64,000 bases of DNA, taken from positions 1,048,152-1,112,151 of the forward strand of contig CANNEK010000001.1 in the NCBI GenBank assembly GCA_947503625.1, in the 5' to 3' direction. The position numbers and the translations under genes are program-made. This DNA is from an uncultured Kordiimonas sp. (GTDB lineage: Bacteria > Pseudomonadota > Alphaproteobacteria > Sphingomonadales > Kordiimonadaceae). The notes beneath the pieces were generated by a model that was not told the origin of the DNA, ran no database searches, and saw nothing but the letters and a program-made list of their open reading frames with translations. Below are positions 1-64,000 of this stretch, piece after piece (the stretch's first letter is position 1; each line of letters starts with the position of its first letter).

Positions 1-474
1 GTCGCCATACAGTCCGGTGTAATCCTCCTGCTTGTCGGTGCCGCCGTCACTTTTGCATGGATTATTACGGTATCCGGCATGGCTGAAAGCCTTGCAACGG
101 CATTGACCAGCATAAGCGACAATGTGTTGCTTCTACTGTTTCTGGTAAATATCTTCCTGCTCATCGTCGGGATGTTTCTGGATGCAGGGCCGGCGATCCT
201 GATACTGGGCCCGGTATTGGGTCCAATCTTCATTGGTCTTGGGGTCGACCCCTTGCATTTTGCCATCGTGATGTGTGTGAATGTGACCGTGGGTCTGGCA
301 ACACCACCCATGGGGCTGGTGCTGTTTGTCGCGTCCTCCATATCCGGAGAGAAAGTAGATCGTATTGCACAGGAAATGCTACCATTTCTTGCTGTCGAAA
401 TCGGTGTGATTTTTCTGATCACTTACATCCCGGCGTTGTCGCTCACGGTGCCCCGGCTTCTTGGTTTTCTTTAG
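1..474 (+). CDS. dctM: TRAP transporter large permease DctM, C-terminal fragment
   Basis: The reading frame is open from base 1, so the gene starts outside the window and only its last 157 codons are present. The fragment is almost entirely hydrophobic, with about four membrane segments. It contains the conserved late DctM stretch around ATPPMGLVLFVASSISG followed by a terminal helix. DctM is the 12-helix inner-membrane channel subunit that drives uptake of organic acids with sodium or protons, together with a small permease (DctQ) and the periplasmic binding protein DctP. DctP follows 9 bases downstream, so the two are one operon. The substrate cannot be read from this fragment. Confidence 0.9.
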   Translation, partial: VAIQSGVILLLVGAAVTFAWIITVSGMAESLATALTSISDNVLLLLFLVNIFLLIVGMFLDAGPAILILGPVLGPIFIGLGVDPLHFAIVMCVNVTVGLATPPMGLVLFVASSISGEKVDRIAQEMLPFLAVEIGVIFLITYIPALSLTVPRLLGFL

Positions 475-483
475 GAACGACAC

Positions 484-1548
484 ATGGAAAAACAGGAAAA
501 CGGCCCGACAGACATGAGAAACAACGTTATTCGTATTTTGTTTTTCGCTCTGGTTATCATGTGCCTTGTCGGCTTGAGTTTTAGCTTCGACCTATCTCGC
601 GGCCATATCATCAAGGTGGCGTTCCTCGGATCACAGGAAGACGAAGACTATGCTGGCGCTCTCGCCTTTAAAAAGGTTGTCGAAGAACGTACTGGCGGCG
701 CAACAACTGTACAGGTTTTTCCCGCCGGCCAGTTCTGTTCGAACGCGCGGGAATGCCTGGAGGCTCTGCAATCCGGGACACTTGAAGTGACCATGACAAC
801 GGCAGGAGGAGCAGGAAGCCTTTTTGGTGCCATTCAGGTTCTGGACCTTCCATACGCTTTTTCAGGGGACGAAATGGCGGAATGCATCTTGGATGGCCCG
901 TTCGCCGACAAGCTGAGGGAGAGCGTTCTGGGTGCAGAAGCGGGCATTCGACTGGGCGTAATATCCAATACTGGTGGATGGCGCAATTTTGCCACTGTCG
1001 CAACGCCGGTGCGCAACGCATCTGATCTCAAGGGGCTAAAGCTGCGCACCGTCACCGCGCCAATTCAGCAGGAAATGATGCGTCAGCTAGGGGCGAGTGC
1101 AACTCCCATTGCCTGGTCCGAACTCTACTCGGCCCTCGCGACCCGCGTAGTAGAAGGCACCAAAAACAGCGTTCAGGACATTGTTGGGATGAAGTTCAAT
1201 GAACATATCAAGTACCTGACTCTGGACGGCCATGCCTATATGGCGGCCATGTGGTGGTACTCAGAGCCCCTCTGGCAAGATTTGTCACCTGAAATGCGGG
1301 CGATCATTATGGAAGGATTTCAAACTTTGCAGCGGACAACGCGCAAGATTGTCAAGACGGGCGAGGCAGCAGCGCTTCAGGAATTCCGAGCATCCGGGGG
1401 CACCGTTCACGTTCCGTCACCCCAAGAACGGAAAAGTTTTGAAAACGCGACAACCGGCATGCGCCATTGGTTTGCCGAGCAATACGGCAAAGAATGGCTC
1501 AATGCTATTGATACCGCGGTCAACGCATGCAGCACTAATCTCTCATGA
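484..1548 (+). CDS. dctP: TRAP transporter substrate-binding protein DctP
   Basis: This 354-residue protein has the length and layout of a DctP periplasmic binding protein. A hydrophobic signal segment (about residues 14-36) is followed by a solute-binding fold. Typical DctP features are visible: GALAFKKVVEERTGG near the N-terminus, LKLRTVTAPIQQEMMRQLGASATPI with the ligand-contacting arginine, and W-S-E-L-Y-S-A-L before the hinge. The chosen ATG has AGGAA at normal spacing; a second in-frame ATG at 514 would also leave the signal segment intact. It probably captures a carboxylate substrate for the DctM permease just upstream. The next gene starts about 135 bases later and is probably a separate unit. 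Confidence 0.9.
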   Translation: MEKQENGPTDMRNNVIRILFFALVIMCLVGLSFSFDLSRGHIIKVAFLGSQEDEDYAGALAFKKVVEERTGGATTVQVFPAGQFCSNARECLEALQSGTLEVTMTTAGGAGSLFGAIQVLDLPYAFSGDEMAECILDGPFADKLRESVLGAEAGIRLGVISNTGGWRNFATVATPVRNASDLKGLKLRTVTAPIQQEMMRQLGASATPIAWSELYSALATRVVEGTKNSVQDIVGMKFNEHIKYLTLDGHAYMAAMWWYSEPLWQDLSPEMRAIIMEGFQTLQRTTRKIVKTGEAAALQEFRASGGTVHVPSPQERKSFENATTGMRHWFAEQYGKEWLNAIDTAVNACSTNLS

Positions 1549-1683
1549 TACCCTGCGCTGGAAAAACGCTATCCGGGCCAGCATAGACTTGCCCCAAAAC
1601 CTTCAGCCGCCTACATTGCACCAAATTTCCCTTAAACTCTTTGGTTGCGGTACGCGCCAAATTGGCTGGTTAAACGTCGCTCT

Positions 1684-3192
1684 ATGAATTCTGAAAAAAA
1701 ATCACCATCAGACACCAACACGCCTTCTCAGCTCGACATGGAAGTCGCTGAAGCGTTTGTAAAGATGGGCACGCGCGACGCACAGGCACCAATCGAAGCC
1801 GGACTAGCCAAAGAAACGATGATCTCGCTGATGTACCGCCATGCCGACCTGTTAGCGGCAACGGCAAAGTCTACAGAGTCGGATATTCTCAAAGAGATTG
1901 CGATGCATCTCTCCGGATACGATATCAAAGCTTTATATGAAAAGAGCGGCATAGAAGACCTTCGCGCCCTTGGCGGTAACCTCATGACAGCCGGGCGTTT
2001 AAACCTGGCGGTAAAAATCTTTGAATTTATTCACAGCAACGGGTTGGGCGATACGGACGATCATATAGATCTGGCCAGTATTCAATACGGTTTGGGACAC
2101 AAACTGGAAGCGAAGGGCATGCTTCGCAGTTACTTCCGGGAAAACCCGATAAAGTTTGACCCTTCCATCCACGAAAGACGCAAAGCGGCGGCCACGATCA
2201 TAAAATTTTCCGGGTTTGACAAAACCCAATACAAAATCTCGCCAGATAAAGACAGCGGTTATAAAAGATACCGCAGTGGTGGGCATTTCATGCTGAAGCA
2301 CTTGCTGAATGACAGCGATTTTGATGTCTATTCTTACACGGTCTGTGACGGCAATATATTTGAAATTCCGCCCGAAGAACCTAGTGATCTGATGTTAAAC
2401 ACAATTGCTGACGCGGACACCGAGCATGCTTCTCTCGTCGCACTGGGAGAGTTTTTGAAAGATAAAACGGACGTTAACGTCATCAATCATCCGGAACAGG
2501 TTCTGAATACGAGCCGTGACAAAAACTATCGGCGATTAAATGAAATTCCGGGCATCCGTTTTCCAAAAACTGCACGCTTCAATACCGAGAAAACCACTCC
2601 GGCGGAGATGACAGACCACATTGAAGCTTCTGGCTTCAACTATCCTTTCATTATCCGCGAAACCGGCACCCACACGGCAGTTTCGACTGAATTGCTGCAC
2701 AATCGCCAGCAGCTCACATCCTACCTGTCAAACGTTAGGGGCGACAGCGTCTATGCCATCGAGTTTGTAGCAAATGCCTCGCCAGAGGGTCACTATACAA
2801 AAATGCGGTTTTTCAGCATTGACGGAAAGCTATATCCTGTCGTGCATCACGTGGATGAGGTATGGAACGTTCACGGCGGCAACCGAAAAACCTTTATGGC
2901 CAGCCACGACTGGATGGTGGAAAAAGAAAAGCAGTTCCTTTCCGACCCGGCCTCCGTCTTAGGTGATCATATCTATAAGCGACTTGAAGAGTTGCCCGAG
3001 ATCATTGGTCTGGATTTTTTTGGGTTTGATTTCACTTTACTGGATGCAGAGACCATTCTCATATTTGAACTGAACCCCGCCATGCGGCACAGTTTCACGC
3101 ACGCAGAGAACTTTCCCTATATGCGCCCATACCTTGAAAACATCAGTCGAGCATTTCAAACCATGATCGAGCGACGGGCTGGCTGCCGTTAA
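1684..3192 (+). CDS. ATP-grasp domain protein with N-terminal helical (TPR-like) region
   Basis: This 502-residue protein has two parts. Residues 1-180 are helical and TPR-like (for example 'LMTAGRLNLAVKIFEFIHSNG'-type helix pairs). Residues from about 190 to the end resemble an ATP-grasp ligase. Visible ATP-grasp signals are the nucleotide-loop-like stretch YPFIIRETGTH near residue 320 and GLDFFGFDF followed by IFELNPAMRHS near 440-465; the Glu and Asn of FELNP match the usual metal ligands. ATP-grasp enzymes join a carboxylate to an amine or thiol through an acyl phosphate. An upstream in-frame start at 1645 exists, but the ATG at 1684 is preferred from the start of the conserved-looking sequence. 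It converges on the phosphonate aminotransferase (4-base gap). A ligase acting on an aminophosphonate or a peptide is an inference only. Confidence 0.65.
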   Translation: MNSEKKSPSDTNTPSQLDMEVAEAFVKMGTRDAQAPIEAGLAKETMISLMYRHADLLAATAKSTESDILKEIAMHLSGYDIKALYEKSGIEDLRALGGNLMTAGRLNLAVKIFEFIHSNGLGDTDDHIDLASIQYGLGHKLEAKGMLRSYFRENPIKFDPSIHERRKAAATIIKFSGFDKTQYKISPDKDSGYKRYRSGGHFMLKHLLNDSDFDVYSYTVCDGNIFEIPPEEPSDLMLNTIADADTEHASLVALGEFLKDKTDVNVINHPEQVLNTSRDKNYRRLNEIPGIRFPKTARFNTEKTTPAEMTDHIEASGFNYPFIIRETGTHTAVSTELLHNRQQLTSYLSNVRGDSVYAIEFVANASPEGHYTKMRFFSIDGKLYPVVHHVDEVWNVHGGNRKTFMASHDWMVEKEKQFLSDPASVLGDHIYKRLEELPEIIGLDFFGFDFTLLDAETILIFELNPAMRHSFTHAENFPYMRPYLENISRAFQTMIERRAGCR

Positions 3193-3196
3193 ATTC

Positions 3197-4411
3197 CTAC
3201 AGGGCGTCAAGTGCCTTCAAGCCTTTTTCAAAGACGTCATCGCCGGAACATAAAATGAGACGAATGCAGTCTGCCGAGGTCGGTCCGTATACATGCCCGG
3301 GAATTGAAACTATCTTGTTTTCTCCCAATAAATGTTCCGAAACCGTTGCGCCCGCCCCATTTTTATTCATGTGCCCACCAGCCAGGACAAGTCGCTGCGC
3401 AAGGTCTTCACACGACGGAAATGCAAACATGCCCCCCTGGGGACGCCGGGGCCATAAAAAGCCCTTATCCTCTGTCATAATGCAGGACAAGGCTTCCGCT
3501 CGCTGTTGAAGGGATTTCGAAACCCCATCCATCCACGTATCTGCCGCGTGATCCGAAATCATCCTGAGGGCAAACCGCTCAGACAGAATATTGACACCAA
3601 GATAGAGATAATCATGAAGTTTGGCAGCAAGATCGATCACTGCAGGCGGCGCACACAGCCAGCCAATTCTCAACCCTGGAACACCATATTTTTTGGAGAA
3701 GCTGTTTATCAGGATAGACCGGTTTTCAAGGCCGCGCACGCATCTGGCGGGAATATGGGGGCGTGAAAAGGCCATACTGTCATAGACCTCATCATGAATG
3801 ATCCAGAGATCATGCTTTTCAGCTACAGACGCCAACGCCCCGAAATCAGCCCGACTCGCAACATAACCACTGGGGTTTTCTGGCGAATTGACGATCAGTG
3901 CCTGCGCGGTTTCCGCGTGACCAGCCCAGTTGTTCAGCTCCGCATATTCATTGTCGCCGGGTTGACGGGTAATACACTTCGGCGTTCGCCCCAATGTTCG
4001 AACTGCCCGTTGATACAGCATGTAGGTAGGGTCTGTGATCAGGATTTCCTGCCCGGGGTCACTGGTTACCAGCGACGCCAGGCTGATGGCCTCCACGCCG
4101 CCGTGTGTGATCAGAATTTCAGTTTCTGGGTCAACATTGAGACCGTAGCGCCGTGAATAATAGTCCGCGATCGCTACCCGCAACTCCAGCATGCCGCGAT
4201 TTTTTTCATAAGACTTACTGGAATGCATGAACGCATCCCAGTTCAGGTCTTGAGCCTCAATCAGTGTCTTTGAACTTGGTGGCGGGCCAAAATCCGGCTC
4301 CCCAAATGCGAGATTGATGGCGCCGGGAATATCACGAGCCTTGGCCGCGGTTGCCTTGGTTGCATAACCGTCAAGCGCGAGCAGATCTTCACTCAAGGGA
4401 GGACTGGACAT
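3197..4411 (-). CDS. PLP-dependent class I/II aminotransferase, probably phosphonate pathway
   Basis: At 404 residues this matches fold-type I aspartate-aminotransferase-like enzymes. Visible motifs are NSPENPSG (175-182), the PLP-pyridine aspartate in HDEVYD (206-211), the Schiff-base lysine in NSFSKKYG (K240) and the substrate-carboxylate arginine in GLRIGW (R248). It is divergent from PEP mutase and phosphonopyruvate decarboxylase, which together yield phosphonoacetaldehyde or keep phosphonopyruvate. The likely job is therefore amination to 2-aminoethylphosphonate or phosphonoalanine. It is not the class V enzyme (PhnW) normally used for aminoethylphosphonate, so the substrate is inferred from context. 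An ordinary amino-acid transaminase remains possible. Confidence 0.75.
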   Translation of the reverse strand: MSSPPLSEDLLALDGYATKATAAKARDIPGAINLAFGEPDFGPPPSSKTLIEAQDLNWDAFMHSSKSYEKNRGMLELRVAIADYYSRRYGLNVDPETEILITHGGVEAISLASLVTSDPGQEILITDPTYMLYQRAVRTLGRTPKCITRQPGDNEYAELNNWAGHAETAQALIVNSPENPSGYVASRADFGALASVAEKHDLWIIHDEVYDSMAFSRPHIPARCVRGLENRSILINSFSKKYGVPGLRIGWLCAPPAVIDLAAKLHDYLYLGVNILSERFALRMISDHAADTWMDGVSKSLQQRAEALSCIMTEDKGFLWPRRPQGGMFAFPSCEDLAQRLVLAGGHMNKNGAGATVSEHLLGENKIVSIPGHVYGPTSADCIRLILCSGDDVFEKGLKALDAL

Positions 4412-4479
4412 ATAACTCCTTCTGGTACTGCATCAATCGCCGCCGGTTTACTTTCATTTCTGAGAGTGTTGCCAAAAAC

Positions 4480-4504
4480 ATGGTAATTTTGATGGTTTTA
4501 CCAT
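4480..4504. promoter_or_regulatory. Inverted repeat in the divergent phosphonate promoter region
   Basis: A perfect 7-base inverted repeat, ATGGTAA (4480-4486) and TTACCAT (4498-4504), is separated by 11 bases. A nested ATGGT-TTT-ACCAT repeat (4492-4504) shares the right arm. It lies in the 189-base gap between the divergent aminotransferase and PEP mutase genes. The TGGT...ACCA core resembles GntR-type operators. No GntR gene is in the window, so the binding protein is unknown. Confidence 0.4.
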
Positions 4505-4600
4505 TACATAGTTGTCATAGCTGCGTTAAATAGATCACAAATACATTGATGATAAATATGCTAAACACAACAGTTAGATCAATCAGGTGGCGACCATAAT

Positions 4601-5524
4601 TTGCAAAACTCATCCCCAGACAATGACGCAGACACTCGCGACACTGCGATGACTGTATCCAGGCAATTAAGGCAAATCCTGAACAGCGATGGCACGTCTT
4701 TCATTATGGAAGCACACAACGCCCTGGCTGCGCGCCTTGCCGAACAGGCAGGATTCAGTGCTCTCTGGGCATCAGGTTTGACTATCTCTGCAACAATGGG
4801 CCTTAGAGATGCCAATGAACTAACCTGGAACGAGGTACTAAACCTTGTGGAACCAGCAGCAGATGCAGTCGATATACCGGTACTGATGGATGCAGACAGT
4901 GGCTACGGCGACTTCAATATATTTGGCCGCTTTGTAGAAAAAGCAGCAGCAAGAGGTGTTGCCGGTGTCTGCGTGGAAGACAAGGAGTTTCCAAAACGAA
5001 ATTCTTTCGCCGACACTCAGCATACGCTTGCCAGCATTGAAGACTTTACTGCGAAAATCAGGGCTGCCAAAGACCGCCAGCCAAATTCAGATTTCTGTGT
5101 TATTGCCCGGACAGAAGCACTCGTTGCAGGTGCGGGACTGAGCGAAGCACTTGACAGAGCAGCCCGATATGAAGAAGCCGGTGCAGATGCTTTGTTTGTT
5201 CATTCAAAACAAAAAACAGCCTTCGAAATTGAAGCTTTTGTTGATCAGTGGCAAGGGTCTGTCCCCCTGGTGATTGCACCGACAACCTACGCATCTACAC
5301 CGACGGAAAACTTCGAGCGGCTCGGCATTTCCGCGATTATCTGGGCAAATCACGGGTTGCGTGCGGCTATCACAGGCATGCAATCTGTGTATCAAAATAT
5401 TTACGAGCAACGATCCGTGGCGTCAGTGGATAGCACTATTTCCAGTGTGGATGACATTCTGTCGCTAACGGAAACCGAAAAACTACTGTCTAGCGAAAAA
5501 AAATACGCCTCGATTAAACGCTAG
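4601..5524 (+). CDS. pepM: Phosphoenolpyruvate phosphomutase
   Basis: PEP mutase converts phosphoenolpyruvate to phosphonopyruvate and is the entry step of almost all C-P bond biosynthesis. This protein belongs to the isocitrate lyase/PEP mutase superfamily. It carries the diagnostic active-site pattern EDKxFPKxNSF (residues 126-136: EDKEFPKRNSF), which separates true mutases from lyases and phosphonopyruvate hydrolases. Also present are FIMEAHNALAARLAEQAGF near the N-terminus and the metal-binding MDADSGYGDF. The TTG at 4601 has an AGGTGG about 11 bases upstream; an ATG at 4649 is the alternative and would still keep the conserved core. The decarboxylase gene follows 2 bases after the stop, so the two are co-transcribed. 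Confidence 0.93.
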   Translation: MQNSSPDNDADTRDTAMTVSRQLRQILNSDGTSFIMEAHNALAARLAEQAGFSALWASGLTISATMGLRDANELTWNEVLNLVEPAADAVDIPVLMDADSGYGDFNIFGRFVEKAAARGVAGVCVEDKEFPKRNSFADTQHTLASIEDFTAKIRAAKDRQPNSDFCVIARTEALVAGAGLSEALDRAARYEEAGADALFVHSKQKTAFEIEAFVDQWQGSVPLVIAPTTYASTPTENFERLGISAIIWANHGLRAAITGMQSVYQNIYEQRSVASVDSTISSVDDILSLTETEKLLSSEKKYASIKR

Positions 5525-5526
5525 GG

Positions 5527-6687
5527 TTGGTGGACGCAGTGCTGGACGCCCGGAATTTCATTGATACGCTGAACCAACACGGGATTAATTTCTATTCAGG
5601 CGTGCCCTGTTCCTTTCTAAAGGGGCCAATGCAGATTTTGACGGAAAGCTCGTCTTATGTCGGTGCCGCCATCGAAACAGACGCTTTGGCGATGGCAGCC
5701 GGGGCTTGGTTGGCGGGCAAGAAGTCAGCCGTTTTTTGCCAAAACTCCGGTTTGGGTAATCTCATTAATCCGCTAAGTTCCTTGAATGCACCCTTCAAAA
5801 TACCCTGCCTACTTGTGATTGGGTGGCGCGCAAAACCGGGCCACAAAGACGAGCCACAACATCTGCTGATGGGGCAAACAACTCAACAAATACTTGGTCT
5901 GATGGACGTGAAGAGCTTTGAGCTGTCGGATGACCCAAATGAAGCTGAACAGACAGTCAATGCCGCGCTATCTCATATTGAGTCCACACAAAAGCCCGCA
6001 GCACTGCTGGTGGGTCCGGGAACCTTCTCCAAAGTTGAACAACTACGGATTGATAAAACGAACCGTGATGAAGATACCCATGCACATCATGAGCACCGCG
6101 ACTTGCGCACACTGGAAGGCAAGCTCCCATCACGCATGGATACGCTGCGCGCCCTGATGTCCAAAATGCCTCAAAACGCGGCGGTTGTCGCAACCACAGG
6201 AAAATGCGGGCGGGAACTATATTCAATTGCCGACAGGCCCCAGAATTTCTACATGGTGGGCTCCATGGGCTCTGCCAGTGCCATCGGGTTGGGCATCGCA
6301 CTCAACAGAAAGCAACTAGTAGTTGTGATAGATGGTGATGGTGCTGCCCTGATGCGATTAGGCACCATGGCAACAACGGGCCGCGCCAGGCCTGAAAACT
6401 ATGTTCATATAGTACTCGACAACCAGAGCCATGACTCAACAGGTGGGCAATCAACTGGCTCAGAATACGTTGATTTTTCAGGCGTTGCCGAGGCTTGTGG
6501 TTATGCAACCACTGTGAATTGTAACGATATTGAAGGCCTGACAACGGCGTTTCAAGCTGCCCTTGATGCAACAGGTCCACACTTCATTCGCGCCAAAATC
6601 AAAATCGGATCTTCCGCTAACCTCGGCAGACCTGCCATCCCACCGCACAGCGTTGCGCAGCGTTTTCAGGCGTTTCTCGCCAAGTAA
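5527..6687 (+). CDS. ppd: Phosphonopyruvate decarboxylase
   Basis: This thiamine-diphosphate enzyme decarboxylates phosphonopyruvate to phosphonoacetaldehyde, pulling the unfavourable PEP mutase reaction forward. The 386 residues match the fused two-domain Ppd (AepY) length. The N-terminal domain has SGVPCSFLKGP (24-34), the ThDP-activating glutamate in AAIETDALAMAAGAW (E50), and SGLGNLINPL. The C-terminal domain has the ThDP/magnesium motif GDG (270-272) through N299 in LDNQSHDSTGGQ. Start codons TTG 5527, GTG 5530 and GTG 5539 are all possible, and an AGGG sits at the end of pepM. It is directly downstream of pepM. The 117-base gap that follows ends in the strong Shine-Dalgarno of the radical SAM gene. 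Confidence 0.92.
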   Translation: MVDAVLDARNFIDTLNQHGINFYSGVPCSFLKGPMQILTESSSYVGAAIETDALAMAAGAWLAGKKSAVFCQNSGLGNLINPLSSLNAPFKIPCLLVIGWRAKPGHKDEPQHLLMGQTTQQILGLMDVKSFELSDDPNEAEQTVNAALSHIESTQKPAALLVGPGTFSKVEQLRIDKTNRDEDTHAHHEHRDLRTLEGKLPSRMDTLRALMSKMPQNAAVVATTGKCGRELYSIADRPQNFYMVGSMGSASAIGLGIALNRKQLVVVIDGDGAALMRLGTMATTGRARPENYVHIVLDNQSHDSTGGQSTGSEYVDFSGVAEACGYATTVNCNDIEGLTTAFQAALDATGPHFIRAKIKIGSSANLGRPAIPPHSVAQRFQAFLAK

Positions 6688-6803
6688 AACACCTTAATAC
6701 ACTGAAAAATTGCTATTTTTTGCCGTTAACTGAATTGAAACCAATTTAAGTATAATTTTATGTTAACCATAAATTGCATTGAATTCGGTTGGGGGATTGA
6801 AAC

Positions 6804-8705
6804 ATGCTCAGCGAGCAAGGCGAAAAAATCGCTCTGGTTAGTATGCCATGGTCCGCAGCGAAACTTCCTTCGATTCAGCTGGCAACACTTGACGCGGCGC
6901 TGCGCGGCCAAAATCTCGTGAGTGACCGACACGAACTCTATCTGGACTTCTGCGCCCAGATCACCCCCGCACTTTATACTTTGCTGGCTAACGGTGACGA
7001 GTTTCTGATCGAATGGCTTTTTTCTCGCGACTATTTTGGGAACGAAACCGGTAACTGGCTGAACAGCTACGAACAGGAACGCCAAAGAATTGCATTGCCC
7101 AATGGTGCTGATGACAGCGAAATAGTTGAAGGCCTCAAGATGGCCGCGCAGTATTTCCTCGACCAGTGTGAAGTCCAGATCGACTGGGGCCAATACGACA
7201 TTGTCGGTTTCTCGCTAAGCACTCAGCAACTGGGCGCATCGCTTGCAATGGCGCGCCGCGTCAAACGGAAACATCCTGCTGTTAAAATCGTTTTTGGCGG
7301 CAGCATGTGTACTGGCGAAGCAGGAGGAGCATTGCTTGCGCTGTGTCCTTATGTGGATGCGGTTGTCCGGACAGAAGGTGAGATCGTTTTCCCCGCCCTC
7401 ATACGTCGCTGGCGCAATCAGGAAAGCCTTGACGGACTGGAAGGGGTTAGCCACCGGAATAGTCAAGGGTCAGTTGTAAACGAGCCTGCAGGTGCACTTT
7501 TTCAAAATAACAGCCCACGCCCCTTTTTAAACTATGACCCCTATTTCGCCAAGATCGATCAATTTAGCTTGAGGAAAAGCCTCAACCCGATGCTGGCCTT
7601 CGAAAGTAGCCGCGGTTGCTGGTGGGGAGAAAAAAGCCAGTGCAGTTTCTGCGGCCTGCATGAGATCATGAAATACCGCCCCAAACAGCAGGACTTTGTT
7701 CTTGAAGAAATGGAGCACCTCGCCCAACGACACAATCACGGACGCTTTTACGCCGTAGACTTGATTGCGCCAAAACAGTTTTACCAGACTTTCTTTCCGG
7801 AGATAGAGCGCCGGGGTCACCAATGGCAACTATTCTATGAGATAAAGTCAAACGTAACCCGCAAGCAGCTTGCTGCCTTTGTCGACGGTAGCGGAGATGT
7901 TATTCAGCCCGGCATTGAAAGCCTGCAAGACTCGTCCTTGAAGCGCATGCATAAAGGCGCTCACGTGCTGCAGAATATCCAGCTAATGAAATGGTGCCGG
8001 GAAATGGGCGTCACGGTATACTGGAATTACCTGATGAGCTTACCCGGAGAAGACGCAGCGGACTATGACGGCGCCGCGGAAAAGGTGCGTAAACTGGTAC
8101 ATCTTGAGCCACCGTCTACAATCCGGGATGTGCTGATAACTCGATATGCGCCATATCACAAGACGCCTGAAAAATATGACATCCAAAACCTCAGGCCCCA
8201 CAAACACTATGATCTGGTTTTCCCCGCACCCGCATCGGTGATTGGTAACTTCGCTTATCTGTTTGAAGCAGAGTGGCCAACTCAGGATAGTGCGCAGCAA
8301 TATACAGCAGACCTGAAGAGCGCTTGCAGGGATTGGAAACGTGCCGAAAAACATAAGCCTCGGCTTGATGCGTTCCGGCAAAGCGATGGCAGTCTCAGCA
8401 TCATTGATACTCGCTCGGGAGTGGAGACCCTTCACACCTTGTCCCCGGAAGAGGCCGCGCTTTATTTGTTGCTGGACGAAAAACAACTGGATTACCGACT
8501 AGCGCCAGAACTGGAGGAAAAAGACCCTTTAGCGTTGAAGGCAATATCTCATAGCGGCGATTTAACCAAGAAAATCGACGAATGGGAACAGGCTGGCCTG
8601 GTTTTGCGCGAAGGTGATCAGGTTCTTGCACTGGCGGTAAAGCGCTGGCGCGACGAATCCATCATTTTACCAAGAAGGAAAACGCATATTACGCGCGCTG
8701 CATGA
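6804..8705 (+). CDS. B12-binding radical SAM protein, RiPP maturation family
   Basis: The 633-residue protein has an N-terminal Rossmann/cobalamin-binding-like region (about 100-230, including YDIVGFSLSTQQLGASLAMA and KIVFGGSMCTGE). A radical SAM domain follows, with the cluster cysteines spaced CWWGEKSQCSFC (C272, C280, C283). This Cx7Cx2C spacing within SRGCWWG...CSFCGL is the signature of 'RiPP maturation radical SAM protein 1' enzymes rather than the standard Cx3Cx2C. The usual B12 histidine (DxHxxG) is not evident, so cobalamin use is uncertain. The last 170 residues resemble a peptide-recognition or winged-helix tail. Related enzymes modify precursor peptides, often by C-methylation at unactivated carbons. 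GGGGGA precedes the ATG. A small ORF with its own strong ribosome site follows 44 bases downstream. Confidence 0.85.
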   Translation: MLSEQGEKIALVSMPWSAAKLPSIQLATLDAALRGQNLVSDRHELYLDFCAQITPALYTLLANGDEFLIEWLFSRDYFGNETGNWLNSYEQERQRIALPNGADDSEIVEGLKMAAQYFLDQCEVQIDWGQYDIVGFSLSTQQLGASLAMARRVKRKHPAVKIVFGGSMCTGEAGGALLALCPYVDAVVRTEGEIVFPALIRRWRNQESLDGLEGVSHRNSQGSVVNEPAGALFQNNSPRPFLNYDPYFAKIDQFSLRKSLNPMLAFESSRGCWWGEKSQCSFCGLHEIMKYRPKQQDFVLEEMEHLAQRHNHGRFYAVDLIAPKQFYQTFFPEIERRGHQWQLFYEIKSNVTRKQLAAFVDGSGDVIQPGIESLQDSSLKRMHKGAHVLQNIQLMKWCREMGVTVYWNYLMSLPGEDAADYDGAAEKVRKLVHLEPPSTIRDVLITRYAPYHKTPEKYDIQNLRPHKHYDLVFPAPASVIGNFAYLFEAEWPTQDSAQQYTADLKSACRDWKRAEKHKPRLDAFRQSDGSLSIIDTRSGVETLHTLSPEEAALYLLLDEKQLDYRLAPELEEKDPLALKAISHSGDLTKKIDEWEQAGLVLREGDQVLALAVKRWRDESIILPRRKTHITRAA

Positions 8706-8749
8706 TGAACGCGTATTCCACCCCATTATATATATGAAAGGATACTAAA

Positions 8750-9019
8750 ATGGATGCTTTATACACCGCACTGGCTCACGATAAAGAGCATGTTGACGGC
8801 TACTACAAGAAGATCGGAGAGTTTTACAACTCACTGACACACCATGAGAAGAAAGTCTTTCATTCCAATGCTCAGCAAGCCAAAGCCAGTTCGCCAGATG
8901 TTGCTGCACTGTTCAACGACCCGGCCCAGAAAGCACAGCTGGAAACATATCTGAAAGATAAGGCCGGCTTGGAAGATGTACCCCAGGACGAAGACATGAT
9001 GGATACAGCTTTTTTCTAG
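8750..9019 (+). CDS. Small acidic protein, candidate RiPP precursor or partner
   Basis: This 89-residue protein is unrecognised. It is charged and mostly helical in character (DKEHVDGYYKKIGEFYNSL, QKAQLETYLKDKAGL). It ends in a short, different tail, DVPQDEDMMDTAFF, with an acidic patch before Thr-Ala-Phe-Phe. GAAAGGA lies 7 bases before the ATG, so translation should be strong. It sits directly behind the radical SAM gene and overlaps the end of the protease gene tail-to-tail by 4 bases. Size, position and a leader-like helical body suit a RiPP precursor. Against this, the C-terminus has only one Thr, no Cys and no Ser, so little is available for a dehydratase unless modification occurs elsewhere. 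A non-core recognition partner is the main alternative. Confidence 0.6.
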   Translation: MDALYTALAHDKEHVDGYYKKIGEFYNSLTHHEKKVFHSNAQQAKASSPDVAALFNDPAQKAQLETYLKDKAGLEDVPQDEDMMDTAFF

Positions 9020-10260
9020 GTACCAAGCTCGGGTTTGCCCTGACCTTGATACAGCGCACTCATGCCAAGTGACTGGCACATGGCATTGAGTGTCTGCTGC
9101 GCGCGCTCAGTCCGTTGCAGATTTCTGGGCATGCCGATGTAATTCTTGTCGGTCGCGAGCCTCGCCGCCAGCACCGCGGTAACGACCGCAACAGAATCAG
9201 ACGTACCAACCTGAGACGCATAAAGTGCTTTCCCGTCAGGTGACGGAACGGTGCTGGCTATGGCTGTGCCCGGGGCTATACACGTTAGCCCCTCACCAAA
9301 ATTGCTAACCATCGCCAGATATGTGCCCTGGGTTCCCTTTTTCAGGTTGGTTACAGGCTCAAAAACCTCATTGGTTTCCATCGTCGGCCCGTGAAAGTTT
9401 TTTTGACCAAGGGCTCCCACAGCAGCGACCCCGGGCACCGCAGCAGGATATCTAACTGGTTGCTCTCCGGTGTTCCCGGCAGCTGCGATACAAAATGCAC
9501 CCTTTTGCCTTGCGTATTCAATTGCTTCGGCCTGAGGCCGGGAGGGTGTATCGCTGCTCAAACTGAGATTGATCAAGTCGACGCCGACATCACCTGCAAG
9601 GAAACGAATTGCCTCTGCAACGTCATTTGCATTCGCACCGTGCGCATCCTTTGGGTAAACCCTCACAGATGAGATCGCCGCTCCGGGGGCAATACCAGCC
9701 GGATGTGTTTGATCGCTCGGGCGCGCGCCAATAAGCCCGGCCATCATTGTACCATGATAGGATACATCACGACCGTCAGCTGTTTTCACACCATCAATGA
9801 TAGCACCAAGGTCTTCAACGTGAGAAAGGTAAGGGTGAGGGCCAACACCTGTGTCTACAAGGCCAATCTTAATACCTTGCCCTCGGCCAGGTTCATACTT
9901 TTCAATACCAAGTGCTTTATGCCACCAGCAAATGTTGCTTTCAAACTCGAATGGCGGGCAATCGATTTGAAGTGTGCCTCCCCATTTTGTGCTTGCACCA
10001 TACCAGTTGCCTGAACCAGACATGGCAGAGGCATAAACAGGCGTTTCTTTATTAGGCTCATAGCTTAAAACACAAGCCCCATCATCAGCTGAAACTCCGT
10101 TATGCACGTGCAACTGCCCGCTTTTTTTGTTTCTGACAACCAGAAAAACCAAAGCACCGGCAAGAGGGTGACCTGCAGATGTCACAATCACTGGCACAGT
10201 TTGTTGATTGGGCGAGGTTATTGATTTGCGGAGTTCGCCCAAGAGGTGAGAAAAAATCAT
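9016..10260 (-). CDS. Subtilisin-like (S8) serine protease without obvious signal peptide
   Basis: The 414-residue protein has a complete S8 catalytic set: Asp in KIGLVDTGVG (D136), His in YHGTMMAG (H169), the oxyanion Asn in AAAGNTGE (N263) and Ser in VGTSDSVAVV (S354). The serine motif GTSDSVA differs from the common GTSMAAP/GTSMATP. The first 100 residues look like an immunoglobulin-like or carboxypeptidase-regulatory domain (VPVIVTSAGHPLAGALVFLVV). I see no secretion signal, so the enzyme is probably cytosolic, as expected for a peptide-maturing protease rather than a nutritional one. It lies downstream of the propeller sensor kinase (28-base gap, same strand) and is convergent with the small protein at 8750. 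Cleavage of that protein is an inference. Confidence 0.85.
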   Translation of the reverse strand: MIFSHLLGELRKSITSPNQQTVPVIVTSAGHPLAGALVFLVVRNKKSGQLHVHNGVSADDGACVLSYEPNKETPVYASAMSGSGNWYGASTKWGGTLQIDCPPFEFESNICWWHKALGIEKYEPGRGQGIKIGLVDTGVGPHPYLSHVEDLGAIIDGVKTADGRDVSYHGTMMAGLIGARPSDQTHPAGIAPGAAISSVRVYPKDAHGANANDVAEAIRFLAGDVGVDLINLSLSSDTPSRPQAEAIEYARQKGAFCIAAAGNTGEQPVRYPAAVPGVAAVGALGQKNFHGPTMETNEVFEPVTNLKKGTQGTYLAMVSNFGEGLTCIAPGTAIASTVPSPDGKALYASQVGTSDSVAVVTAVLAARLATDKNYIGMPRNLQRTERAQQTLNAMCQSLGMSALYQGQGKPELGT

Positions 10261-10288
10261 ACGCTATACCCGTCACTCATGTCCAAAC

Positions 10289-13200
10289 TCACTTCCTCGG
10301 TATTGTTATGGTGAAAACGGAGCCACCTTCTTCAGGCCGTCGGTACTCCACCGTACCCGATAAAGCACCAACAACGAGATTGTGTACAATGTGCAGGCCC
10401 AGCCCGGTATTTCCCTGACCGCGCCGCGTAGTAAAAAAGGGTTCAAATATCTTTTCCTGATTGATGGCAGAGATACCTTTGCCGTTGTCAGCGACAGTGA
10501 CGACGGTAGCATCGGAAGTCTGGGCAGCGTCAATCCTGATATCACCTGACTCGCCAGAGCCAAAAGCATGCGTAACTGCATTTGTAACCAGATTGGTGAC
10601 AACCTGGCTCAAAGCGCCGGCATTGATCAACAACCTGATCTTTTCGTCCCCGGTTACGCTCGCTACATGCCCTTTTTCCATGAGTAGTGGTTTAACGCTA
10701 ATCATCACATCGCGCAGATATGGCACCAGCTGAATGTCAGTTATTTGCTGACTCGTCTGATCCGCCGAAACCAACTTGAAACTCTGGATCATGTCTGCGG
10801 CTTTTTGGGCGTTATTAAGTGTCAACCGCCCAAGGTCATGGCTTAATTCCAAAAACCGCTCGAGGTCCGGTTTGGTGATTTGTTCGCCAGCCAGTTTATT
10901 CCGGATTTTACCGACCTCGCTTTCTATCTGTGATGCGCCGCTTACCACAAGGCCAATAGGAGTATTAACCTCATGTGCAACGCCTGCTACCAGCCCCCCG
11001 AGCGCCGCAAGCTTCTCCGATTGAATGAGCTTGCTTTGCGTCTCTTTAAGTTCAGACATCGTGCGTTCAATTTTCACATTTCGCTGTGCAAGTTCTGACC
11101 TCTGCCGTTCAATTTTTTCTGTACGCTCCACGACCTGCTCTTCCAGCTTTCGCTGGCTTGCTTTCAAGACCGCCAGGCGCCCCTGATACAGGGCAAAAAG
11201 AGCTAAAAAGCCAACAGCTATGGCAAGAAACTGGAACCAGATAGTCTGGTAAAACGCCGGGAGAACCTCAAGGCGAATTTCGCTAGGGTACGTACTCGAA
11301 TTTCCGTTCCTGTCAAAAACGTTGATGTAAAGGGTATAGCCGCCGGGCGGAAGATTAGTATACGTCGCTGAGCGACGTGACGAATCTGTGTAAGTCCACT
11401 CTTTGTCAAACCCTTCCAGCCGGTGCGCATACGTATACGAGGCTGCATCAATTGGGGTCAAACTTGCATATTCGACCGTGAAATCCCTGTCATCTGGTGT
11501 CAACTCAATGTCCGCTGCATCTCGAAGGTCAGATGCGGCCCAGTCGAATATCTCTCTTCCTCCGACCACAAGTCGGGTAACTTCCGGCGCTTTAACTGTT
11601 TTGCGATGATCAAAAATCGACGGAGATAATATAGTCAGCCGCCTCAAGCCAGCGTAAACAAGCTCGCCAGATTCCGTCACATGGCCACCACGATCAGGAA
11701 CATTTACCGGACCATTCATATTGTCACCGAAAAAGACAGTCTTTCTTGTCTCTGGATCAAAAGCCAGAACACCCTCAGCCGTCGAAAACCACATCCGCCC
11801 CGTGCCGTCCTCAAGAACAGTGTTACTTGCCAAGCTACGATAGGGTGTTCCATCAAAAGGAAAAACAAACTCGGGCTCGGACGCGAAAGGTTCAGACGTG
11901 TAGGATATCTGTTCGCCGGCAATCCAAAGACGTCCTTTTCGGTCAATGGTCATGGCCCGTGCACTGCGCATGCGATCCTGACCTTCCTCTGCAGACATGC
12001 TGCGCACCCTGGATAGTTGACGTCGGTCAGGAGACAGGCGAAAAACGCCAGACCTTGTACCGATCCAAATGGTCTGGTCGGTATTTTCAAGCATCACCAG
12101 AACGGGGCCAAGATCCGCGGGAGATACGCCAGAAATCCCGATCGCTGCACTCTCCAGCGTTAACGTATGGGGGTCGATCGTGAACACGCCGCGCGAAAAT
12201 TCAGACAGCCATATAGTACCCGCCTGGTCTTCGAATATTGACACAAGATTCCAACCCTCAGTTCCCGGGACCATACGGGCACTTTCCTGTTCGAGATCGT
12301 AGATGTAAAGGCCCCGGCCAACAGTCGGCAGCCAGATACGCCGGTCACTTCCCTGAATAGCAGAAATCACCCAGAAAGGTTGGTTGTCCCCTGGGACTAG
12401 GTCTAGTGATTTCTCGAGTATCAGTGCATCGCCATCGCGATAAAAAATCGATGGGCGTTTGTCACGGCTGGACAAAAGCCAACGACCGTCATCTAACTCC
12501 AGCAGCATCCTGATATTGCTGTTTGATGCGAAAATCCCGGGCGCACCAGGGTCACTCTGGTATACAGAGACACCTACATTGCCGGGATCTACAACATTTA
12601 GCCCCGCACCCCAGGTGGGCACCCATATCAGTCCATCATCATCCTGTGTAACAGCAAATGTATTATTGGAACTCAAGCTACTGGCACGACCTGACACATG
12701 TTGCACCCTGCTGCTGGATTGATTTTGCCACTCGAGGACATCTATACCTCTATCTCGGTAACCGACCCAGATATCGCCGTTCCGGTCTTCCATCAGCTTC
12801 GTGACGAAACCGGGGGTCAGTTGATAGGGCGCTGCGCCGGGTTTAATAAGCAGCAACTCGGGAGAAGAGGTTTCCTTGCGTATCAGGCCAATTCCATCGG
12901 TTCCCATCCAAAGAGTACCATCGCGTTCAAACTGGATCACTGTCACATGATCAAGCGGGGCATCCGTGTCAACACCATAAACTTCTTCATAGCTTGTGAA
13001 GGTTGCTTTTACGGCATTGTAGCGTTGCAAATCACCACCAAGGCAAGCGACCCACAAGCTGCCTTCCAAATCGACGTCTGCAGCCAGGCACAGGTTGCTG
13101 CTCAGGCTTTCAGGATTAAGCGCATCATGCTTGTGACGCCTGAGCGTCTCCATATCCGGCATAAGCCGGACCATGCCATCTCCGAACACCATGAACACCA

Positions 13201-13690
13201 TGCTGCCGTCCGCCAACTCTTCAATAAAAAGAGTTTGTCCCGCAAAGTAATCGGCAGGGTCCTCAGGGTTATTGCCATACCTGCGGAAAGTGTGATCGCT
13301 TGGGTCATACATTGTGACACCATTTGACTCGGTGCCAACCCAAACTCTGTCTTTTTTGTCGACAACAACGCTTCTCAATCTGTTGCCGCTCAGTGAATTA
13401 AGGTTCTCTGAATCATGAATAAATTGCTTGAAACGATAACCGTCATATCGAAACAGGCCTGCGTATGTCGCGACCCAAACGAAGCCCTTTGAGTCCCGGG
13501 CAACACCTGCAATTTCTTGCGACAGAAGGCCTTGCTCCGGTCCAAAATGATGAAACTTGAGCTGAGGAGAGATCGAATTCTCCTGAGCATGAAGACCAAC
13601 TGGAACAATAGAAAACAGCGCCCCCAACAACAGGCAAACAGATTTATATCGCAGCTTGAAACTTTCAGGACTTCTCATTTTCCCCGCCAT
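10289..13690 (-). CDS. Two-component sensor kinase with beta-propeller, Y_Y_Y and histidine kinase domains
   Basis: The layout of this 1133-residue protein is: signal peptide (ending near GLHAQE, about residue 36); some 700 residues of Reg_prop repeats seen as recurring VWVGTxxGLxxY/IWLxxxGxGLxxYD units; a Y_Y_Y domain (SYTYAHRLEGFDKEWTYTDS); a membrane helix (IWFQFLAIAVGFLALFALYQ); a coiled coil; HisKA with GGLVAGVAHEVNTPIG (phospho-acceptor H906); and HATPase_c ending TGLGLHIVHN. It resembles the sensor half of the one-protein hybrids used for polysaccharide sensing but has no receiver or DNA-binding domain. It would signal from a periplasmic ligand to an unlinked regulator or to the hybrid kinase at 15743. 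A second in-frame ATG lies four codons in. It is divergent from the APH/HopA1 pair across only 45 bases. Confidence 0.9.
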   Translation of the reverse strand: MAGKMRSPESFKLRYKSVCLLLGALFSIVPVGLHAQENSISPQLKFHHFGPEQGLLSQEIAGVARDSKGFVWVATYAGLFRYDGYRFKQFIHDSENLNSLSGNRLRSVVVDKKDRVWVGTESNGVTMYDPSDHTFRRYGNNPEDPADYFAGQTLFIEELADGSMVFMVFGDGMVRLMPDMETLRRHKHDALNPESLSSNLCLAADVDLEGSLWVACLGGDLQRYNAVKATFTSYEEVYGVDTDAPLDHVTVIQFERDGTLWMGTDGIGLIRKETSSPELLLIKPGAAPYQLTPGFVTKLMEDRNGDIWVGYRDRGIDVLEWQNQSSSRVQHVSGRASSLSSNNTFAVTQDDDGLIWVPTWGAGLNVVDPGNVGVSVYQSDPGAPGIFASNSNIRMLLELDDGRWLLSSRDKRPSIFYRDGDALILEKSLDLVPGDNQPFWVISAIQGSDRRIWLPTVGRGLYIYDLEQESARMVPGTEGWNLVSIFEDQAGTIWLSEFSRGVFTIDPHTLTLESAAIGISGVSPADLGPVLVMLENTDQTIWIGTRSGVFRLSPDRRQLSRVRSMSAEEGQDRMRSARAMTIDRKGRLWIAGEQISYTSEPFASEPEFVFPFDGTPYRSLASNTVLEDGTGRMWFSTAEGVLAFDPETRKTVFFGDNMNGPVNVPDRGGHVTESGELVYAGLRRLTILSPSIFDHRKTVKAPEVTRLVVGGREIFDWAASDLRDAADIELTPDDRDFTVEYASLTPIDAASYTYAHRLEGFDKEWTYTDSSRRSATYTNLPPGGYTLYINVFDRNGNSSTYPSEIRLEVLPAFYQTIWFQFLAIAVGFLALFALYQGRLAVLKASQRKLEEQVVERTEKIERQRSELAQRNVKIERTMSELKETQSKLIQSEKLAALGGLVAGVAHEVNTPIGLVVSGASQIESEVGKIRNKLAGEQITKPDLERFLELSHDLGRLTLNNAQKAADMIQSFKLVSADQTSQQITDIQLVPYLRDVMISVKPLLMEKGHVASVTGDEKIRLLINAGALSQVVTNLVTNAVTHAFGSGESGDIRIDAAQTSDATVVTVADNGKGISAINQEKIFEPFFTTRRGQGNTGLGLHIVHNLVVGALSGTVEYRRPEEGGSVFTITIPRK

Positions 13691-13735
13691 GATATAACCC
13701 TGTTCAAGTATTTAACCTATTGACCGCGCGGCAGA

Positions 13736-14794
13736 ATGGCCACAAAAAAACAGCTTTCAGAAGAAATATCCGCCGTTTTGCGGCAGGCTGGTCTCATCAC
13801 AAAAGGCGAAAGCTGCAGCTGCGACTTTATTCCATCGCGACAATTGGCTGTGCATTGTGTCACAGACGGTGGAGTTCATTTCTTTGTAAAACAGTTAAAC
13901 GGCAATCACTCATTTGGTGATAAATGGATAGAACAGGTTTTCAGCAGCTCGCAATTCAAATACTCGCAACATCGGCCTAGAATCCACTTCAACGATCGTG
14001 GTTGGTTAATCAGCGATTTTTGTAAGCGCACTGAAACCCTGAAAAAAGTTCCCAGCGACATGCTGAGCAGCACGCTGGCAAGAACAATGGGAATGGCATT
14101 GGCATCACTGCATTCGCTGGGCACAGCGCCATTGAAAAACAGCCCAAAGCTCGGGCTTGCCAACCCTCAAAGCAATGTTCGGGCGATGCCCCCCCTAAGC
14201 CTGTCCAGCTACGCAGAAATGCCGGGACTGGACCGGGACATTTACGTGAGATACAGCCAGGGATGCGCCGAGGGGATTTCGATTCTTTCAGACCAACTAA
14301 GCTATAACAGCCCTATTCACGGGGACCTGCAGGGCGGCAACATTCTAATAACGCTTTCCGAAAACAATGCCTTTCATATTGTGGACTGGGAGCGCGCGAG
14401 CCCTGGTGATCCCTGCTGGGACCTCGGACATCTGCTCGCAGCTCTGCTACAGAGGTGGATCAGAACAATCAACGACCTGACGCCACCCCTTGATGAAATC
14501 CTGTCACTTAGACAGGGAACTTGGCCCCCGCAGGCGAGCTGGTACACACAGTTGCTAAACACCTATATTACCGAATTGCCAGAACTCACTCGCCATGAAG
14601 TCAGCGCAGCCAAAATAAGCCGTATTGCCGGCCATACAATTTTGGAGCGTTGCCGTAACATTCTGTACGTACGCGGCATATATTCTGGCCGCGATGTTCT
14701 CATGCTCGCCATTGCAGAAAAATTAGTCAACCAACCAGAACAGACTTTACTGTCTCTTCTGCCCGGGCTGAAACTTGGGGAGGCAGAGTTATGA
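13736..14794 (+). CDS. APH-fold phosphotransferase, putative RiPP Ser/Thr kinase subunit
   Basis: This 352-residue protein has the aminoglycoside-phosphotransferase (APH) kinase fold. Brenner's catalytic motif is intact, HGDLQGGN (195-202, catalytic D197), and the metal-binding aspartate lies in IVDWERASPGDPCWDLGH (D217). Its stop overlaps the start of a HopA1-family gene (ATGA at 14791-14794). That gene pairing is the split dehydratase of thioviridamide-type (TvaC/TvaD) and class V lanthipeptide (LxmK/LxmY) pathways, where the APH protein phosphorylates Ser/Thr and the HopA1 protein eliminates phosphate. Function is inferred from this pairing; an APH kinase alone could act on many small molecules. 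It is divergent from the sensor kinase, and both may share regulation. Confidence 0.82.
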   Translation: MATKKQLSEEISAVLRQAGLITKGESCSCDFIPSRQLAVHCVTDGGVHFFVKQLNGNHSFGDKWIEQVFSSSQFKYSQHRPRIHFNDRGWLISDFCKRTETLKKVPSDMLSSTLARTMGMALASLHSLGTAPLKNSPKLGLANPQSNVRAMPPLSLSSYAEMPGLDRDIYVRYSQGCAEGISILSDQLSYNSPIHGDLQGGNILITLSENNAFHIVDWERASPGDPCWDLGHLLAALLQRWIRTINDLTPPLDEILSLRQGTWPPQASWYTQLLNTYITELPELTRHEVSAAKISRIAGHTILERCRNILYVRGIYSGRDVLMLAIAEKLVNQPEQTLLSLLPGLKLGEAEL

Positions 14795-15738
14795 AAACTA
14801 GCGACCTGATATCCAAGATCAGTAAAGAGGTATGGTATGAGCCTGGTTCTGGTTGGGTACACGACGGAATTCGCCCAGGGCAATCAGATGAAATAATTAC
14901 CAACCTCTCGTATTTTCTCTATCAGAGCTATTACCTTGGTCTGCGCAAGGTAACGACTTCTGCTAATAAATTTTATGGCAAAATGACGGCTATAGCTGAA
15001 CGCGAAGACAAACAGTTTGCATCCGAACTTGAGCAAATGCTAGCTGGACAATATTATAAAAGTACCGGTTGGAGAATTGTTTCACGGCAAGGAACTTCTG
15101 CGATCATCGAACGAAATGGTATTGTACTCTCGGCAACCTCAGGAGAATGGCTTCCCGAAACAGCTTCCAAATCAATGGTAACGGTTGATATGCCGACCGC
15201 GCGCCGTTACGCCTCGCCAGGGTTTTTCAGTGCGTGTGGTACTCTAGCGCCACCCGACAAAACTGAACGGCTCGACCGGCTTTATATCAATGTTGCTCAG
15301 AACGACGCAGCTACTCTTTTTGTAAAAGTGTTGGAGCTGGCATCAGCTATGGAGACCGCAATAACTGCAAAGGTTGCCAATACAGCCAATGCATATGATA
15401 GATGCGACACATTGGTGGCGTATCTTCCGCGTAGATTTTTTCAACAAAACCTCGCTGAATTTGTTGACAGGCTTAACCTGGCGAACCTGAAAGTGCGCCC
15501 GACATCACCCGCTTTTACCAAACAACTGAAAAAAGGAGTGTCCTGGGCCCAGGACCCTCTATCAGACGGATGCGGACCCCTGGGCTTCGGCATGCATCGC
15601 TGCAGGATCATTGCGCAAGGGATGGAAAAGGCCTCCGCGAAAGGCCATCAGGAAATCGAAGAAAGTATTTTGCAAGAATGGCAAATATCGGGATTGGATG
15701 TCGACGCTCCACATCTATCACCAAGTCTCCCAGCTTAA
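14791..15738 (+). CDS. HopA1-family protein, putative phospho-Ser/Thr lyase subunit
   Basis: The 315 residues show the landmarks of the HopA1 family as I know it: LYQSYYLG near residue 45; RLYINVAQNDAATLFVKVLE (about 163-183); a central Y-D-R-C-D-T-L-V-A-Y-L-P strand; and the C-terminal block RPTSPAFTKQLKKGVSWAQD...GFGMHRCRIIAQ (about 232-275). Named after a Pseudomonas type III effector, the family is also the lyase partner of APH-type kinases in thioamitide and class V lanthipeptide biosynthesis. There it removes phosphate to leave dehydroalanine or dehydrobutyrine. The 4-base overlap with the kinase gene implies translational coupling. No type III secretion genes are present, which argues against an effector. 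It converges with the next gene, 4 bases away. Confidence 0.82.
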   Translation: MKTSDLISKISKEVWYEPGSGWVHDGIRPGQSDEIITNLSYFLYQSYYLGLRKVTTSANKFYGKMTAIAEREDKQFASELEQMLAGQYYKSTGWRIVSRQGTSAIIERNGIVLSATSGEWLPETASKSMVTVDMPTARRYASPGFFSACGTLAPPDKTERLDRLYINVAQNDAATLFVKVLELASAMETAITAKVANTANAYDRCDTLVAYLPRRFFQQNLAEFVDRLNLANLKVRPTSPAFTKQLKKGVSWAQDPLSDGCGPLGFGMHRCRIIAQGMEKASAKGHQEIEESILQEWQISGLDVDAPHLSPSLPA

Positions 15739-15742
15739 TCGG

Positions 15743-18283
15743 TTACTTGTTCCACTCAACCGTTTCAAAAAAACGGCAAGCCGTTTCGCATTGACCCATC
15801 AATTGTGGCGTCAACTTTTCTATCTCACGCCAGTTCTCTTCGCGCACATGGTATTCGATCGCCTGTGCTGCCTCCGCAAGATCATCTGCCCCAATCACAC
15901 CACAACTACCGGCGATGGAATGGGCGGAATAACGGACCCTTTCCGGATCCTTGCGGGCAACAGATATTTCCAACTCACGGATAAACCGCGGAATATCGCG
16001 CATAAACATATCGACCAGCACTCGTGATCGCGCGTTCAGGTCACCATATATTTCCAACAGTTTAGTCAGGTCGATTCCGGCCTTTTCAGCCTCCTCAACA
16101 ATCGAGACTTTACCCGCCTTTGATTTCAGGATCGGGTAATCTTCGAGAATCAGGGCTTCATCATAATTTGCCTCCACACGCGGGCAGTCCTTGCTTAGCC
16201 ATTTATCAAGTGTTTTGGCGAGTGTGGCGATATCGACCGGCTTGCTAACATAGTCATCCATGCCAGCCTCTCGGCTCAATTCAATATCTTCAGGCAGGAA
16301 ACTTGCCGACAAAGCAACAACGGGCAATCTGTCAGGCCTGCCCTCTTCATCAGAGCGTAGTTTTCGCACAACCTCAAAGCCTTCAATGTCGGGCATGAAA
16401 CAGTCTATAAATGCGAGGTGAAATGCACCGATGTCTTCGGTTAGAGATCTGATTGCATCCCTGCCGTTTTCAACAATCCGGACAGATACTGACAAGTGTT
16501 CAAGCATTCGCCTGAGAACAAACTGGTTGGTTCGCGAGTCATCTGCGATCAACACCTTTGCGCCTGGAAAACGTATCCGTGACCAGGCAGAAGCAGGTTT
16601 GGGAGCATCGGAAACCGAGCCCTCGTTCACCATTTTGACGCTACTTTCCTGTCTGTCCACAAGACCAGTCACGCCAGAAACCAAGGCGTCAGCCCTGATC
16701 ACTTTCATAATAATGTGGTTAATCTCATAGCCTCGGAGACGGGAAATTAGAGAGCGACTTGATCTTCTAATCATAACACCGACCGGAATATCCGATAATC
16801 GTTCTCGTTGCCTTATTTCGCGAAGCCAGTGTATGCAATGATGATGGTGAACGGTTTCATCAATGAGAATGGCGTCAAAAGGGTGTCCTTTCAGCATCGA
16901 CGTAAGCAACTGCTCGCCCGCCTCCGGTGCGTCGCTTACATGGATCACGTCTGCTTTTTGGCGCAGCAATGTATCGCGAACCGAACGCATGGCAACATTC
17001 GCATCACCCAGCAACATTACACGGCTTCCCCGAAGTAGCTCGGTCTTGTCAGGTTGTTCTCCAGAACAAGAAACTTCAACGGTGAACCTAAAAGTTGAAC
17101 CATTTCCAGCTTCACTTTCGGCGTTGATACTACCGTTCATGAGTTCCACCAGACGCTTGCTGATCGCAAGCCCCAGCCCAGTACCGCCATATTTCCGGCT
17201 GGTATCAGCGCTAGCCTGCTCGAAAGGTGAAAACAATCGGGATTTTTGTTCTTCGTCCATTCCAATGCCGGTATCCGACACCTCAAAACAAAGTTCATCG
17301 GTCGTATCGGTTTTTTCCCTGTACGTGACACTGATAAGAACATGTCCAACGGTGGTAAACTTTATTGCGTTGCCAACCAAGTTGAGCAGAACCTGGCTAA
17401 CTCGTTTGGGGTCGCATTCCAGTATATCCGGAACTGAGTGGTCAATTGACACAACCAATTCCACATCTTTCAACCAGGCCCTGGACGCCAATTGATCGAC
17501 AGCACCATGAACCAAATCTGAGACACTAACTCTTTTGAGGCTGATTTCGAGTTTACCAGCATCTATCTTTGAAAAATCCAGAATGTCATCAATTATTTCA
17601 AGAAGATAACCTGCGCTATCCTGGCAAATCTTAATAAGAGAATTCTGATCTTCGTCCGGCTTGGTATTGGAAAGAAGCTCAAGTGTACCGAGAATCCCGT
17701 GCATCGGTGTGCGAATTTCGTGGCTGACTGATGCAAGAAATAATGATCTGGCTGCAGCTTTGGCTTCAACGACTTGACGCAGCCTTTCGCTGCGTTCGAG
17801 GTCTTGCATATCAGCGTAGTTTCGAAGAGCACCAATAACGGTGGTGATCAGGCGTTCTTGCGTCAGATCAGTTTTAGATCTGTAATCGTTAATATCATAT
17901 TTGAGGACGACCTCAGCTTCCGGCGCCTGCCCCGGCTGGCCGGTCCGCAATACAATACGGACGCGCTGGTTGTTCATTTCATTTCTGATTTTCTCGACAA
18001 GCTTCAAGCCCGAATCGTCACTCTCCATGACTACGTCAAGCAAGATGACAGCGATATCCGGCATTTCTGCAAGATACTCTTCGGCCTCTTCCGCTGAGTG
18101 AGCGCTCAGGAAATCAATTTGTGCACCACGAAAGCCGATACTGTGCAGGTTGAGTTTTGTAAGAGTATGAACCTCTGGTTCATCGTCTACAATCAAGACC
18201 TTCCAGTTAGGCGTCGGCATGCTTTCAGGCGCAGTAGGCGCTTCTTGTTCCTCTGCTGCGGCGAACAAATAATTATCCTGCAT
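15743..18283 (-). CDS. Hybrid histidine kinase with N-terminal receiver, two C-terminal receivers and HPt
   Basis: The domain order over 846 residues is: an N-terminal receiver (KVLIVDDEPEVHTL, phospho-Asp in VILLDVVM, about 28-150); HisKA with ASVSHEIRTPMHG (H188); HATPase_c (GGTGLGLAISKRL); a degenerate receiver-like segment (SRVMLLGDANVAM); a canonical receiver (KVLIADDSRTNQFVLRRML); and a C-terminal HPt domain with HSIAGSCGVIGADDL. There is no membrane segment, so it is a cytosolic phosphorelay hub fed by another protein through the N-terminal receiver. The separate sensor kinase at 10289, which has no receiver of its own, is a plausible donor, though this is inference. It is convergent with the HopA1 gene. 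Confidence 0.92.
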   Translation of the reverse strand: MQDNYLFAAAEEQEAPTAPESMPTPNWKVLIVDDEPEVHTLTKLNLHSIGFRGAQIDFLSAHSAEEAEEYLAEMPDIAVILLDVVMESDDSGLKLVEKIRNEMNNQRVRIVLRTGQPGQAPEAEVVLKYDINDYRSKTDLTQERLITTVIGALRNYADMQDLERSERLRQVVEAKAAARSLFLASVSHEIRTPMHGILGTLELLSNTKPDEDQNSLIKICQDSAGYLLEIIDDILDFSKIDAGKLEISLKRVSVSDLVHGAVDQLASRAWLKDVELVVSIDHSVPDILECDPKRVSQVLLNLVGNAIKFTTVGHVLISVTYREKTDTTDELCFEVSDTGIGMDEEQKSRLFSPFEQASADTSRKYGGTGLGLAISKRLVELMNGSINAESEAGNGSTFRFTVEVSCSGEQPDKTELLRGSRVMLLGDANVAMRSVRDTLLRQKADVIHVSDAPEAGEQLLTSMLKGHPFDAILIDETVHHHHCIHWLREIRQRERLSDIPVGVMIRRSSRSLISRLRGYEINHIIMKVIRADALVSGVTGLVDRQESSVKMVNEGSVSDAPKPASAWSRIRFPGAKVLIADDSRTNQFVLRRMLEHLSVSVRIVENGRDAIRSLTEDIGAFHLAFIDCFMPDIEGFEVVRKLRSDEEGRPDRLPVVALSASFLPEDIELSREAGMDDYVSKPVDIATLAKTLDKWLSKDCPRVEANYDEALILEDYPILKSKAGKVSIVEEAEKAGIDLTKLLEIYGDLNARSRVLVDMFMRDIPRFIRELEISVARKDPERVRYSAHSIAGSCGVIGADDLAEAAQAIEYHVREENWREIEKLTPQLMGQCETACRFFETVEWNK

Positions 18284-18489
18284 CGACCCCTGTTCCGAGT
18301 GGATTTGAAGTTAAGACTGCCACCCTACTTAGGATATCCCGCCAAGGAAAGAAGGTTTTTATAAGAATTGTATTGATTTTTTATGTTTGAAAGCTGAATG
18401 GACAGGTTAGCGCGCAACCATTTTCACAAAAAATCGAGCGACCATGCCTGAAAACATGAGGAGTTCAACCAATTCAACCATACCGATAA

Positions 18490-19902
18490 CTATTCGATAC
18501 GATCCTGAGAAAGTGTATTGGCAGCGGCCTCTTCGCCTGCCAACTTACCCAGCGTGACAGCCGTACATAGACCCATACCCGGCAGATAACCCCAAACCGA
18601 CGGCCCAGAAACACTTCGCGCCGCGCCTCCTCCGGCAAAAAGATTGGGGAAGGTTCCTCCATCTATCCTTTTGACACGGGCTTTTTCATCAACACAGAGC
18701 CCACCCTGGGTGTGAAACAGTGCTCCGGTGACCTTGATGGCATAGAAAGGCGCATTAAGTTGCTCAACGTTTTCCAGATCGCGGCCGAAAGCGTCTTTCT
18801 GAACTCCCGATTTGCATTCGGAAACGATTGTCATGGCTCCTGCCAGTGCTTCTTCCGGTACACGCATTTGTTGTGCCAGCCCTTCCCAAGAACCAGCACT
18901 TTTGGCCAAGCCCAATGAGACCGCGTCCTTATACTCATCGAAACTGGCATGGGCTTCCGAATGTAACCTCTCATCGTAAACAATCCAGCAAATGCCGTCG
19001 GGTTGCTGCAGGATAGTCAGTGCCTGCCCAGAGATATCATGAAGTTCATTTTCGAACCGATTTCCGCTCGCGTTGACCTGCACACCACCACCGATCAGAA
19101 GAGTGTGAGGTATGACAAGATTACCCGGGCTACTCAATGATCCAAGCGCCTGATATGCACCCAAATCCGCAACTTCAGCACCAATCGCCTGCCCCCACAG
19201 AAGGGCATCGCCGACATTGCCTTCATGGCCGTAATACTGAGCACCCTCCAATTCAGGCATATGCTTGTTTATCAGCTCTTCGTTCGCTCCATATCCACAA
19301 CTTGCAAGGATTAGCTGTTCTACGCCGATGTTTTCAGTTTCACCCGGACGCTCCACCCGCACACCTAATACACGTTCTTCATCATCAACGATTAGACTAG
19401 TGACGCGGGCCTGCGTAAGGATATCGACACCGGCTCGCTCCGCTGCCGACAACAACATCCCCATTAGAACCTCTCCGGAGCGACCCGGCGGCATATGAAG
19501 GCGGGGAACTCGATGTCCGAGACCTGACCATTGGGTTTCAACCTCCAGATCAAAACCAAGGTCCTCGATCAACCAGTCCAGCGTTGGGCCGGAATTTTCT
19601 GCGATCGTACGGGCAAGCCCCGGGTCAGTCTGGCCTTTTGTAATGCCCAGAATATCATCCATCAGCCATAACGCCTGATCCTGAACGCGACTGCGCCTTT
19701 GAGCCGCCGTCCCTGCACCACAAATACCACCATATGACATTGCTGTTGAGCCCGCAGGGTGCGCATCTCTTTCCAGAACCACAACGTCGGCACCTTGCTG
19801 CCGAGCAGAAATGGCAGCAGTCAGTCCGCATGCACCTCCACCAACGATGACCACCGGGACGGTATAATCGGGGCTGAATTCAGGGTCTCTAATAATGGAC
19901 AT
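18490..19902 (-). CDS. FAD-binding flavoprotein (fumarate reductase/ketosteroid dehydrogenase-like)
   Basis: A 470-residue FAD_binding_2 family oxidoreductase. The dinucleotide-binding start VVIVGGGACGLTAAISARQ is followed by an acidic residue at the strand end (VVLERD) and the family's AGSTAMSYGG flavin-contact loop. The C-terminus has GGLCVDEKARVKRIDGG...LFAGGGAARSVSG, the usual closing motif. Members introduce or reduce C=C bonds next to carbonyls. There is no Tat or Sec signal, so it is cytosolic. GAGAAGAGAG precedes the ATG. It is divergent from a MarR gene with a palindrome between them, so it is probably a target of that repressor and works with the MmgE/PrpD, HapK-like and SDR genes on the other side. 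Confidence 0.82.
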   Translation of the reverse strand: MSIIRDPEFSPDYTVPVVIVGGGACGLTAAISARQQGADVVVLERDAHPAGSTAMSYGGICGAGTAAQRRSRVQDQALWLMDDILGITKGQTDPGLARTIAENSGPTLDWLIEDLGFDLEVETQWSGLGHRVPRLHMPPGRSGEVLMGMLLSAAERAGVDILTQARVTSLIVDDEERVLGVRVERPGETENIGVEQLILASCGYGANEELINKHMPELEGAQYYGHEGNVGDALLWGQAIGAEVADLGAYQALGSLSSPGNLVIPHTLLIGGGVQVNASGNRFENELHDISGQALTILQQPDGICWIVYDERLHSEAHASFDEYKDAVSLGLAKSAGSWEGLAQQMRVPEEALAGAMTIVSECKSGVQKDAFGRDLENVEQLNAPFYAIKVTGALFHTQGGLCVDEKARVKRIDGGTFPNLFAGGGAARSVSGPSVWGYLPGMGLCTAVTLGKLAGEEAAANTLSQDRIE

Positions 19903-19988
19903 TCGCTCGACTCTCTTCTCGGCGGGTCACGCCAGCAGTACCTGGGTGATCTTTCTTGGCCTGACAGTGATTAGCAGCGATAATTCAC

Positions 19989-20010
19989 TTGATAAAAAGC
20001 TTTATGTCAA
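19989..20010. promoter_or_regulatory. Imperfect palindrome, candidate MarR operator
   Basis: An imperfect 22-base palindrome runs from TTGA (19989) to TCAA (20010), centred on AAGCTT. It lies between the divergent flavoprotein and MarR genes. MarR proteins typically bind 16-20 base palindromes in just this position and repress both directions. Confidence 0.4.
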
Positions 20011-20088
20011 GATATATTGATCACTGAAATTAGTGTTTGCGACGACGGGTGTGGTTGCAAACTGGCCAATTCGGGGAGAGCTGGCACA

Positions 20089-20592
20089 GTGAATTCAGAA
20101 GAAGACAGACTTGATCGCCTTAGCCGAAAATGGTCGGAAACCAGAGCGGATATGGACATATCTCCCTGGCAGGTCTGGGGAAGAATTACGCGCATCAACG
20201 ACATCTTTTTGCAAAGCCTTGGCAAATTACTGGCGCAGCATGGTTTAAGTTATTCCGAACTACAGACACTTGGCGCGCTCATTCTCGCTGGTCCACCTTT
20301 CGAAGCGAAGCCGAACGAAATCTCGCGCCATAACCTTCTGACATCGGGAGGGATGACCAATGTTCTGACGCGGATGGAAAAGAAAGGCCTTATCGAACGC
20401 AGGAAAGACCCAGAAGACAAACGCAGTGTCATCGTTTCTGTCACGGATGCCGGGCTTTCCACCTTTGACGAGGTTATCGGCAAGGAAAACGCCATTGAAC
20501 ATCGCATGCTTGCCGGAATTTCCGAAGACGAACGCCACAGCGTGGCGCAGGTATTGAGGAAAATTCTTATGTCGATCGACGAAGAGGATTGA
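20089..20592 (+). CDS. MarR-family transcriptional regulator
   Basis: Read from the GTG at 20089 (GGGGAG about 12 bases upstream), the product is 167 residues, typical for MarR. A TTG at 20017 would add 24 residues that look non-coding. The winged helix is visible: LSYSELQTLGALILAG, the recognition helix LLTSGGMTNVLTRMEKKGLI, and the wing ERRKDPEDKRSVIVSVTDAG with its conserved D-x-R basic turn. MarR proteins are usually dimeric repressors released by a small aromatic or lipophilic ligand. It is followed after 5 bases by the MmgE/PrpD gene, forming the first gene of an apparent operon to 23123. Confidence 0.9.
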   Translation: MNSEEDRLDRLSRKWSETRADMDISPWQVWGRITRINDIFLQSLGKLLAQHGLSYSELQTLGALILAGPPFEAKPNEISRHNLLTSGGMTNVLTRMEKKGLIERRKDPEDKRSVIVSVTDAGLSTFDEVIGKENAIEHRMLAGISEDERHSVAQVLRKILMSIDEED

Positions 20593-20597
20593 TTGAC

Positions 20598-21947
20598 ATG
20601 CTGAAAAGTATCGCCAGTTTTGCCACAACGCTGAATTCTTCTGATATACCTCAGCCCTCTGTAGCATCAGCCAAAGTATTTCTGGCAGACACATTAGCGT
20701 GTGCTCTTGCGGGCAGTGCCTCGACTGCCAACGATGCCATGGCAACAGCGTTTACGCGACAGGAAGGTGAATACAGCCTTCCCGGTCGGCCGGAAAGAGT
20801 TAGCCGGGACAATGCTGCTATCATGACAGCTCATGCCATTCATTGCCTTGAATGGGATGCTGTACACGAGCCAGCCGTTGTGCATGCCATGTCAGTGACC
20901 ACCGGCGCCTTGTGGGCGGAATGCCAAAGCCACAATGGCATCAGCGGAATCGAATTTTTGACCGCTATCACAGTTGGCGTGGACATAGCATCAAGGCTGG
21001 GTATCGCAGCGGAAGCTCCTTTAAGGTTCTTCAGACCTGCGACTGCCGGATTGCTGGGCGCAACTGCCGCTGTCGCGCGTATGCGTGGCTTATCGGAAAG
21101 TCAAACTGCTCATGCCATCAGCCTTGGTTACAGTCAGGTCCACGGCACGATGCAGGCCCACCTGGAAGGAACACCGACGCTTGCTGTGCAAGTTGCCTTG
21201 TCTGCGAGGGCCGCTCTGAATGCGTGCGACATGGCGCAAGCAGGAATGACGGGGCCTTCCGATATTTTCAACGGACCTTTTGGTTATTTTAACTTGATTG
21301 AGGAAAAAGGCGATACGGACAAGGCCTTCAAAACGCTGGGGCAGAGTTTTGCAATCGATGACTTGTCAATTAAGCCCTACCCATCCGGCAGGGCCAGTCA
21401 CGGCGCTCTTTCGACAGTGCTGAAGCATCTGGATATCGGCGATGTCACAGCCCGGTCGTTTGCCGGCATGACCGCTTATGTACCCACCCTGATCCACCGA
21501 CTGGTAGGCCGACCGCACAAAGACGATATGGGGCAGGCATACGCACGCCTGTGCCTGCCTTTCCTGGTCGGCCTGGCGTTACGGGATGGGAGAATTGACC
21601 CTCGCCGCTTTACAGATGCGGATTTCCGGGATCCCCGCATAGCAGCAGTTGCAGCGAAAGTTGCGATAGAAGTAGATGACAACCCGGATCCCAACGCTTT
21701 AGCGCCTCAACGGATTGTGCTGCGACTGAGCGATGGCTCGGAGATCGATGAACCTGTCCCTGCAGTGCTTGGCGCTCCGGAAGCCAAACTCTCCGCGGAA
21801 CAGCGATATGACAAATTCGCCTTTGCAGCCTCAATAGCCAAGACACCTTTAAGTTCTTCACTGGCGGACAGCATTTGGTCCAATCTCAAGCACCTGGAAC
21901 AGGTCCCGGACTGCAGCAATTTGTGGCACTCACTTTCAAATAAATAG
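20598..21947 (+). CDS. MmgE/PrpD family protein
   Basis: A 449-residue protein of the family that includes 2-methylcitrate dehydratase (PrpD), cis-aconitate decarboxylase and many enzymes of unknown substrate. Visible family features are VFLADTLACALAGS, AAIMTAHAIHCLEWDAVHEPAVVHA (corresponding to the usual D-D-x-H region) and IKPYPSGRASHGAL, the conserved K-P-Y-P-S/C-x-R-x-x-H block. No prpB, prpC or propionate genes are nearby, so a role as methylcitrate dehydratase is unlikely. It may dehydrate or decarboxylate a pathway intermediate. The ATG at 20598 has GAAGAGGA upstream; a TTG three codons earlier is possible. Confidence 0.85.
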   Translation: MLKSIASFATTLNSSDIPQPSVASAKVFLADTLACALAGSASTANDAMATAFTRQEGEYSLPGRPERVSRDNAAIMTAHAIHCLEWDAVHEPAVVHAMSVTTGALWAECQSHNGISGIEFLTAITVGVDIASRLGIAAEAPLRFFRPATAGLLGATAAVARMRGLSESQTAHAISLGYSQVHGTMQAHLEGTPTLAVQVALSARAALNACDMAQAGMTGPSDIFNGPFGYFNLIEEKGDTDKAFKTLGQSFAIDDLSIKPYPSGRASHGALSTVLKHLDIGDVTARSFAGMTAYVPTLIHRLVGRPHKDDMGQAYARLCLPFLVGLALRDGRIDPRRFTDADFRDPRIAAVAAKVAIEVDDNPDPNALAPQRIVLRLSDGSEIDEPVPAVLGAPEAKLSAEQRYDKFAFAASIAKTPLSSSLADSIWSNLKHLEQVPDCSNLWHSLSNK

Positions 21948-21972
21948 CAACTCTCAACTCAAGGACACCATC

Positions 21973-22284
21973 ATGACAACAATAGTCGTTCTGTTTAACC
22001 TGAAGCCCGGCGTCTCCAAGACAGACTATGAGGCGTGGGCAAAATCGACGGACATTCCTAACGTGAGAGGCCTCAAGTCCATATCAGGATTCGACGTTCT
22101 TCGCACCACCGGACTGCTAGGCACCGAAGATGCCAGCCCCTACGAGTATATCGAGATTATTACCGTCAAGGATATGGCTCTGTTTGGTGAAGAAGTTGGC
22201 ACTGAAACAATGACAAAAGTCGCCGCTGAATTTCAAACAGTGGCGGACGCACCTCAGTTTATCATGACTGAATCAATCGAATAG
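21973..22284 (+). CDS. REDY-like/HapK-type small dimeric alpha/beta barrel protein
   Basis: This 103-residue protein begins MTTIVVLFNLKPGVSKTDYEAWA and contains VRGLKSISGFDVLR. These are hallmarks of the REDY-like HapK family, a ferredoxin-like dimeric alpha/beta barrel group named after proteins of prodiginine clusters but widespread in proteobacteria with no proven reaction. AAGGACACC is the ribosome site. It sits between MmgE/PrpD and an SDR, with 8 bases to the SDR start, so it is clearly in the operon. It could be an intermediate-handling or cofactorless enzyme for the same substrate. No prodiginine genes are present. Confidence 0.75.
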   Translation: MTTIVVLFNLKPGVSKTDYEAWAKSTDIPNVRGLKSISGFDVLRTTGLLGTEDASPYEYIEIITVKDMALFGEEVGTETMTKVAAEFQTVADAPQFIMTESIE

Positions 22285-22292
22285 GCCGCATC

Positions 22293-23123
22293 ATGACAAA
22301 AATACTGGAAGGAAAAGTCGCGATCGTTACCGGCTCTGGCCGCAAACTTGGGTTGGGACAGGGTATCCTCAAAGCGTTTGCGGATGAAGGGGCCAAGATA
22401 GTTGTCACAGATCTGGGCACGCCATCCGATCATATGGAAGCTGGTGACATCGGGACAACAACAGAAATGGAAGATATTGCCGAAGACCTCAGGTCTTCGG
22501 GAGCTGAAGTTCTGACCATTGCCACCGATGTTCGCGACGAAGCTCAGGTTAAAAACCTGATAGCAAAAACTGTCGAAACTTTTGGTCGATTGGATATTCT
22601 CGTCAATAACGCTGGCATTGGCTACATCATGAAGCCGATTTTTGAACTTTCCGGTGACGAATGGGACGCCGTTTTGGATGTAAATCTTAAAGGCGCTTTT
22701 CTTTGCACCAAACACGCCGCTTTTGCGATGAAAGACACCGGAGGGCGCATTATTAACGTTGCCAGTCAAGCCGCCAAAAGCGGGTTTCCCCATATGGCAG
22801 CTTACACATCCTCAAAGCATGGCATGATTGGACTTACACGCTCAAACGCTGTTGAACTGGGAGGACTGGGCATCACCGTGAACGCAGTGTGTCCAAATCA
22901 CGTCACTACCGGTTTGGGAGCAAAACAAAACGAGTATTTCTCGAAGTTGCTGGGTTTTGACAGCGTTGATGCCTATTTGACAAACATGAAGCAAAAAAAC
23001 CCTCTTGGACGCCCTGGTTTGGTTACTGACACTGCAGCCGCCTGTGTGTTTTTTGCCTCTGATGCAGCTTGCTACATCACCGGCGAAGCCATGAACGTTT
23101 CTGGTGGTGAAGAGATGCATTGA
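22293..23123 (+). CDS. Short-chain dehydrogenase/reductase
   Basis: A classical SDR of 276 residues. The cofactor-binding glycine motif is TGSGRKLGLGQG (slightly expanded from TGxxxGxG). NNAGIGY follows, then the catalytic Ser in INVASQAAKS and Tyr/Lys in YTSSKHG. The C-terminus ITGEAMNVSGGEEM is typical. The acidic residue in IVVTDLGT suggests NAD(H) preference. It probably oxidises or reduces a hydroxyl/keto group on the same substrate as the flavoprotein and MmgE/PrpD protein. It is the last gene of the MarR operon; about 300 bases of AT-rich sequence follow. Confidence 0.9.
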   Translation: MTKILEGKVAIVTGSGRKLGLGQGILKAFADEGAKIVVTDLGTPSDHMEAGDIGTTTEMEDIAEDLRSSGAEVLTIATDVRDEAQVKNLIAKTVETFGRLDILVNNAGIGYIMKPIFELSGDEWDAVLDVNLKGAFLCTKHAAFAMKDTGGRIINVASQAAKSGFPHMAAYTSSKHGMIGLTRSNAVELGGLGITVNAVCPNHVTTGLGAKQNEYFSKLLGFDSVDAYLTNMKQKNPLGRPGLVTDTAAACVFFASDAACYITGEAMNVSGGEEMH

Positions 23124-23169
23124 CAAACGCCTCAGGCATTGACGGACCAACTACTTCTATAAATATTTT

Positions 23170-23257
23170 CGATAGAAATGATCTAAATCAATAGATAAAT
23201 TCTATCGCTTTGTCGCACTGCGCACTCTTTCCGTATGTGTGCACAGTCCTATATAAT
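23170..23257 (+). promoter_or_regulatory. Intergenic region 23124-23421: inverted repeat and promoter-like box
   Basis: The 298-base gap between the SDR and the methyltransferase holds no convincing gene. CGATAGAA (23170-23177) and TTCTATCG (23200-23207) form a perfect 8-base inverted repeat with a 22-base spacer. A TATAAT box lies at 23252-23257 with no clear -35. This suggests the methyltransferase module has its own promoter. Confidence 0.35.
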
Positions 23258-23421
23258 GTCATCTACTGATTGCTTCAGACCGTAGGAAAATGCGTATTCA
23301 ACTCGAAATGCGGCGCAAAAACAAAGCTGCCAAGAACGTTAAAACGCATGACAAATGTCATGGTCGCAAACAGACGGTACCAATATTTCTCTCCTGAACA
23401 ACGTATTCGGAGTTTTTTAAA

Positions 23422-24621
23422 ATGAGCCAAAATTCGCAGGACCAGGCACCAGCATGGCACAATGTAGAAGCACATGGCATATTCCCCAAACATAGCCATG
23501 ATGATGTTGCGCGTTTCAACTACATAGCAACCATGAACAAGTACCTTTCCCAGACACTGGGCGAAGGCAACGCACTCGCTTATGAAAAACGGGTTGAACC
23601 CAAGCATACCAAAACCAATCAGCGCGCGCCCGTTAGCCGCCATGAAATCAGGTCTGCAATGAACGGTGACCCGTTTCATGCTGTGTGGAGTGCGGCAAAA
23701 CGCAATACAATGGAACAGCGTCAACAGATAAGTCGTTCAATTGTAATGCCACAGGTGATGGACCTGGCGAAAAAGGCACAGGAATTGATCTCTGAAAAAG
23801 GCAATCTGGAGCTGGACTCAACAACAGAGCTGCCAAGCTATATTGCGTCTGTTGACCATCACTGTATGCCAGGCAGCTATCATACCGAACTGATCGAAGG
23901 TGATGTCTCCGCTGGAGCTAACTATGACGCAGGTATATTCGCGACAACAGGCGGGGGCATGGGCCCCTTGAGCGACGGCGCTGGCCGCGCGGTTGTTAAG
24001 TGGCTGAAAAACAATCATCCTGATTTCCGCCCTGTTCGAATTCTCGAAATCGGATGCACCATTGGGCACACGCTTTTGCCAGTTGCGGAAGCGTTTCCTG
24101 ATGCAACCGTTATCGGGGTGGATGTTGGTGCACCTGTGCTCAGATACGGCGCCGCGCGCGCTGCATCCCTTGGTGTCGACAATGTAACCTTTGTTCAAGC
24201 AAACGGCGAAGGTTTATCACGCTATGATGATGAAAGCTTCGACTTCATCTATACCTCAATGTTCCTTCACGAAACATCGAACAGAGCCATGGGCAGCGTT
24301 ATGACAGAAGTATCACGTTTGCTAAAACCAGGTGGACTGACCTTGCATCTGGAGCAACCGAGCTACTCGGAAGATATGCCTCTTTACGAGCAGTTCATCC
24401 GGGACTGGGATGCGCACAACAACAATGAACCATTCTGGACAACGCTGCATGACATAGACATCAAGAATGTTCTGGCAGAGAACGGGTTTCAATCGTCAGA
24501 ACTATTTGTTGCGCCAATTGCGGTGGCGAAACCTGACACACTTAATGAAGATGAACCACCGCTTGAAGACCATGGACGCGCTGCGGCATGGCTCGGTTAT
24601 GGCGCATGGAAAGGATATTGA
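23422..24621 (+). CDS. Class I SAM-dependent methyltransferase-like protein, copy A of a duplicated module
   Basis: The 399 residues comprise an N-terminal helical domain of about 180 residues and a class I methyltransferase domain. The SAM-binding loop reads LEIGCTIGHTLLP, where the usual GxGxG is replaced by GCTIGH. The acidic strand is VIGVDVGAP, and FDFIYTSMFLHE is motif IV. The same unusual features, plus GSYHTE, WDAHNNNEP and a WLGYGAWK ending, recur in the protein at 26080, so the two are paralogues of one family I cannot name. The small-protein gene downstream starts within the stop region (TGATGTG), implying coupled translation. Confidence 0.75.
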   Translation: MSQNSQDQAPAWHNVEAHGIFPKHSHDDVARFNYIATMNKYLSQTLGEGNALAYEKRVEPKHTKTNQRAPVSRHEIRSAMNGDPFHAVWSAAKRNTMEQRQQISRSIVMPQVMDLAKKAQELISEKGNLELDSTTELPSYIASVDHHCMPGSYHTELIEGDVSAGANYDAGIFATTGGGMGPLSDGAGRAVVKWLKNNHPDFRPVRILEIGCTIGHTLLPVAEAFPDATVIGVDVGAPVLRYGAARAASLGVDNVTFVQANGEGLSRYDDESFDFIYTSMFLHETSNRAMGSVMTEVSRLLKPGGLTLHLEQPSYSEDMPLYEQFIRDWDAHNNNEPFWTTLHDIDIKNVLAENGFQSSELFVAPIAVAKPDTLNEDEPPLEDHGRAAAWLGYGAWKGY

Positions 24622-24622
24622 T

Positions 24623-24988
24623 GTGACTTCAGATTTTTCCAAAGAGATCAACTGGTCCGCAAAAGGCAAACGCCCGCAATTCCTTGGTGACAAATCCCAG
24701 GAACATCTGATGTCCATGACACTGGCGCTACTGCAGGAGCTTGCCGTAACGCGCGAACGCCTGGATACGCTTGAGCGCATACTAGACAAACAAGCCGTTG
24801 TCGCCAAAAGCGATATTGACGGGTTTGCGCCAGATGAAGAAGCCTCTGCTGAACGGCAGGCGCGCCAGCACCAGCTTATTTCAACTGTAATGCGTTCACT
24901 TGAACAAGAAGTGCATGCGATGAAGCAACAACCAGCCGAAACCAGCGAACCGCTGCATGTCGTGCAACCAAACGACCGCGTCGCCTAG
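24623..24988 (+). CDS. Small helical protein paired with methyltransferase, copy A
   Basis: Read from the GTG at 24623, just after the methyltransferase stop with GGAAAGG upstream, this is 121 residues; an ATG at 24599 in the overlap is the alternative. It starts with INWSAKGKRPQFLGD, continues with a long heptad-like helix (ALLQELAVTRERLDTLERIL) and ends in an acidic linker and second helix. The 106-residue protein at 25725 has the same plan (LNLDTKGRRPHFFDD, then a coiled coil), so these are homologues. A role as partner subunit of the methyltransferase is likely from the pairing, but the function is unknown. Confidence 0.7.
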   Translation: MTSDFSKEINWSAKGKRPQFLGDKSQEHLMSMTLALLQELAVTRERLDTLERILDKQAVVAKSDIDGFAPDEEASAERQARQHQLISTVMRSLEQEVHAMKQQPAETSEPLHVVQPNDRVA

Positions 24989-25006
24989 CACGGTAGAAGA
25001 ATTTAT

Positions 25007-25030
25007 GCCTTCGCACCATGATGCGGAGGC
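25007..25030. terminator. Hairpin between convergent genes, candidate bidirectional terminator
   Basis: GCCTTCGCA (25007-25015) pairs with TGCGGAGGC (25022-25030) through one G-T wobble around a 6-base loop. ACTTTT follows on the plus strand and ATAAATTCTT on the minus strand. It sits between the convergent ends of the small-protein and membrane-protein genes. The T-runs are short, so termination efficiency is uncertain. Confidence 0.5.
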
Positions 25031-25036
25031 AGACTT

Positions 25037-25693
25037 TTAGAACGGTTTAATCAATCCGAAATAGCCTGCAGTCAAGGTGCCCAGATATATCAACAAGACA
25101 GCGTTGTAGACCGGCTTCAAATGCTCGCTCAAAGCAGCATTGATTTCATCGCTCGCTCCTTCTGCTTCCAGTCTCATATAGTCCGCTATTGCCGGTTTGA
25201 ATGTAGCTTCAAGCCGTATAGCTGCGGCCGCAATAACAGCATAGGCAATCCATTTAACCGCGAGCCAGTAGGGCATAAGGTCATTGCCAGTCAGCGTCGC
25301 AATGCCCACGCCGCCCATTCCCAGAAACACAAGCGCATTGATACCAAGCTGAGCATGCATGGCCGCTTTTCCAGCAGGTGTCTGGCCTTGTGTTGCGATG
25401 CCAACCAACACAACCATCAGCCATACAGCGCCAATCAACCAACCAACAAGCGCTGGAACAATATCGACACCAATTGTGTTTGCCATGGAAACGCCCGTCG
25501 CAAATACGATGGGCACGGCGACACGCGGAGCCATGTCCAGCATCATGGCCACTTTCAATACCGTTAATCGCGTTTCCACGCTCAATTCACTTTTCTCGCT
25601 AAATTTCGCTCCAACAAAAACACCAATATCGGTTCCGAGCCAAAACACCCATGCAAGAACATGGACAAATATTATCAGGTCGTCGAAGGTCAT
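25037..25693 (-). CDS. Integral membrane protein of unknown function
   Basis: A 218-residue protein with about five or six hydrophobic helices: LIIFVHVLAWVFWLG, VPALVGWLIGAVWLMVVLVG, LGINALVFLGMGGVGIATL, WLAVKWIAYAVIAAAAI and a terminal VLLIYLGTLTAGYFGL. The opening HVLAWVFWLGTDIG resembles DUF2269/CopD-like membrane proteins, in which such a histidine can be a haem or metal ligand, but I cannot assign a family. GGGGA precedes the ATG. It is the third gene of a minus-strand unit after methyltransferase copy B and its small partner; copy A has no equivalent gene. Confidence 0.65.
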   Translation of the reverse strand: MTFDDLIIFVHVLAWVFWLGTDIGVFVGAKFSEKSELSVETRLTVLKVAMMLDMAPRVAVPIVFATGVSMANTIGVDIVPALVGWLIGAVWLMVVLVGIATQGQTPAGKAAMHAQLGINALVFLGMGGVGIATLTGNDLMPYWLAVKWIAYAVIAAAAIRLEATFKPAIADYMRLEAEGASDEINAALSEHLKPVYNAVLLIYLGTLTAGYFGLIKPF

Positions 25694-25724
25694 CTAATTA
25701 TCCCCTGAGTTTGGTGCAAATTGC

Positions 25725-26045
25725 TTATTTCCCGGAGTCAATCTCGGCTTGCCGGGAAGCTGGCGACTGATGGTCCGCATTCAACGCGCGAAAAGCATCC
25801 TGAAAAAATGCCTGTTGTTCGCCGGCGAGTTTTATCCGGGCCTCTTCCGGCAGCTCGATAGTTTCAAGCTCTTCAGCCGTTATCAGACCACTGCGCTCCA
25901 ACGCGTGCTCGAGTGCAAACAAACGCTCCTTTAACGCAAAATTCTCAGACATCAGCTCAAGCATCGCCGTCATAACGGCATCAATGGCAGGATCATCAAA
26001 AAAGTGTGGCCTTCGCCCTTTGGTATCCAGGTTTAGCTGAGGCAT
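25725..26045 (-). CDS. Small helical protein paired with methyltransferase, copy B
   Basis: The 106-residue protein is homologous by eye to the one at 24623: TKGRRPHFFDD matches AKGKRPQFLGD, then a charged coiled-coil stretch (ENFALKERLFALEHALERSG) and an acidic ELPEEARIKLAGEQQAFF segment. GGAGAA precedes the ATG. It starts 34 bases after the methyltransferase it accompanies, as in copy A. Its function is unknown; it is probably a subunit or scaffold for that enzyme. Confidence 0.7.
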   Translation of the reverse strand: MPQLNLDTKGRRPHFFDDPAIDAVMTAMLELMSENFALKERLFALEHALERSGLITAEELETIELPEEARIKLAGEQQAFFQDAFRALNADHQSPASRQAEIDSGK

Positions 26046-26079
26046 TGTTCAGTTCTCCATCACATTGAGGAATACAGTT

Positions 26080-27273
26080 TTACTTCCAGGCGCCAAAGCC
26101 AAACCACTGAACGCCCTCCGCGAGCCTGCCTGTCGTTTCATCAAAGGTCTGCTCTTCATTGACGGCCGCAACATATTCCGCATCGCTCATGTAGGTGTAT
26201 TGCGGCGTGATGAAAGACATCAGTTTATCATCCGAAAAACCCGCCTCAATGCATAGGTCAGAGACATTCTGATCACGGAATTTTTTGTAATATGGCTCGT
26301 TGTTATAATAAGCATCCCAGTCCAGATAGAAGCTGTCATACGGCGCCATTTCATCGTTTGGTGGAAGCTCCATATGCAGCATAAGCCCGCCCGGGCGCAA
26401 AACCCGGCGCGCTTCCGCCAATGCCAGTTTGATGTCTTTCAGGGGCAGCTCGTGCAGAAACATGGACGAAAACACAACATCGAACGAATTGTCAGGATAG
26501 TCGAGCTTCGTGGCGTTCATCTGCTTGAAATGCACTGGCACACCTTGGGATTTTGCCCTGGCATGAGCATACCGCAAGCACGGTGCCGCTACGTCAATGC
26601 CTGTAACCGCCGCATCAGGATACACAGTTGCCCACGCGCAGGTATTGTGTCCGATCGTGCAACCAAGGTCCAATACATTACGCGGCTTGAAATCGGGGTG
26701 TTTCACGCGCACATAATTCGCCATTGAATGACCAATGTCATCGAGGTTCGCACCCATCATACCAAACGAGAATATGTTAAGGCCCTGATCATAGAGAGCG
26801 CCAGCGGCGCAGTCCTCAGGATTCGTTTCCGTGTGATAGCCGCCCGGCGCCAGATGCACATCAATTGCTGCCACATTTTTAGGAAGCTCCAGTGCTTCAT
26901 CAAGTTCAAGGCTTCCATCAACAGCACTGCTCGCAGATTGCACGCCAGCAAGCTTTTCATCGAACTCATCACTGTTTTCGTTAAGCGCACGCCCCACGGA
27001 GCGCCAAACCATTTCCTGCGCGCAGTAACGCATGGAGCTATAGAAACGAAAATAGTTGTCTTGCTTCATGGCCTTGTGAACATCGACACCATCCTTCGGG
27101 GCAGCACCGGTCGCACGAAGAAAGTCAGGTTCAACTTTCTCCTCAAAGCGTGACTTCATGGTATTTGCCATGTCGTTCAGGACGTATGCCCGCAGTCCAA
27201 ATACGAAGTCTTGCTGAGCCGCCTGCCTGCGACTTCCACGAACATACAGATCATGTTTTAAAGGGACTGGCAT
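26080..27273 (-). CDS. Class I SAM-dependent methyltransferase-like protein, copy B of a duplicated module
   Basis: Starting at the ATG preceded by GGAAGGAACGC gives 397 residues; an ATG five codons earlier lacks a ribosome site. The protein shares the plan and unusual motifs of the one at 23422: GGYHTET, LDLGCTIGHNTCAW in place of GxGxG, AVTGIDVAAP, FDVVFSSMFLHE, WDAYYNNEP, and a C-terminal WFGFGAWK. It has the same roughly 180-residue helical N-terminal domain. The SAM pocket looks usable. The two copies face each other across the hairpin at 25007, so they are an inverted and diverged duplication rather than tandem copies. Confidence 0.75.
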   Translation of the reverse strand: MPVPLKHDLYVRGSRRQAAQQDFVFGLRAYVLNDMANTMKSRFEEKVEPDFLRATGAAPKDGVDVHKAMKQDNYFRFYSSMRYCAQEMVWRSVGRALNENSDEFDEKLAGVQSASSAVDGSLELDEALELPKNVAAIDVHLAPGGYHTETNPEDCAAGALYDQGLNIFSFGMMGANLDDIGHSMANYVRVKHPDFKPRNVLDLGCTIGHNTCAWATVYPDAAVTGIDVAAPCLRYAHARAKSQGVPVHFKQMNATKLDYPDNSFDVVFSSMFLHELPLKDIKLALAEARRVLRPGGLMLHMELPPNDEMAPYDSFYLDWDAYYNNEPYYKKFRDQNVSDLCIEAGFSDDKLMSFITPQYTYMSDAEYVAAVNEEQTFDETTGRLAEGVQWFGFGAWK

Positions 27274-27385
27274 TTGCGTTCCTTCCATACTTTCAATACA
27301 TGTGCTTCGGCATTTCTACAGCCCTGTATCCCTTGCTTCAAGGTCCGGCCCAACCTTGCGCGCTCAATCGGCGGCGTCAAAGCCG

Positions 27386-27580
27386 TCATTGCGCGGCTCT
27401 TAATGGCTGCTCCACAAGGTCAAGCTCTTTCTTGCGATCACGTTTCCAGCGATAGTAAGTTCCCAGACAAATACCCACGCGCGAGCAGGCGACACCGATT
27501 GAAAGCCCACGTTTTCTGCTGACTGCTATTTGCTCGAGGATGTCCTGAACCTGCGCTTCCGTATATTTGCTTCCCATCAC
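27386..27580 (-). pseudogene. IS3-type OrfA-like helix-turn-helix remnant
   Basis: A 64-codon frame begins with KYTEAQVQDILEQIA and has a helix-turn-helix of the transposase OrfA type (GVACSRVGICLGTYYRWKRD). No OrfB, terminal repeats or target duplication were found in the 110 bases before the next gene. It is most simply the leftover of an insertion sequence. A small domesticated DNA-binding protein is possible. The rest of the 27274-27648 gap has no recognisable content. Confidence 0.5.
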
Positions 27581-27648
27581 CGGTAAAGGGCTCCTTGACC
27601 AGTTGGCTTATCTTCCAAGAACTTCTGTGCGAACCGTGCTGCCATGAG

Positions 27649-28884
27649 CTACTTTTGCATCCCTTCAACACTGTCAATCGCCCGCACAATTGTATTGGGT
27701 ATTGCGGATTCGTCCCATTTCGCAGGCCACGTGCGCCCTGCCCGCAAAATAACCAGATCGCGTGACGGCACGACCCACACCCGCTGGAAACCAAATCCAT
27801 TCATCTGGAACGTATCTTTCGCCACATATTGCTCACTGGCCCATGAATAGTTAGGCGATACATCAGCCGGAAAATCAGCTTCGACATTTCTGTCGCCCAG
27901 CCAGGTTTGATATCCGTAACCGTCCGAGGTTTCAGCCGGAGTAATCATTTGATCAATCCATGATGCCGGGACTATCTGTCTGCCTGCGTATTGCCCTTTA
28001 TCCCTTAGCATCATGCCAATACGCAGAAAATCCATTGGCCTTGAAAGGATGCAACAAGACATCATGACCGACCCACCGGGTCTGTCCAGATACATATCAG
28101 CGTCACGCAGTCCAAGCGGCTGCCATATAGTCTCGGCGAGCCACGTTACATAGCGTCTGGACGTTGCGACAGTGAGCAAATGGCCCAACAGAGTGGTTTC
28201 ATTGTTGTTGTAATCCCAGCGGGCACCCGGCGGATCGACAAGTTCAAGGCCCAAAATGGGTTCAATGAAGTCGCTACCAAGATGCTGTCTTACAGCAGGG
28301 TTTTCTGCCGAAACTTCCATGCTGGAACTGATTTGCGCAAGGCCCCCAGACATCTGAAGCAAGTTTTTAACGGTAATTGCGCCGCGTGGATCATCCTTGA
28401 GATATGAAAAATATCTGTCAATTCGATCATCAACAGATTGGATGTAACCGTCGCGGACTGCGGCGCCAACCGCAAGAGCCAGTAAAGTTTTTGACATAGA
28501 TTGGGGATTAAAGCGTGTATCCCGCCCAACGCCCTGGTCGTAATACTCCAGTTCGATATGATCACCGCGCACTACAATCAACGCCATACTGTCTTTAGAG
28601 ATTGCATATGCCTTGGCCACTTCAAGAGCACCATCCGGAATGGTGCGCCGCGTTGGTGTCGCAACTAGCGGGTCAGGCAGATTGCCACCCTCCAGTTTTT
28701 CTGTCGGCGCAAACCAATCTGTCGGCGTTGTAAGCGGATCATAACCACCCGCCATGTAACTCTGTAAACGGTTCTTGAATATGGTGTCCGTAGGTGGGTT
28801 ATCTGCCGCAAACGCAGAGCTAAAAAAAGAAGCTGTGCCGGCAATGGTCACCAGCACAGCGCTTTTTCCAGCCCAATTCGCCAT
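27649..28884 (-). CDS. Exported serine hydrolase of the class C beta-lactamase/EstB/NylB fold
   Basis: The 411-residue protein has a Sec-type signal ending near SSAFAADN (about residue 27). The catalytic set of the penicillin-recognising fold is visible: the nucleophile motif SMSK (S129, K132) and the tyrosine motif YNN (225-227). The later lysine motif is less clear. Full-length relatives include 6-aminohexanoate-dimer hydrolases and esterases rather than antibiotic-resistance enzymes. It follows the TonB-dependent receptor after only 12 bases. The pair suggests that an imported or surface-bound ester or amide is cleaved in the periplasm. Confidence 0.85.
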   Translation of the reverse strand: MANWAGKSAVLVTIAGTASFFSSAFAADNPPTDTIFKNRLQSYMAGGYDPLTTPTDWFAPTEKLEGGNLPDPLVATPTRRTIPDGALEVAKAYAISKDSMALIVVRGDHIELEYYDQGVGRDTRFNPQSMSKTLLALAVGAAVRDGYIQSVDDRIDRYFSYLKDDPRGAITVKNLLQMSGGLAQISSSMEVSAENPAVRQHLGSDFIEPILGLELVDPPGARWDYNNNETTLLGHLLTVATSRRYVTWLAETIWQPLGLRDADMYLDRPGGSVMMSCCILSRPMDFLRIGMMLRDKGQYAGRQIVPASWIDQMITPAETSDGYGYQTWLGDRNVEADFPADVSPNYSWASEQYVAKDTFQMNGFGFQRVWVVPSRDLVILRAGRTWPAKWDESAIPNTIVRAIDSVEGMQK

Positions 28885-28896
28885 TAACCTGACGAC

Positions 28897-31209
28897 CTAA
28901 AAGTCGTATTTTGCGCGGAAGTTAAACCGGCGTGGCTCGTTGTAGTAAACGGTACCGGCGAGAATAGCTGTCTGGATCACCTCATTGGTACAGTTGTTAC
29001 ACTCTGCGATCAACGACAAACGGTCGTCAAACAAGCTGAAGGCAACGGCCGCATTCAAATTGGTATAACTGTCGGCTAGAGCGAAACCGATGCCATTTGT
29101 AGAGATATTCTGGCTATCAACATACCGGTAGTTCACTGATGGCTGCATAGATACACCGTCACTTATCTGCATCCGATAATTCGCACCAATGTTGAACGTA
29201 ACATCAGGCGTCCGGGTCGGGTCTGCGATTTCACAATTGCCATCCACGATACCCAATCCAACGGTCCCGGGGACTCCGGCCAGACAATCAGCCACCTGTT
29301 GTTGAATAGGCGCACCGGGTTTCTGCTCACCATCTTGCAGACCAAGCGACGTGTATAGGTTCAGGCCCTGAACGGGGACAGCTGTGATCTCAAGTTCAAT
29401 GCCTTTGTTTTCAAGGTCAGCAAAGTTATTGGTGATGAACGCAATTGAACCATCAGCGCGGGTGAAGGCGGACGGCACCTGGAAATCTTCAACATCCATA
29501 TAGAAGGCCGTCAGATTTATCCTCAAACGATTATCCAGCCATTCAGACCGGAAACCCGCTTCATAGGACCAGACTTTTTCGGCCGTGAAAGCGGTCGCTT
29601 CGGTCGGAGCTGTGGCGCGCGCGTTCCAGCCACCAGATTTGAATCCCCGAGTAGCAGACGCAAAGACCATAAAATCATCATTGGCTCGGTACTGCAGGGC
29701 AAACCGGGGGGTCAGCTCTTTTTCCACGAGGGTAGTTGGAATACCGGCCGCTGTGAGATTGGCGTTTGTCAGCTCGGCCTCGGGGGCGGTTGGGAAAACG
29801 ACGAGATTTGGCAGCCCCGCAGCTAGCAAGTCGTTCTCGGTGTCAGTAAAGACGATGTCTTTTTCCTCACGCGTCCACCGAATGCCTGCAGTGAAGATCA
29901 GCTTCTCGGTGATCGAATAATCACCCTGAACATAGCCTGCATAGGTTGTGAGATCGTTCTCAATCTGGCGGTCCGCCAGTACGAGGTTACCAAATGGCAA
30001 AGCGAAGACATCTGTCAGGTCGGTGATGTTGTCTTCCTGGAAAAGATACACACCAGCCACAAGGCTCAGATTTTCAATAGCATCATCGCTTGAATATTTC
30101 AGTTCTTGCGAATGCTGGTTGTGCTGTCCCTGGTTGGCAATGGTGAAACCACCCTGGGCTCCAGTTCCATCAAAGAAATCAATAATAAAGTCCTGAGAAA
30201 GCTCGCGGTAAGAACTGATCAGTTCGAAAGTACCAATATCCGTGCCCCAGTTCAGTTTGGACGTAAGCCCCCAACTTTCAACGTTATTGCCAAGACCTTC
30301 ACCCTGCGAGAGCTGTTCCACGCTACCTGTCGTTGGCGTTGCGCGAATGCCGGTCTGAGAAAAACGATTTGTTGAGTTACCACTTGGCGGGCCATCAAAA
30401 ACTGTCTGACCGGAAAACGAACTGACGATATTTGCGCTCTCGTCATCGACATACTCAAGACTCAAATCCCACGTCAGAGCTTCAGACTTAACGCGCAGAT
30501 CTCCCCGCACGCCCCAGGTTTTTTCGCCATTAAGCGTCTGGCCTGTTGTTGTATTTTCAACAAAACCATCACCATCGACAACAAATGCCGTTATCTTCGT
30601 TAATACATTTTCCGAAATTGGGGTATCAATTGTGCCTCGTGCCTGCCAACGGCCAAAGTCACCGTAACCGACCTCCAGGAAACCGCCTGCTTCTTCACTG
30701 GGCTTCCTCATGTGGACAGAAATGGCGCCACCAGTTGTATTACGACCGAACAGCGTTCCCTGTGGGCCCCTAAGAACTTCAACGCGCTCCACGTCAAAGA
30801 AGGCTACATTGTTGCCGTTTTGGCGGGCAATATAGACGTCATCAACATATGTACCCACCGGCGGATCAAATGTTGCAATCGATTCAGTGTTACCGATGCC
30901 TCTGAGATAATAAGAGTTAGCTGTTCCCAGGCCGGTGTTGTTCGCGCCAAACAGGTTTGGAATGTAATCGACTATATCAAGCGGCTCACCGATCTGGCGC
31001 GCATCAAGCTCTGCTGATGTAAAAGCACTCACAGCAACCGGCACATCCTGCAATGACGCGGCGCGGCGCTCCGATGTCACAATGATTTCTTCAAGGGCAA
31101 AATCATCGTCTGAGCTGTCCTGCGCGCTGGCCGCGCCTGTTAACGGCGCAGCCATCAGTGCAATTAGTGACAATGATCCAAAATAAGGTGATTTAAACTT
31201 ATGAGCCAT
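28897..31209 (-). CDS. TonB-dependent outer-membrane receptor
   Basis: The ATG at 31209 has GGGGAGG upstream and gives 770 residues; the longer TTG frame is not supported. A signal peptide ends near GAASAQDS. The TonB-box-like LEEIIVTSERR is followed by a plug domain (DVPVAVSAFTSAELDAR, VEVLRGPQGTLFGRNTTGGAI), then a 22-strand-type barrel ending in aromatic F (RRFNFRAKYDF). Receptors of this shape import siderophores, vitamins, glycans or aromatic compounds. No iron-uptake genes are nearby, so a carbon substrate handled with the downstream hydrolase is a reasonable guess. The divergent LysR regulator probably controls it. Confidence 0.93.
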   Translation of the reverse strand: MAHKFKSPYFGSLSLIALMAAPLTGAASAQDSSDDDFALEEIIVTSERRAASLQDVPVAVSAFTSAELDARQIGEPLDIVDYIPNLFGANNTGLGTANSYYLRGIGNTESIATFDPPVGTYVDDVYIARQNGNNVAFFDVERVEVLRGPQGTLFGRNTTGGAISVHMRKPSEEAGGFLEVGYGDFGRWQARGTIDTPISENVLTKITAFVVDGDGFVENTTTGQTLNGEKTWGVRGDLRVKSEALTWDLSLEYVDDESANIVSSFSGQTVFDGPPSGNSTNRFSQTGIRATPTTGSVEQLSQGEGLGNNVESWGLTSKLNWGTDIGTFELISSYRELSQDFIIDFFDGTGAQGGFTIANQGQHNQHSQELKYSSDDAIENLSLVAGVYLFQEDNITDLTDVFALPFGNLVLADRQIENDLTTYAGYVQGDYSITEKLIFTAGIRWTREEKDIVFTDTENDLLAAGLPNLVVFPTAPEAELTNANLTAAGIPTTLVEKELTPRFALQYRANDDFMVFASATRGFKSGGWNARATAPTEATAFTAEKVWSYEAGFRSEWLDNRLRINLTAFYMDVEDFQVPSAFTRADGSIAFITNNFADLENKGIELEITAVPVQGLNLYTSLGLQDGEQKPGAPIQQQVADCLAGVPGTVGLGIVDGNCEIADPTRTPDVTFNIGANYRMQISDGVSMQPSVNYRYVDSQNISTNGIGFALADSYTNLNAAVAFSLFDDRLSLIAECNNCTNEVIQTAILAGTVYYNEPRRFNFRAKYDF

Positions 31210-31570
31210 CAATCTGTCCTCCCCGATCAAGATGGTAGCGTTTTAAAGTGCCTGCTGGCTGGCCACATGAAAACTGCGGCCCTGGCCGTGCAAAGAGCTG
31301 GACTGCTTCCAGATTTTTTGGTCAACCCACTGATCAAAAAATCTCCAGTTTAATAAGACAAGCAGACTCGTTTATAATTATCAAAACTGTCATATTGATA
31401 TGCTGTTATGTCAACTAAATAAATACTGATTTATCGATAAGAGTACATTTTTTCCAAAAATTGCTGCCTTTATGTCATAACTTTCGCTTCTCATCCCCTG
31501 CCTACCCAAACTTAAGCATGGTTTTTCCATTACCGCTGTGTGAGTCTCTTGACGAATTTAATAAACAAAG

Positions 31571-31603
31571 TCTATTAATTAATTAGTAACTCTTATTAAT
31601 AAG
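31571..31603. promoter_or_regulatory. AT-rich palindromes upstream of LysR gene
   Basis: The 403-base gap between the divergent TonB receptor and LysR genes has no gene. Just before the LysR start are two palindromes: TAATTAATTA (31576-31585) and the perfect 12-base CTTATTAATAAG (31592-31603). LysR proteins bind such T-N11-A-type sites near their own promoters and those of divergent targets. Confidence 0.4.
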
Positions 31604-31612
31604 GTGTTCGAC

Positions 31613-32545
31613 ATGGATGTGCAGCGCTTACGTTTTTTTCTTGCTGTGATGGACTGCCATCATTTTGCACGTGCTGCGGAAAGTTTGGGAGTTTCACAAC
31701 CGGCAGTTACCCAGGCGATCAGCAAACTGGAAAAGGAACTCGACGTTAGCCTCTTTGATCGAGGCAGGTTTGGCGCCGTGCCCACAGAGTTTGCAACTAC
31801 TCTTGCCCAAAGGGCCAGACTGGTTATAGCAGAACTGGAACTGGCAAAAAGCGACATGGTAGCAATGAAAGGAGCGAAGAGCGGGAGACTTTCCATCGGC
31901 GTCGGGTTCAGTCTTGTGCCACGCCTCGCGCCTAACACGCTCGGTGAATTCATTCCGCGCCGGCCTGATATCGCGTTACGCTGCGAAGAAGGCAGCACCG
32001 CGCAGTTAAGTCCGAAGCTGCTTAGCGGCGACCTCGATTTAATGCTGGTTTCCCCCCCACCTTCCTATGTGTTTCACGAAGACATAAAATCGATACCCCT
32101 ATTCGATGAAGTGGATCAGCTCACTGTTCGAGAGGGGCATCCTCTAACGCTAAGAGATACCGTAGGTTTGAAAGACCTGAGAGAATTCCCCTGGATCGTC
32201 GCGCGCGAAATGGGATTATGGCGCAAATATCAGCAGGTCTTTCAGGATGCGGGCCTGACGCCACCAGATACTTTGTTTGAAACAACTTCGGTAGGCGTTG
32301 CGATTAATACGCTTATGAAATCAGACTGCGTGGCGGTTCTCGGAACCGAGATATCCAGCGTCTACAGCTCAAGGGAAGAGCTCGCTATATTGCCGATCGA
32401 TGACTTCACAACTCAGAGGCGCGCCTATTTTTGCTATCTGAGACGCAGCCCCCTGAGCGAGACATCCCAGAGTTTCCTGAGCATTCTGAAGAAGCACTGC
32501 CGTAAACTCTATGGCTCCCAGACGAACATGGTTTTACGAGACTGA
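31613..32545 (+). CDS. LysR-family transcriptional regulator
   Basis: From the ATG at 31613 the protein has 310 residues. The N-terminal winged helix is clear: MDVQRLRFFLAVMDCHHFARAAESL, then SQPAVTQAISKLEKELDVSLFDRG. The effector domain follows (GRLSIGVGFSLVPRLAPNTL, LDLMLVSPPPS). A GTG three codons upstream is an alternative. It is divergent from the TonB receptor/hydrolase unit and most likely an activator or repressor of it, responding to the imported compound. Confidence 0.9.
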   Translation: MDVQRLRFFLAVMDCHHFARAAESLGVSQPAVTQAISKLEKELDVSLFDRGRFGAVPTEFATTLAQRARLVIAELELAKSDMVAMKGAKSGRLSIGVGFSLVPRLAPNTLGEFIPRRPDIALRCEEGSTAQLSPKLLSGDLDLMLVSPPPSYVFHEDIKSIPLFDEVDQLTVREGHPLTLRDTVGLKDLREFPWIVAREMGLWRKYQQVFQDAGLTPPDTLFETTSVGVAINTLMKSDCVAVLGTEISSVYSSREELAILPIDDFTTQRRAYFCYLRRSPLSETSQSFLSILKKHCRKLYGSQTNMVLRD

Positions 32546-32640
32546 TCTCGACCTTGTGTGTGCCTAATAACCGGATACAAATATTACAATTTAACGCAGT
32601 AAAAACACGAAAACCCGACCTGCAACTTAAAAGCCCCCGA

Positions 32641-32687
32641 GAATTGCAATTCGCAGGTATTTAACGCTTGCATGTGCAAGTGCACAT
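32641..32687. promoter_or_regulatory. Two perfect palindromes ahead of the polysaccharide operon
   Basis: GAATTGCAATTC (32641-32652) is a perfect 12-base palindrome. ATGTGCA-AG-TGCACAT (32672-32687) is a perfect 7-base inverted repeat with a 2-base spacer. They lie 50-95 bases before the first gene of a 21-kb co-directional gene set, a suitable place for an operator. The regulator is unknown. Confidence 0.4.
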
Positions 32688-32734
32688 TACTACTGATGTT
32701 GCAGGGGTATATATACATATTTAGAGGTATTTTA

Positions 32735-34048
32735 ATGGGCATTCGCTATCGCCAGACCTGCCGTGTTTGTGGGTCTGAGAACCTGGAGCCAGTAATTGAT
32801 CTGGGTGATCAGTTTCTTCAAGGCTCTTTCGTTAAGGAAGGCATGCCGATGCCCCCAAAACGCAAGATACCGACGCAACTCGTACGCTGCGATGTTACAA
32901 AAAACGAAAATGGTTGTGGACTGCTGCAGTTGGCCCATTCTGTAGCACCCGATGTGCTTTATTATAATTATTGGTATCGCTCCGGTACAAACGCGACGAT
33001 GCGCCAGCACCTTGGCGATATTGTCTCAAAAGCTTCTACCATGCACAACGGACCAGTCCGCCGGGTTTTGGATATCGGTTGTAATGATGGTACATTGCTC
33101 AGCAACTATGGGGACGATGTAGAAAAATTCGGAGTGGACCCGTCAGACATTGCACGGGAAGTAAAACCGCCGGTTACGGTCATCAGTTCAGTTTTCCCTT
33201 CACCTGAAGTTTTTGGTACTGTCGGGGACAAGAAGTTCGATGTCATAACCTCAATTGCAATGTATTATGACCTTGAGGCTCCGGTTGATTTTGCAGAAGC
33301 AATTAAAGCGATGCTGGCACCCGAAGGGGTTTGGATTGTCGAAATGTCATACATGCCGCTTATGCTGGCACAAAACTCCTTCGACACGATCTGCCATGAA
33401 CATCTTGAATACTATAGTCTGGAAGTACTCGAATTCATTGCGGCCAAAGCGGGCCTGAAACCGGTTCGTGCTGAACTCAATGGGATAAATGGCGGAAGCA
33501 TCCGCCTGTACATGGCACATGCAGAGAATAATTCTTATGACGCACAAGAAGACCGAGACTATTTGCGCCACCTTCGTGTCAAAGAATTCGAACTGGAACT
33601 AGATACGGCAAAACCGTATCAAGAATTCCAGCAGAGAATTGAACAAAGCAAGCAGGAACTGCGCTCGTTAATCAATAGCGCGATACGAAAAGGTCAGCGT
33701 GTTCATATATACGGGGCGTCAACCAAGGGCAATGTTCTCTTGCAGTGGTACGGGCTTGATCACACTCTTATAGAGTGCGCAGCAGACAGAAACCCCGGCA
33801 AACACGGCTCCTATACGCTTGGTACAGACATCCCGATTGTTAGCGAAGAAGAGTCGAGATCGAAAAAGCCTGATTACTATCTTGTACTTCCATGGCACTT
33901 CAAAGCCGAATTCATTAAGCGTGAACGAGAACTGATCGAAAGCGGCACAAAAATGATCTACCCGCTGCCGACTGTACATGTTGTCGACATTGACAATATT
34001 GACGAAGCGCTGACTGAAGCCGAAAAATCCAATATTATCGAATTTTGA
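32735..34048 (+). CDS. Sugar C-methyltransferase-like protein with N-terminal zinc site
   Basis: The ATG at 32735 has GAGG upstream and gives 437 residues, the usual size of TylCIII/NovU-type enzymes. The N-terminus carries a zinc-binding pattern (TCRVCGSENL with a later RCDVTKNENGCGLLQL). A SAM-binding domain follows (RVLDIGCNDGTLLSNYG) with the family's CHEHLEYYSLEVLE stretch, then a C-terminal Rossmann-like region (RVHIYGASTKGNVLLQWYG). Such proteins C-methylate NDP-keto-deoxysugars, though many in polysaccharide clusters are untested. It is the first gene of the polysaccharide set, 24 bases ahead of a sugar dehydratase-like gene. Confidence 0.85.
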   Translation: MGIRYRQTCRVCGSENLEPVIDLGDQFLQGSFVKEGMPMPPKRKIPTQLVRCDVTKNENGCGLLQLAHSVAPDVLYYNYWYRSGTNATMRQHLGDIVSKASTMHNGPVRRVLDIGCNDGTLLSNYGDDVEKFGVDPSDIAREVKPPVTVISSVFPSPEVFGTVGDKKFDVITSIAMYYDLEAPVDFAEAIKAMLAPEGVWIVEMSYMPLMLAQNSFDTICHEHLEYYSLEVLEFIAAKAGLKPVRAELNGINGGSIRLYMAHAENNSYDAQEDRDYLRHLRVKEFELELDTAKPYQEFQQRIEQSKQELRSLINSAIRKGQRVHIYGASTKGNVLLQWYGLDHTLIECAADRNPGKHGSYTLGTDIPIVSEEESRSKKPDYYLVLPWHFKAEFIKRERELIESGTKMIYPLPTVHVVDIDNIDEALTEAEKSNIIEF

Positions 34049-34072
34049 CCTCTTATATATTGGGCTACAGGC

Positions 34073-35059
34073 ATGCCTGAGAACAATGGAAAATCAGCCC
34101 AGCACAAGGCACTTGTGTTGGGCGTCAACGGGCAGGATGGAAGCTTTATCGCTGAGTATCTTTTAGCGAAAGGCTATCAGGTAAAGGGTGTTGGCCGTCA
34201 GATCAGTTCTCGATGGGTCAGCGCACCAAACTTCGAGTACCTACAGTTGGATCTGTCCGACCTTGAGGCGCTCGCTCTGCTATTGTCTGAATACCGGCCC
34301 GACCGGATATACAACTTTGCGGCCGTACACGGGTCGTCCGGTTTTCGATATGAAAACGCTGGACGCGATACACACATCGTGAACACTCTCACGGTTCAGG
34401 TGATACTGGATTTCATCGTCCGGCAGAACCCTCTATGCAGACTGGTATATCCCAGTTCCGCCAAAACTTTTGGTGCACAATTGCCCCACATCATTGATGA
34501 TGACACCACGCGAGTTTCCGAATGCCTTTACAGTATTGCCAAAAATACATCTCGCGATCTCATCCGCTATTATCGAAAGCATCACGGTGTGTTCTCTAGT
34601 GTCGTAACGCTGTTCAATCACGAATCGAGCAGGCGACAGGCGGATTATTTTGTACCGACGCTCGTAGATCATGCTGCGAAAGCGCTGGTAGACCCAGGCT
34701 ATCGCGGTTCTGTCCACAGTCTGGGCATGTCGTGCGACTGGGGTGACGCCAAAGAATATGCGGCGTTGATTGTTGCCGCGGGCGAACTTGACGAGCCATA
34801 TGACTTTAACATTGCGACCGGAACGTGCCGCACCGGAGAAGATCTGGCGTCGGACTTATTTAGCGCGCTTGGCCTGACCCATGGAAACCATCTCTTTGAA
34901 ACATCCCCGCATCAAAGCAAAACAACAAGGTTCCGCGTTGACACAGATAAACTTGAACAACTTTTGTGGGTCCCTCGGGATTCGATCCTGGATGTTTGCA
35001 TGAATATTTTAAAGACAAACCACCCGGAAGCTTGGGCAAAAAAAGAGCCAAAACCATGA
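34073..35059 (+). CDS. NAD(P)-dependent nucleotide-sugar dehydratase/epimerase, GMD-like
   Basis: A 328-residue extended SDR. The Rossmann motif is GVNGQDGSFIAEYL. The YxxxK pair is in CLYSIAKNTS, and VVTLFNHESSRR matches the GDP-mannose 4,6-dehydratase block FNHESPRR. It is clearly related to the Gmd at 38234 but more diverged, so a different GDP- or other NDP-sugar substrate or reaction (epimerisation, reduction) is possible. Its stop overlaps the start of the glycosyltransferase downstream by ATGA. Confidence 0.8.
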   Translation: MPENNGKSAQHKALVLGVNGQDGSFIAEYLLAKGYQVKGVGRQISSRWVSAPNFEYLQLDLSDLEALALLLSEYRPDRIYNFAAVHGSSGFRYENAGRDTHIVNTLTVQVILDFIVRQNPLCRLVYPSSAKTFGAQLPHIIDDDTTRVSECLYSIAKNTSRDLIRYYRKHHGVFSSVVTLFNHESSRRQADYFVPTLVDHAAKALVDPGYRGSVHSLGMSCDWGDAKEYAALIVAAGELDEPYDFNIATGTCRTGEDLASDLFSALGLTHGNHLFETSPHQSKTTRFRVDTDKLEQLLWVPRDSILDVCMNILKTNHPEAWAKKEPKP

Positions 35060-36204
35060 AAATGGCTCTTTTACAGGATCAGTTGCTGACGCCGGCGGGT
35101 TCCGAACGCATGTTTCTGTATCTCGCTCAGGAGTTTACTGAAGCAAATCTGTACACGGCAGCCTACAGGCCTGAGGGCACCTTCCCCGAGCTTGCTGATT
35201 TCGACATTAAAACCACCTGGCTTAATCGCTTTATCAGTACTCATGATCAATTCAAGACGGCTTTTCCAATCTCGACACATGTGATGGAGCATCTTGATTT
35301 GCAGTCTTATGATTGTGTTCTTTCTTCATCAGCCACGATAGCAAAATATGCCCGGAATTTTTCAGGAAAGTCCATTTGCTATTGTTATTATCCAACGCGC
35401 GCGATCTGGACTGCTGACAAGTATTTCGGCGGAGAGCACACACTGAAATCTAGAATTTTTTATGCGTTAATGCCGTACTTTAAAAAACGGGATTATAAGG
35501 CTGCACAACGTATCAATCATTTCGTCGCCATTTCGGAAACTTCGAAGCAGGCGATCCGCGACATCTACGATAGAGATGCAGACGTAGCCTATTGCCCCGT
35601 TGATACTCATCGCTTTAACAAAGCCGTTGACTGCAAAAAGCGGGGCTATTTTCTCATCGTTTCAAGACTGGAAGGCTGGAAAGCACTGGATTTTGCTATC
35701 GAAGCATTCAATCAATCAGGTTTACCACTCAAGATCGTCGGAGAAGGCAAGGATAAACAACGACTATCAAAGCTGGCTGCCTCAAACGTCGAGTTTGCAG
35801 GAAAACTGAGCGACCCAGAACTCAAGCAGGCCTACGGTGAAGCTAAAGCCGTTATATTTACACCGGAACTTGAGTACGGACTGGTGCCGGTCGAAGCGGT
35901 GGCATCTGGCACGCCGGTCGTTGCTTATGGCAAGGGTGGTGTGCTGGAAACAATGATCGGGATCGATGACGCTGCTGGCCGCAATCCTACTGCTTCTTTC
36001 TTCTACGAACAAACCCCTGATGCGTTGAATGAAGCCATTGAAGCAGCACTCAAACAGGACTTTGACACAGCGGCTCTGCTAAAACACGCAGATTTCTATA
36101 GTATTGAGTCATTTCAAAGCAGGATGCGCTTGCTAACCAACGCCTACATGGAGCTCCCTCATGGCGCAACGGTGGGCTTGCAAAGCCTGCCCGCTGGAGC
36201 TTGA
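35056..36204 (+). CDS. Glycosyltransferase family 4 protein
   Basis: Starting at the ATG overlapping the previous stop (ATGA) gives 382 residues. N-terminal GSERMFLYLAQEF and the C-terminal GT-B half are visible: FLIVSRLEGWKALDFAIEAFN, LKIVGEGKD, then the retaining-enzyme EX7E region YGLVPVEAVASGTPVVAYGKGG. It resembles WcaI/WbaZ-type mannosyltransferases of capsule clusters. It probably adds a hexose from a GDP- or UDP-sugar to the lipid-linked repeat unit at the cytosolic membrane face. Confidence 0.88.
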   Translation: MKMALLQDQLLTPAGSERMFLYLAQEFTEANLYTAAYRPEGTFPELADFDIKTTWLNRFISTHDQFKTAFPISTHVMEHLDLQSYDCVLSSSATIAKYARNFSGKSICYCYYPTRAIWTADKYFGGEHTLKSRIFYALMPYFKKRDYKAAQRINHFVAISETSKQAIRDIYDRDADVAYCPVDTHRFNKAVDCKKRGYFLIVSRLEGWKALDFAIEAFNQSGLPLKIVGEGKDKQRLSKLAASNVEFAGKLSDPELKQAYGEAKAVIFTPELEYGLVPVEAVASGTPVVAYGKGGVLETMIGIDDAAGRNPTASFFYEQTPDALNEAIEAALKQDFDTAALLKHADFYSIESFQSRMRLLTNAYMELPHGATVGLQSLPAGA

Positions 36205-36214
36205 TGGCAAGAGA

Positions 36215-36934
36215 ATGGTACAAGCTGACACATATCGTGTTTTTGACACGGCCCTTGCTATCAAATGGGGGCTTGTATTTGTACTTCTCACAGCCATAGC
36301 TCTATTGATCGGCATGGGCTTACCGCGTTTGCTGGCAGAAATTGCACTCGTTCCCGGCACGCCAATATATAATGACATCGCTCGCAATAAAGAAATCAGT
36401 GCTGATCAACTGCACCTTCTTATCCGAACAAGGCAAGACGCGTTGGGGTTCACGGATTACCCGGAATCGTATACCGAAATTGCTGTTGCTCACATAAACT
36501 TGGCGTTGATGGCAGATGACGAGCAAATGCGCCGAGAACACAGTGAAGTAGGCCTCGAAGCCCTGCAAAAGTCGTTGGCGTTGAAACCGGCAAACAGCTT
36601 CAACTGGCTAAGGGTATGCCGTATCCTGCTATCTCTGAAGTCTGAGCCCCCCGAAGTGGCGCTGGAAGCTTGGGCAAAATCAATTCAGTACGGTGAATTC
36701 GATAAGAACCTGATGTATATCCGCGTTCATCTCGGGATCTTGCTGTACAAACAAATGTCGCCGGAACATATAAGCGCACTGCGTGAACAAATGACCCATG
36801 CGTGGAATTGGCAAAGATATTCGTTCCGAACCTACATGGAGCAAAACAACCTTGTCCCCTGGGCAGCATTCGTTTTAAGAGACGCTCCTCAGATAGTAGA
36901 TTTCATGCGACGAAAAGATGGGATAAATCATTGA
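36215..36934 (+). CDS. Membrane-anchored protein of unknown function in polysaccharide cluster
   Basis: From the ATG at 36215 (239 residues) there is one N-terminal membrane helix (WGLVFVLLTAIALLIGMGLPRLL). A soluble, TPR-like helical domain follows (SEVGLEALQKSLALKPANSFNWLRVCRILLSL). In-frame starts further upstream overlap the glycosyltransferase and are less likely. No catalytic motif is recognised. Small anchored TPR proteins of this kind occur in exopolysaccharide loci as assembly or regulatory components; the role here is unknown. Confidence 0.65.
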   Translation: MVQADTYRVFDTALAIKWGLVFVLLTAIALLIGMGLPRLLAEIALVPGTPIYNDIARNKEISADQLHLLIRTRQDALGFTDYPESYTEIAVAHINLALMADDEQMRREHSEVGLEALQKSLALKPANSFNWLRVCRILLSLKSEPPEVALEAWAKSIQYGEFDKNLMYIRVHLGILLYKQMSPEHISALREQMTHAWNWQRYSFRTYMEQNNLVPWAAFVLRDAPQIVDFMRRKDGINH

Positions 36935-36981
36935 ATTTATTAGATTTACACCAAGAATTCAAAGGCGTTTGATATAAAAAC

Positions 36982-38220
36982 ATGTCGTTCCAATCCACAG
37001 TAAAGCTTGCGAAAGCACAGGTCAAAAACGCCGCCTTCTGCGTGCCCGTAGCGGGTTTGCGTTGTACTGCGCCTGACCTGTCAGACATGGCTGTGCTGAA
37101 ACGATCAATTGATAAAGCGTCAGACTATGTCATGTCGCAATTGAGCGACGACAGAGCAGGGTTTTGTTTCACAAAAAGTAATGAAAGCCCGGACCTCTAT
37201 TCAACGTGTTACGCCATTAGTTTTCTGGGCTTGGTAGGCTGCCTTGACGCACTCGGCGCTGAAACAAAATCAAAAATCGGCAACTATTTGCTAGCCACAC
37301 AGCATGAAGATGGCCTGTTTAGAGACCCGAGTTATCAGTCGAAGCTTGCAGAAGAAGGCCAAGGCTGGGGCTGGCAACATCTTTTACCCCATACTTTGAT
37401 CGCTCTGGATTATTTAGGATTAAAGCCGAAGCACCAATTCAATTTCGCAACAGCGAAATTTGCAAACAATAGCGTCAGGGCTTGGCTTGAAGCGACATTT
37501 GCAACTGATCATCTCATGGCCAGCAATCATTATATGAATACGTCAATCGCACTCCAGTATGCTCGTGATTTTCTTGAGAACGAGCGGGCGAGCGACCTGA
37601 TCACATCGATCAATGAGGAAACTCATGCCTGGCTACTGGAACGGATCATGTCGGGCAGGGAACGCCCAAGTCGTTTGCAGAGGTCGAGGATTGTTAAGAC
37701 AATTTACCACATTCTCCCATCGCTTTTGCATGACACAACCATTTCGCACAGGAAAGCCCGCAATATCTCGCGGCTTGCCGTCGAGACCCAGAATATAGTC
37801 GGTGGATTTGGTACCTCCCTGGTTTCTGACGCATGCGAAGATATCGACAGCATCTATTGTGTTTCAGTTTTGGCTGATTGCAATGCATCACAGGCAGCGA
37901 AGACCAAACGAAGCTTCCTGAAATATGCTGGCATGAACCAAAACAGCGACGGCGGGTTTGTTTTCCGCAGGTTTCTGCCATTTTATTATGGTGATTCACC
38001 AGTATTGGTTTCGAAACGCAATGTGAGTAACATGTTCGCGACTTGGTTTAGAATATTGTCGCTCGCATTTGCAACCCGGGGAAATGAAGACGCAGCATTA
38101 TGTTGGAACTTTAGCGCTGTATCCGGATACCAGTATCAGTTTGTCGCTCCGGTTTTTGCCGACGGGAACGAACAAACTTCCAGTAATGAACAATTAATCA
38201 GAACCAATTCAGACCGTTAG
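36982..38220 (+). CDS. Alpha/alpha-toroid (prenyltransferase/squalene-cyclase-like) protein
   Basis: A 412-residue protein with repeats typical of alpha/alpha toroids: [37 protein letters not shown], and [22 protein letters not shown] with the GGF/QxxDG-type turns. I see no DxDD acid of squalene cyclases, so terpene cyclisation is doubtful. Similar proteins appear in exopolysaccharide clusters without known function. It lies between the anchored TPR protein and Gmd on the same strand. Confidence 0.65.
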
Positions 38221-38233
38221 GGGTAGCCGAGTT

Positions 38234-39268
38234 ATGAAACAAGCCTTAATCACAGGTGTAACGGGTCAGGATGGCTCGTATCTCGCAGAATTGCTGCTTG
38301 AGAAGGGATACATGGTGCACGGCATCTATCGTCGTGCGTCAGCTTTCAATACAAAGCGTATTGACCATTTACTGCATCACGAAAACTTCCAGACTTACTA
38401 CGGCGACCTGATCGATTCGAGCAACATCAACAGGGTACTGCAAAAGGTGCAACCTGATGAAGTCTATAATCTGGCTGCTCAGTCCCATGTGGCTGTGTCG
38501 TTCGAGGTACCGGAATATACTGCAGAAGCTACAGGCGTCGGTACTATTCGGTTGATCGATGGCATTCGCGATCTCGGTCTTGATACCCGGTTTTATCAGG
38601 CATCCACTTCCGAACTATTCGGCGGAATGCCCGGTTCTCAACCACAAAGTGAAACAACACCGTTTTATCCACGGTCACCATACGGCGCCGCAAAGCTTTA
38701 TTCCTACTGGATCACCGTGAACTACCGGGAAGCATACGATCTGTATGCATGTAATGGTGTTCTCTTTAATCATGAAAGTCCACGTCGAGGCGAAAACTTT
38801 GTAACCAAAAAGATATCGAAGTCGGTTGCAGATATCGTCAATGGCAAAATCGATCATTTTTCGCTTGGAAACCTTGATGCCTTGCGGGACTGGGGATACG
38901 CAAAAGACTATGTGGAAAGCATGTGGATGATGCTCCAGCAGCCTGAGCCAGACGACTATGTTGTGGCTACGGGTGAAGCTCATTCTGTCCGGGAGTTCGT
39001 TGATGCAGCATTCAAGGTTGTGGATATCGAGATCGAATGGAAAGGCGCAGGAGTGGAGGAATGCGGCTTGGACAAGCGTTCCGGTAAAACACTTGTGAAG
39101 GTGGACCCTCGCTATTTCCGGCCAACAGAAGTCGAGTATCTTTTGGGTGATCCGACAAAGGCAAAAAAGAAACTCGGTTGGAAACCCAAAACCTCGTTCC
39201 AGGAACTGGTCAAAATGATGGTAGAGTTTGACCTGGCCCACGACGATTATGACGGGACAGCCGGATGA
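38234..39268 (+). CDS. gmd: GDP-mannose 4,6-dehydratase
   Basis: At 344 residues this is a near-canonical Gmd. The cofactor motif is [19 protein letters not shown]. Also present are [15 protein letters not shown], the catalytic Thr/Glu/Tyr/Lys set (ASTSELFGG and [12 protein letters not shown]) and [19 protein letters not shown]. It converts GDP-D-mannose to GDP-4-keto-6-deoxymannose, the common precursor of GDP-fucose, GDP-rhamnose, GDP-perosamine and GDP-colitose. The following gene overlaps by 4 bases and is probably the next step. Confidence 0.95.
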
Positions 39269-40182
39269 TTCTTGTTCTTGGTGCTACAGGGTTTGTCGGA
39301 AACCATGTTTGTCAACTTTTGGAAGACAGAGGCCTTGATTTTGTGGGTGTTTCCAAAAGTACCGGCGTCAACCTGGAAGACGAAGCAGAGACCCTGCAAG
39401 CTTTTCAACAACACAAACCCGCAAAAGTTATAAACTGTGCGTCGTATGTTGGCGGGATCGCATTTGTTCGCAAACAGCCAGTGGCAGTTTTTGAAAAAAA
39501 CATGCGGATGGCTCTCAATATACTCAAAGCATCGGATGCCGTGGGTGTGAAACGACTGGTAAACCCTATTTCCAACTGCGCCTACCCCGCGCAAGCAAAT
39601 TTGTTTCGCGAGGAAGAATTTTGGGATGGGCCCCTCCACGAAACAGTACTTGTTTACGGATTTGCCCGTAAAGCATCATGGGTTGGGTCATGGGCCTATG
39701 CGCAAGAACGAGGCCTGGACACCATAAACCTGATTTTGTCCAACATGTACGGACCAGGAGATCACTTTGATGAGGAACGCTCTCATGCGCTTGGGGCACT
39801 GATCCAGAAGTTCTATCACGCCAAACAGAATAATAGAGATACAGTTACAGTTTGGGGAACAGGCTCACCGGTCAGGGAGTGGTTATACGCACGCGACGGG
39901 GCAGAAGCACTGGTGCGCGGGCTCGACTGCGCCGCAACGATTGACCCGGTGAATGTGGGTGTTGCCAGTGGCGTCTCAATCGCAGACCTTGCAGTACTGA
40001 TCAAGGACGAAATTGGTTTCGAAGGAGACATTGAGTTCGATACCAGTAAACCTGATGGTGCACCGTATAAAACCGTAGAAGGTTCAAAAGGTGCAAAACT
40101 GCTTGGCTGGAAACCCGAGACCACCCTTGAAAACGGAATACGCGAGACTGTTCGCTGGTACATTGAAAACGGAGTTGGGTGA
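39265..40182 (+). CDS. NAD-dependent epimerase/dehydratase, GDP-fucose-synthase-like
   Basis: A 305-residue extended SDR beginning [34 protein letters not shown] and NMYGPGDHF resemble GDP-L-fucose synthase. It may reduce or epimerise the Gmd product. The active-site tyrosine region reads YGFARK, with arginine where the YxxxK lysine is expected and lysine one position later; this is unusual and makes the reaction uncertain. It overlaps gmd by 4 bases upstream and the cupin gene by 1 base downstream. Confidence 0.8.
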
Positions 40183-40586
40183 TGCCCATACGCAAGATAC
40201 ATGATGGTGATACAGTGTGTGCGATGCACATCACAAACGACGAATGGGGTCCGGGTCTGAAATTCTTCTCCGAGGACGCCGACTTCATACAGGTAGGCAC
40301 GTGGGGATATGACGATGGCAAACACTTGAATGCGCATTATCATAATGAAGTTCCCCGGACTGTTGGCTACACTCAGGAAGTCCTTTACATCCGCTCTGGT
40401 GCGATACGTTGCAGCATTTTCGGCCTCAACGAACAGTTGCTCGGCACCATGGAAGCAGCAGAAGGCGATATCCTGATAATGCTTGCGGGCGGGCACTCCT
40501 ATGACATTCTGGCGGATAAAACACAGGTGCTGGAGGTGAAAAACGGCCCCTACCCTGGCGCTGATGCTGACCGTACGCGGTTCTGA
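40182..40586 (+). CDS. Cupin-fold protein in sugar cluster
   Basis: A 134-residue single-domain cupin-like protein. HLNAHYHNEVPRT, with histidines suited to metal binding, is followed by EVLYIRSGAIRCSIF and a second motif AGGHSYDIL. The start (ATG) overlaps the epimerase stop as TGATG. Cupins in such loci may be sugar isomerases or binding proteins. It lacks the features of a dTDP-4-keto-6-deoxyglucose 3,5-epimerase. Specific function unknown. Confidence 0.75.
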   Translation: MPIRKIHDGDTVCAMHITNDEWGPGLKFFSEDADFIQVGTWGYDDGKHLNAHYHNEVPRTVGYTQEVLYIRSGAIRCSIFGLNEQLLGTMEAAEGDILIMLAGGHSYDILADKTQVLEVKNGPYPGADADRTRF

Positions 40587-40616
40587 GTCAAGAAGGTTGC
40601 ACCGAAAGGATTGAAC

Positions 40617-41162
40617 ATGACGAAATTGCATTTGGGATGCGGCAAAAGAATCCTGGACGGCTATGTTCATATCGATATTGCGGATTTTCCGCACATTGAT
40701 CACCGTTGCCCGGCAAACGATCTGTCTGTCTTCAATGACAACTCGGTGGACCTGGTTTATGCCAGTCATCTGCTGGAATACTGGGACCGTGTCGACGCAC
40801 TTGATGTTCTGAAAGAATGGTACAGGGTATTGAAACCCGGGGGTATCGTCAGGGTTGGCGTTCCGGATTTTGATAAACTGCTGGAAGTATATCAACGAAC
40901 CGGCAATCTGGGCTCTATTATCGGACCCATGTATGGGCGCATGGAAGTGGCAGGTTCGCCAGAGAAAATATATCATAAGACGGTGTATTCGCGTAAAGAC
41001 CTGACCCATTCTTTTTCCGAAGTAGGTTTTCATAGCGTCAGGGACTGGGACTGGCGGGTAGAAATGCCAGAAGGCTTTGACGATCATTCCCAGGCCTATT
41101 TCCCTCACATGGACAAAGAAAATGGCATCCTTGTTTCACTCAACCTTGAGGCCGTTAAATGA
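40617..41162 (+). CDS. Small class I SAM-dependent methyltransferase
   Basis: A 181-residue protein with the compact methyltransferase plan common in glycan clusters. LHLGCGKRILDGYVHIDI carries the SAM loop, followed by VDLVYASHLLEYWDR and a post-motif WYRVLKPGGIVRVGVPDF. AAAGGA precedes the ATG at 40617; a TTG two codons earlier is less likely. It overlaps the DegT aminotransferase gene by 4 bases. Probable O- or N-methylation of a sugar or end group. Confidence 0.85.
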   Translation: MTKLHLGCGKRILDGYVHIDIADFPHIDHRCPANDLSVFNDNSVDLVYASHLLEYWDRVDALDVLKEWYRVLKPGGIVRVGVPDFDKLLEVYQRTGNLGSIIGPMYGRMEVAGSPEKIYHKTVYSRKDLTHSFSEVGFHSVRDWDWRVEMPEGFDDHSQAYFPHMDKENGILVSLNLEAVK

Positions 41163-42256
41163 CTCAGTTTATTCCGCAAATGGAACCTTGGTTCGGACAT
41201 GAAGAAAAGGCAGCACTGGCCGCCTATATGGATGAAGGAGGTTGGCTCACCGAGTTTCGGCAAACAGCCGCGTTCGAGCAGGCGCTGGCAGATTTCACCA
41301 AGGCAAAGCACTGTATAGCTGTTACCAGCGGAACTACAGCCTTGATGGCAATTATGTGGTCGCTGGACCTTGGACCTGGCGATGAGGTCATCGTTCCCAA
41401 CTTCACCATGATTGCAACAGCAAATGCTGTTGTGGCTGCAGGAGCGACACCAGTATTCGTTGATGTGGAACCTGAAACTCTTTGCATTGATTTCGACAAA
41501 GTAAAGGCAGCAATCACTTCAAAAACGAAAGCCCTCGTTTTCATGACGGCAAATGGACGGTATCCAACCTATGATATCGCTGATTTGAGAGGGTTTTGCG
41601 AAGACCAGAATATTTCTTTCGTTGAAGATTCTTGTCAGGCACTGGGGTCCTTCTATCCGGATGGCACGCATATGGGCCTGGCAAGCTGCGTTGGGACGCT
41701 GTCCTTTTCTGTTCCCAAAATCATCACAACGGGTCAAGGCGGTGCATTACTGACCAACGATGATGTATTTGCCGACAAGTTACGCCGCATGAAAGACTTC
41801 GGTCGGAGTGGCGGCGGCAATGATATCCATGCCACTATTGGCTACAACTTCAAGATTACAGAAATGCAAGCGGTCATCGGGCTGGCGCAAATGGAGAAAC
41901 TTGCCTGGCGGGTGAATCGCAAGAAAGAGATCTTTGCGCGATATCAAAGCCAGTTAGCTGACATTGATGGCATTAGCTTCTTCCAACAGGACCTATCCTG
42001 CACAACCCCGTGGTTCATTGACCTTCTGGCAGACAACCGGGCAGACCTGCAGGCCCACCTGAAAGATAAAGGCTTTGGAACAAGAGTGATGTACCCGCCC
42101 ATAAACAGACAAGATGCATACAAAGTGGCAGGTGAGCACCCCGTGTCCGATTTGGTTGGTGAAAAGGGGCTTTGGTTGCCATCCGCAGCTCAGTTGACAG
42201 ACGAGCAGATTGATCAAATCACTTCGAGTGTCCGGGCTTTCTATGAAGGCAGATGA
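41159..42256 (+). CDS. DegT/DnrJ/EryC1/StrS sugar aminotransferase
   Basis: This 365-residue PLP enzyme has AVTSGTTALMAIMWSLDLGPGDEVIVPN, the cofactor-binding VEDSCQALGS and the Schiff-base lysine in FSVPKIITTGQGGALLT. The PK-x-x-TTGQGG form is closest to GDP-perosamine-synthase-like members. With Gmd in the same operon, a GDP-4-amino-4,6-dideoxy sugar such as perosamine is a plausible product, alongside or instead of fucose. It overlaps the fucosyltransferase start. Confidence 0.88.
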   Translation: MTQFIPQMEPWFGHEEKAALAAYMDEGGWLTEFRQTAAFEQALADFTKAKHCIAVTSGTTALMAIMWSLDLGPGDEVIVPNFTMIATANAVVAAGATPVFVDVEPETLCIDFDKVKAAITSKTKALVFMTANGRYPTYDIADLRGFCEDQNISFVEDSCQALGSFYPDGTHMGLASCVGTLSFSVPKIITTGQGGALLTNDDVFADKLRRMKDFGRSGGGNDIHATIGYNFKITEMQAVIGLAQMEKLAWRVNRKKEIFARYQSQLADIDGISFFQQDLSCTTPWFIDLLADNRADLQAHLKDKGFGTRVMYPPINRQDAYKVAGEHPVSDLVGEKGLWLPSAAQLTDEQIDQITSSVRAFYEGR

Positions 42257-43187
42257 TAAAAGACCTGATCAAATAGTCATCCGGCTCCATTCTTTGGGGC
42301 TGGGCAATCTGTTTTTCCAGTATGCGGCGGCTCGTGCGTTAACCCTCAAAACCGGCTCAGAGCTAGCGTTCGATATCACCGAAATGATCGGATATCAGCT
42401 TGAGGAAACCCGCCCTGATATAACTGCTGAAGAGTTGCATGAGGCTGTCGCCCCCTTCAGTTTACGTTACCAGATTGCAACAGATGAAACGACCAGACAA
42501 TTACGTGGCCGCACCTTCAAAAGAGGCAGAATTCACCGCTGGAGGGACAGACTGCAGCGAATCTTGTCTTTGAACCCGCATACATTCTATCCAGAACCTC
42601 GAATTCATCAGTACCACTATGATTTTATGGATCTTACCGCCCCTTCCTATGTAGATGGAACATTTATCAACCCCCGCTATTTCATCGAGTATCAAGATGT
42701 AATTCGTGGCGAGACGAGATGCCAGGCACCGTTGCCAGATGCGGTTAGTAGTATTGCCAAATCAATGTCTGACACCAATTCTGTGTCCATACATGTTCGA
42801 CGGGGTGACTATGCGACGGGCCAAACCAAGGGCATCTATCCAGTTTACGGAGACGAATATGTTCGTCGGGCCATCGATGAAATAGAAAACCGGGTTGGCG
42901 CTGTTCAGTGTTTCCTGTTTTCAGATGATATTGACTGGGCCGCAGACAACATACTCAGCGACCGCGAAGTAACACCGGTCTCGAAGCTCAGCGACGCGCC
43001 CTGGATTGACCTCGCGCTAATGAGTATGAGCAAGCACAATGTCATTGCCAACAGTACTTTTTCCTGGTGGGGGGCTTTTTTAAACCCCAATAGCGAGAAG
43101 GTCGTGGTGTGCCCGAAGGTTTGGCGTCACGATAACATCTCTACAGATGACATGATTTTGGATGACTGGATAGCTGTCCAGCCTTAG
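42243..43187 (+). CDS. Glycosyltransferase family 11, alpha-1,2-fucosyltransferase-like
   Basis: The ATG at 42243, overlapping the previous stop by 14 bases, gives 314 residues. GT11 marks are LGNLFFQYAAARALTL at the start and VSIHVRRGDY, the GDP-fucose-binding HxRRGDY motif, followed by CFLFSDDIDWA and NSTFSWWGAFLN. The enzyme class transfers L-fucose, or a related 6-deoxyhexose, from the GDP-sugar with inversion. Its presence supports a fucose-type donor from the gmd branch. Confidence 0.9.
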   Translation: MKADDKRPDQIVIRLHSLGLGNLFFQYAAARALTLKTGSELAFDITEMIGYQLEETRPDITAEELHEAVAPFSLRYQIATDETTRQLRGRTFKRGRIHRWRDRLQRILSLNPHTFYPEPRIHQYHYDFMDLTAPSYVDGTFINPRYFIEYQDVIRGETRCQAPLPDAVSSIAKSMSDTNSVSIHVRRGDYATGQTKGIYPVYGDEYVRRAIDEIENRVGAVQCFLFSDDIDWAADNILSDREVTPVSKLSDAPWIDLALMSMSKHNVIANSTFSWWGAFLNPNSEKVVVCPKVWRHDNISTDDMILDDWIAVQP

Positions 43188-43201
43188 AGCAAGGGTATCG
43201 T

Positions 43202-44749
43202 ATGTTCGGGCTCAATCAGCTCAAGAAAACAATACTTTCGTCGCCAGTCGGGATGCGAAAACGCTCGAGCCTGATCCAGATGGTCAGCTCTTACGGCTTG
43301 CAAGCTGTAGGAATGGTGCAAGGTTTTTTGCTGATCCCGATTTATATCCAATATATAGGCGCTGAGCAGTTTGGGTTTTGGCTAGCGACAGGCGGAATTC
43401 TGGTAGCCCTGATGACCTTTGATCTGGGCTTATCCCAACCCATCAATCAGAAAATATCGCGACACACTGGCAAGAAGGAGAGGGAAGAGGCCGCAAATTG
43501 GTTCTGGACTGGCCTTGCTTGTTATTTTGCTATCCTGCTTATCGCCGCGCTACCAGCCTTCTGGATTGCCGTTGAGTTACCGGTGTTTCTATCAATCCCG
43601 AGCAGCTACCGCCCCGATTTTGAACTCGCCATTCTTGTTGCCTATTTTGCAACACTCCTGAAAATCCTTGGTGACTATATTCAAGGGTATGCTGCGGCAG
43701 TCCTTAGGCCCACCGGGCCGTCGATCGGCCTGATCCTAGGGCAAATACTGGGCATCGGACTGAATATTGCCTTGATCACCAGCGGATATGGGGTTGTTGC
43801 CATAGCAGTTGGCCTTATCGCAGCTCAAATATTTGCGCTTTTTTGCGGCTTCATCTTTATTGCGCATTCGCTAACTCGAAAAAAACTACTGCTACGCGGG
43901 CCTTCCTGGCGGGTGGTTGCGCATATCCGTTCTTTTATCGCCCATACAATATTTGTGAAAGTGTTTCAGCGTTTCACACAACAGGCAGAGCCATTGGTTC
44001 TCACCATGTTCATCGGTGCGGAAACAGCCGCTCTATACGGAATAAACAAGAAAGTCGCCGATTTGCTTGATCGCCTCGTCAGCGTCATCTGGGGGTCCAC
44101 GTTCTATTCAGTCGCTAACTTAGCCGGTGCAAAGTCGCATGATGAGTTGAAGCGCATTACAAACTTGCTGCTCAAAGTACTATTGGGCTCGATCACAGTC
44201 CTAGTTGCTGGTTACATTGCCTACAATACCCGGTTTGTCAGTTGGTGGGTATCGTCCGACATGACGATGCCACTGGTCATTGTCGCGTTAGTCGGGATGA
44301 GCCGTATCAGTGAAATCGCTGCAAACTTCCTATCCGAGATGCACATTGCACTTGGGCGCATCAAATTTACCGCTCAAAACCTGCTTGTCTTCATTGCGCT
44401 GCGGTTCGCGCTGCTTTGTCTGGGGGTCTGGTGGCTCGGCATTGTTGGGGCGCCTTCTGCCGTTCTTCTGTCAACAATACTTGCGGCGGTGTTCTTCTTT
44501 TTCAAACTGCGCTCCAATGAAGACTTGCTAACCTTTCCATCGCAGAATATTGCAGGCTTCCTGAGCGTTGTCATGGGATTCGTCTTTACCGGCATGCTAG
44601 CCGCCTATTGGCTATCGCCTTTACAGTCAGAAGTGGGGGCAGTTTCCCTGACCGCTATAATGGTCAGCATGCTTGGGATTATTTGGGTGTATTTGTTTTT
44701 TAAACCACGCTCCATGACAGCATCGAAGCAGGACCGTCCGGATGCATGA
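43202..44749 (+). CDS. Polysaccharide flippase (Wzx-like)
   Basis: A 515-residue membrane protein with about 12-14 hydrophobic helices. The MATE/Wzx N-terminal pattern is SSYGLQAVGMVQGFLLIPIY with LMTFDLGLSQPINQKIS. It fits the export of undecaprenyl-linked repeat units across the inner membrane. It is in the middle of the polysaccharide set, overlapping the following GT10 gene by 8 bases. Confidence 0.88.
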   Translation: MFGLNQLKKTILSSPVGMRKRSSLIQMVSSYGLQAVGMVQGFLLIPIYIQYIGAEQFGFWLATGGILVALMTFDLGLSQPINQKISRHTGKKEREEAANWFWTGLACYFAILLIAALPAFWIAVELPVFLSIPSSYRPDFELAILVAYFATLLKILGDYIQGYAAAVLRPTGPSIGLILGQILGIGLNIALITSGYGVVAIAVGLIAAQIFALFCGFIFIAHSLTRKKLLLRGPSWRVVAHIRSFIAHTIFVKVFQRFTQQAEPLVLTMFIGAETAALYGINKKVADLLDRLVSVIWGSTFYSVANLAGAKSHDELKRITNLLLKVLLGSITVLVAGYIAYNTRFVSWWVSSDMTMPLVIVALVGMSRISEIAANFLSEMHIALGRIKFTAQNLLVFIALRFALLCLGVWWLGIVGAPSAVLLSTILAAVFFFFKLRSNEDLLTFPSQNIAGFLSVVMGFVFTGMLAAYWLSPLQSEVGAVSLTAIMVSMLGIIWVYLFFKPRSMTASKQDRPDA

Positions 44750-45860
44750 AATCGCGATCTATCCAACCCAGAGTAGCCTGCTAAACAACAAAATGTTTTG
44801 CGCAGAAGATGATCACGACAGTCGAATGGCCGGTTTCATCGAACTCCAATCCAGCCTCGCCAACCAAGGCTGGAATCTCCAGACATATGACAGGGCAAAT
44901 CTGGACACCACTTCCGCCGCCATTTTTTATCAGGTGGAAAACCAGATAGACTTGATGCTCCAGCTGCTAAAACGAAATCCGGCCTGTAGTCTTTTTGTGT
45001 TTGCCATCGAGCCGCCTGTTGTCTGCGGGATGCATGAGGCAGATATCCTTACAAGGCTGGATGTTGATGGCATATTTACGTGGCGGGACGATCTCATCGA
45101 TGGCAAAAAACTTATAAAAGCCAACGATCCACGCGCTCCCTATGCCGGATATGCCGACGTTCCCTTCGAAGAACGGGAACTAATATGCACGATTGCTGGC
45201 AACAAGTCCTTTCACCATACGAACGGCCTGTATGACGCGCGAAAGTCAGCCATTAAAGCTCTCCGGACGGCCGGCGTTGATTTTCATCTTTTTGGAACCG
45301 GATGGGACATTTGCCAAGATGCAGAAGTGAGTGCAACTTACAAAGGCAGGGTCGATGATAAACTGTCAACACAGAGCAAATATAAATTCACGCTGTGTTT
45401 TGAAAATGCCTGTGGGTACCCCGGCTATGTAACGGAAAAAATATTCGATTGCTTCGCGGCTGGTTCTGTACCTATTTATTGGGGAGCGTCAAACATCAGT
45501 GATATCATTCCACCGGAAAGTTTTATCGACTGGAGGGGGTTCAAAACAACAGAGGAACTCGTTGCCTACCTCAACGCCATCAGTAAAAAGGAATTCCATA
45601 CATTTCAGCTGGCGGCGGATCGCTTTATGCGTTCCGAGTTCGAGCAGCAGTTCTCCGGAACCGCACTGGCAGAGAAAGTCAGTAACCGATTGAACGAACT
45701 GTCCCGGAAAAATAGTGTCCGGCGCAATCCCGTTCTCTTCCTATTGAAGACTGTCGGCGTGCTGCTCAGGTCCTGTCTCTCAAAGCCACACTCCAGAAAA
45801 CTTGCCAGCATCTATCATATTATGCAGGCTCTGTTGCGTAGGCAGAAAATACGAACATGA
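44742..45860 (+). CDS. Glycosyltransferase family 10, alpha-1,3-fucosyltransferase-like
   Basis: At 372 residues, the C-terminal half carries the GT10 donor-site block: KYKFTLCFENACGYPGYVTEKIFDCF followed at once by AAGSVPIYWGASNISDIIP. The N-terminal acceptor half is diverged, as usual. The C-terminal 50 residues are basic, consistent with peripheral membrane association as in Helicobacter enzymes. Together with the GT11 gene this gives two fucosyltransferase-type proteins in one cluster. Confidence 0.9.
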   Translation: MHEIAIYPTQSSLLNNKMFCAEDDHDSRMAGFIELQSSLANQGWNLQTYDRANLDTTSAAIFYQVENQIDLMLQLLKRNPACSLFVFAIEPPVVCGMHEADILTRLDVDGIFTWRDDLIDGKKLIKANDPRAPYAGYADVPFEERELICTIAGNKSFHHTNGLYDARKSAIKALRTAGVDFHLFGTGWDICQDAEVSATYKGRVDDKLSTQSKYKFTLCFENACGYPGYVTEKIFDCFAAGSVPIYWGASNISDIIPPESFIDWRGFKTTEELVAYLNAISKKEFHTFQLAADRFMRSEFEQQFSGTALAEKVSNRLNELSRKNSVRRNPVLFLLKTVGVLLRSCLSKPHSRKLASIYHIMQALLRRQKIRT

Positions 45861-45902
45861 GACCCTTTAGGACAAGCCTGCACTCAATGAAACGCTTCGG
45901 TT

Positions 45903-47213
45903 ATGATTAGATACGCACTCTTTTTCTTATTGGCGCTTTCACCGCTGCCATTGGCAAGCGCACGGCCGGTCTGGCAGTGGGCGTGGATAGTTTTTATTGG
46001 ACTTATGTGTCTGGGCGCGCTCGTAACCGTATTGACTTCGCGAAAAGTCAGGCCCTCTATCCTGCAACAGGCATTGCGACTGCCAAAGGCAGCCCTGCTA
46101 CTTTTTTCTCTTTTTATTATATGGGGTTTTTTGCAAGCCATACTGGCTATCCCTGAGCAACCCAGGATCGGAACAGGTTTCCAATTCATCTCCTCTCTGG
46201 CCCCGGAAAAAACACTGAAAGTCAGTCTGTTTTTTCTTGCCCACATGATGCTCTTTATTCTGGTGTTTGTGTGCACACATTCAAGAGAGAGAGCCGCATT
46301 GTTTTTCAACACCATAGCGGTCATTACAACGCTTTATGCCCTGTACGGATTGATCATATTTCTTTCTGGCAACGAATATATTCTGTGGATGGAAAAAGAA
46401 CACTACCTTCGTGCCCTTACGTCTACGTTTGTCAACAGTAACAATTATGCGGCATACACTGGCATGGGCCTGATCACCACCGTTGCTTGTGGCGCGCAGC
46501 GCTATGTCAACACATATAGAGGGCAACCTTCAAAAGCCTACATAAGAGAGATACTCGATGGCCCCGGCAGTCTTTATCTCATTGCGACACTAATCCTTCT
46601 GTCAGCCTTGATGCTTACCGGTTCCCGTGCCGGAGTCGTAACGACAAGCATTGGGCTACTGACTTTCTTCCTAATTTGGCGCCCCGATGGGCTCCGCTTA
46701 AAAACAAAAATGCGTATCGGGTTTTTGGTAGTATTAGTCTTGGTGGCAATCGCACTTATAAGTGGAGAACGTTTCACGTATCGCATCACGGAAACCGATC
46801 TGTTCACAGATGAGAGGTTCGATATTTACCCATTGGTGTGGGATTCTATCTGTACCTTTCCGCTCTCGGGTACTGGCCTTGGTACATTTGACGAAGGGTT
46901 TCGACTTGTAAGGACCGTTGATGTTCGAAAGCTCTTTCTGCGGGCGCACAGCGATTACCTGGAAATTACGATGACCGCTGGCCTGCCAGCTACAATTTTG
47001 CTGATATTATCAATTGGGTTCGTGGTGCAAAACATATGGAAACATGCCTTAAGCTATAAAACCTCGGTTTTTGCCGCATGTGTTCTTGCAGTTGCGGTTC
47101 AACTGGGCATTCACTCAGCTATCGATTTCCCCTTACAGATACCCGCCATTTCATTGCTGTTTGTGACACTGATTGCAATAGCTTCTGCCAGGGCAAGAAA
47201 GCAGTTAATATGA
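45903..47213 (+). CDS. O-antigen ligase/polymerase family membrane protein
   Basis: A 436-residue protein with about 10-12 membrane helices. The Wzy_C/WaaL signature lies in the large periplasmic loop and next helix: LTGSRAGVVTTSIGLL, then FPLSGTGLGTFDEGFR and RAHSDYLEITMTAGLPATILL. Either polymerase (Wzy) or ligase activity fits. A second polymerase-like gene at 52683 suggests that one polymerises and the other ligates, or that two glycans are made. Confidence 0.85.
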   Translation: MIRYALFFLLALSPLPLASARPVWQWAWIVFIGLMCLGALVTVLTSRKVRPSILQQALRLPKAALLLFSLFIIWGFLQAILAIPEQPRIGTGFQFISSLAPEKTLKVSLFFLAHMMLFILVFVCTHSRERAALFFNTIAVITTLYALYGLIIFLSGNEYILWMEKEHYLRALTSTFVNSNNYAAYTGMGLITTVACGAQRYVNTYRGQPSKAYIREILDGPGSLYLIATLILLSALMLTGSRAGVVTTSIGLLTFFLIWRPDGLRLKTKMRIGFLVVLVLVAIALISGERFTYRITETDLFTDERFDIYPLVWDSICTFPLSGTGLGTFDEGFRLVRTVDVRKLFLRAHSDYLEITMTAGLPATILLILSIGFVVQNIWKHALSYKTSVFAACVLAVAVQLGIHSAIDFPLQIPAISLLFVTLIAIASARARKQLI

Positions 47214-47273
47214 TGCCGGGTCGGGCAGTTAAATTGACAGTGTCATGCCACATACCTGAACTGGCGCACAAAT

Positions 47274-48449
47274 ATGAGTAAAGCTGATACAGCAATGACT
47301 GAAAAACCCTTGAAAATTCTGTACCTTAGTCATATTGCCAGGATGATGGGGGGCGGTGAATTTCAAATCCTGGAAACCGCAGTTGGCGTCATTGAGAAAG
47401 GTCATAAAGCTCATGTTGTATGTCATGCAGAGAATACGAAATTTCAGGGTTTCCTGAAGTCAGCCAAAGTACCGTATTCACTGATGACACCAATGGGTAT
47501 TCCGATGCTACCCGCTCAACTGAGGCTAGCAATATGGCTATGGCGTGCCTTGCCAAGACTATGCGCACAGTTTGGGCCTGATCTGATCTGCACAAATACC
47601 CTGCTGACAACGCTGGTGGCAGCTATTACCCGAGCCAGGCTTAATGGTAAGCTGATATACGCAGCCATGGTAAGTAAACGGCCTAAGCGATTTGACCCAT
47701 TCTACAGGTTCATTGCAAAAAAGCTGGATGGTGTAATGTACAATTCCAGTTACACCCGTTCGTCCTATAAAAGCGTTTTTGGTGGCGTTGGTCATGATCT
47801 CGTTAACTATTCAATAGTGGCAGCCCCTGACTCCAAAGATTTAGATCCCAAGAAAATAATTGATTTGCGCACCAAACAATTGAACGGCGCAAAATACATG
47901 ATCGGGTTCGTTGGCCGCATCACACCCAAAAAGGCTGTAGATTACTTCCTTGCGGCGGCGAAAAAATTGGCGGATCAGGGTTTGGATGCGAAATTTGTTA
48001 TCGTCGGCGACAATGACCCGCGTTTCCCACAATATTGTCAAGCGGTACGCCAGCAAGCCGAGAACGACATGCCCGGCAAAGTGAGTTTTTTAGGCCATGT
48101 GGACGAGATTTATCCTTTTATGGCCGGGCTAGACGCTTTGCTTATCACCTCTTCCGGTGAAGGCTTTGGCAGAGCGGGCGTAGAAGCAGCATATCTTGGC
48201 GTTCCCGCTGTTGGCACTACTCCGGGGGGTATCGTTGAGGTATTGGAGCATCACCCAATGTCTGCAATCGTACCATGTGGGCAGCCTGATCAAATGGCTA
48301 AAGCCACTTGGCACCTCATCAAGAAATTCTCTGTCGACACTACGAACAAACCAGATTCCGCGGCAACGATTGCTCAGGCATTCGGTGGGAAAATATTAGT
48401 AGAGAGAGAGTTGAAGTTCTACCGCAGTATTGTGGAGAAAAGGGAATGA
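47274..48449 (+). CDS. Glycosyltransferase family 4 protein
   Basis: A 391-residue GT-B enzyme. MMGGGEFQILETAVGVIEKGH is the N-terminal acceptor-side motif. The donor half has IGFVGRITPKKAVDYFLAAAKKL, FVIVGDND, and SSGEGFGRAGVEAAYLGVPAVGTTPGG containing the EX7E pair. The ATG at 47295 is an alternative start. It overlaps the sulfotransferase gene by ATGA. Confidence 0.9.
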   Translation: MSKADTAMTEKPLKILYLSHIARMMGGGEFQILETAVGVIEKGHKAHVVCHAENTKFQGFLKSAKVPYSLMTPMGIPMLPAQLRLAIWLWRALPRLCAQFGPDLICTNTLLTTLVAAITRARLNGKLIYAAMVSKRPKRFDPFYRFIAKKLDGVMYNSSYTRSSYKSVFGGVGHDLVNYSIVAAPDSKDLDPKKIIDLRTKQLNGAKYMIGFVGRITPKKAVDYFLAAAKKLADQGLDAKFVIVGDNDPRFPQYCQAVRQQAENDMPGKVSFLGHVDEIYPFMAGLDALLITSSGEGFGRAGVEAAYLGVPAVGTTPGGIVEVLEHHPMSAIVPCGQPDQMAKATWHLIKKFSVDTTNKPDSAATIAQAFGGKILVERELKFYRSIVEKRE

Positions 48450-49276
48450 AACCAAACTTCCTGTTTATTGGACCATCAAAGAGCGGCTCCTCCTGGTTAC
48501 ACTGGGTTTTGGCTCAACACACTCAAGTTTACGTTCCTACCGTGAAGGATTTGTATTTCTTTGACCGATTCCACACTCGCGGAGAGGCTTGGTATTTAAA
48601 TCATTTCTCAAAATCAGAACCGCACCACGTTGCTATTGGTGAATTCAGTCATGAATACCTCTATTCAGCAGAAGCTGCATGGAGGATAAAATCTGTATTA
48701 CCTGACGTGAAGTTGTTAACGATGCTGCGCGATCCGGTCACCAGATCTTTTTCTCACTATTTATTCCTGAAACGTAGCGGCTTAACCAAACTTCCTTTCT
48801 GGGAAGCGGTAGAACAACATCCGAAAATACTGACAGACAGCTTTTATGGATACCATTTATCTCTCTATCGGGACCTTTTTCCTGACAGTCAACTGAGTCT
48901 ATTCAATTTCAATGACCTGAAGCAAAGTTCAAGAGCACTGGCCTCAGGAGTATGTGATTTTTTAGGGATTGAAAGCCCGGATTTCGATACCGATGAAAAA
49001 GTGCTGTCTGCAGCAAAGCCCCGAAATCACTATCTTTCCAGAGCCATCAAATTAGGTGCTGACACCGCGCGCATGGTCGGCCTTGAAACACTGGTCGGCA
49101 GCGTAAAGTCGAGCAAAAAAGCCATGACGTTACTATTTACAGAATATACCGAGGCAGAACGTCCGTTGCCTTCAAAAGAAGACACAGAACGATTAAAAGA
49201 AATTTTCGTTGCAGATGGGAAACGATTGATCACTATGTTTCCGGAGCACCGCTGGATCAGCAAGCTTTATAAATAG
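48446..49276 (+). CDS. Sulfotransferase domain protein
   Basis: Beginning at the ATG that overlaps the previous stop, the protein has 276 residues. The PAPS 5'-phosphosulfate loop is FLFIGPSKSGSSWLHWVL. The 3'-phosphate-binding region is MLRDPVTRSFSHYLFLKRSG, with its Arg and Ser. This is the heparan/N-deacetylase-type fold of bacterial carbohydrate sulfotransferases. It implies that the polysaccharide is sulfated, a trait frequent in marine organisms. PAPS-synthesis genes are not in the window. Confidence 0.9.
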   Translation: MKPNFLFIGPSKSGSSWLHWVLAQHTQVYVPTVKDLYFFDRFHTRGEAWYLNHFSKSEPHHVAIGEFSHEYLYSAEAAWRIKSVLPDVKLLTMLRDPVTRSFSHYLFLKRSGLTKLPFWEAVEQHPKILTDSFYGYHLSLYRDLFPDSQLSLFNFNDLKQSSRALASGVCDFLGIESPDFDTDEKVLSAAKPRNHYLSRAIKLGADTARMVGLETLVGSVKSSKKAMTLLFTEYTEAERPLPSKEDTERLKEIFVADGKRLITMFPEHRWISKLYK

Positions 49277-49324
49277 CTGTTTGATCCTGACCCAGAAGCA
49301 GGCCAAAAAAGAAAAGCAAACAAT

Positions 49325-50122
49325 ATGATAAACAAGCGACCACCACGAAGATGGAACGCCAGGATTGAAGGCCTTTTGGGTATCAGTCCAAAACACTTTC
49401 TATTTGCGATAAGGGGTCTGTTCAGTTTTTTCAGGGACTGTTATCAATATACGCGAATATCCAAAAAATCCGATAGCGCCCTGCCTCTAAGGTTTAAAAA
49501 CGTCTTTCCGGTTACCTATGATAAATACCTGTCCGCAGGTTCTGCCAAAGGGCACTATTTCTTCCAGGATATCTGGATGGCCAGAAAAATTCTTGAGGCA
49601 AATCCGGATCGGCATGTGGATATTGGGTCTCGAATTGATGGATTTATCTCCCACTTGCTGGTGTTCCGTGACGTTGAGGTGGTGGATGTCAGGGAACTCG
49701 ATAGTCATCTACCAGAACTAAAGTTCACTCAGGATGATGCAACACTGCTTGAAAGCTTTCCTTCGGACAGCCTGACATCTCTCTCCAGCCTGCATGCGAT
49801 AGAACATTTTGGCTTGGGCAGATATGGCGACGCGATTGATCCCATCGGGCACCTGAAGTTCATGAAGTCGCTTATTCGGGTTTTGGCGCCGGGTGGAAAG
49901 TTATACCTCGGAGTGCCTATTGGCAAAGAGCGTGTAGAATTTAATGCGCACCGAATAATTGCACCCGAAACAATCCTGAGAGAGTTTGGCGAACTCACGT
50001 TGAGAGACTTTGCCGCGATTGGTGACGATGGCCTGCTCTACGAAGATGTGCAACCATCAGACTTTAAGGAGGCTGATTTCTCATGTGGCCTGTTCGTCTT
50101 CGAAAAACCATCGGTAACCTGA
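49325..50122 (+). CDS. DUF268-like (methyltransferase-fold) protein
   Basis: The 265-residue protein resembles DUF268 proteins of glycan clusters: FQDIWMARKILEANPDRHVDIGSR, SLHAIEHFGLGRYGD, GGKLYLGVPIGKERVEFNAHRIIAPETIL. The fold is that of class I methyltransferases, but the SAM loop (VDIGSRIDGFISHL) is not canonical, so activity is uncertain. It lies between the sulfotransferase and the initiating sugar transferase, 48 and 170 bases away. Confidence 0.75.
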   Translation: MINKRPPRRWNARIEGLLGISPKHFLFAIRGLFSFFRDCYQYTRISKKSDSALPLRFKNVFPVTYDKYLSAGSAKGHYFFQDIWMARKILEANPDRHVDIGSRIDGFISHLLVFRDVEVVDVRELDSHLPELKFTQDDATLLESFPSDSLTSLSSLHAIEHFGLGRYGDAIDPIGHLKFMKSLIRVLAPGGKLYLGVPIGKERVEFNAHRIIAPETILREFGELTLRDFAAIGDDGLLYEDVQPSDFKEADFSCGLFVFEKPSVT

Positions 50123-50292
50123 TTTCTTGAGCCACCCCGTGTACACTCGCCAGCTTTGCTGCGAAGTCCGCCGCTGAACTGACCAACATGTTCCTTTTGA
50201 AAAGTTTTCTGATGTTGTATAATGATGAATAACCAGATTTCACCTACGGGCGCAGGCATGGTTTCAAAACGCAGAACTCTGGGGCCAGCACA

Positions 50293-51735
50293 ATGAATTT
50301 TTCGCCACAAGACTCTCCCACTTTTGACAAGCAGGCCAAACGCAAGAACGCACTTTTGATTGCAGACTTGATCGCGTTCACTTTGGCTTTTTTTGGCGGT
50401 GGTATCCTTGGTTACATCGTAAATGTTTATATCTTCAACACTGACTATGATGTGATTTTCTCGCCGGATGATATTACCCGGCGTGGGGTCTTTTTCTTTT
50501 TGCTCATTGGATTGACGATCAGCTCATTGTATCGCCAGGGGCGTTATACCCGCCTATACGGAATGCTGGACAATTTTATCCAGTCAACCAGGATGATCCT
50601 TATCGCCATCGCCATTGATGCTTTGATTCAATACACAACCAAGCAGTCATTTTCGCGGCTATGGCTGTTTGGCAGCTGGGGTCTTAGCGCTTTTTTTCTG
50701 CCGGTTTCATTCTGGTTTACCAGACACTGCCTGCGCAAGATGGGCCTTTGGCAGCAAAGCATTGTTCTTGTTGGAGATAAACACGAACGAGAGCGCGTCG
50801 CAAAAGCCTTGAATGTAGCCATGGAAAACCAACAAAATCTCATTGGTGAATTTCCGATGCCGGAAAAAACAGCCGTTCTGGATGAAACACTCTCCAGTGC
50901 GGCGAAACTGGCAAGTTCAAAGGGCGCAAAATTGATTCTGGCTGTGGGGTCAGAGCAATTGTCAAAAATATTGACCCTTTGCTACCAATTGGAAAAACAG
51001 CACGTCAAATACATCATTTCTCCCGATCTGGGCGGCATGGCGAGGAGAGGCTTGCTTAGTGACGTCGTTCTGTCCGGCGGCGAACCCTTTTTAGGTGGTC
51101 CCCCCAGAATTTCGCACCCGTATTCAAAATTCATGAAGCGGGCGATGGATATATTATGCTGCACAATCGGTCTGGCATTGATATCGCCATTCATGGCAGT
51201 TATCGCACTCGTCATTATGTCTGATGGGGGTCCGGCAGTTTACCGGCACACTCGTATTGGGCGCGAGGGAAGACCTTTCCCATGCCTGAAGTTTCGCACA
51301 ATGCATCAGCACGCTGACAAGCTCCTGAACGAGATATTGATCTCCGACCCTGTTGCAAAAGCTGAATGGGAAAAGGATCGCAAACTTCGAAAAGACCCCA
51401 GAATCACCAAAGTCGGTCAATTCCTGAGAAAAACCAGCCTGGATGAACTGCCACAACTTGTTAACGTGATACGCGGCGAAATGAGCCTGGTAGGACCGCG
51501 CCCGGTAGTGTCCGATGAGTTGGCAAATTTCTACGGAAAGCAAGAACAGGAAGTTTACACCCGTGTGAGGCCCGGAATCACAGGACTTTGGCAGGTTTCC
51601 GGCCGCAACGACACAGACTATCAAACACGTGTCGAGCTGGATGCGCGATATGCGAGAACCTGGACTATTGCTCTCGATATGTGGATAATTTTTCACACTT
51701 TCAGGGTTCTTTTGTCTCGTAGCGGCGCATACTAA
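50293..51735 (+). CDS. Initiating undecaprenyl-phosphate sugar-1-phosphate transferase (WbaP/ExoY type)
   Basis: The 480-residue layout is that of WbaP: four to five N-terminal helices (starting [21 protein letters not shown]), a CoA-binding-like middle, another helix and the catalytic bacterial-transferase domain. Its marks are [44 protein letters not shown], and [25 protein letters not shown]. The enzyme moves a sugar phosphate, classically galactose or glucose, onto undecaprenyl phosphate to start the repeat unit. It is the only initiating transferase in the cluster. Confidence 0.93.
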
Positions 51736-51787
51736 ACACTTGGTGCATAAGGGTAACCTCGCTGGCGGGAAACAGGAATACAATGAA

Positions 51788-52681
51788 ATGAAGGAACACG
51801 TGACCGCGTTTCATCAAGGAGGTGCAAAAAACAAAACGCCGGAAAATGACACCTGCGACGCGGACCCCGAACTAGTTAGTGTTTTGATCCCGGTTTACAA
51901 CGGCGAAGCCTACCTGGCCCTCGCTCTGGAAAGTATCCTTGAGCAAACATACCAGCACTTGCAGATTGTCGTTGTGGACGATGGCTCTACAGATGCAACG
52001 ACAACTATTCTAGATGGCTACACTGATCCACGCCTCCAGGTTATATCAATTGACAATGTTGGCATCACCAAGGCTCTGAACCACGGTTTAAAACACTGCG
52101 AGGGTAACCTGATATGCCGAATGGATGCAGACGACATCGCTGCTCCCACCCGCATTTCGGCGCAAGTCGCGCACCTGCACTCTGAAGGCGTCGACGTATC
52201 CTGGTGCAATGCCAGCCTGATCGACGAAGAAGGAAACGCGATTTGCAGACGTTTTCAGCCGGGCGAAGACTTCACAATCAAATTTCTCGACCAGTGCAAC
52301 TTCATTTTGCATCCTGGCGTATTGATGTGGAAAGCATCCATTTTGGCTGCTAACGGCTATGATGAATCATACAAGTCGGGACAAGACTACGATCTTTGGA
52401 AAAGGATGAAGAGAAATGGCGCTAGATTTGCGCTGCTTGATGAGCCTTTAATGCAATATCGCATTTCCAACGTCAGCATTAGTGCAAAAGCATTTGCGTT
52501 TCCCTCAGAACGCGACGAAAGAAACGCGCTAGTATGCCTGAAGAACCGTGATAGAAAAAGATTCTGGTACTATTTTCGTCGCCGCCCGAGGGGACGGTTT
52601 AAGTTATTATTACGCTATCTGGTCGGTGAACGGCTTATATTGTATATGCGCATTTCGCTAAGGTTTTTGAAACTTAAATAA
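51788..52681 (+). CDS. Glycosyltransferase family 2 protein
   Basis: The ATG at 51788 has AGGAA about 10 bases upstream and gives 297 residues; a TTG at 51740 is possible. The GT-A fold is plain: VSVLIPVYNGEAYLALALESIL, VVVDDGSTDATTTIL, and a DxD-type ICRMDADDIAAP. The family acts in the cytosol with a nucleotide-sugar donor and inverts the anomeric configuration. The C-terminal arginine-rich helix (RFWYYFRRRPRGRFKLLLR) may bind the membrane. Confidence 0.9.
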   Translation: MKEHVTAFHQGGAKNKTPENDTCDADPELVSVLIPVYNGEAYLALALESILEQTYQHLQIVVVDDGSTDATTTILDGYTDPRLQVISIDNVGITKALNHGLKHCEGNLICRMDADDIAAPTRISAQVAHLHSEGVDVSWCNASLIDEEGNAICRRFQPGEDFTIKFLDQCNFILHPGVLMWKASILAANGYDESYKSGQDYDLWKRMKRNGARFALLDEPLMQYRISNVSISAKAFAFPSERDERNALVCLKNRDRKRFWYYFRRRPRGRFKLLLRYLVGERLILYMRISLRFLKLK

Positions 52682-52682
52682 A

Positions 52683-54044
52683 ATGCCACAACAGTCATAT
52701 CTTTTGCAGGCTTTCAAATGGCTATTCCTGATGGTCATTTTTTTAATCCCGTTTTTTGGGAGCTTTCCCTATTCGTTGCCGGCTTTCGCCAGTTTCACGG
52801 CATCCGCCAGCGCGTATCCAGCGACATTACTTGTTGTAGTCTGTTCGCTTTTCATTTTTTCCACGCGAATGGTATGGAACCGGCTGGACCTCTGGTTCCA
52901 CGGCTTTCTCCTGTGGACACTAATTTCCTACCTGTTAGCAGACTTGGCCAACCAGACTATTGCAACAACCGATTATTTTGTCCTGGCCGTTGTTTTTAGC
53001 CTGTATAATAGCAGCAAATTTCTGTTCAGCAGGCGTATTCTGGAGCCTGCGGACCTCAAAAAAACGCTGTTGTTATCATCAGTACCGCTTTTGGGCTATA
53101 TCTCAATTGAACTCGGCGCCTATGCGTTGGGCTTGTCACCATTTGAGCAGCTATTGAGCTTTGTAGAACCCATCATCCACAGTTTTTCGCAAGGAGTCGA
53201 CGAGCTAAACTTTCTTGTAGTTCATTCTCGTCGGGTTCGCGGTCTCGCAATGGAGCCCTCATTTTATTCCTGTATCTTCACCCTCTTCTTTGCCTTTTTT
53301 CTTAGCCTACGCCGCTCCAGAGCAATACAGTCACGGTGGCAAACGGCTGGCCTGGCAATTTTGGCCTCAAGTGTTTTCTATGCTGGCTCGAACTCCGTGT
53401 GGTCGGTATTTTTACTCATTCTAACCGTTTATGGCTTGCTACATTTGCGAAAAAAATACGGCAGAATGACCTATACTCTGGCGTCCTTTGTCGCGGCTGT
53501 CGTGGTTGTGGTGGCGGGTGAAATCTACTACGCTGAAATTGTCAGCTACTTTACCCTAACGGACACGTCATACTCACACTCGACACGATTTTATTCAGCC
53601 TTTGCGCAAGTAGTAGCAGCCATGGACAGTCCAATTTTTGGTTTTGGCTCAGAGTTTACCAAAGCTGATTTGCTCTCCAGACTACCACCGGAAGCATTTC
53701 ATGTTGCTGTTGCAGAGTATTGGTACCTTCACAATCTCCAGGCTGACGCCACCTTCTTTTCGCTTGCTGTTCGGGTTTTGACCCAAAGCGGGATGGTTGG
53801 AGTGGTTCTGTTTATCGGGATGTGGGTCAGTGCTCTGCGGAAGTGTTACAACTATACTCTACAAACCAGAGGGCCACAGCACAGAGACATCAACTCCTAT
53901 CCGCTCTTTCTGTTTCTTGCTATTGGTGGCTCGTTTACCCTGACCTTGTTTGTCGGTGTGTTGATTGTCTATCCCTATTGGATTTTATTGGGATTGGCGT
54001 CAGCCTTGCATCATGATGATAGCTGGACCAGACACGTCAGATGA
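52683..54044 (+). CDS. Wzy-like polysaccharide polymerase
   Basis: A 453-residue protein with about ten hydrophobic helices. The loop pattern RVRGLAMEPSFYSCIFTLF is a frequent Wzy/O-antigen polymerase feature, and a later STRFYSAFAQVVAAMDSPIFGFG stretch matches the family's periplasmic loop. It begins one base after the GT2 stop, so it is co-translated. It is the last gene of the cluster and the second polymerase/ligase-type gene within it. Confidence 0.8.
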   Translation: MPQQSYLLQAFKWLFLMVIFLIPFFGSFPYSLPAFASFTASASAYPATLLVVVCSLFIFSTRMVWNRLDLWFHGFLLWTLISYLLADLANQTIATTDYFVLAVVFSLYNSSKFLFSRRILEPADLKKTLLLSSVPLLGYISIELGAYALGLSPFEQLLSFVEPIIHSFSQGVDELNFLVVHSRRVRGLAMEPSFYSCIFTLFFAFFLSLRRSRAIQSRWQTAGLAILASSVFYAGSNSVWSVFLLILTVYGLLHLRKKYGRMTYTLASFVAAVVVVVAGEIYYAEIVSYFTLTDTSYSHSTRFYSAFAQVVAAMDSPIFGFGSEFTKADLLSRLPPEAFHVAVAEYWYLHNLQADATFFSLAVRVLTQSGMVGVVLFIGMWVSALRKCYNYTLQTRGPQHRDINSYPLFLFLAIGGSFTLTLFVGVLIVYPYWILLGLASALHHDDSWTRHVR

Positions 54045-54108
54045 AACAATTGTATCCTGATCCGGATAACGCCATTCCGCGAAAAGATATCAAATAACGC
54101 TGAAATAC

Positions 54109-54477
54109 CTACATCAGCAGTGGCAACAGGCTGCTCGGGTCGAGAAACTCTTCCACATAAGAGATTTTTCCGTCCCTGACGGTGACAAGCGCGATCACCT
54201 CTGCTTTACCTGTTTCACCGGACTCCGATGTCAGATGCAAGGTATGCCGCTGGACATACCCGAGGCTTACTTCCTCGACCAAATGTATCTCATATCGATA
54301 AGAGGCACATTTAGTCATCATTAATTGAAGTGTACCCATTATTTGTTCAGGCGTTTTTTCCGTACTATCATAACTTTGCCAGATTTTGGCGTCTGCGTGC
54401 ATACATCCGAGCGCCCCCTCAATATCACCGGTCTGTGTAAAGCTACTGAACCGCTTTGCTAATTCTACTGATGTCAT
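54109..54477 (-). CDS. NTF2/SnoaL-like small protein
   Basis: From the ATG at 54477 with TTAGGA upstream the protein is 122 residues, the size of the nuclear-transport-factor-2-like fold. SVELAKRFSSFTQTGDIEGALGCMHADAKIW is the typical N-terminal helix pair. KAEVIALVTVRDGKISYVEEFLDP is the typical closing beta-sheet. The fold serves as hydratase, isomerase or binding protein; nothing here tells which. It stands alone, convergent with the polysaccharide set. Confidence 0.8.
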   Translation of the reverse strand: MTSVELAKRFSSFTQTGDIEGALGCMHADAKIWQSYDSTEKTPEQIMGTLQLMMTKCASYRYEIHLVEEVSLGYVQRHTLHLTSESGETGKAEVIALVTVRDGKISYVEEFLDPSSLLPLLM

Positions 54478-54871
54478 TTGGAATCCTAACATTGATGATA
54501 CCTGGCACGGTCTGCCTGCCAATAAGAAGCTCAAGAACTATCAGTTTAACTTTCCGAAATACTTAGGCAACCTATTCAGCTTACAACGCGTTGCGTCTGC
54601 AATAGCGGAAAAGCTTCAGATCAAAAATGACGACGATACTTGTTAACCACTGCACTAGTCGCGCTTATAGGCTAAGTTCGCCTCGCGATAGCAAATTTAT
54701 CGGGTTGGTTTTGCCATCGCAATGGCATGACGCAGGACACACTTATCTTGACGCACATAAGCGGGCCGCCACGTTCGGCACATAGCCTTTCTGTACACGC
54801 GATGATAAAGTGTTGTGAGTGAGGCAAGGTTTTAGAGAGTCGGTAATTACGCTATATAGCAAAGGGGTAAA
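54478..54871. other. Gene-free region ahead of the Tat flavoprotein
   Basis: No convincing gene is present in these 394 bases. A perfect 10-base palindrome, GCTATATAGC, lies at 54851-54860 just before the AAGGGG ribosome site of the next gene and could be an operator. Elsewhere only weak inverted repeats (TGCCA...TGGCA) are seen. Confidence 0.4.
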
Positions 54872-56770
54872 ATGATAGATCGACGTGATTTTCTCTCAGG
54901 TGTAGCTATTACAGGGGCCGCGATCGGCCTGTCCCCTGCAGAAGCCATTGCCAGAGGCCTCCTGATAGACGATAGCACACCTGTATACCCGCCAGCACTT
55001 ACAGGCATGCGCGGCAGTCACGCAGGTAGCTTTGAAGTCGCCCACAGTATTGCATGGCAGGGAAAAACATACCCTGTTCCAACTCAAACGACAGACGAGC
55101 CATACGACCTCGTTATCGTTGGCGGTGGAATCAGCGGTTTATCTGCTGCTCATTATGCACGCCGATATTTGGGCGAGGACGCCAGCATTCTTATACTCGA
55201 CAATCATGATGATTTCGGCGGCCACGCGAAGCGTAATGAATTTACCCAGGACGGCAGAATCTGGCTCGGTTCCGGCGGAAGCCAGTCTATCGATTCGCCG
55301 TCTACATTCAGTGCTGAAGCTGTCAGTTTAATGAAAGATTTACATATAGAAACCGATCGTTTCTATGACTATTTCGATAGAGACTTCTCAACGCGTTACG
55401 AACTTGGAACAGGACTGTATCTAAATGAGACTGACCAGTTCCTAAGGGCACAATCAACCAGCAACCCATTATCATTTGACGATAGAGCGGAACGCAAAGC
55501 GGTGGCTGACCTTATAGATGCTCTGCCCATTGGTGCCGCAGATAGGGAGGCAATGATCAGCATCTTCATTGATCAAGTTGATTGGCTTTCTGATTACACG
55601 CACGAAGAAAAACTCGACCTTTTGCGGTCAAAGCCGTATCGCGACCTTCTGAAAATACATGGCAGTCTATCCGATAACGCATTGTCCTTTTTCACTGACG
55701 ACTCCAAAACTTTGTTTGGCACAGGGTGGGATGTTTGGTCCGGGCTGGAAGCTGTCAGGCTGTACCATCCGGGAACAATCGGCCTCGGCATTGATCCTGC
55801 TACCGTTGACGGCGCTTACTCTGACGAACCTTATATATTTCATTTTCCAGATGGCAACGCCAGTTTGGCAAGACTATTGGTCAAGCGACTGATCCCTGAC
55901 ATTGCTGGTGATGTGGATATTGCTGGTGATTTGGATATGGAAAAAGTTGTCCTCGCCCGCTTCGATTACAGCAAACTAGACCAACCCAGAGCACCTACAC
56001 AAATACGGTTAAATTCAACTGCCGTAAGAGCGGAGAACATCGGCGGTGCCGCTCAGGTCTGTTATGTGCGGGATGGAAAAGTGGAAAAAGTCATCGGCAG
56101 ACGCGCTGTCATGGCATGCTACAATCATATGCTACCGTTCATCATGCCTGAAATGCCTGAAGCGCAGGCTACCGCGCTACAGATCCATGAGAAAGCGCCA
56201 CTTACATATGTCAATGTGGTGGTTCGCAACTGGCGATTTTGGAAGAAGGCCGGCATCCGTATGTTCCTTGCCCCCGGATGTATCCTTAGCAAGGCACAGA
56301 TAGACTACCCTGTTTCAATGGGCGGGTACGAATGTACCACGGGGCCTGATAGCCCCGCCGTCATTCATATGATCCATGCTGCTACAGCGCCCGGGGAGGC
56401 AATTGATGAGCAAGCCCGACAGGGGCGCCATCAAATGTATGCCATGTCCCTTCGTGACTACGAACACGAGACACGAAAGGTTCTCAGTGGAGCTTTCGAT
56501 AGATATGGTTTTGATTTCGACCGCGACGTTAGCCAGTTTACGGTCAATCGATGGCCACATGGCTATGCTTACGAATACAATGAACTGTATGATGACCCAA
56601 GTTGTGTTGCTTATCACGGAATCGCACGCGGCCCGGACAAAGGCCCTCATGTTGAGGGACGCCAGAAAATCGGCAACATATCAATTGCCAACTCGGATTC
56701 TTCAGCCTTCGCCTACCTCCAGGGAGCAATAAACGCGGCCCATAGGGCTGTACAGGAACTATATGGTTGA
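54872..56770 (+). CDS. Tat-exported FAD-dependent amine oxidoreductase, spermidine-dehydrogenase-like
   Basis: The 632-residue protein opens with a twin-arginine signal, MIDRRDFLSGVAITGAAIGL. An FAD-binding site follows, LVIVGGGISGLSAAHYARRY with LDNHDDFGGHAKRNEF, the FGGH form typical of the SpdH-like family. Its length is close to that family's. SpdH cleaves spermidine in the periplasm. A class III aminotransferase lies just beyond, consistent with amine catabolism. A general NAD(P)-binding flavoprotein of other substrate is the alternative. AAAGGGG precedes the ATG. Confidence 0.7.
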   Translation: MIDRRDFLSGVAITGAAIGLSPAEAIARGLLIDDSTPVYPPALTGMRGSHAGSFEVAHSIAWQGKTYPVPTQTTDEPYDLVIVGGGISGLSAAHYARRYLGEDASILILDNHDDFGGHAKRNEFTQDGRIWLGSGGSQSIDSPSTFSAEAVSLMKDLHIETDRFYDYFDRDFSTRYELGTGLYLNETDQFLRAQSTSNPLSFDDRAERKAVADLIDALPIGAADREAMISIFIDQVDWLSDYTHEEKLDLLRSKPYRDLLKIHGSLSDNALSFFTDDSKTLFGTGWDVWSGLEAVRLYHPGTIGLGIDPATVDGAYSDEPYIFHFPDGNASLARLLVKRLIPDIAGDVDIAGDLDMEKVVLARFDYSKLDQPRAPTQIRLNSTAVRAENIGGAAQVCYVRDGKVEKVIGRRAVMACYNHMLPFIMPEMPEAQATALQIHEKAPLTYVNVVVRNWRFWKKAGIRMFLAPGCILSKAQIDYPVSMGGYECTTGPDSPAVIHMIHAATAPGEAIDEQARQGRHQMYAMSLRDYEHETRKVLSGAFDRYGFDFDRDVSQFTVNRWPHGYAYEYNELYDDPSCVAYHGIARGPDKGPHVEGRQKIGNISIANSDSSAFAYLQGAINAAHRAVQELYG

Positions 56771-56772
56771 GC

Positions 56773-57420
56773 TTACCGCGCGACTTTCTCAAATTTCAGT
56801 GCCATGTGGTCAGACTCTCCAATTTCTGCATATTTGTCTCGGTCTTTATCGCCTAGTTCATAAGCGGGTGGCAACGTCCAAACACCCTCCGGGTAGTCTT
56901 TGGTATCGCGAGGATTAGCATTCATTTCTGAAGTGGCGACCAGCCGAAAGCCTTTTCTCTCAATAGCCTTGATCAGATCTGTTTGCTTCCAGCGACCCCG
57001 TCCTATCACTTCGTCAAACGTACCATAAAAATCTTCGTCCCCACGATGCTGCACGATGCCAAAAACACCGCCAACTTTCAGCATTCGCCAAACCTGGTCC
57101 GATGCCGCGTCGAAAAAGTCGGCCTCAATCCAATTATAAAGCGCACGTACCGCGATGATGACATCCACAGACCCTGCCCCCGTTATCAGATGGTATCCAG
57201 GCACCTATTGCCCGCTTTCCGTAGAGCGAGCGCTCGTTTTCAGTTTTGTTTGGGAACGCCCGAAGTCCTTTGGCATATTCTGGGTAGCGCTGCGAATAAA
57301 TGTCGGGATGATGTTCCAGCACCACATAGACACCGCTTTCCCGCAAAAATGGGGCGATAATACGGCTAGCAATAGCCTGGGTAAATTTGCAGAGACGCAG
57401 TATCTTTGAAATCCGAAAAT
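56773..57420 (-). pseudogene. Decayed SAM-dependent methyltransferase
   Basis: Two frames together give one methyltransferase. The upstream part (about 57420-57190) reads IIAPFLRESGVYVV...LEHHPD and the downstream part (57204-56773) reads SVDVIIAVRALYNWIEADFF, KVGGVFGIVQHRG, NANPRDTKDYPEGVWTLPP and GESDHMALKFEK. They meet at a frameshift near 57190. The expected SAM-binding N-terminus is missing. The downstream ORF alone could be translated but lacks the cofactor site, so a broken gene is the simplest reading. A sequencing error could explain the shift, though not the missing start. Confidence 0.65.
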
Positions 57421-57630
57421 CAATAGAATTATTTTTTGTGACTAAATTATCTGCAATAAGTCTGCTTTCAATTACGCTATACAGAATCAACATTGCTCGC
57501 GCTCCGAAGTACTATTACGTAAAGATTTTGACTGGTGATATGCTATGAGGAAATGCGATCTCTATTGAAGCAAATACTGCTCTGGAAAATGAATGATCCG
57601 TTACAAACCTAGACCTGAGAGGACATCAAA

Positions 57631-59046
57631 ATGACCCCAGACAATGGCACCACAAGCCACTCAGCGCCTATTATGGATCAGGCACATGACACCACACACT
57701 ACCAGGCTTTGGACAACGCGCATCATTTGCATCCCTTTAGCGTCCATCATGAACTCCGCCAACAGAACCCTCGTGTCATTACAAAAGGCAAAGGGGTGTA
57801 CCTCTGGGATTCCGAAGGAAACCGCATTATCGATGGAATGGCTGGTTTGTGGTGTACTCAAATCGGGTTCGGCGTCGAAGAGTTGGCTGATATTGCCTCC
57901 GATGCGATTAAGTCACTCAGCTACTATAATACTTTCTTCCAGACCACGACACCCGCCGTTGCAGACCTAAGCGCCCTAATTGCAGAAAAAACACCTGCAG
58001 ATTTAAACCAGCTGTTTTTCGCCAGTTCAGGTTCGGAGGCCAATGATAGCGCCATCAAGTTCATTTGGTACTATTGGAATCTGAAAGGCAAACCTCGGAA
58101 AAAAGCTATCATCAGTCGCGAACGCGCTTATCATGGCACAACAATTGGTGCTGCCAGCCTCACCGGCCTGCCATTCATGCATGATATCTTTGATTTACCG
58201 CTGCCCAACATTCATCATATTGGCCCAACGCCCCATTATTACGAATATGGAAACGAGAACGAGAGCGAAGCTGATTTTGCAGCACGCTGTGCCAAGTCAC
58301 TCGAAGACAAGATTTTGGAACTCGGTCCTGAAAACGTAGCGGCCTTTATCGGCGAGCCTGTTATGGGCGCAGGTGGCCTCATGATTCCACCAGAAGGTTA
58401 CTGGCAGCAAATAGAAGCAATATGTCGCAAGTATAATGTATTATTGTGGTCGGATGAAGTGATATGCGGTTTCGGTAGAACAGGTTCCTGGTTCGGATGC
58501 CAAACATACGGCTTCATGCCGGACATCATGACAATGGCGAAGGGAATGTCGAGTGGCTACGTGCCTATCTCGGCTGTTGCACTCAATGACGAAATCGCCA
58601 ACACAATTGTTCAATCCAACGACGAAATGGCTCATGGCTTCACCTATTCCGGACACCCGGTTGCCTGTTCTGTAGCGCTAAGAAACATTCAATTGCTTGA
58701 GGAAATGGAACTTGTAGGTGCGCGAGGAGATAAAACCTCGGCCTGTTTCCAGGCCGGCCTTGCGTCACTTGAGAGCCACCCACTTGTTGGGCAAACCCGT
58801 GGTGTTGGTATGTTGGGAGCGCTTGAACTTGTGAAAGACAAAGATTCAAAAAAACGCTTTGAGCCCGATGGTCATGCTGGCGCAACATGCCGGCATTTCT
58901 GCTTCTCATCCGGTGTGATCATGCGGGCGGTCGGCGATACAATGTTCCTGTCGCCGCCCCTAGTGATTACCGAAAATGAACTGGACGAAATGTTCAGCCT
59001 CATCCGCAAGAGCCTCGACAAAACCTATGCAGTTCTGAACGAATGA
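57631..59046 (+). CDS. Class III PLP-dependent aminotransferase (putrescine/beta-alanine-pyruvate type)
   Basis: At 471 residues this is a typical omega-amino acid or polyamine transaminase. It has GVYLWDSEGNRIIDGMAGLWC, FASSGSEANDSAIK, SRERAYHGTTIGAASLTGL, the cofactor aspartate in LLWSDEVICGFGRTG and the Schiff-base lysine in MAKGMSSGYVPISAV. Substrates of relatives include putrescine, gamma-aminobutyrate, taurine and beta-alanine; the exact one is not readable. AGAGGA precedes the ATG. The SpdH-like gene upstream suggests putrescine or a related diamine. Confidence 0.87.
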   Translation: MTPDNGTTSHSAPIMDQAHDTTHYQALDNAHHLHPFSVHHELRQQNPRVITKGKGVYLWDSEGNRIIDGMAGLWCTQIGFGVEELADIASDAIKSLSYYNTFFQTTTPAVADLSALIAEKTPADLNQLFFASSGSEANDSAIKFIWYYWNLKGKPRKKAIISRERAYHGTTIGAASLTGLPFMHDIFDLPLPNIHHIGPTPHYYEYGNENESEADFAARCAKSLEDKILELGPENVAAFIGEPVMGAGGLMIPPEGYWQQIEAICRKYNVLLWSDEVICGFGRTGSWFGCQTYGFMPDIMTMAKGMSSGYVPISAVALNDEIANTIVQSNDEMAHGFTYSGHPVACSVALRNIQLLEEMELVGARGDKTSACFQAGLASLESHPLVGQTRGVGMLGALELVKDKDSKKRFEPDGHAGATCRHFCFSSGVIMRAVGDTMFLSPPLVITENELDEMFSLIRKSLDKTYAVLNE

Positions 59047-59081
59047 GACGACCAGATTTATACTCGGACCATTGGATGCAT

Positions 59082-59921
59082 CTACCGGCCCAATCGTTCT
59101 GCGTGAAAACGAAGATGATCTTCAATGAACGTGGAAACAAAGAAATAGCTGTGATCATACCCTGATTGGCGTCGCAAGGTCAGGCTCTGGCCCGCGCCAG
59201 CCGCTGCCGTTTCCAACAAATCCGGCTTGAGTTGCTCATCGAGAAAACTATCGGCGAGTCCCTGATCAACCAGCATTTCCGCTTCAATTGCTCCGTTGTC
59301 TTCCAATAGCGCGCATGCGTCATGGCGCCGCCAATCAGCCTCATTCTTCCCCACGTATGCTGGTAGCGCCTTCTGGCCCCATGGGCACTGGATCGGCGAA
59401 CTGATCGGCGAAAATGCAGACACCGACTTGTATGTCTCGGGGTTTTTGAGTGCGAGCGTAAGGGCCCCATGCCCACCCATTGAATGACCGGTAATAGCTT
59501 GTCGCTCCAAATCCACGGGCAGCAGGCCACCGATTAACTCCGGCAATTCTTTCGTGATGTAGCTTTCCATCCGAAAGTGCCTGGCCCAGGGTTCTTCTGT
59601 CGCATCAAGATAAAACCCTGCTCCTTTAGCGAACGCCCAATCGTCTTCGTCCGGCACATGATCGCCGCGCGGGCTTGTATCCGGACAAACAATGATAAGC
59701 CCCAGTTCTGCCGCTATACGTTGAAAACCGGCCTTTACGGTTACATTGTCTTCAGTGCATGTCAGGCCAGATAAATACCAGACAACTGGGCATTTTTCGC
59801 TTGCCGACCTTGATGGCAGGTAGGCGGAAAAACGCATGTCACATCCGAGTTCACGGCTCGTGTGCTGATAGTAGCGTTGCTCGCCACCAAAACATTTTGC
59901 ACTGCTAACGAGATCAGCCAT
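59082..59921 (-). CDS. fghA: S-formylglutathione hydrolase
   Basis: This 279-residue esterase-D family enzyme hydrolyses S-formylglutathione to formate and glutathione. It has CPVVWYLSGLTCTEDNV, VCPDTSPRGDHVPDE and the nucleophile elbow ITGHSMGGHGAL (S147), with a terminal GYDHSYFFVSTFIEDH holding the catalytic His. It lies 2 bases after the formaldehyde dehydrogenase gene on the same strand, the standard two-gene detoxification unit. Confidence 0.95.
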   Translation of the reverse strand: MADLVSSAKCFGGEQRYYQHTSRELGCDMRFSAYLPSRSASEKCPVVWYLSGLTCTEDNVTVKAGFQRIAAELGLIIVCPDTSPRGDHVPDEDDWAFAKGAGFYLDATEEPWARHFRMESYITKELPELIGGLLPVDLERQAITGHSMGGHGALTLALKNPETYKSVSAFSPISSPIQCPWGQKALPAYVGKNEADWRRHDACALLEDNGAIEAEMLVDQGLADSFLDEQLKPDLLETAAAGAGQSLTLRRQSGYDHSYFFVSTFIEDHLRFHAERLGR

Positions 59922-59923
59922 GA

Positions 59924-61027
59924 CTAGTATGTCACCACGCTGCGGATGCTTTCGCCTTCATGCATCAGATGAAATGCATGGTTGATATCGTCAAGCGGCA
60001 TGGTGTGTGTAATCAGATCATCAATATTGATCTTACCGTCCATATACCAATCGACAATTTTAGGTACGTCAGTGCGACCGCGGGCTCCGCCAAACGCGGT
60101 ACCGCGCCAGACGCGACCTGTTACCAACTGGAACGGCCTTGTAGAAATTTCCTGGCCCGCACCGGCAACACCAACAATGATGCTCTCGCCCCAACCCTTG
60201 TGACAACACTCAAGTGCCTGACGCATAGTATTCACATTGCCTATACACTCAAAGCTATAGTCGGCACCGCCATTGGTAAGGTCTGCTATAGCCTCCATCA
60301 CATCACAGTCTCTAGGGTTCACAAAATGAGTCATACCGAACTTTCGGCCCATGGCTTCACGGGCCGGGTTGATATCAATACCGATGATTTTGTCGGCACC
60401 GACCATGCGCGCACCCTGAATAACGTTCAGGCCAATACCACCGAGACCAAACACCACAACGTTTGAGCCAGGTTCCACCTTGGCGTCAAAAGCCACGGCT
60501 CCCACGCCTGTGGTCACGCCGCAGCCGATATAACAAATTTTGTCAAAAGCCGCATCCTGGCGCACTTTTGCAAGTGCTATTTCGGGCAAAACAGTATGAT
60601 TGGCAAAGGTTGAACAGCCCATATAATGCAGGATGGGTTTACCATCGATAGAAAAACGGCTCGTTCCATCCGGCATCAGGCCTTGTCCCTGGGTCTCCCG
60701 GATGGACTGGCAAAGGTTTGTTTTCGGATGCAGGCAGAAATCACATTCCCGGCATTCAGGCGTATAGAGCGGGATAACATGATCGCCGGGCTTCAGGCTC
60801 ATAACTCCTTCGCCCACCTCCATGACAACACCGGCACCCTCATGCCCGAGAATGGCAGGAAAGGCACCCTCGGGGTCATCCCCGGACAAAGTGAAAGCAT
60901 CTGTATGACAAACGCCCGTTGCCTTAATTTCCACCAGAACCTCGCCCGCCTTCGGGCCTTCCAGGTCCACATCTTCGATCGAGAGCGGCTTTCCAGCGCC
61001 CCAGGCAACGGCTGCACGTGTTTTCAT
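59924..61027 (-). CDS. adhC: S-(hydroxymethyl)glutathione dehydrogenase / class III alcohol dehydrogenase
   Basis: The 367-residue zinc enzyme oxidises the glutathione adduct of formaldehyde with NAD. Catalytic-zinc ligands are C40 (TGVCHTDA) and H62 (LGHEGAG). The structural-zinc cysteines are in [16 protein letters not shown] (C92, C95, C98, C106), and the NAD site is [36 protein letters not shown] is diagnostic of class III. It forms an operon with fghA and is divergent from a LysR gene. Confidence 0.95.
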
Positions 61028-61116
61028 GGCAGGTATCCTTTTTTGGTATGTCGGCTTGATTTAAGCGCATCTTATTTTAGCGCGCCCATTGAAACAATAG
61101 ACAATAATTGAACACT

Positions 61117-61136
61117 TTGTTACCACTTGGTAACAA
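61117..61136. promoter_or_regulatory. Perfect palindrome over the LysR start, candidate operator
   Basis: TTGTTACCACTTGGTAACAA is a perfect 9-base inverted repeat with a 2-base spacer, ending on the A of the LysR ATG. It contains T-N11-A pairs and lies in the 108-base adhC/LysR divergent gap. Autoregulation together with control of adhC-fghA is the obvious reading. Confidence 0.6.
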
Positions 61137-62014
61137 TGGAAAATAACCTGAGTGGCATTACCGAGTTCGTATACACCGTGGATTGTGGCTCTCTTAGTTT
61201 GGCTGCGAAGAAACTGCGCGTGTCCAAAGCCCATATCAGTCGCAAACTGAGCGCGCTTGAAGAACGGCTTGGCATCACCCTTCTTAACCGGACCACACGA
61301 AAAATTGCACTTACGGAGTTTGGCGCACAATACTATGAGCGATGTCGTGCTGCTCTTGCCGAGCTGGATGCAGCGGAGACCGAAGCTGGGCGACTCTCCG
61401 AAGAACCAAGTGGAACAATTCGCGTTACCGTCGCCGGCGCGTTTGGAGAGGCCATACTCGCCCCAATAGTCTCTCAGTTTTTGGTAGACCACCCATCCTG
61501 CAGTGTAGAGCTTCATTTCACCAGCCGAATTATTAACTTGCTGGAAGAGCAGTTTGACATGGCTTTCCGTGCATTACCTGAAAGCGAAGCACCAAAGAAC
61601 ACCAGATATGTTCACCAATACCGATTGGTGACATGTGCATCCCCTGAGTATCTGGAGAAGAACGGCACACCCCTGCATGTCAAAGACTTGAAGCACCACA
61701 ATTGCCTCCGGGGCACCGTTCAATACTGGCGTTTCGCCAGGGAAGGACGATTGTCCAGTCAAAGTGTTAGCGGAAACTGGCGCTCTAACAATGGTCACGC
61801 ACTTGTGACGGCAGCAAAACAGGGGTTAGGCATCATTCAGGTCCCCGACTTCTATTTGCCTCATGAACTGGAAACTGGCCAGCTGGTTCCGTTGTTGCAA
61901 ACACTGACAGAGCCCTACATGGTTATTGTTGCCAATTTTGCCCATCAAAGGTTTCCGCCGGTGCGAGTGCAAATGTTCCATGACTATGTAAGCAAAAAAA
62001 TGCCGCTGGGTTAA
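61136..62014 (+). CDS. LysR-family transcriptional regulator
   Basis: The ATG at 61136 gives 292 residues; a TTG at 61127 would place three more codons inside the palindrome. The winged helix is TEFVYTVDCGSLSLAAKKL with SKAHISRKLSALEERLG and LLNRTTRKIALTEFG. The effector domain is of the CrgA/AaeR type (GTIRVTVAGAFGEAILAPI, FDMAFRALPES). Position and the overlapping operator point to control of the formaldehyde genes. Confidence 0.9.
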   Translation: MENNLSGITEFVYTVDCGSLSLAAKKLRVSKAHISRKLSALEERLGITLLNRTTRKIALTEFGAQYYERCRAALAELDAAETEAGRLSEEPSGTIRVTVAGAFGEAILAPIVSQFLVDHPSCSVELHFTSRIINLLEEQFDMAFRALPESEAPKNTRYVHQYRLVTCASPEYLEKNGTPLHVKDLKHHNCLRGTVQYWRFAREGRLSSQSVSGNWRSNNGHALVTAAKQGLGIIQVPDFYLPHELETGQLVPLLQTLTEPYMVIVANFAHQRFPPVRVQMFHDYVSKKMPLG

Positions 62015-62023
62015 TCGCATATA

Positions 62024-62287
62024 TCAGATCGAAACATCCGCCCAACAGATATGGATATTGTCTGTAATTTTCGAAACAACATCATGATGGATGATGCGAG
62101 CTTCCTCAGGGGCATTGTCGATATAGTCATATGCCTGATCGCATTTAGCTTTATCCGCGAAAGTCATCAGGTAGAAAAACTCATGACCTCTCTCGTCGTC
62201 TGTACCCATTTCTGTGTTGCTGTCTCGTTTCCCGACCGGGCTGGCAGATTCCGCTAAACCAGCCTGGATCATGTGCTCGCAAAACAC
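62024..62287 (-). CDS. Short protein of unknown family, possibly 5'-truncated
   Basis: The GTG-initiated frame of 87 residues has no ribosome site I can see. In-frame sequence upstream (VGASFNELSGALS) looks coding but is stopped by TAA only about 17 codons earlier. The body (HEFFYLMTFADKAKCDQAYDYI...IIHHDVVSKITDNIHICWAD) resembles small ferredoxin-like-fold proteins, but I cannot name a family. It lies about 100 bases downstream of the FdhF-like gene on the same strand. Confidence 0.5.
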   Translation of the reverse strand: MFCEHMIQAGLAESASPVGKRDSNTEMGTDDERGHEFFYLMTFADKAKCDQAYDYIDNAPEEARIIHHDVVSKITDNIHICWADVSI

Positions 62288-62389
62288 CGAAAGCGCACCG
62301 CTGAGTTCGTTGAAGCTGGCCCCGACTGCAAATTAAAACAACTCAACATATGAAACATGCCAACACCGCCTTTCGGTTCTCAACCCGAA

Positions 62390-64000
62390 CTAATGAACAG
62401 CAGATTTTTTGACGCTCACGACCGTCGATTTGAAAGATGGGGTTTTGCTCTTTTCGTCAACATCAGTAGCTGTCAGGATATTGGCTTCTGGATAGTAAGC
62501 CATCATAGATCCTTTAGGGAGATCAAATTCATATACCGTCACGCCCTCCATCACACCCTGCCCTGAACGGACATCAACCGTATCTCCGGTCTGCACACCA
62601 GCCACCGACATATCCGAACGGTTCATCAGAACCGACCAGCGCGTTTCAGTGCCGCGGTAGGTGTCATGGTTTTCATAGATTATCGAATTGAACTGACCTT
62701 CGCTGCGAATTGTGGTTAGAATGTAGGTGCCTGTTTCGGCGCAGGCCTTCTTTTCTTCTGGTAAGGGTCGTGTGACGAACTGCGCTTTACCCTGAGGCCG
62801 ATCAAAGCGCGGCTTATGCATAAGCCGATTCTGGATATGAAATTCTTTTTTTGCGACGTCGATATCCGTAAGGGCCTCCATACCGGGGATAATTTCGGAT
62901 ATTGCCTTGCGTATTTCCTTATGTTTACCGAACTCACTGAAATCAATTGGTGAATCTGGCAGTATCAGCTTGGCAAGTTCAGCTAATATGACGCTCTCAG
63001 GACGCACGTTTTCCAGGCGGCGAATACCTCCATCTGATAGTCGCACATAGTTGAACATGGATTCCTGAGTTGTTGGCTCCCATTCTTCATCTCGAGCTGT
63101 TACAGGCAAAACAAGGCTGTCGCCGCTATCAACTCCCTCCAGGTGACCCTTGTTCAAGGTTGTTGTCAGGAACAACTTAAAGCCAATTTTGTCCAGAGCG
63201 CCAGCAGCCCATACCGAATTCGGGTTCGCCGCAAAAAGATTGCCACCCATAATCACTGCGGCATCAATTTCACCTTCCGCCGCAGCCTTCATCGAGGCCA
63301 TGGTATCCAGGCCCTTTTTTTCAGGAAACTTCATGCCAAAACGCTTTTCTGTAAGGGCAATTATATCCTCAGGCAGAACAGGTTTAACGCCGATGGTGCC
63401 AATACCTTGCACATTGGAATGGCCGCGCAACGGCAACAAGCCTTTGAATCTGTGCCCCACCATACCGCGCAGCAATGCCAAGTTTGCGATATATTCAATA
63501 TTGCCTACGCCGTGCAAGTGATGGGTCATACCCATTCCCCATGCAAAAACGGCAGAGGACGAACGTCCGTATATCGCAGCGGCTTGCTCAATATTGACTT
63601 TTTCGACACCGGACCGCTCTACGATAGTGTCCCAGCTGAGAGCCGCGACATCACTCTTGAAATCATCAAAACCCGTTACATGTTCGTTGATAAAAGGGCT
63701 GTCCTCATCAGCGTTTTCAAGAACTGCCTTGGCAATACCTTTAAAAAGCGCGATGTCTTCACCAATTTTTGGCTGCAGGTATAGAGATGCAATTTCGTCG
63801 CCGCCAAGCAACAATGATTTCGGACTTTTTGGTAAGGCAAACTTTACCAGACCCGGCTCACGCGCTGGATTAATCATGATCACATGGCCGCCGCGCGCGC
63901 GGCAAGCCTGCAACTTGTGAATGAACCGGGGATGATTGGAGGATGGGTTGGCACCTATCACAAAAACAAGATCACACCCGGACAGGTCATCCAGCTCAAT
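62390..64000 (-). CDS. FdhF/YdeP-type molybdopterin oxidoreductase, partial
   Basis: The frame is open to the end of the window, so the 5' part (iron-sulfur and first molybdopterin regions) is outside. The visible part has the molybdopterin-binding GCDLVFVIGANPSSNHPRFIHK, IMINPAREPGLVKF, MGMTHHLHGVGNIEYIANLALLRGM and LRGHSNVQGIGTIG. A C-terminal cap ends TYRGTETRWSVLMNRSDMSVAGVQTGD. It is the YdeP-like alpha subunit group related to formate dehydrogenase H. Next to adhC-fghA, formate oxidation is a plausible role, though YdeP itself is uncharacterised for this reaction. Confidence 0.88.
   Translation of the reverse strand: MELDDLSGCDLVFVIGANPSSNHPRFIHKLQACRARGGHVIMINPAREPGLVKFALPKSPKSLLLGGDEIASLYLQPKIGEDIALFKGIAKAVLENADEDSPFINEHVTGFDDFKSDVAALSWDTIVERSGVEKVNIEQAAAIYGRSSSAVFAWGMGMTHHLHGVGNIEYIANLALLRGMVGHRFKGLLPLRGHSNVQGIGTIGVKPVLPEDIIALTEKRFGMKFPEKKGLDTMASMKAAAEGEIDAAVIMGGNLFAANPNSVWAAGALDKIGFKLFLTTTLNKGHLEGVDSGDSLVLPVTARDEEWEPTTQESMFNYVRLSDGGIRRLENVRPESVILAELAKLILPDSPIDFSEFGKHKEIRKAISEIIPGMEALTDIDVAKKEFHIQNRLMHKPRFDRPQGKAQFVTRPLPEEKKACAETGTYILTTIRSEGQFNSIIYENHDTYRGTETRWSVLMNRSDMSVAGVQTGDTVDVRSGQGVMEGVTVYEFDLPKGSMMAYYPEANILTATDVDEKSKTPSFKSTVVSVKKSAVH

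What the first reader, a model, noticed from the sequence alone, without database searches (positions are those of the whole stretch)
6804..15738. Candidate new RiPP locus combining a B12-type radical SAM enzyme, S8 protease and APH/HopA1 dehydratase pair
Within 9 kb are a RiPP-maturation radical SAM protein, a strongly translated 89-residue ORF, a protease with no secretion signal, and an APH/HopA1 gene pair overlapping by 4 bases. APH/HopA1 pairs are the Ser/Thr dehydratase of thioamitide and class V lanthipeptide pathways, described mainly from actinomycetes. Their association with this radical SAM type in a marine proteobacterium is not one I know. No transporter, YcaO or lanthipeptide cyclase is present, so the product class would be unusual. 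Whether all six genes act together is inference: they lie in three transcription units.
Basis: partly seen in the sequence, partly recalled or inferred. Interest (0 to 1): 0.85.

Follow-up and report, generated by a model that had tools for sequence, protein, structure and literature searches.

The report
Seven-gene peptide-modification cassette in Kordiimonas
A marine bacterium carries a compact set of seven genes, kept together in five species although the genes around it differ, that looks built to alter and cut a small conserved protein and to signal about it; I did not find this combination described.

Summary
The unit is seven genes (window 6804-18283), not six: B12 radical-SAM enzyme, 89-aa ORF, S8 protease, propeller histidine kinase, APH, HopA1, hybrid kinase. 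It has the same order and orientations in 5 of 29 family genomes (two genera); orthologue-grade matches of the radical-SAM enzyme, ORF89, protease and HopA1 fall in these same five. Flanks share almost nothing and synonymous sites are near saturation, so the neighbourhood is not accidental. Catalytic residues of APH, HopA1 and protease are intact. ORF89 is the most constrained of six proteins measured, has no cysteine, and its tail holds one dehydratable residue, Ser/Thr86. A distant genome (G737) separately clusters APH, HopA1, this protease type, LanC and a same-family radical-SAM enzyme. Best reading: a dedicated cysteine-free RiPP-like pathway on ORF89 with its own kinase relay, more likely signal or cofactor than antibiotic. 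Not shown: that APH/HopA1 or the radical-SAM enzyme act on ORF89, the product, or its role. Against: elsewhere each half occurs without the other, APH/HopA1 diverge far faster than ORF89, and one study set aside antiSMASH TIGR03975 clusters as likely false positives. New variant of a known kind.

The parts
6804..8705 (+). B12-dependent radical SAM enzyme, TIGR03975 (rSAM_ocin_1); C-terminal winged-helix-like domain about residues 520-613
   Evidence: 529.4 bits vs cut-off 281.85; CX7CX2C (C272, C280, C283) invariant in 5 of 5; C-terminal domain pLDDT about 75-89 in an otherwise poor model
8750..9019 (+). ORF89, putative precursor; no Cys; residue 86 is the only Ser/Thr in the last 17 residues, Ser or Thr in 5 of 5
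   Evidence: Matches in 5 of 29 family genomes; alignment; dN/dS about 0.03 for G008-G014; residue counts
9016..10260 (-). S8 (subtilisin-like) protease with an extra N-terminal region of about 120 aa; no signal peptide by eye
   Evidence: Pfam PF00082; D136, H169, S354 (taken as the triad) invariant in 8 of 8
10289..13690 (-). Reg_prop/Y_Y_Y propeller sensor histidine kinase, same strand as S8 with a 28-base gap
   Evidence: Pfam; 44-69% identity in the 4 other loci
13736..14794 (+). APH-like kinase, distant relative of LxmK
   Evidence: PF01636 46.3 bits; LxmK model 59.8 bits, far below its cut-off of 315; HGD, N202, D217 invariant in 5 of 5
14791..15738 (+). HopA1-family phospho-Ser/Thr lyase homologue
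   Evidence: PF17914, 88.4 bits; R163, K194, R204, Y211 invariant in 11 of 11 aligned
15743..18283 (-). Hybrid kinase: three receiver stretches, HisKA, HATPase, C-terminal Hpt; no DNA-binding domain among its Pfam matches
   Evidence: Pfam; 47-75% identity in the 4 other loci

Best explanation
A dedicated seven-gene peptide-modification cassette. Shown: the seven genes form one conserved unit, the kinase, lyase and protease keep their catalytic residues, and a strongly conserved cysteine-free 89-aa protein lies beside the radical-SAM gene. Inferred: ORF89 is a precursor; the winged-helix-like C-terminal domain of the radical-SAM enzyme binds its helical N-terminal part and the enzyme C-methylates the tail; APH phosphorylates Ser/Thr86 and HopA1 eliminates the phosphate, leaving Dha/Dhb; the cytoplasmic S8 protease releases the modified tail; product or pathway is sensed or controlled by the propeller kinase feeding a phosphorelay through the hybrid kinase. 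Without Cys in ORF89 no lanthionine can form within it. The conserved tail, the absence of exporter and immunity genes in the cassette and the two kinases favour a signal or cofactor over an antibiotic.
For: Same order and orientations in five species; orthologue-grade rSAM, ORF89, S8 and HopA1 in the same 5 of 29 genomes; flanking ORFs of 100 aa or more share one 126-aa stretch at 39% (cut at E 1e-8, 35% identity, 80 aa) while synonymous differences against the window are 0.75-0.96 per site. ORF89: dN/dS about 0.03 in the one clearly unsaturated pair, one Ser/Thr in the tail and 0 Cys in 5 of 5. HopA1 R163/K194/R204/Y211 follow the spacing of CaoY R187/K219/R229/Y236, of which R187 and K219 were studied by mutagenesis (PMC9486802, passages). 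APH core and S8 triad intact. Separate recurrence: G737 has S8, APH, HopA1, LanC and a TIGR03975 enzyme (545.6 bits) within 10 kb on one strand. The S8 type lies beside APH-HopA1-LanC also in G203, G791, G792, G795, G796 and, cut by a contig end, G794.
Against: No substrate, modification or product was shown. APH and HopA1 are 36-41% identical to the window's in same-genus loci where ORF89 is 72-75%, odd for enzymes of so constant a substrate. Elsewhere the halves occur apart: 7 of 7 other class TIGR03975 loci match no other cassette protein; of 11 HopA1 loci examined outside the family 1 has rSAM, and 4 plasmid HopA1 loci viewed, of 13 records matched, show no annotated radical SAM gene. S8 relatives occur without HopA1. 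One study dropped antiSMASH TIGR03975 clusters as likely false positives (PMC9426513, one passage). ORF89 and rSAM models are poor (mean pLDDT 52.4 and 52.6). G008's HopA1 lies in two frames. No exporter in the cassette.
Confidence: 0.55

Rival explanations
1. Two linked modules: the radical-SAM enzyme acts on ORF89, while APH/HopA1 with S8 and the kinases act on another peptide or protein encoded elsewhere.
For: APH/HopA1 diverge much faster than ORF89 and rSAM; S8 with APH-HopA1 and a kinase occurs without rSAM or ORF89 in G203 and relatives; there and in G737 repetitive Thr/Ser-rich ORFs lie beside the pair.
Against: Gaps in the cassette (44, 28, 45 and 4 bases) leave no room between genes for a second precursor; in the 29 family genomes the orthologous halves were not seen apart; G737 joins rSAM with APH/HopA1 separately.
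Confidence: 0.25
2. ORF89 is not a precursor but a partner protein (adaptor or inhibitor) of the radical-SAM enzyme or protease, and the cassette modifies an unknown target under kinase control.
For: Invariant residues run along all of ORF89, not only an N-terminal leader; no known leader family matched.
Against: Predicted helices followed by a short low-confidence tail look like leader plus core, though the model is poor; PqqA/MftA-type precursors are also well conserved (recalled).
Confidence: 0.15
3. A mobile conflict or defence island rather than a metabolite pathway.
For: Patchy presence (4 of 19 in the genus) and unrelated flanks.
Against: Only weak PADLOC matches among the seven proteins (hybrid kinase E 1.8e-4 and 0.0068, S8 E 0.0027); no tRNA gene in the window; strong purifying selection.
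Confidence: 0.05

Closest known systems
Class V lanthipeptide / thioamitide dehydratases (LanK-LanY: CaoK-CaoY, LxmK-LxmY; TvaC-TvaD)
   Same: Adjacent APH-like kinase and HopA1-family lyase with matching catalytic residues (published residues from passages)
   Different: APH scores 59.8 bits against an LxmK cut-off of 315; no Cys in ORF89; no Cys decarboxylase, YcaO or LanC matched in the cassette; adds B12 rSAM, S8 and two kinases
TIGR03975 rSAM_ocin_1 loci
   Same: Full-length family member above cut-off
   Different: 7 of 7 other class loci examined, two cut by contig ends, match none of the other six proteins; one has a Nif11-like ORF by eye, ORF89 is not of that type
APH-HopA1-LanC-S8 loci of G203, G791-796 and G737 (found here)
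   Same: Same S8 type (37% and 35% over about 400 residues), APH, HopA1; G737 also TIGR03975
   Different: LanC present; repetitive Thr/Ser-rich ORFs instead of ORF89; rSAM seen in G737 only
PQQ and mycofactocin pathways (recalled)
   Same: Short conserved precursor, radical SAM enzyme, conserved core
   Different: Dehydratase pair and histidine kinases; different precursor

Membership tests
RiPP pathway | Short precursor gene next to modifying enzymes, conserved as coding | tested here: met
   ORF89 44 bases after rSAM, kept in 5 species under purifying selection; that it is a precursor is inferred
RiPP pathway | Precursor is post-translationally modified and cleaved | not testable with these tools
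   Needs mass spectrometry
Class V lanthipeptide | APH and HopA1 pair with catalytic residues | tested here: met
Class V lanthipeptide | Cys in the core for (Me)Lan or AviMeCys | tested here: not met
   0 Cys in ORF89 in 5 of 5
Class V lanthipeptide | LxmK equivalog score of the kinase | tested here: not met
   59.8 bits vs cut-off 315
Thioamitide | YcaO and Cys decarboxylase in the locus | tested here: not met
   Not matched by Pfam or NCBIfam in the seven proteins or the three genes to their left
TIGR03975 radical SAM | Full-length match above curated cut-off | tested here: met
   529.4 bits vs 281.85
TIGR03975 radical SAM | C-methylation of a peptide | not testable with these tools
   Only the family name says so; one study treats the antiSMASH rule's clusters as likely false positives
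Known anti-phage system | Convincing PADLOC model match | tested here: not met
   Only weak matches

The most novel reading that the evidence does not exclude
A new RiPP class: a cysteine-free conserved precursor on which a B12 radical-SAM enzyme and a kinase/lyase dehydratase both act near a single Ser/Thr at the C-terminus, giving a small methylated dehydroamino peptide that a cytoplasmic subtilase releases and that the pathway's own propeller kinase and phosphorelay read.
Probability: 0.25. Interest if true: 0.85.

Novelty: new variant of a known kind. Interest (0 to 1): 0.62.

Why it matters
It would place the class V-type dehydratase where no thioether can form within the precursor, in a pathway with a conserved rather than variable tail and its own sensor kinases, pointing to a signal or cofactor made by RiPP chemistry in marine alphaproteobacteria. 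The single tail Ser/Thr gives a sharp, cheap prediction (one dehydration, minus 18 Da). It would also offer TIGR03975 enzymes, whose use as a RiPP marker has been doubted, a concrete substrate to test.

Tried and rejected
Accidental neighbourhood: rejected on conserved order with unrelated flanks. Phosphonate genes upstream as part of the unit: rejected, no match in the roughly 20-kb stretches of the 4 other cassette loci. ORF89 outside the family: 1 of 385 class genomes, the own one; only weak Pfam and PDB matches. Fold search with the poor rSAM model: general B12 radical-SAM structures (TokK, OxsB, CysS, MgmA, TsrM); the winged-helix domain was not searched on its own by fold and had no Pfam match. 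Promoter-like and terminator-like sites were about as many as in shuffles (13 against a mean of 11.6; 17 against 13.6), so transcription units are read from gene direction only. Plasmid searches with S8: 8 and 5 records, all with S8 genes of Rhizobiaceae or Variovorax; the three viewed lie in unrelated contexts. Literature: in the open-licence PMC library; I saw listings, and passages of five papers, and met no description of this combination; subscription papers and preprints are not held.
Full report
Setting. The window lies in a 4.07-Mb genome. Named relatives of its radical-SAM gene are an uncultured Kordiimonas sp., two MAGs and Eilatimonas milleporae DSM 25217; the Kordiimonas contig has the length of G017's contig 4, and G017 is listed as same genus. 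I therefore call the window Kordiimonas; the genome itself is unnamed.

The genes. Between 6804 and 18283 lie, packed: a TIGR03975 B12 radical-SAM enzyme; ORF89; an S8 protease on the other strand whose 3' end overlaps ORF89 by 4 bases; a propeller (Reg_prop, Y_Y_Y) histidine kinase; an APH-like kinase and a HopA1-family protein overlapping by 4 bases; and a hybrid kinase with three receiver stretches and a C-terminal Hpt. The gaps are 44, 28, 45 and 4 bases, too short for another precursor gene between them; an ORF overlapping a gene was not tested for.

Is it a unit? In 29 family genomes (25 of them at least 90% complete) HopA1 is found in 5, ORF89 in 5, S8 at E below 1e-100 in 5, with three further weak matches at E 7e-13 to 3e-11 in G026, G014 (second place) and G003, and the radical-SAM enzyme at 57% identity or more in 5, with G007 at 32% and three very weak others. 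They are the same five each time: G000, G008, G014, G017 and, in another genus, G021. In all five the seven genes have the same order and relative orientation. ORFs of 100 aa or more in the flanks (12-45 kb per side; window left flank 6.8 kb) share one 126-aa stretch at 39% identity, with hits under 35% identity or 80 aa not counted. Synonymous differences against the window's genes are 0.75-0.96 per site, near saturation. An intact core between unrelated flanks at this divergence argues for selection on the set, or for its transfer in one piece; either way for a functional unit. In G008 HopA1 lies in two frames, a sequencing error or decay; it was left out of rates and alignments.

Rates. In the one clearly unsaturated pair (G008-G014) dN/dS is about 0.03 for ORF89, 0.07 rSAM, 0.09 propeller kinase, 0.10 S8, 0.12 hybrid kinase and 0.19 APH (quotients of the values; HopA1 not measurable). 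ORF89 is the most constrained of the six. APH and HopA1 are only 36-41% identical to the window's within the genus, which I cannot explain well and which counts against one constant substrate.

Active sites. HopA1 R163, K194, R204 and Y211 are invariant in 11 of 11 sequences aligned. Their spacing (31, 10, 7) fits CaoY R187, K219, R229, Y236 (32, 10, 7); R187 and K219 were studied by mutagenesis there, and the abstract says critical residues were identified (PMC9486802, passages). The APH core HGD, N202 and D217 is invariant in 5 of 5. Protease residues D136, H169 and S354, which I take as the S8 triad, are invariant in 8 of 8. The rSAM cysteine motif is CX7CX2C.

Precursor. ORF89 has no Cys in 5 of 5; residues 28 and 86 (window numbering) are Ser or Thr in all five; in the last 17 residues residue 86 is the only one. 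The models are weak (mean pLDDT 52.4 for ORF89; 52.6 for rSAM). Only the rSAM C-terminal domain is fairly confident: three strands, four helices, then short strands. I read this as a winged-helix domain like the RiPP recognition element, by topology and from recall; no Pfam profile matched it.

Wider context. In 385 class genomes TIGR03975 exceeds E 1e-60 in 8 including the own one; none of the other 7 loci, two cut by contig ends, matches any other cassette protein. HopA1 is found in 2 of 385 class genomes and 4 of 349 phylum genomes, own genome included, and in 9 of 82 genomes of G203's family. Of 11 HopA1 loci examined outside the window's family, G523 left aside, 7 have an S8 homologue nearby (G203, G791, G792, G794 in part, G795, G796, G737), one of these a TIGR03975 enzyme too (G737), three have neither (G515, G610, G746), and G793 is cut inside HopA1; G794 and G792 are also short. 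Four plasmid loci viewed of 13 records matched show no annotated radical SAM gene, one has an S8 gene of low similarity. G737 matters most: S8, a Thr/Ser-rich frame without Cys (112 T, 34 S in 488 codons), APH, HopA1, LanC-like and TIGR03975 (545.6 bits) follow on one strand within 10 kb. A profile of the protease finds, in the 82 genomes of G203's family, six matches at E below 1e-160, all beside HopA1, one partial at a contig end (G794), and three at E about 1e-56 to 1e-59 in genomes without HopA1. Three of the six were in the profile, so their scores are partly built in.

Literature. The pair has orthologues in many contexts, with distant ones in Proteobacteria (PMC7794033, passages). A cytoplasmic serine protease, ElxP, acts in another RiPP pathway (PMC10885120, passages). 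A sponge-microbiome study excluded antiSMASH TIGR03975 clusters as likely false positives (PMC9426513, one passage), which weakens any argument from the TIGR03975 name. Six searches of the held library listed nothing that describes this combination.

Verdict. The set is real and conserved (about 0.97). That it modifies ORF89 as a RiPP is the best reading (0.55 for the whole statement); dehydration of residue 86, methylation, protease release and the signalling role are inferences.

Noticed in passing
window 3197-6687: Phosphonate genes directly upstream: PLP enzyme nearest GntC (below its cut-off), PEP mutase and phosphonopyruvate decarboxylase above theirs; TRAP transporter genes at 79-1548. 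Not part of the conserved cassette.
   Followed up: partly
L041 5942-6550 (G203): 202-aa ORF of YPQTISF-type repeats (21 TIS motifs) before an APH-HopA1 fusion, LanC, S8, solute-binding protein and GAF histidine kinase; the repeat ORF matches in 7 genomes, some loci cut by contig ends.
   Followed up: partly
L096 6305-7771 (G737): Thr/Ser/Pro-rich repetitive frame without Cys between S8 and APH, a candidate dehydratase substrate.
   Followed up: partly
L100 7410-7652: 80-aa ORF with three CVSVxFTAGC-like repeats before APH, HopA1 and LanC on an Aliiroseovarius plasmid; looks like a multi-core lanthipeptide precursor.
   Followed up: no
L101 1240-2241: Four nearly identical tandem 65-aa ORFs upstream of a HopA1-family gene and a bacteriocin/lantibiotic-type exporter on a Nostoc plasmid.
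   Followed up: no
L103 7868-12814: Deinococcus plasmid with a phosphotransferase, a LanC-family protein whose N-terminal part matches HopA1, and an S8 peptidase only 27% identical to the window's.
   Followed up: partly
L030 5334-6280 (G008): HopA1 lies in two reading frames; sequencing error or decay.
   Followed up: no
L033 1638-2063 (Eilatimonas): A lone receiver-domain protein next to the hybrid kinase, a possible relay partner.
   Followed up: no
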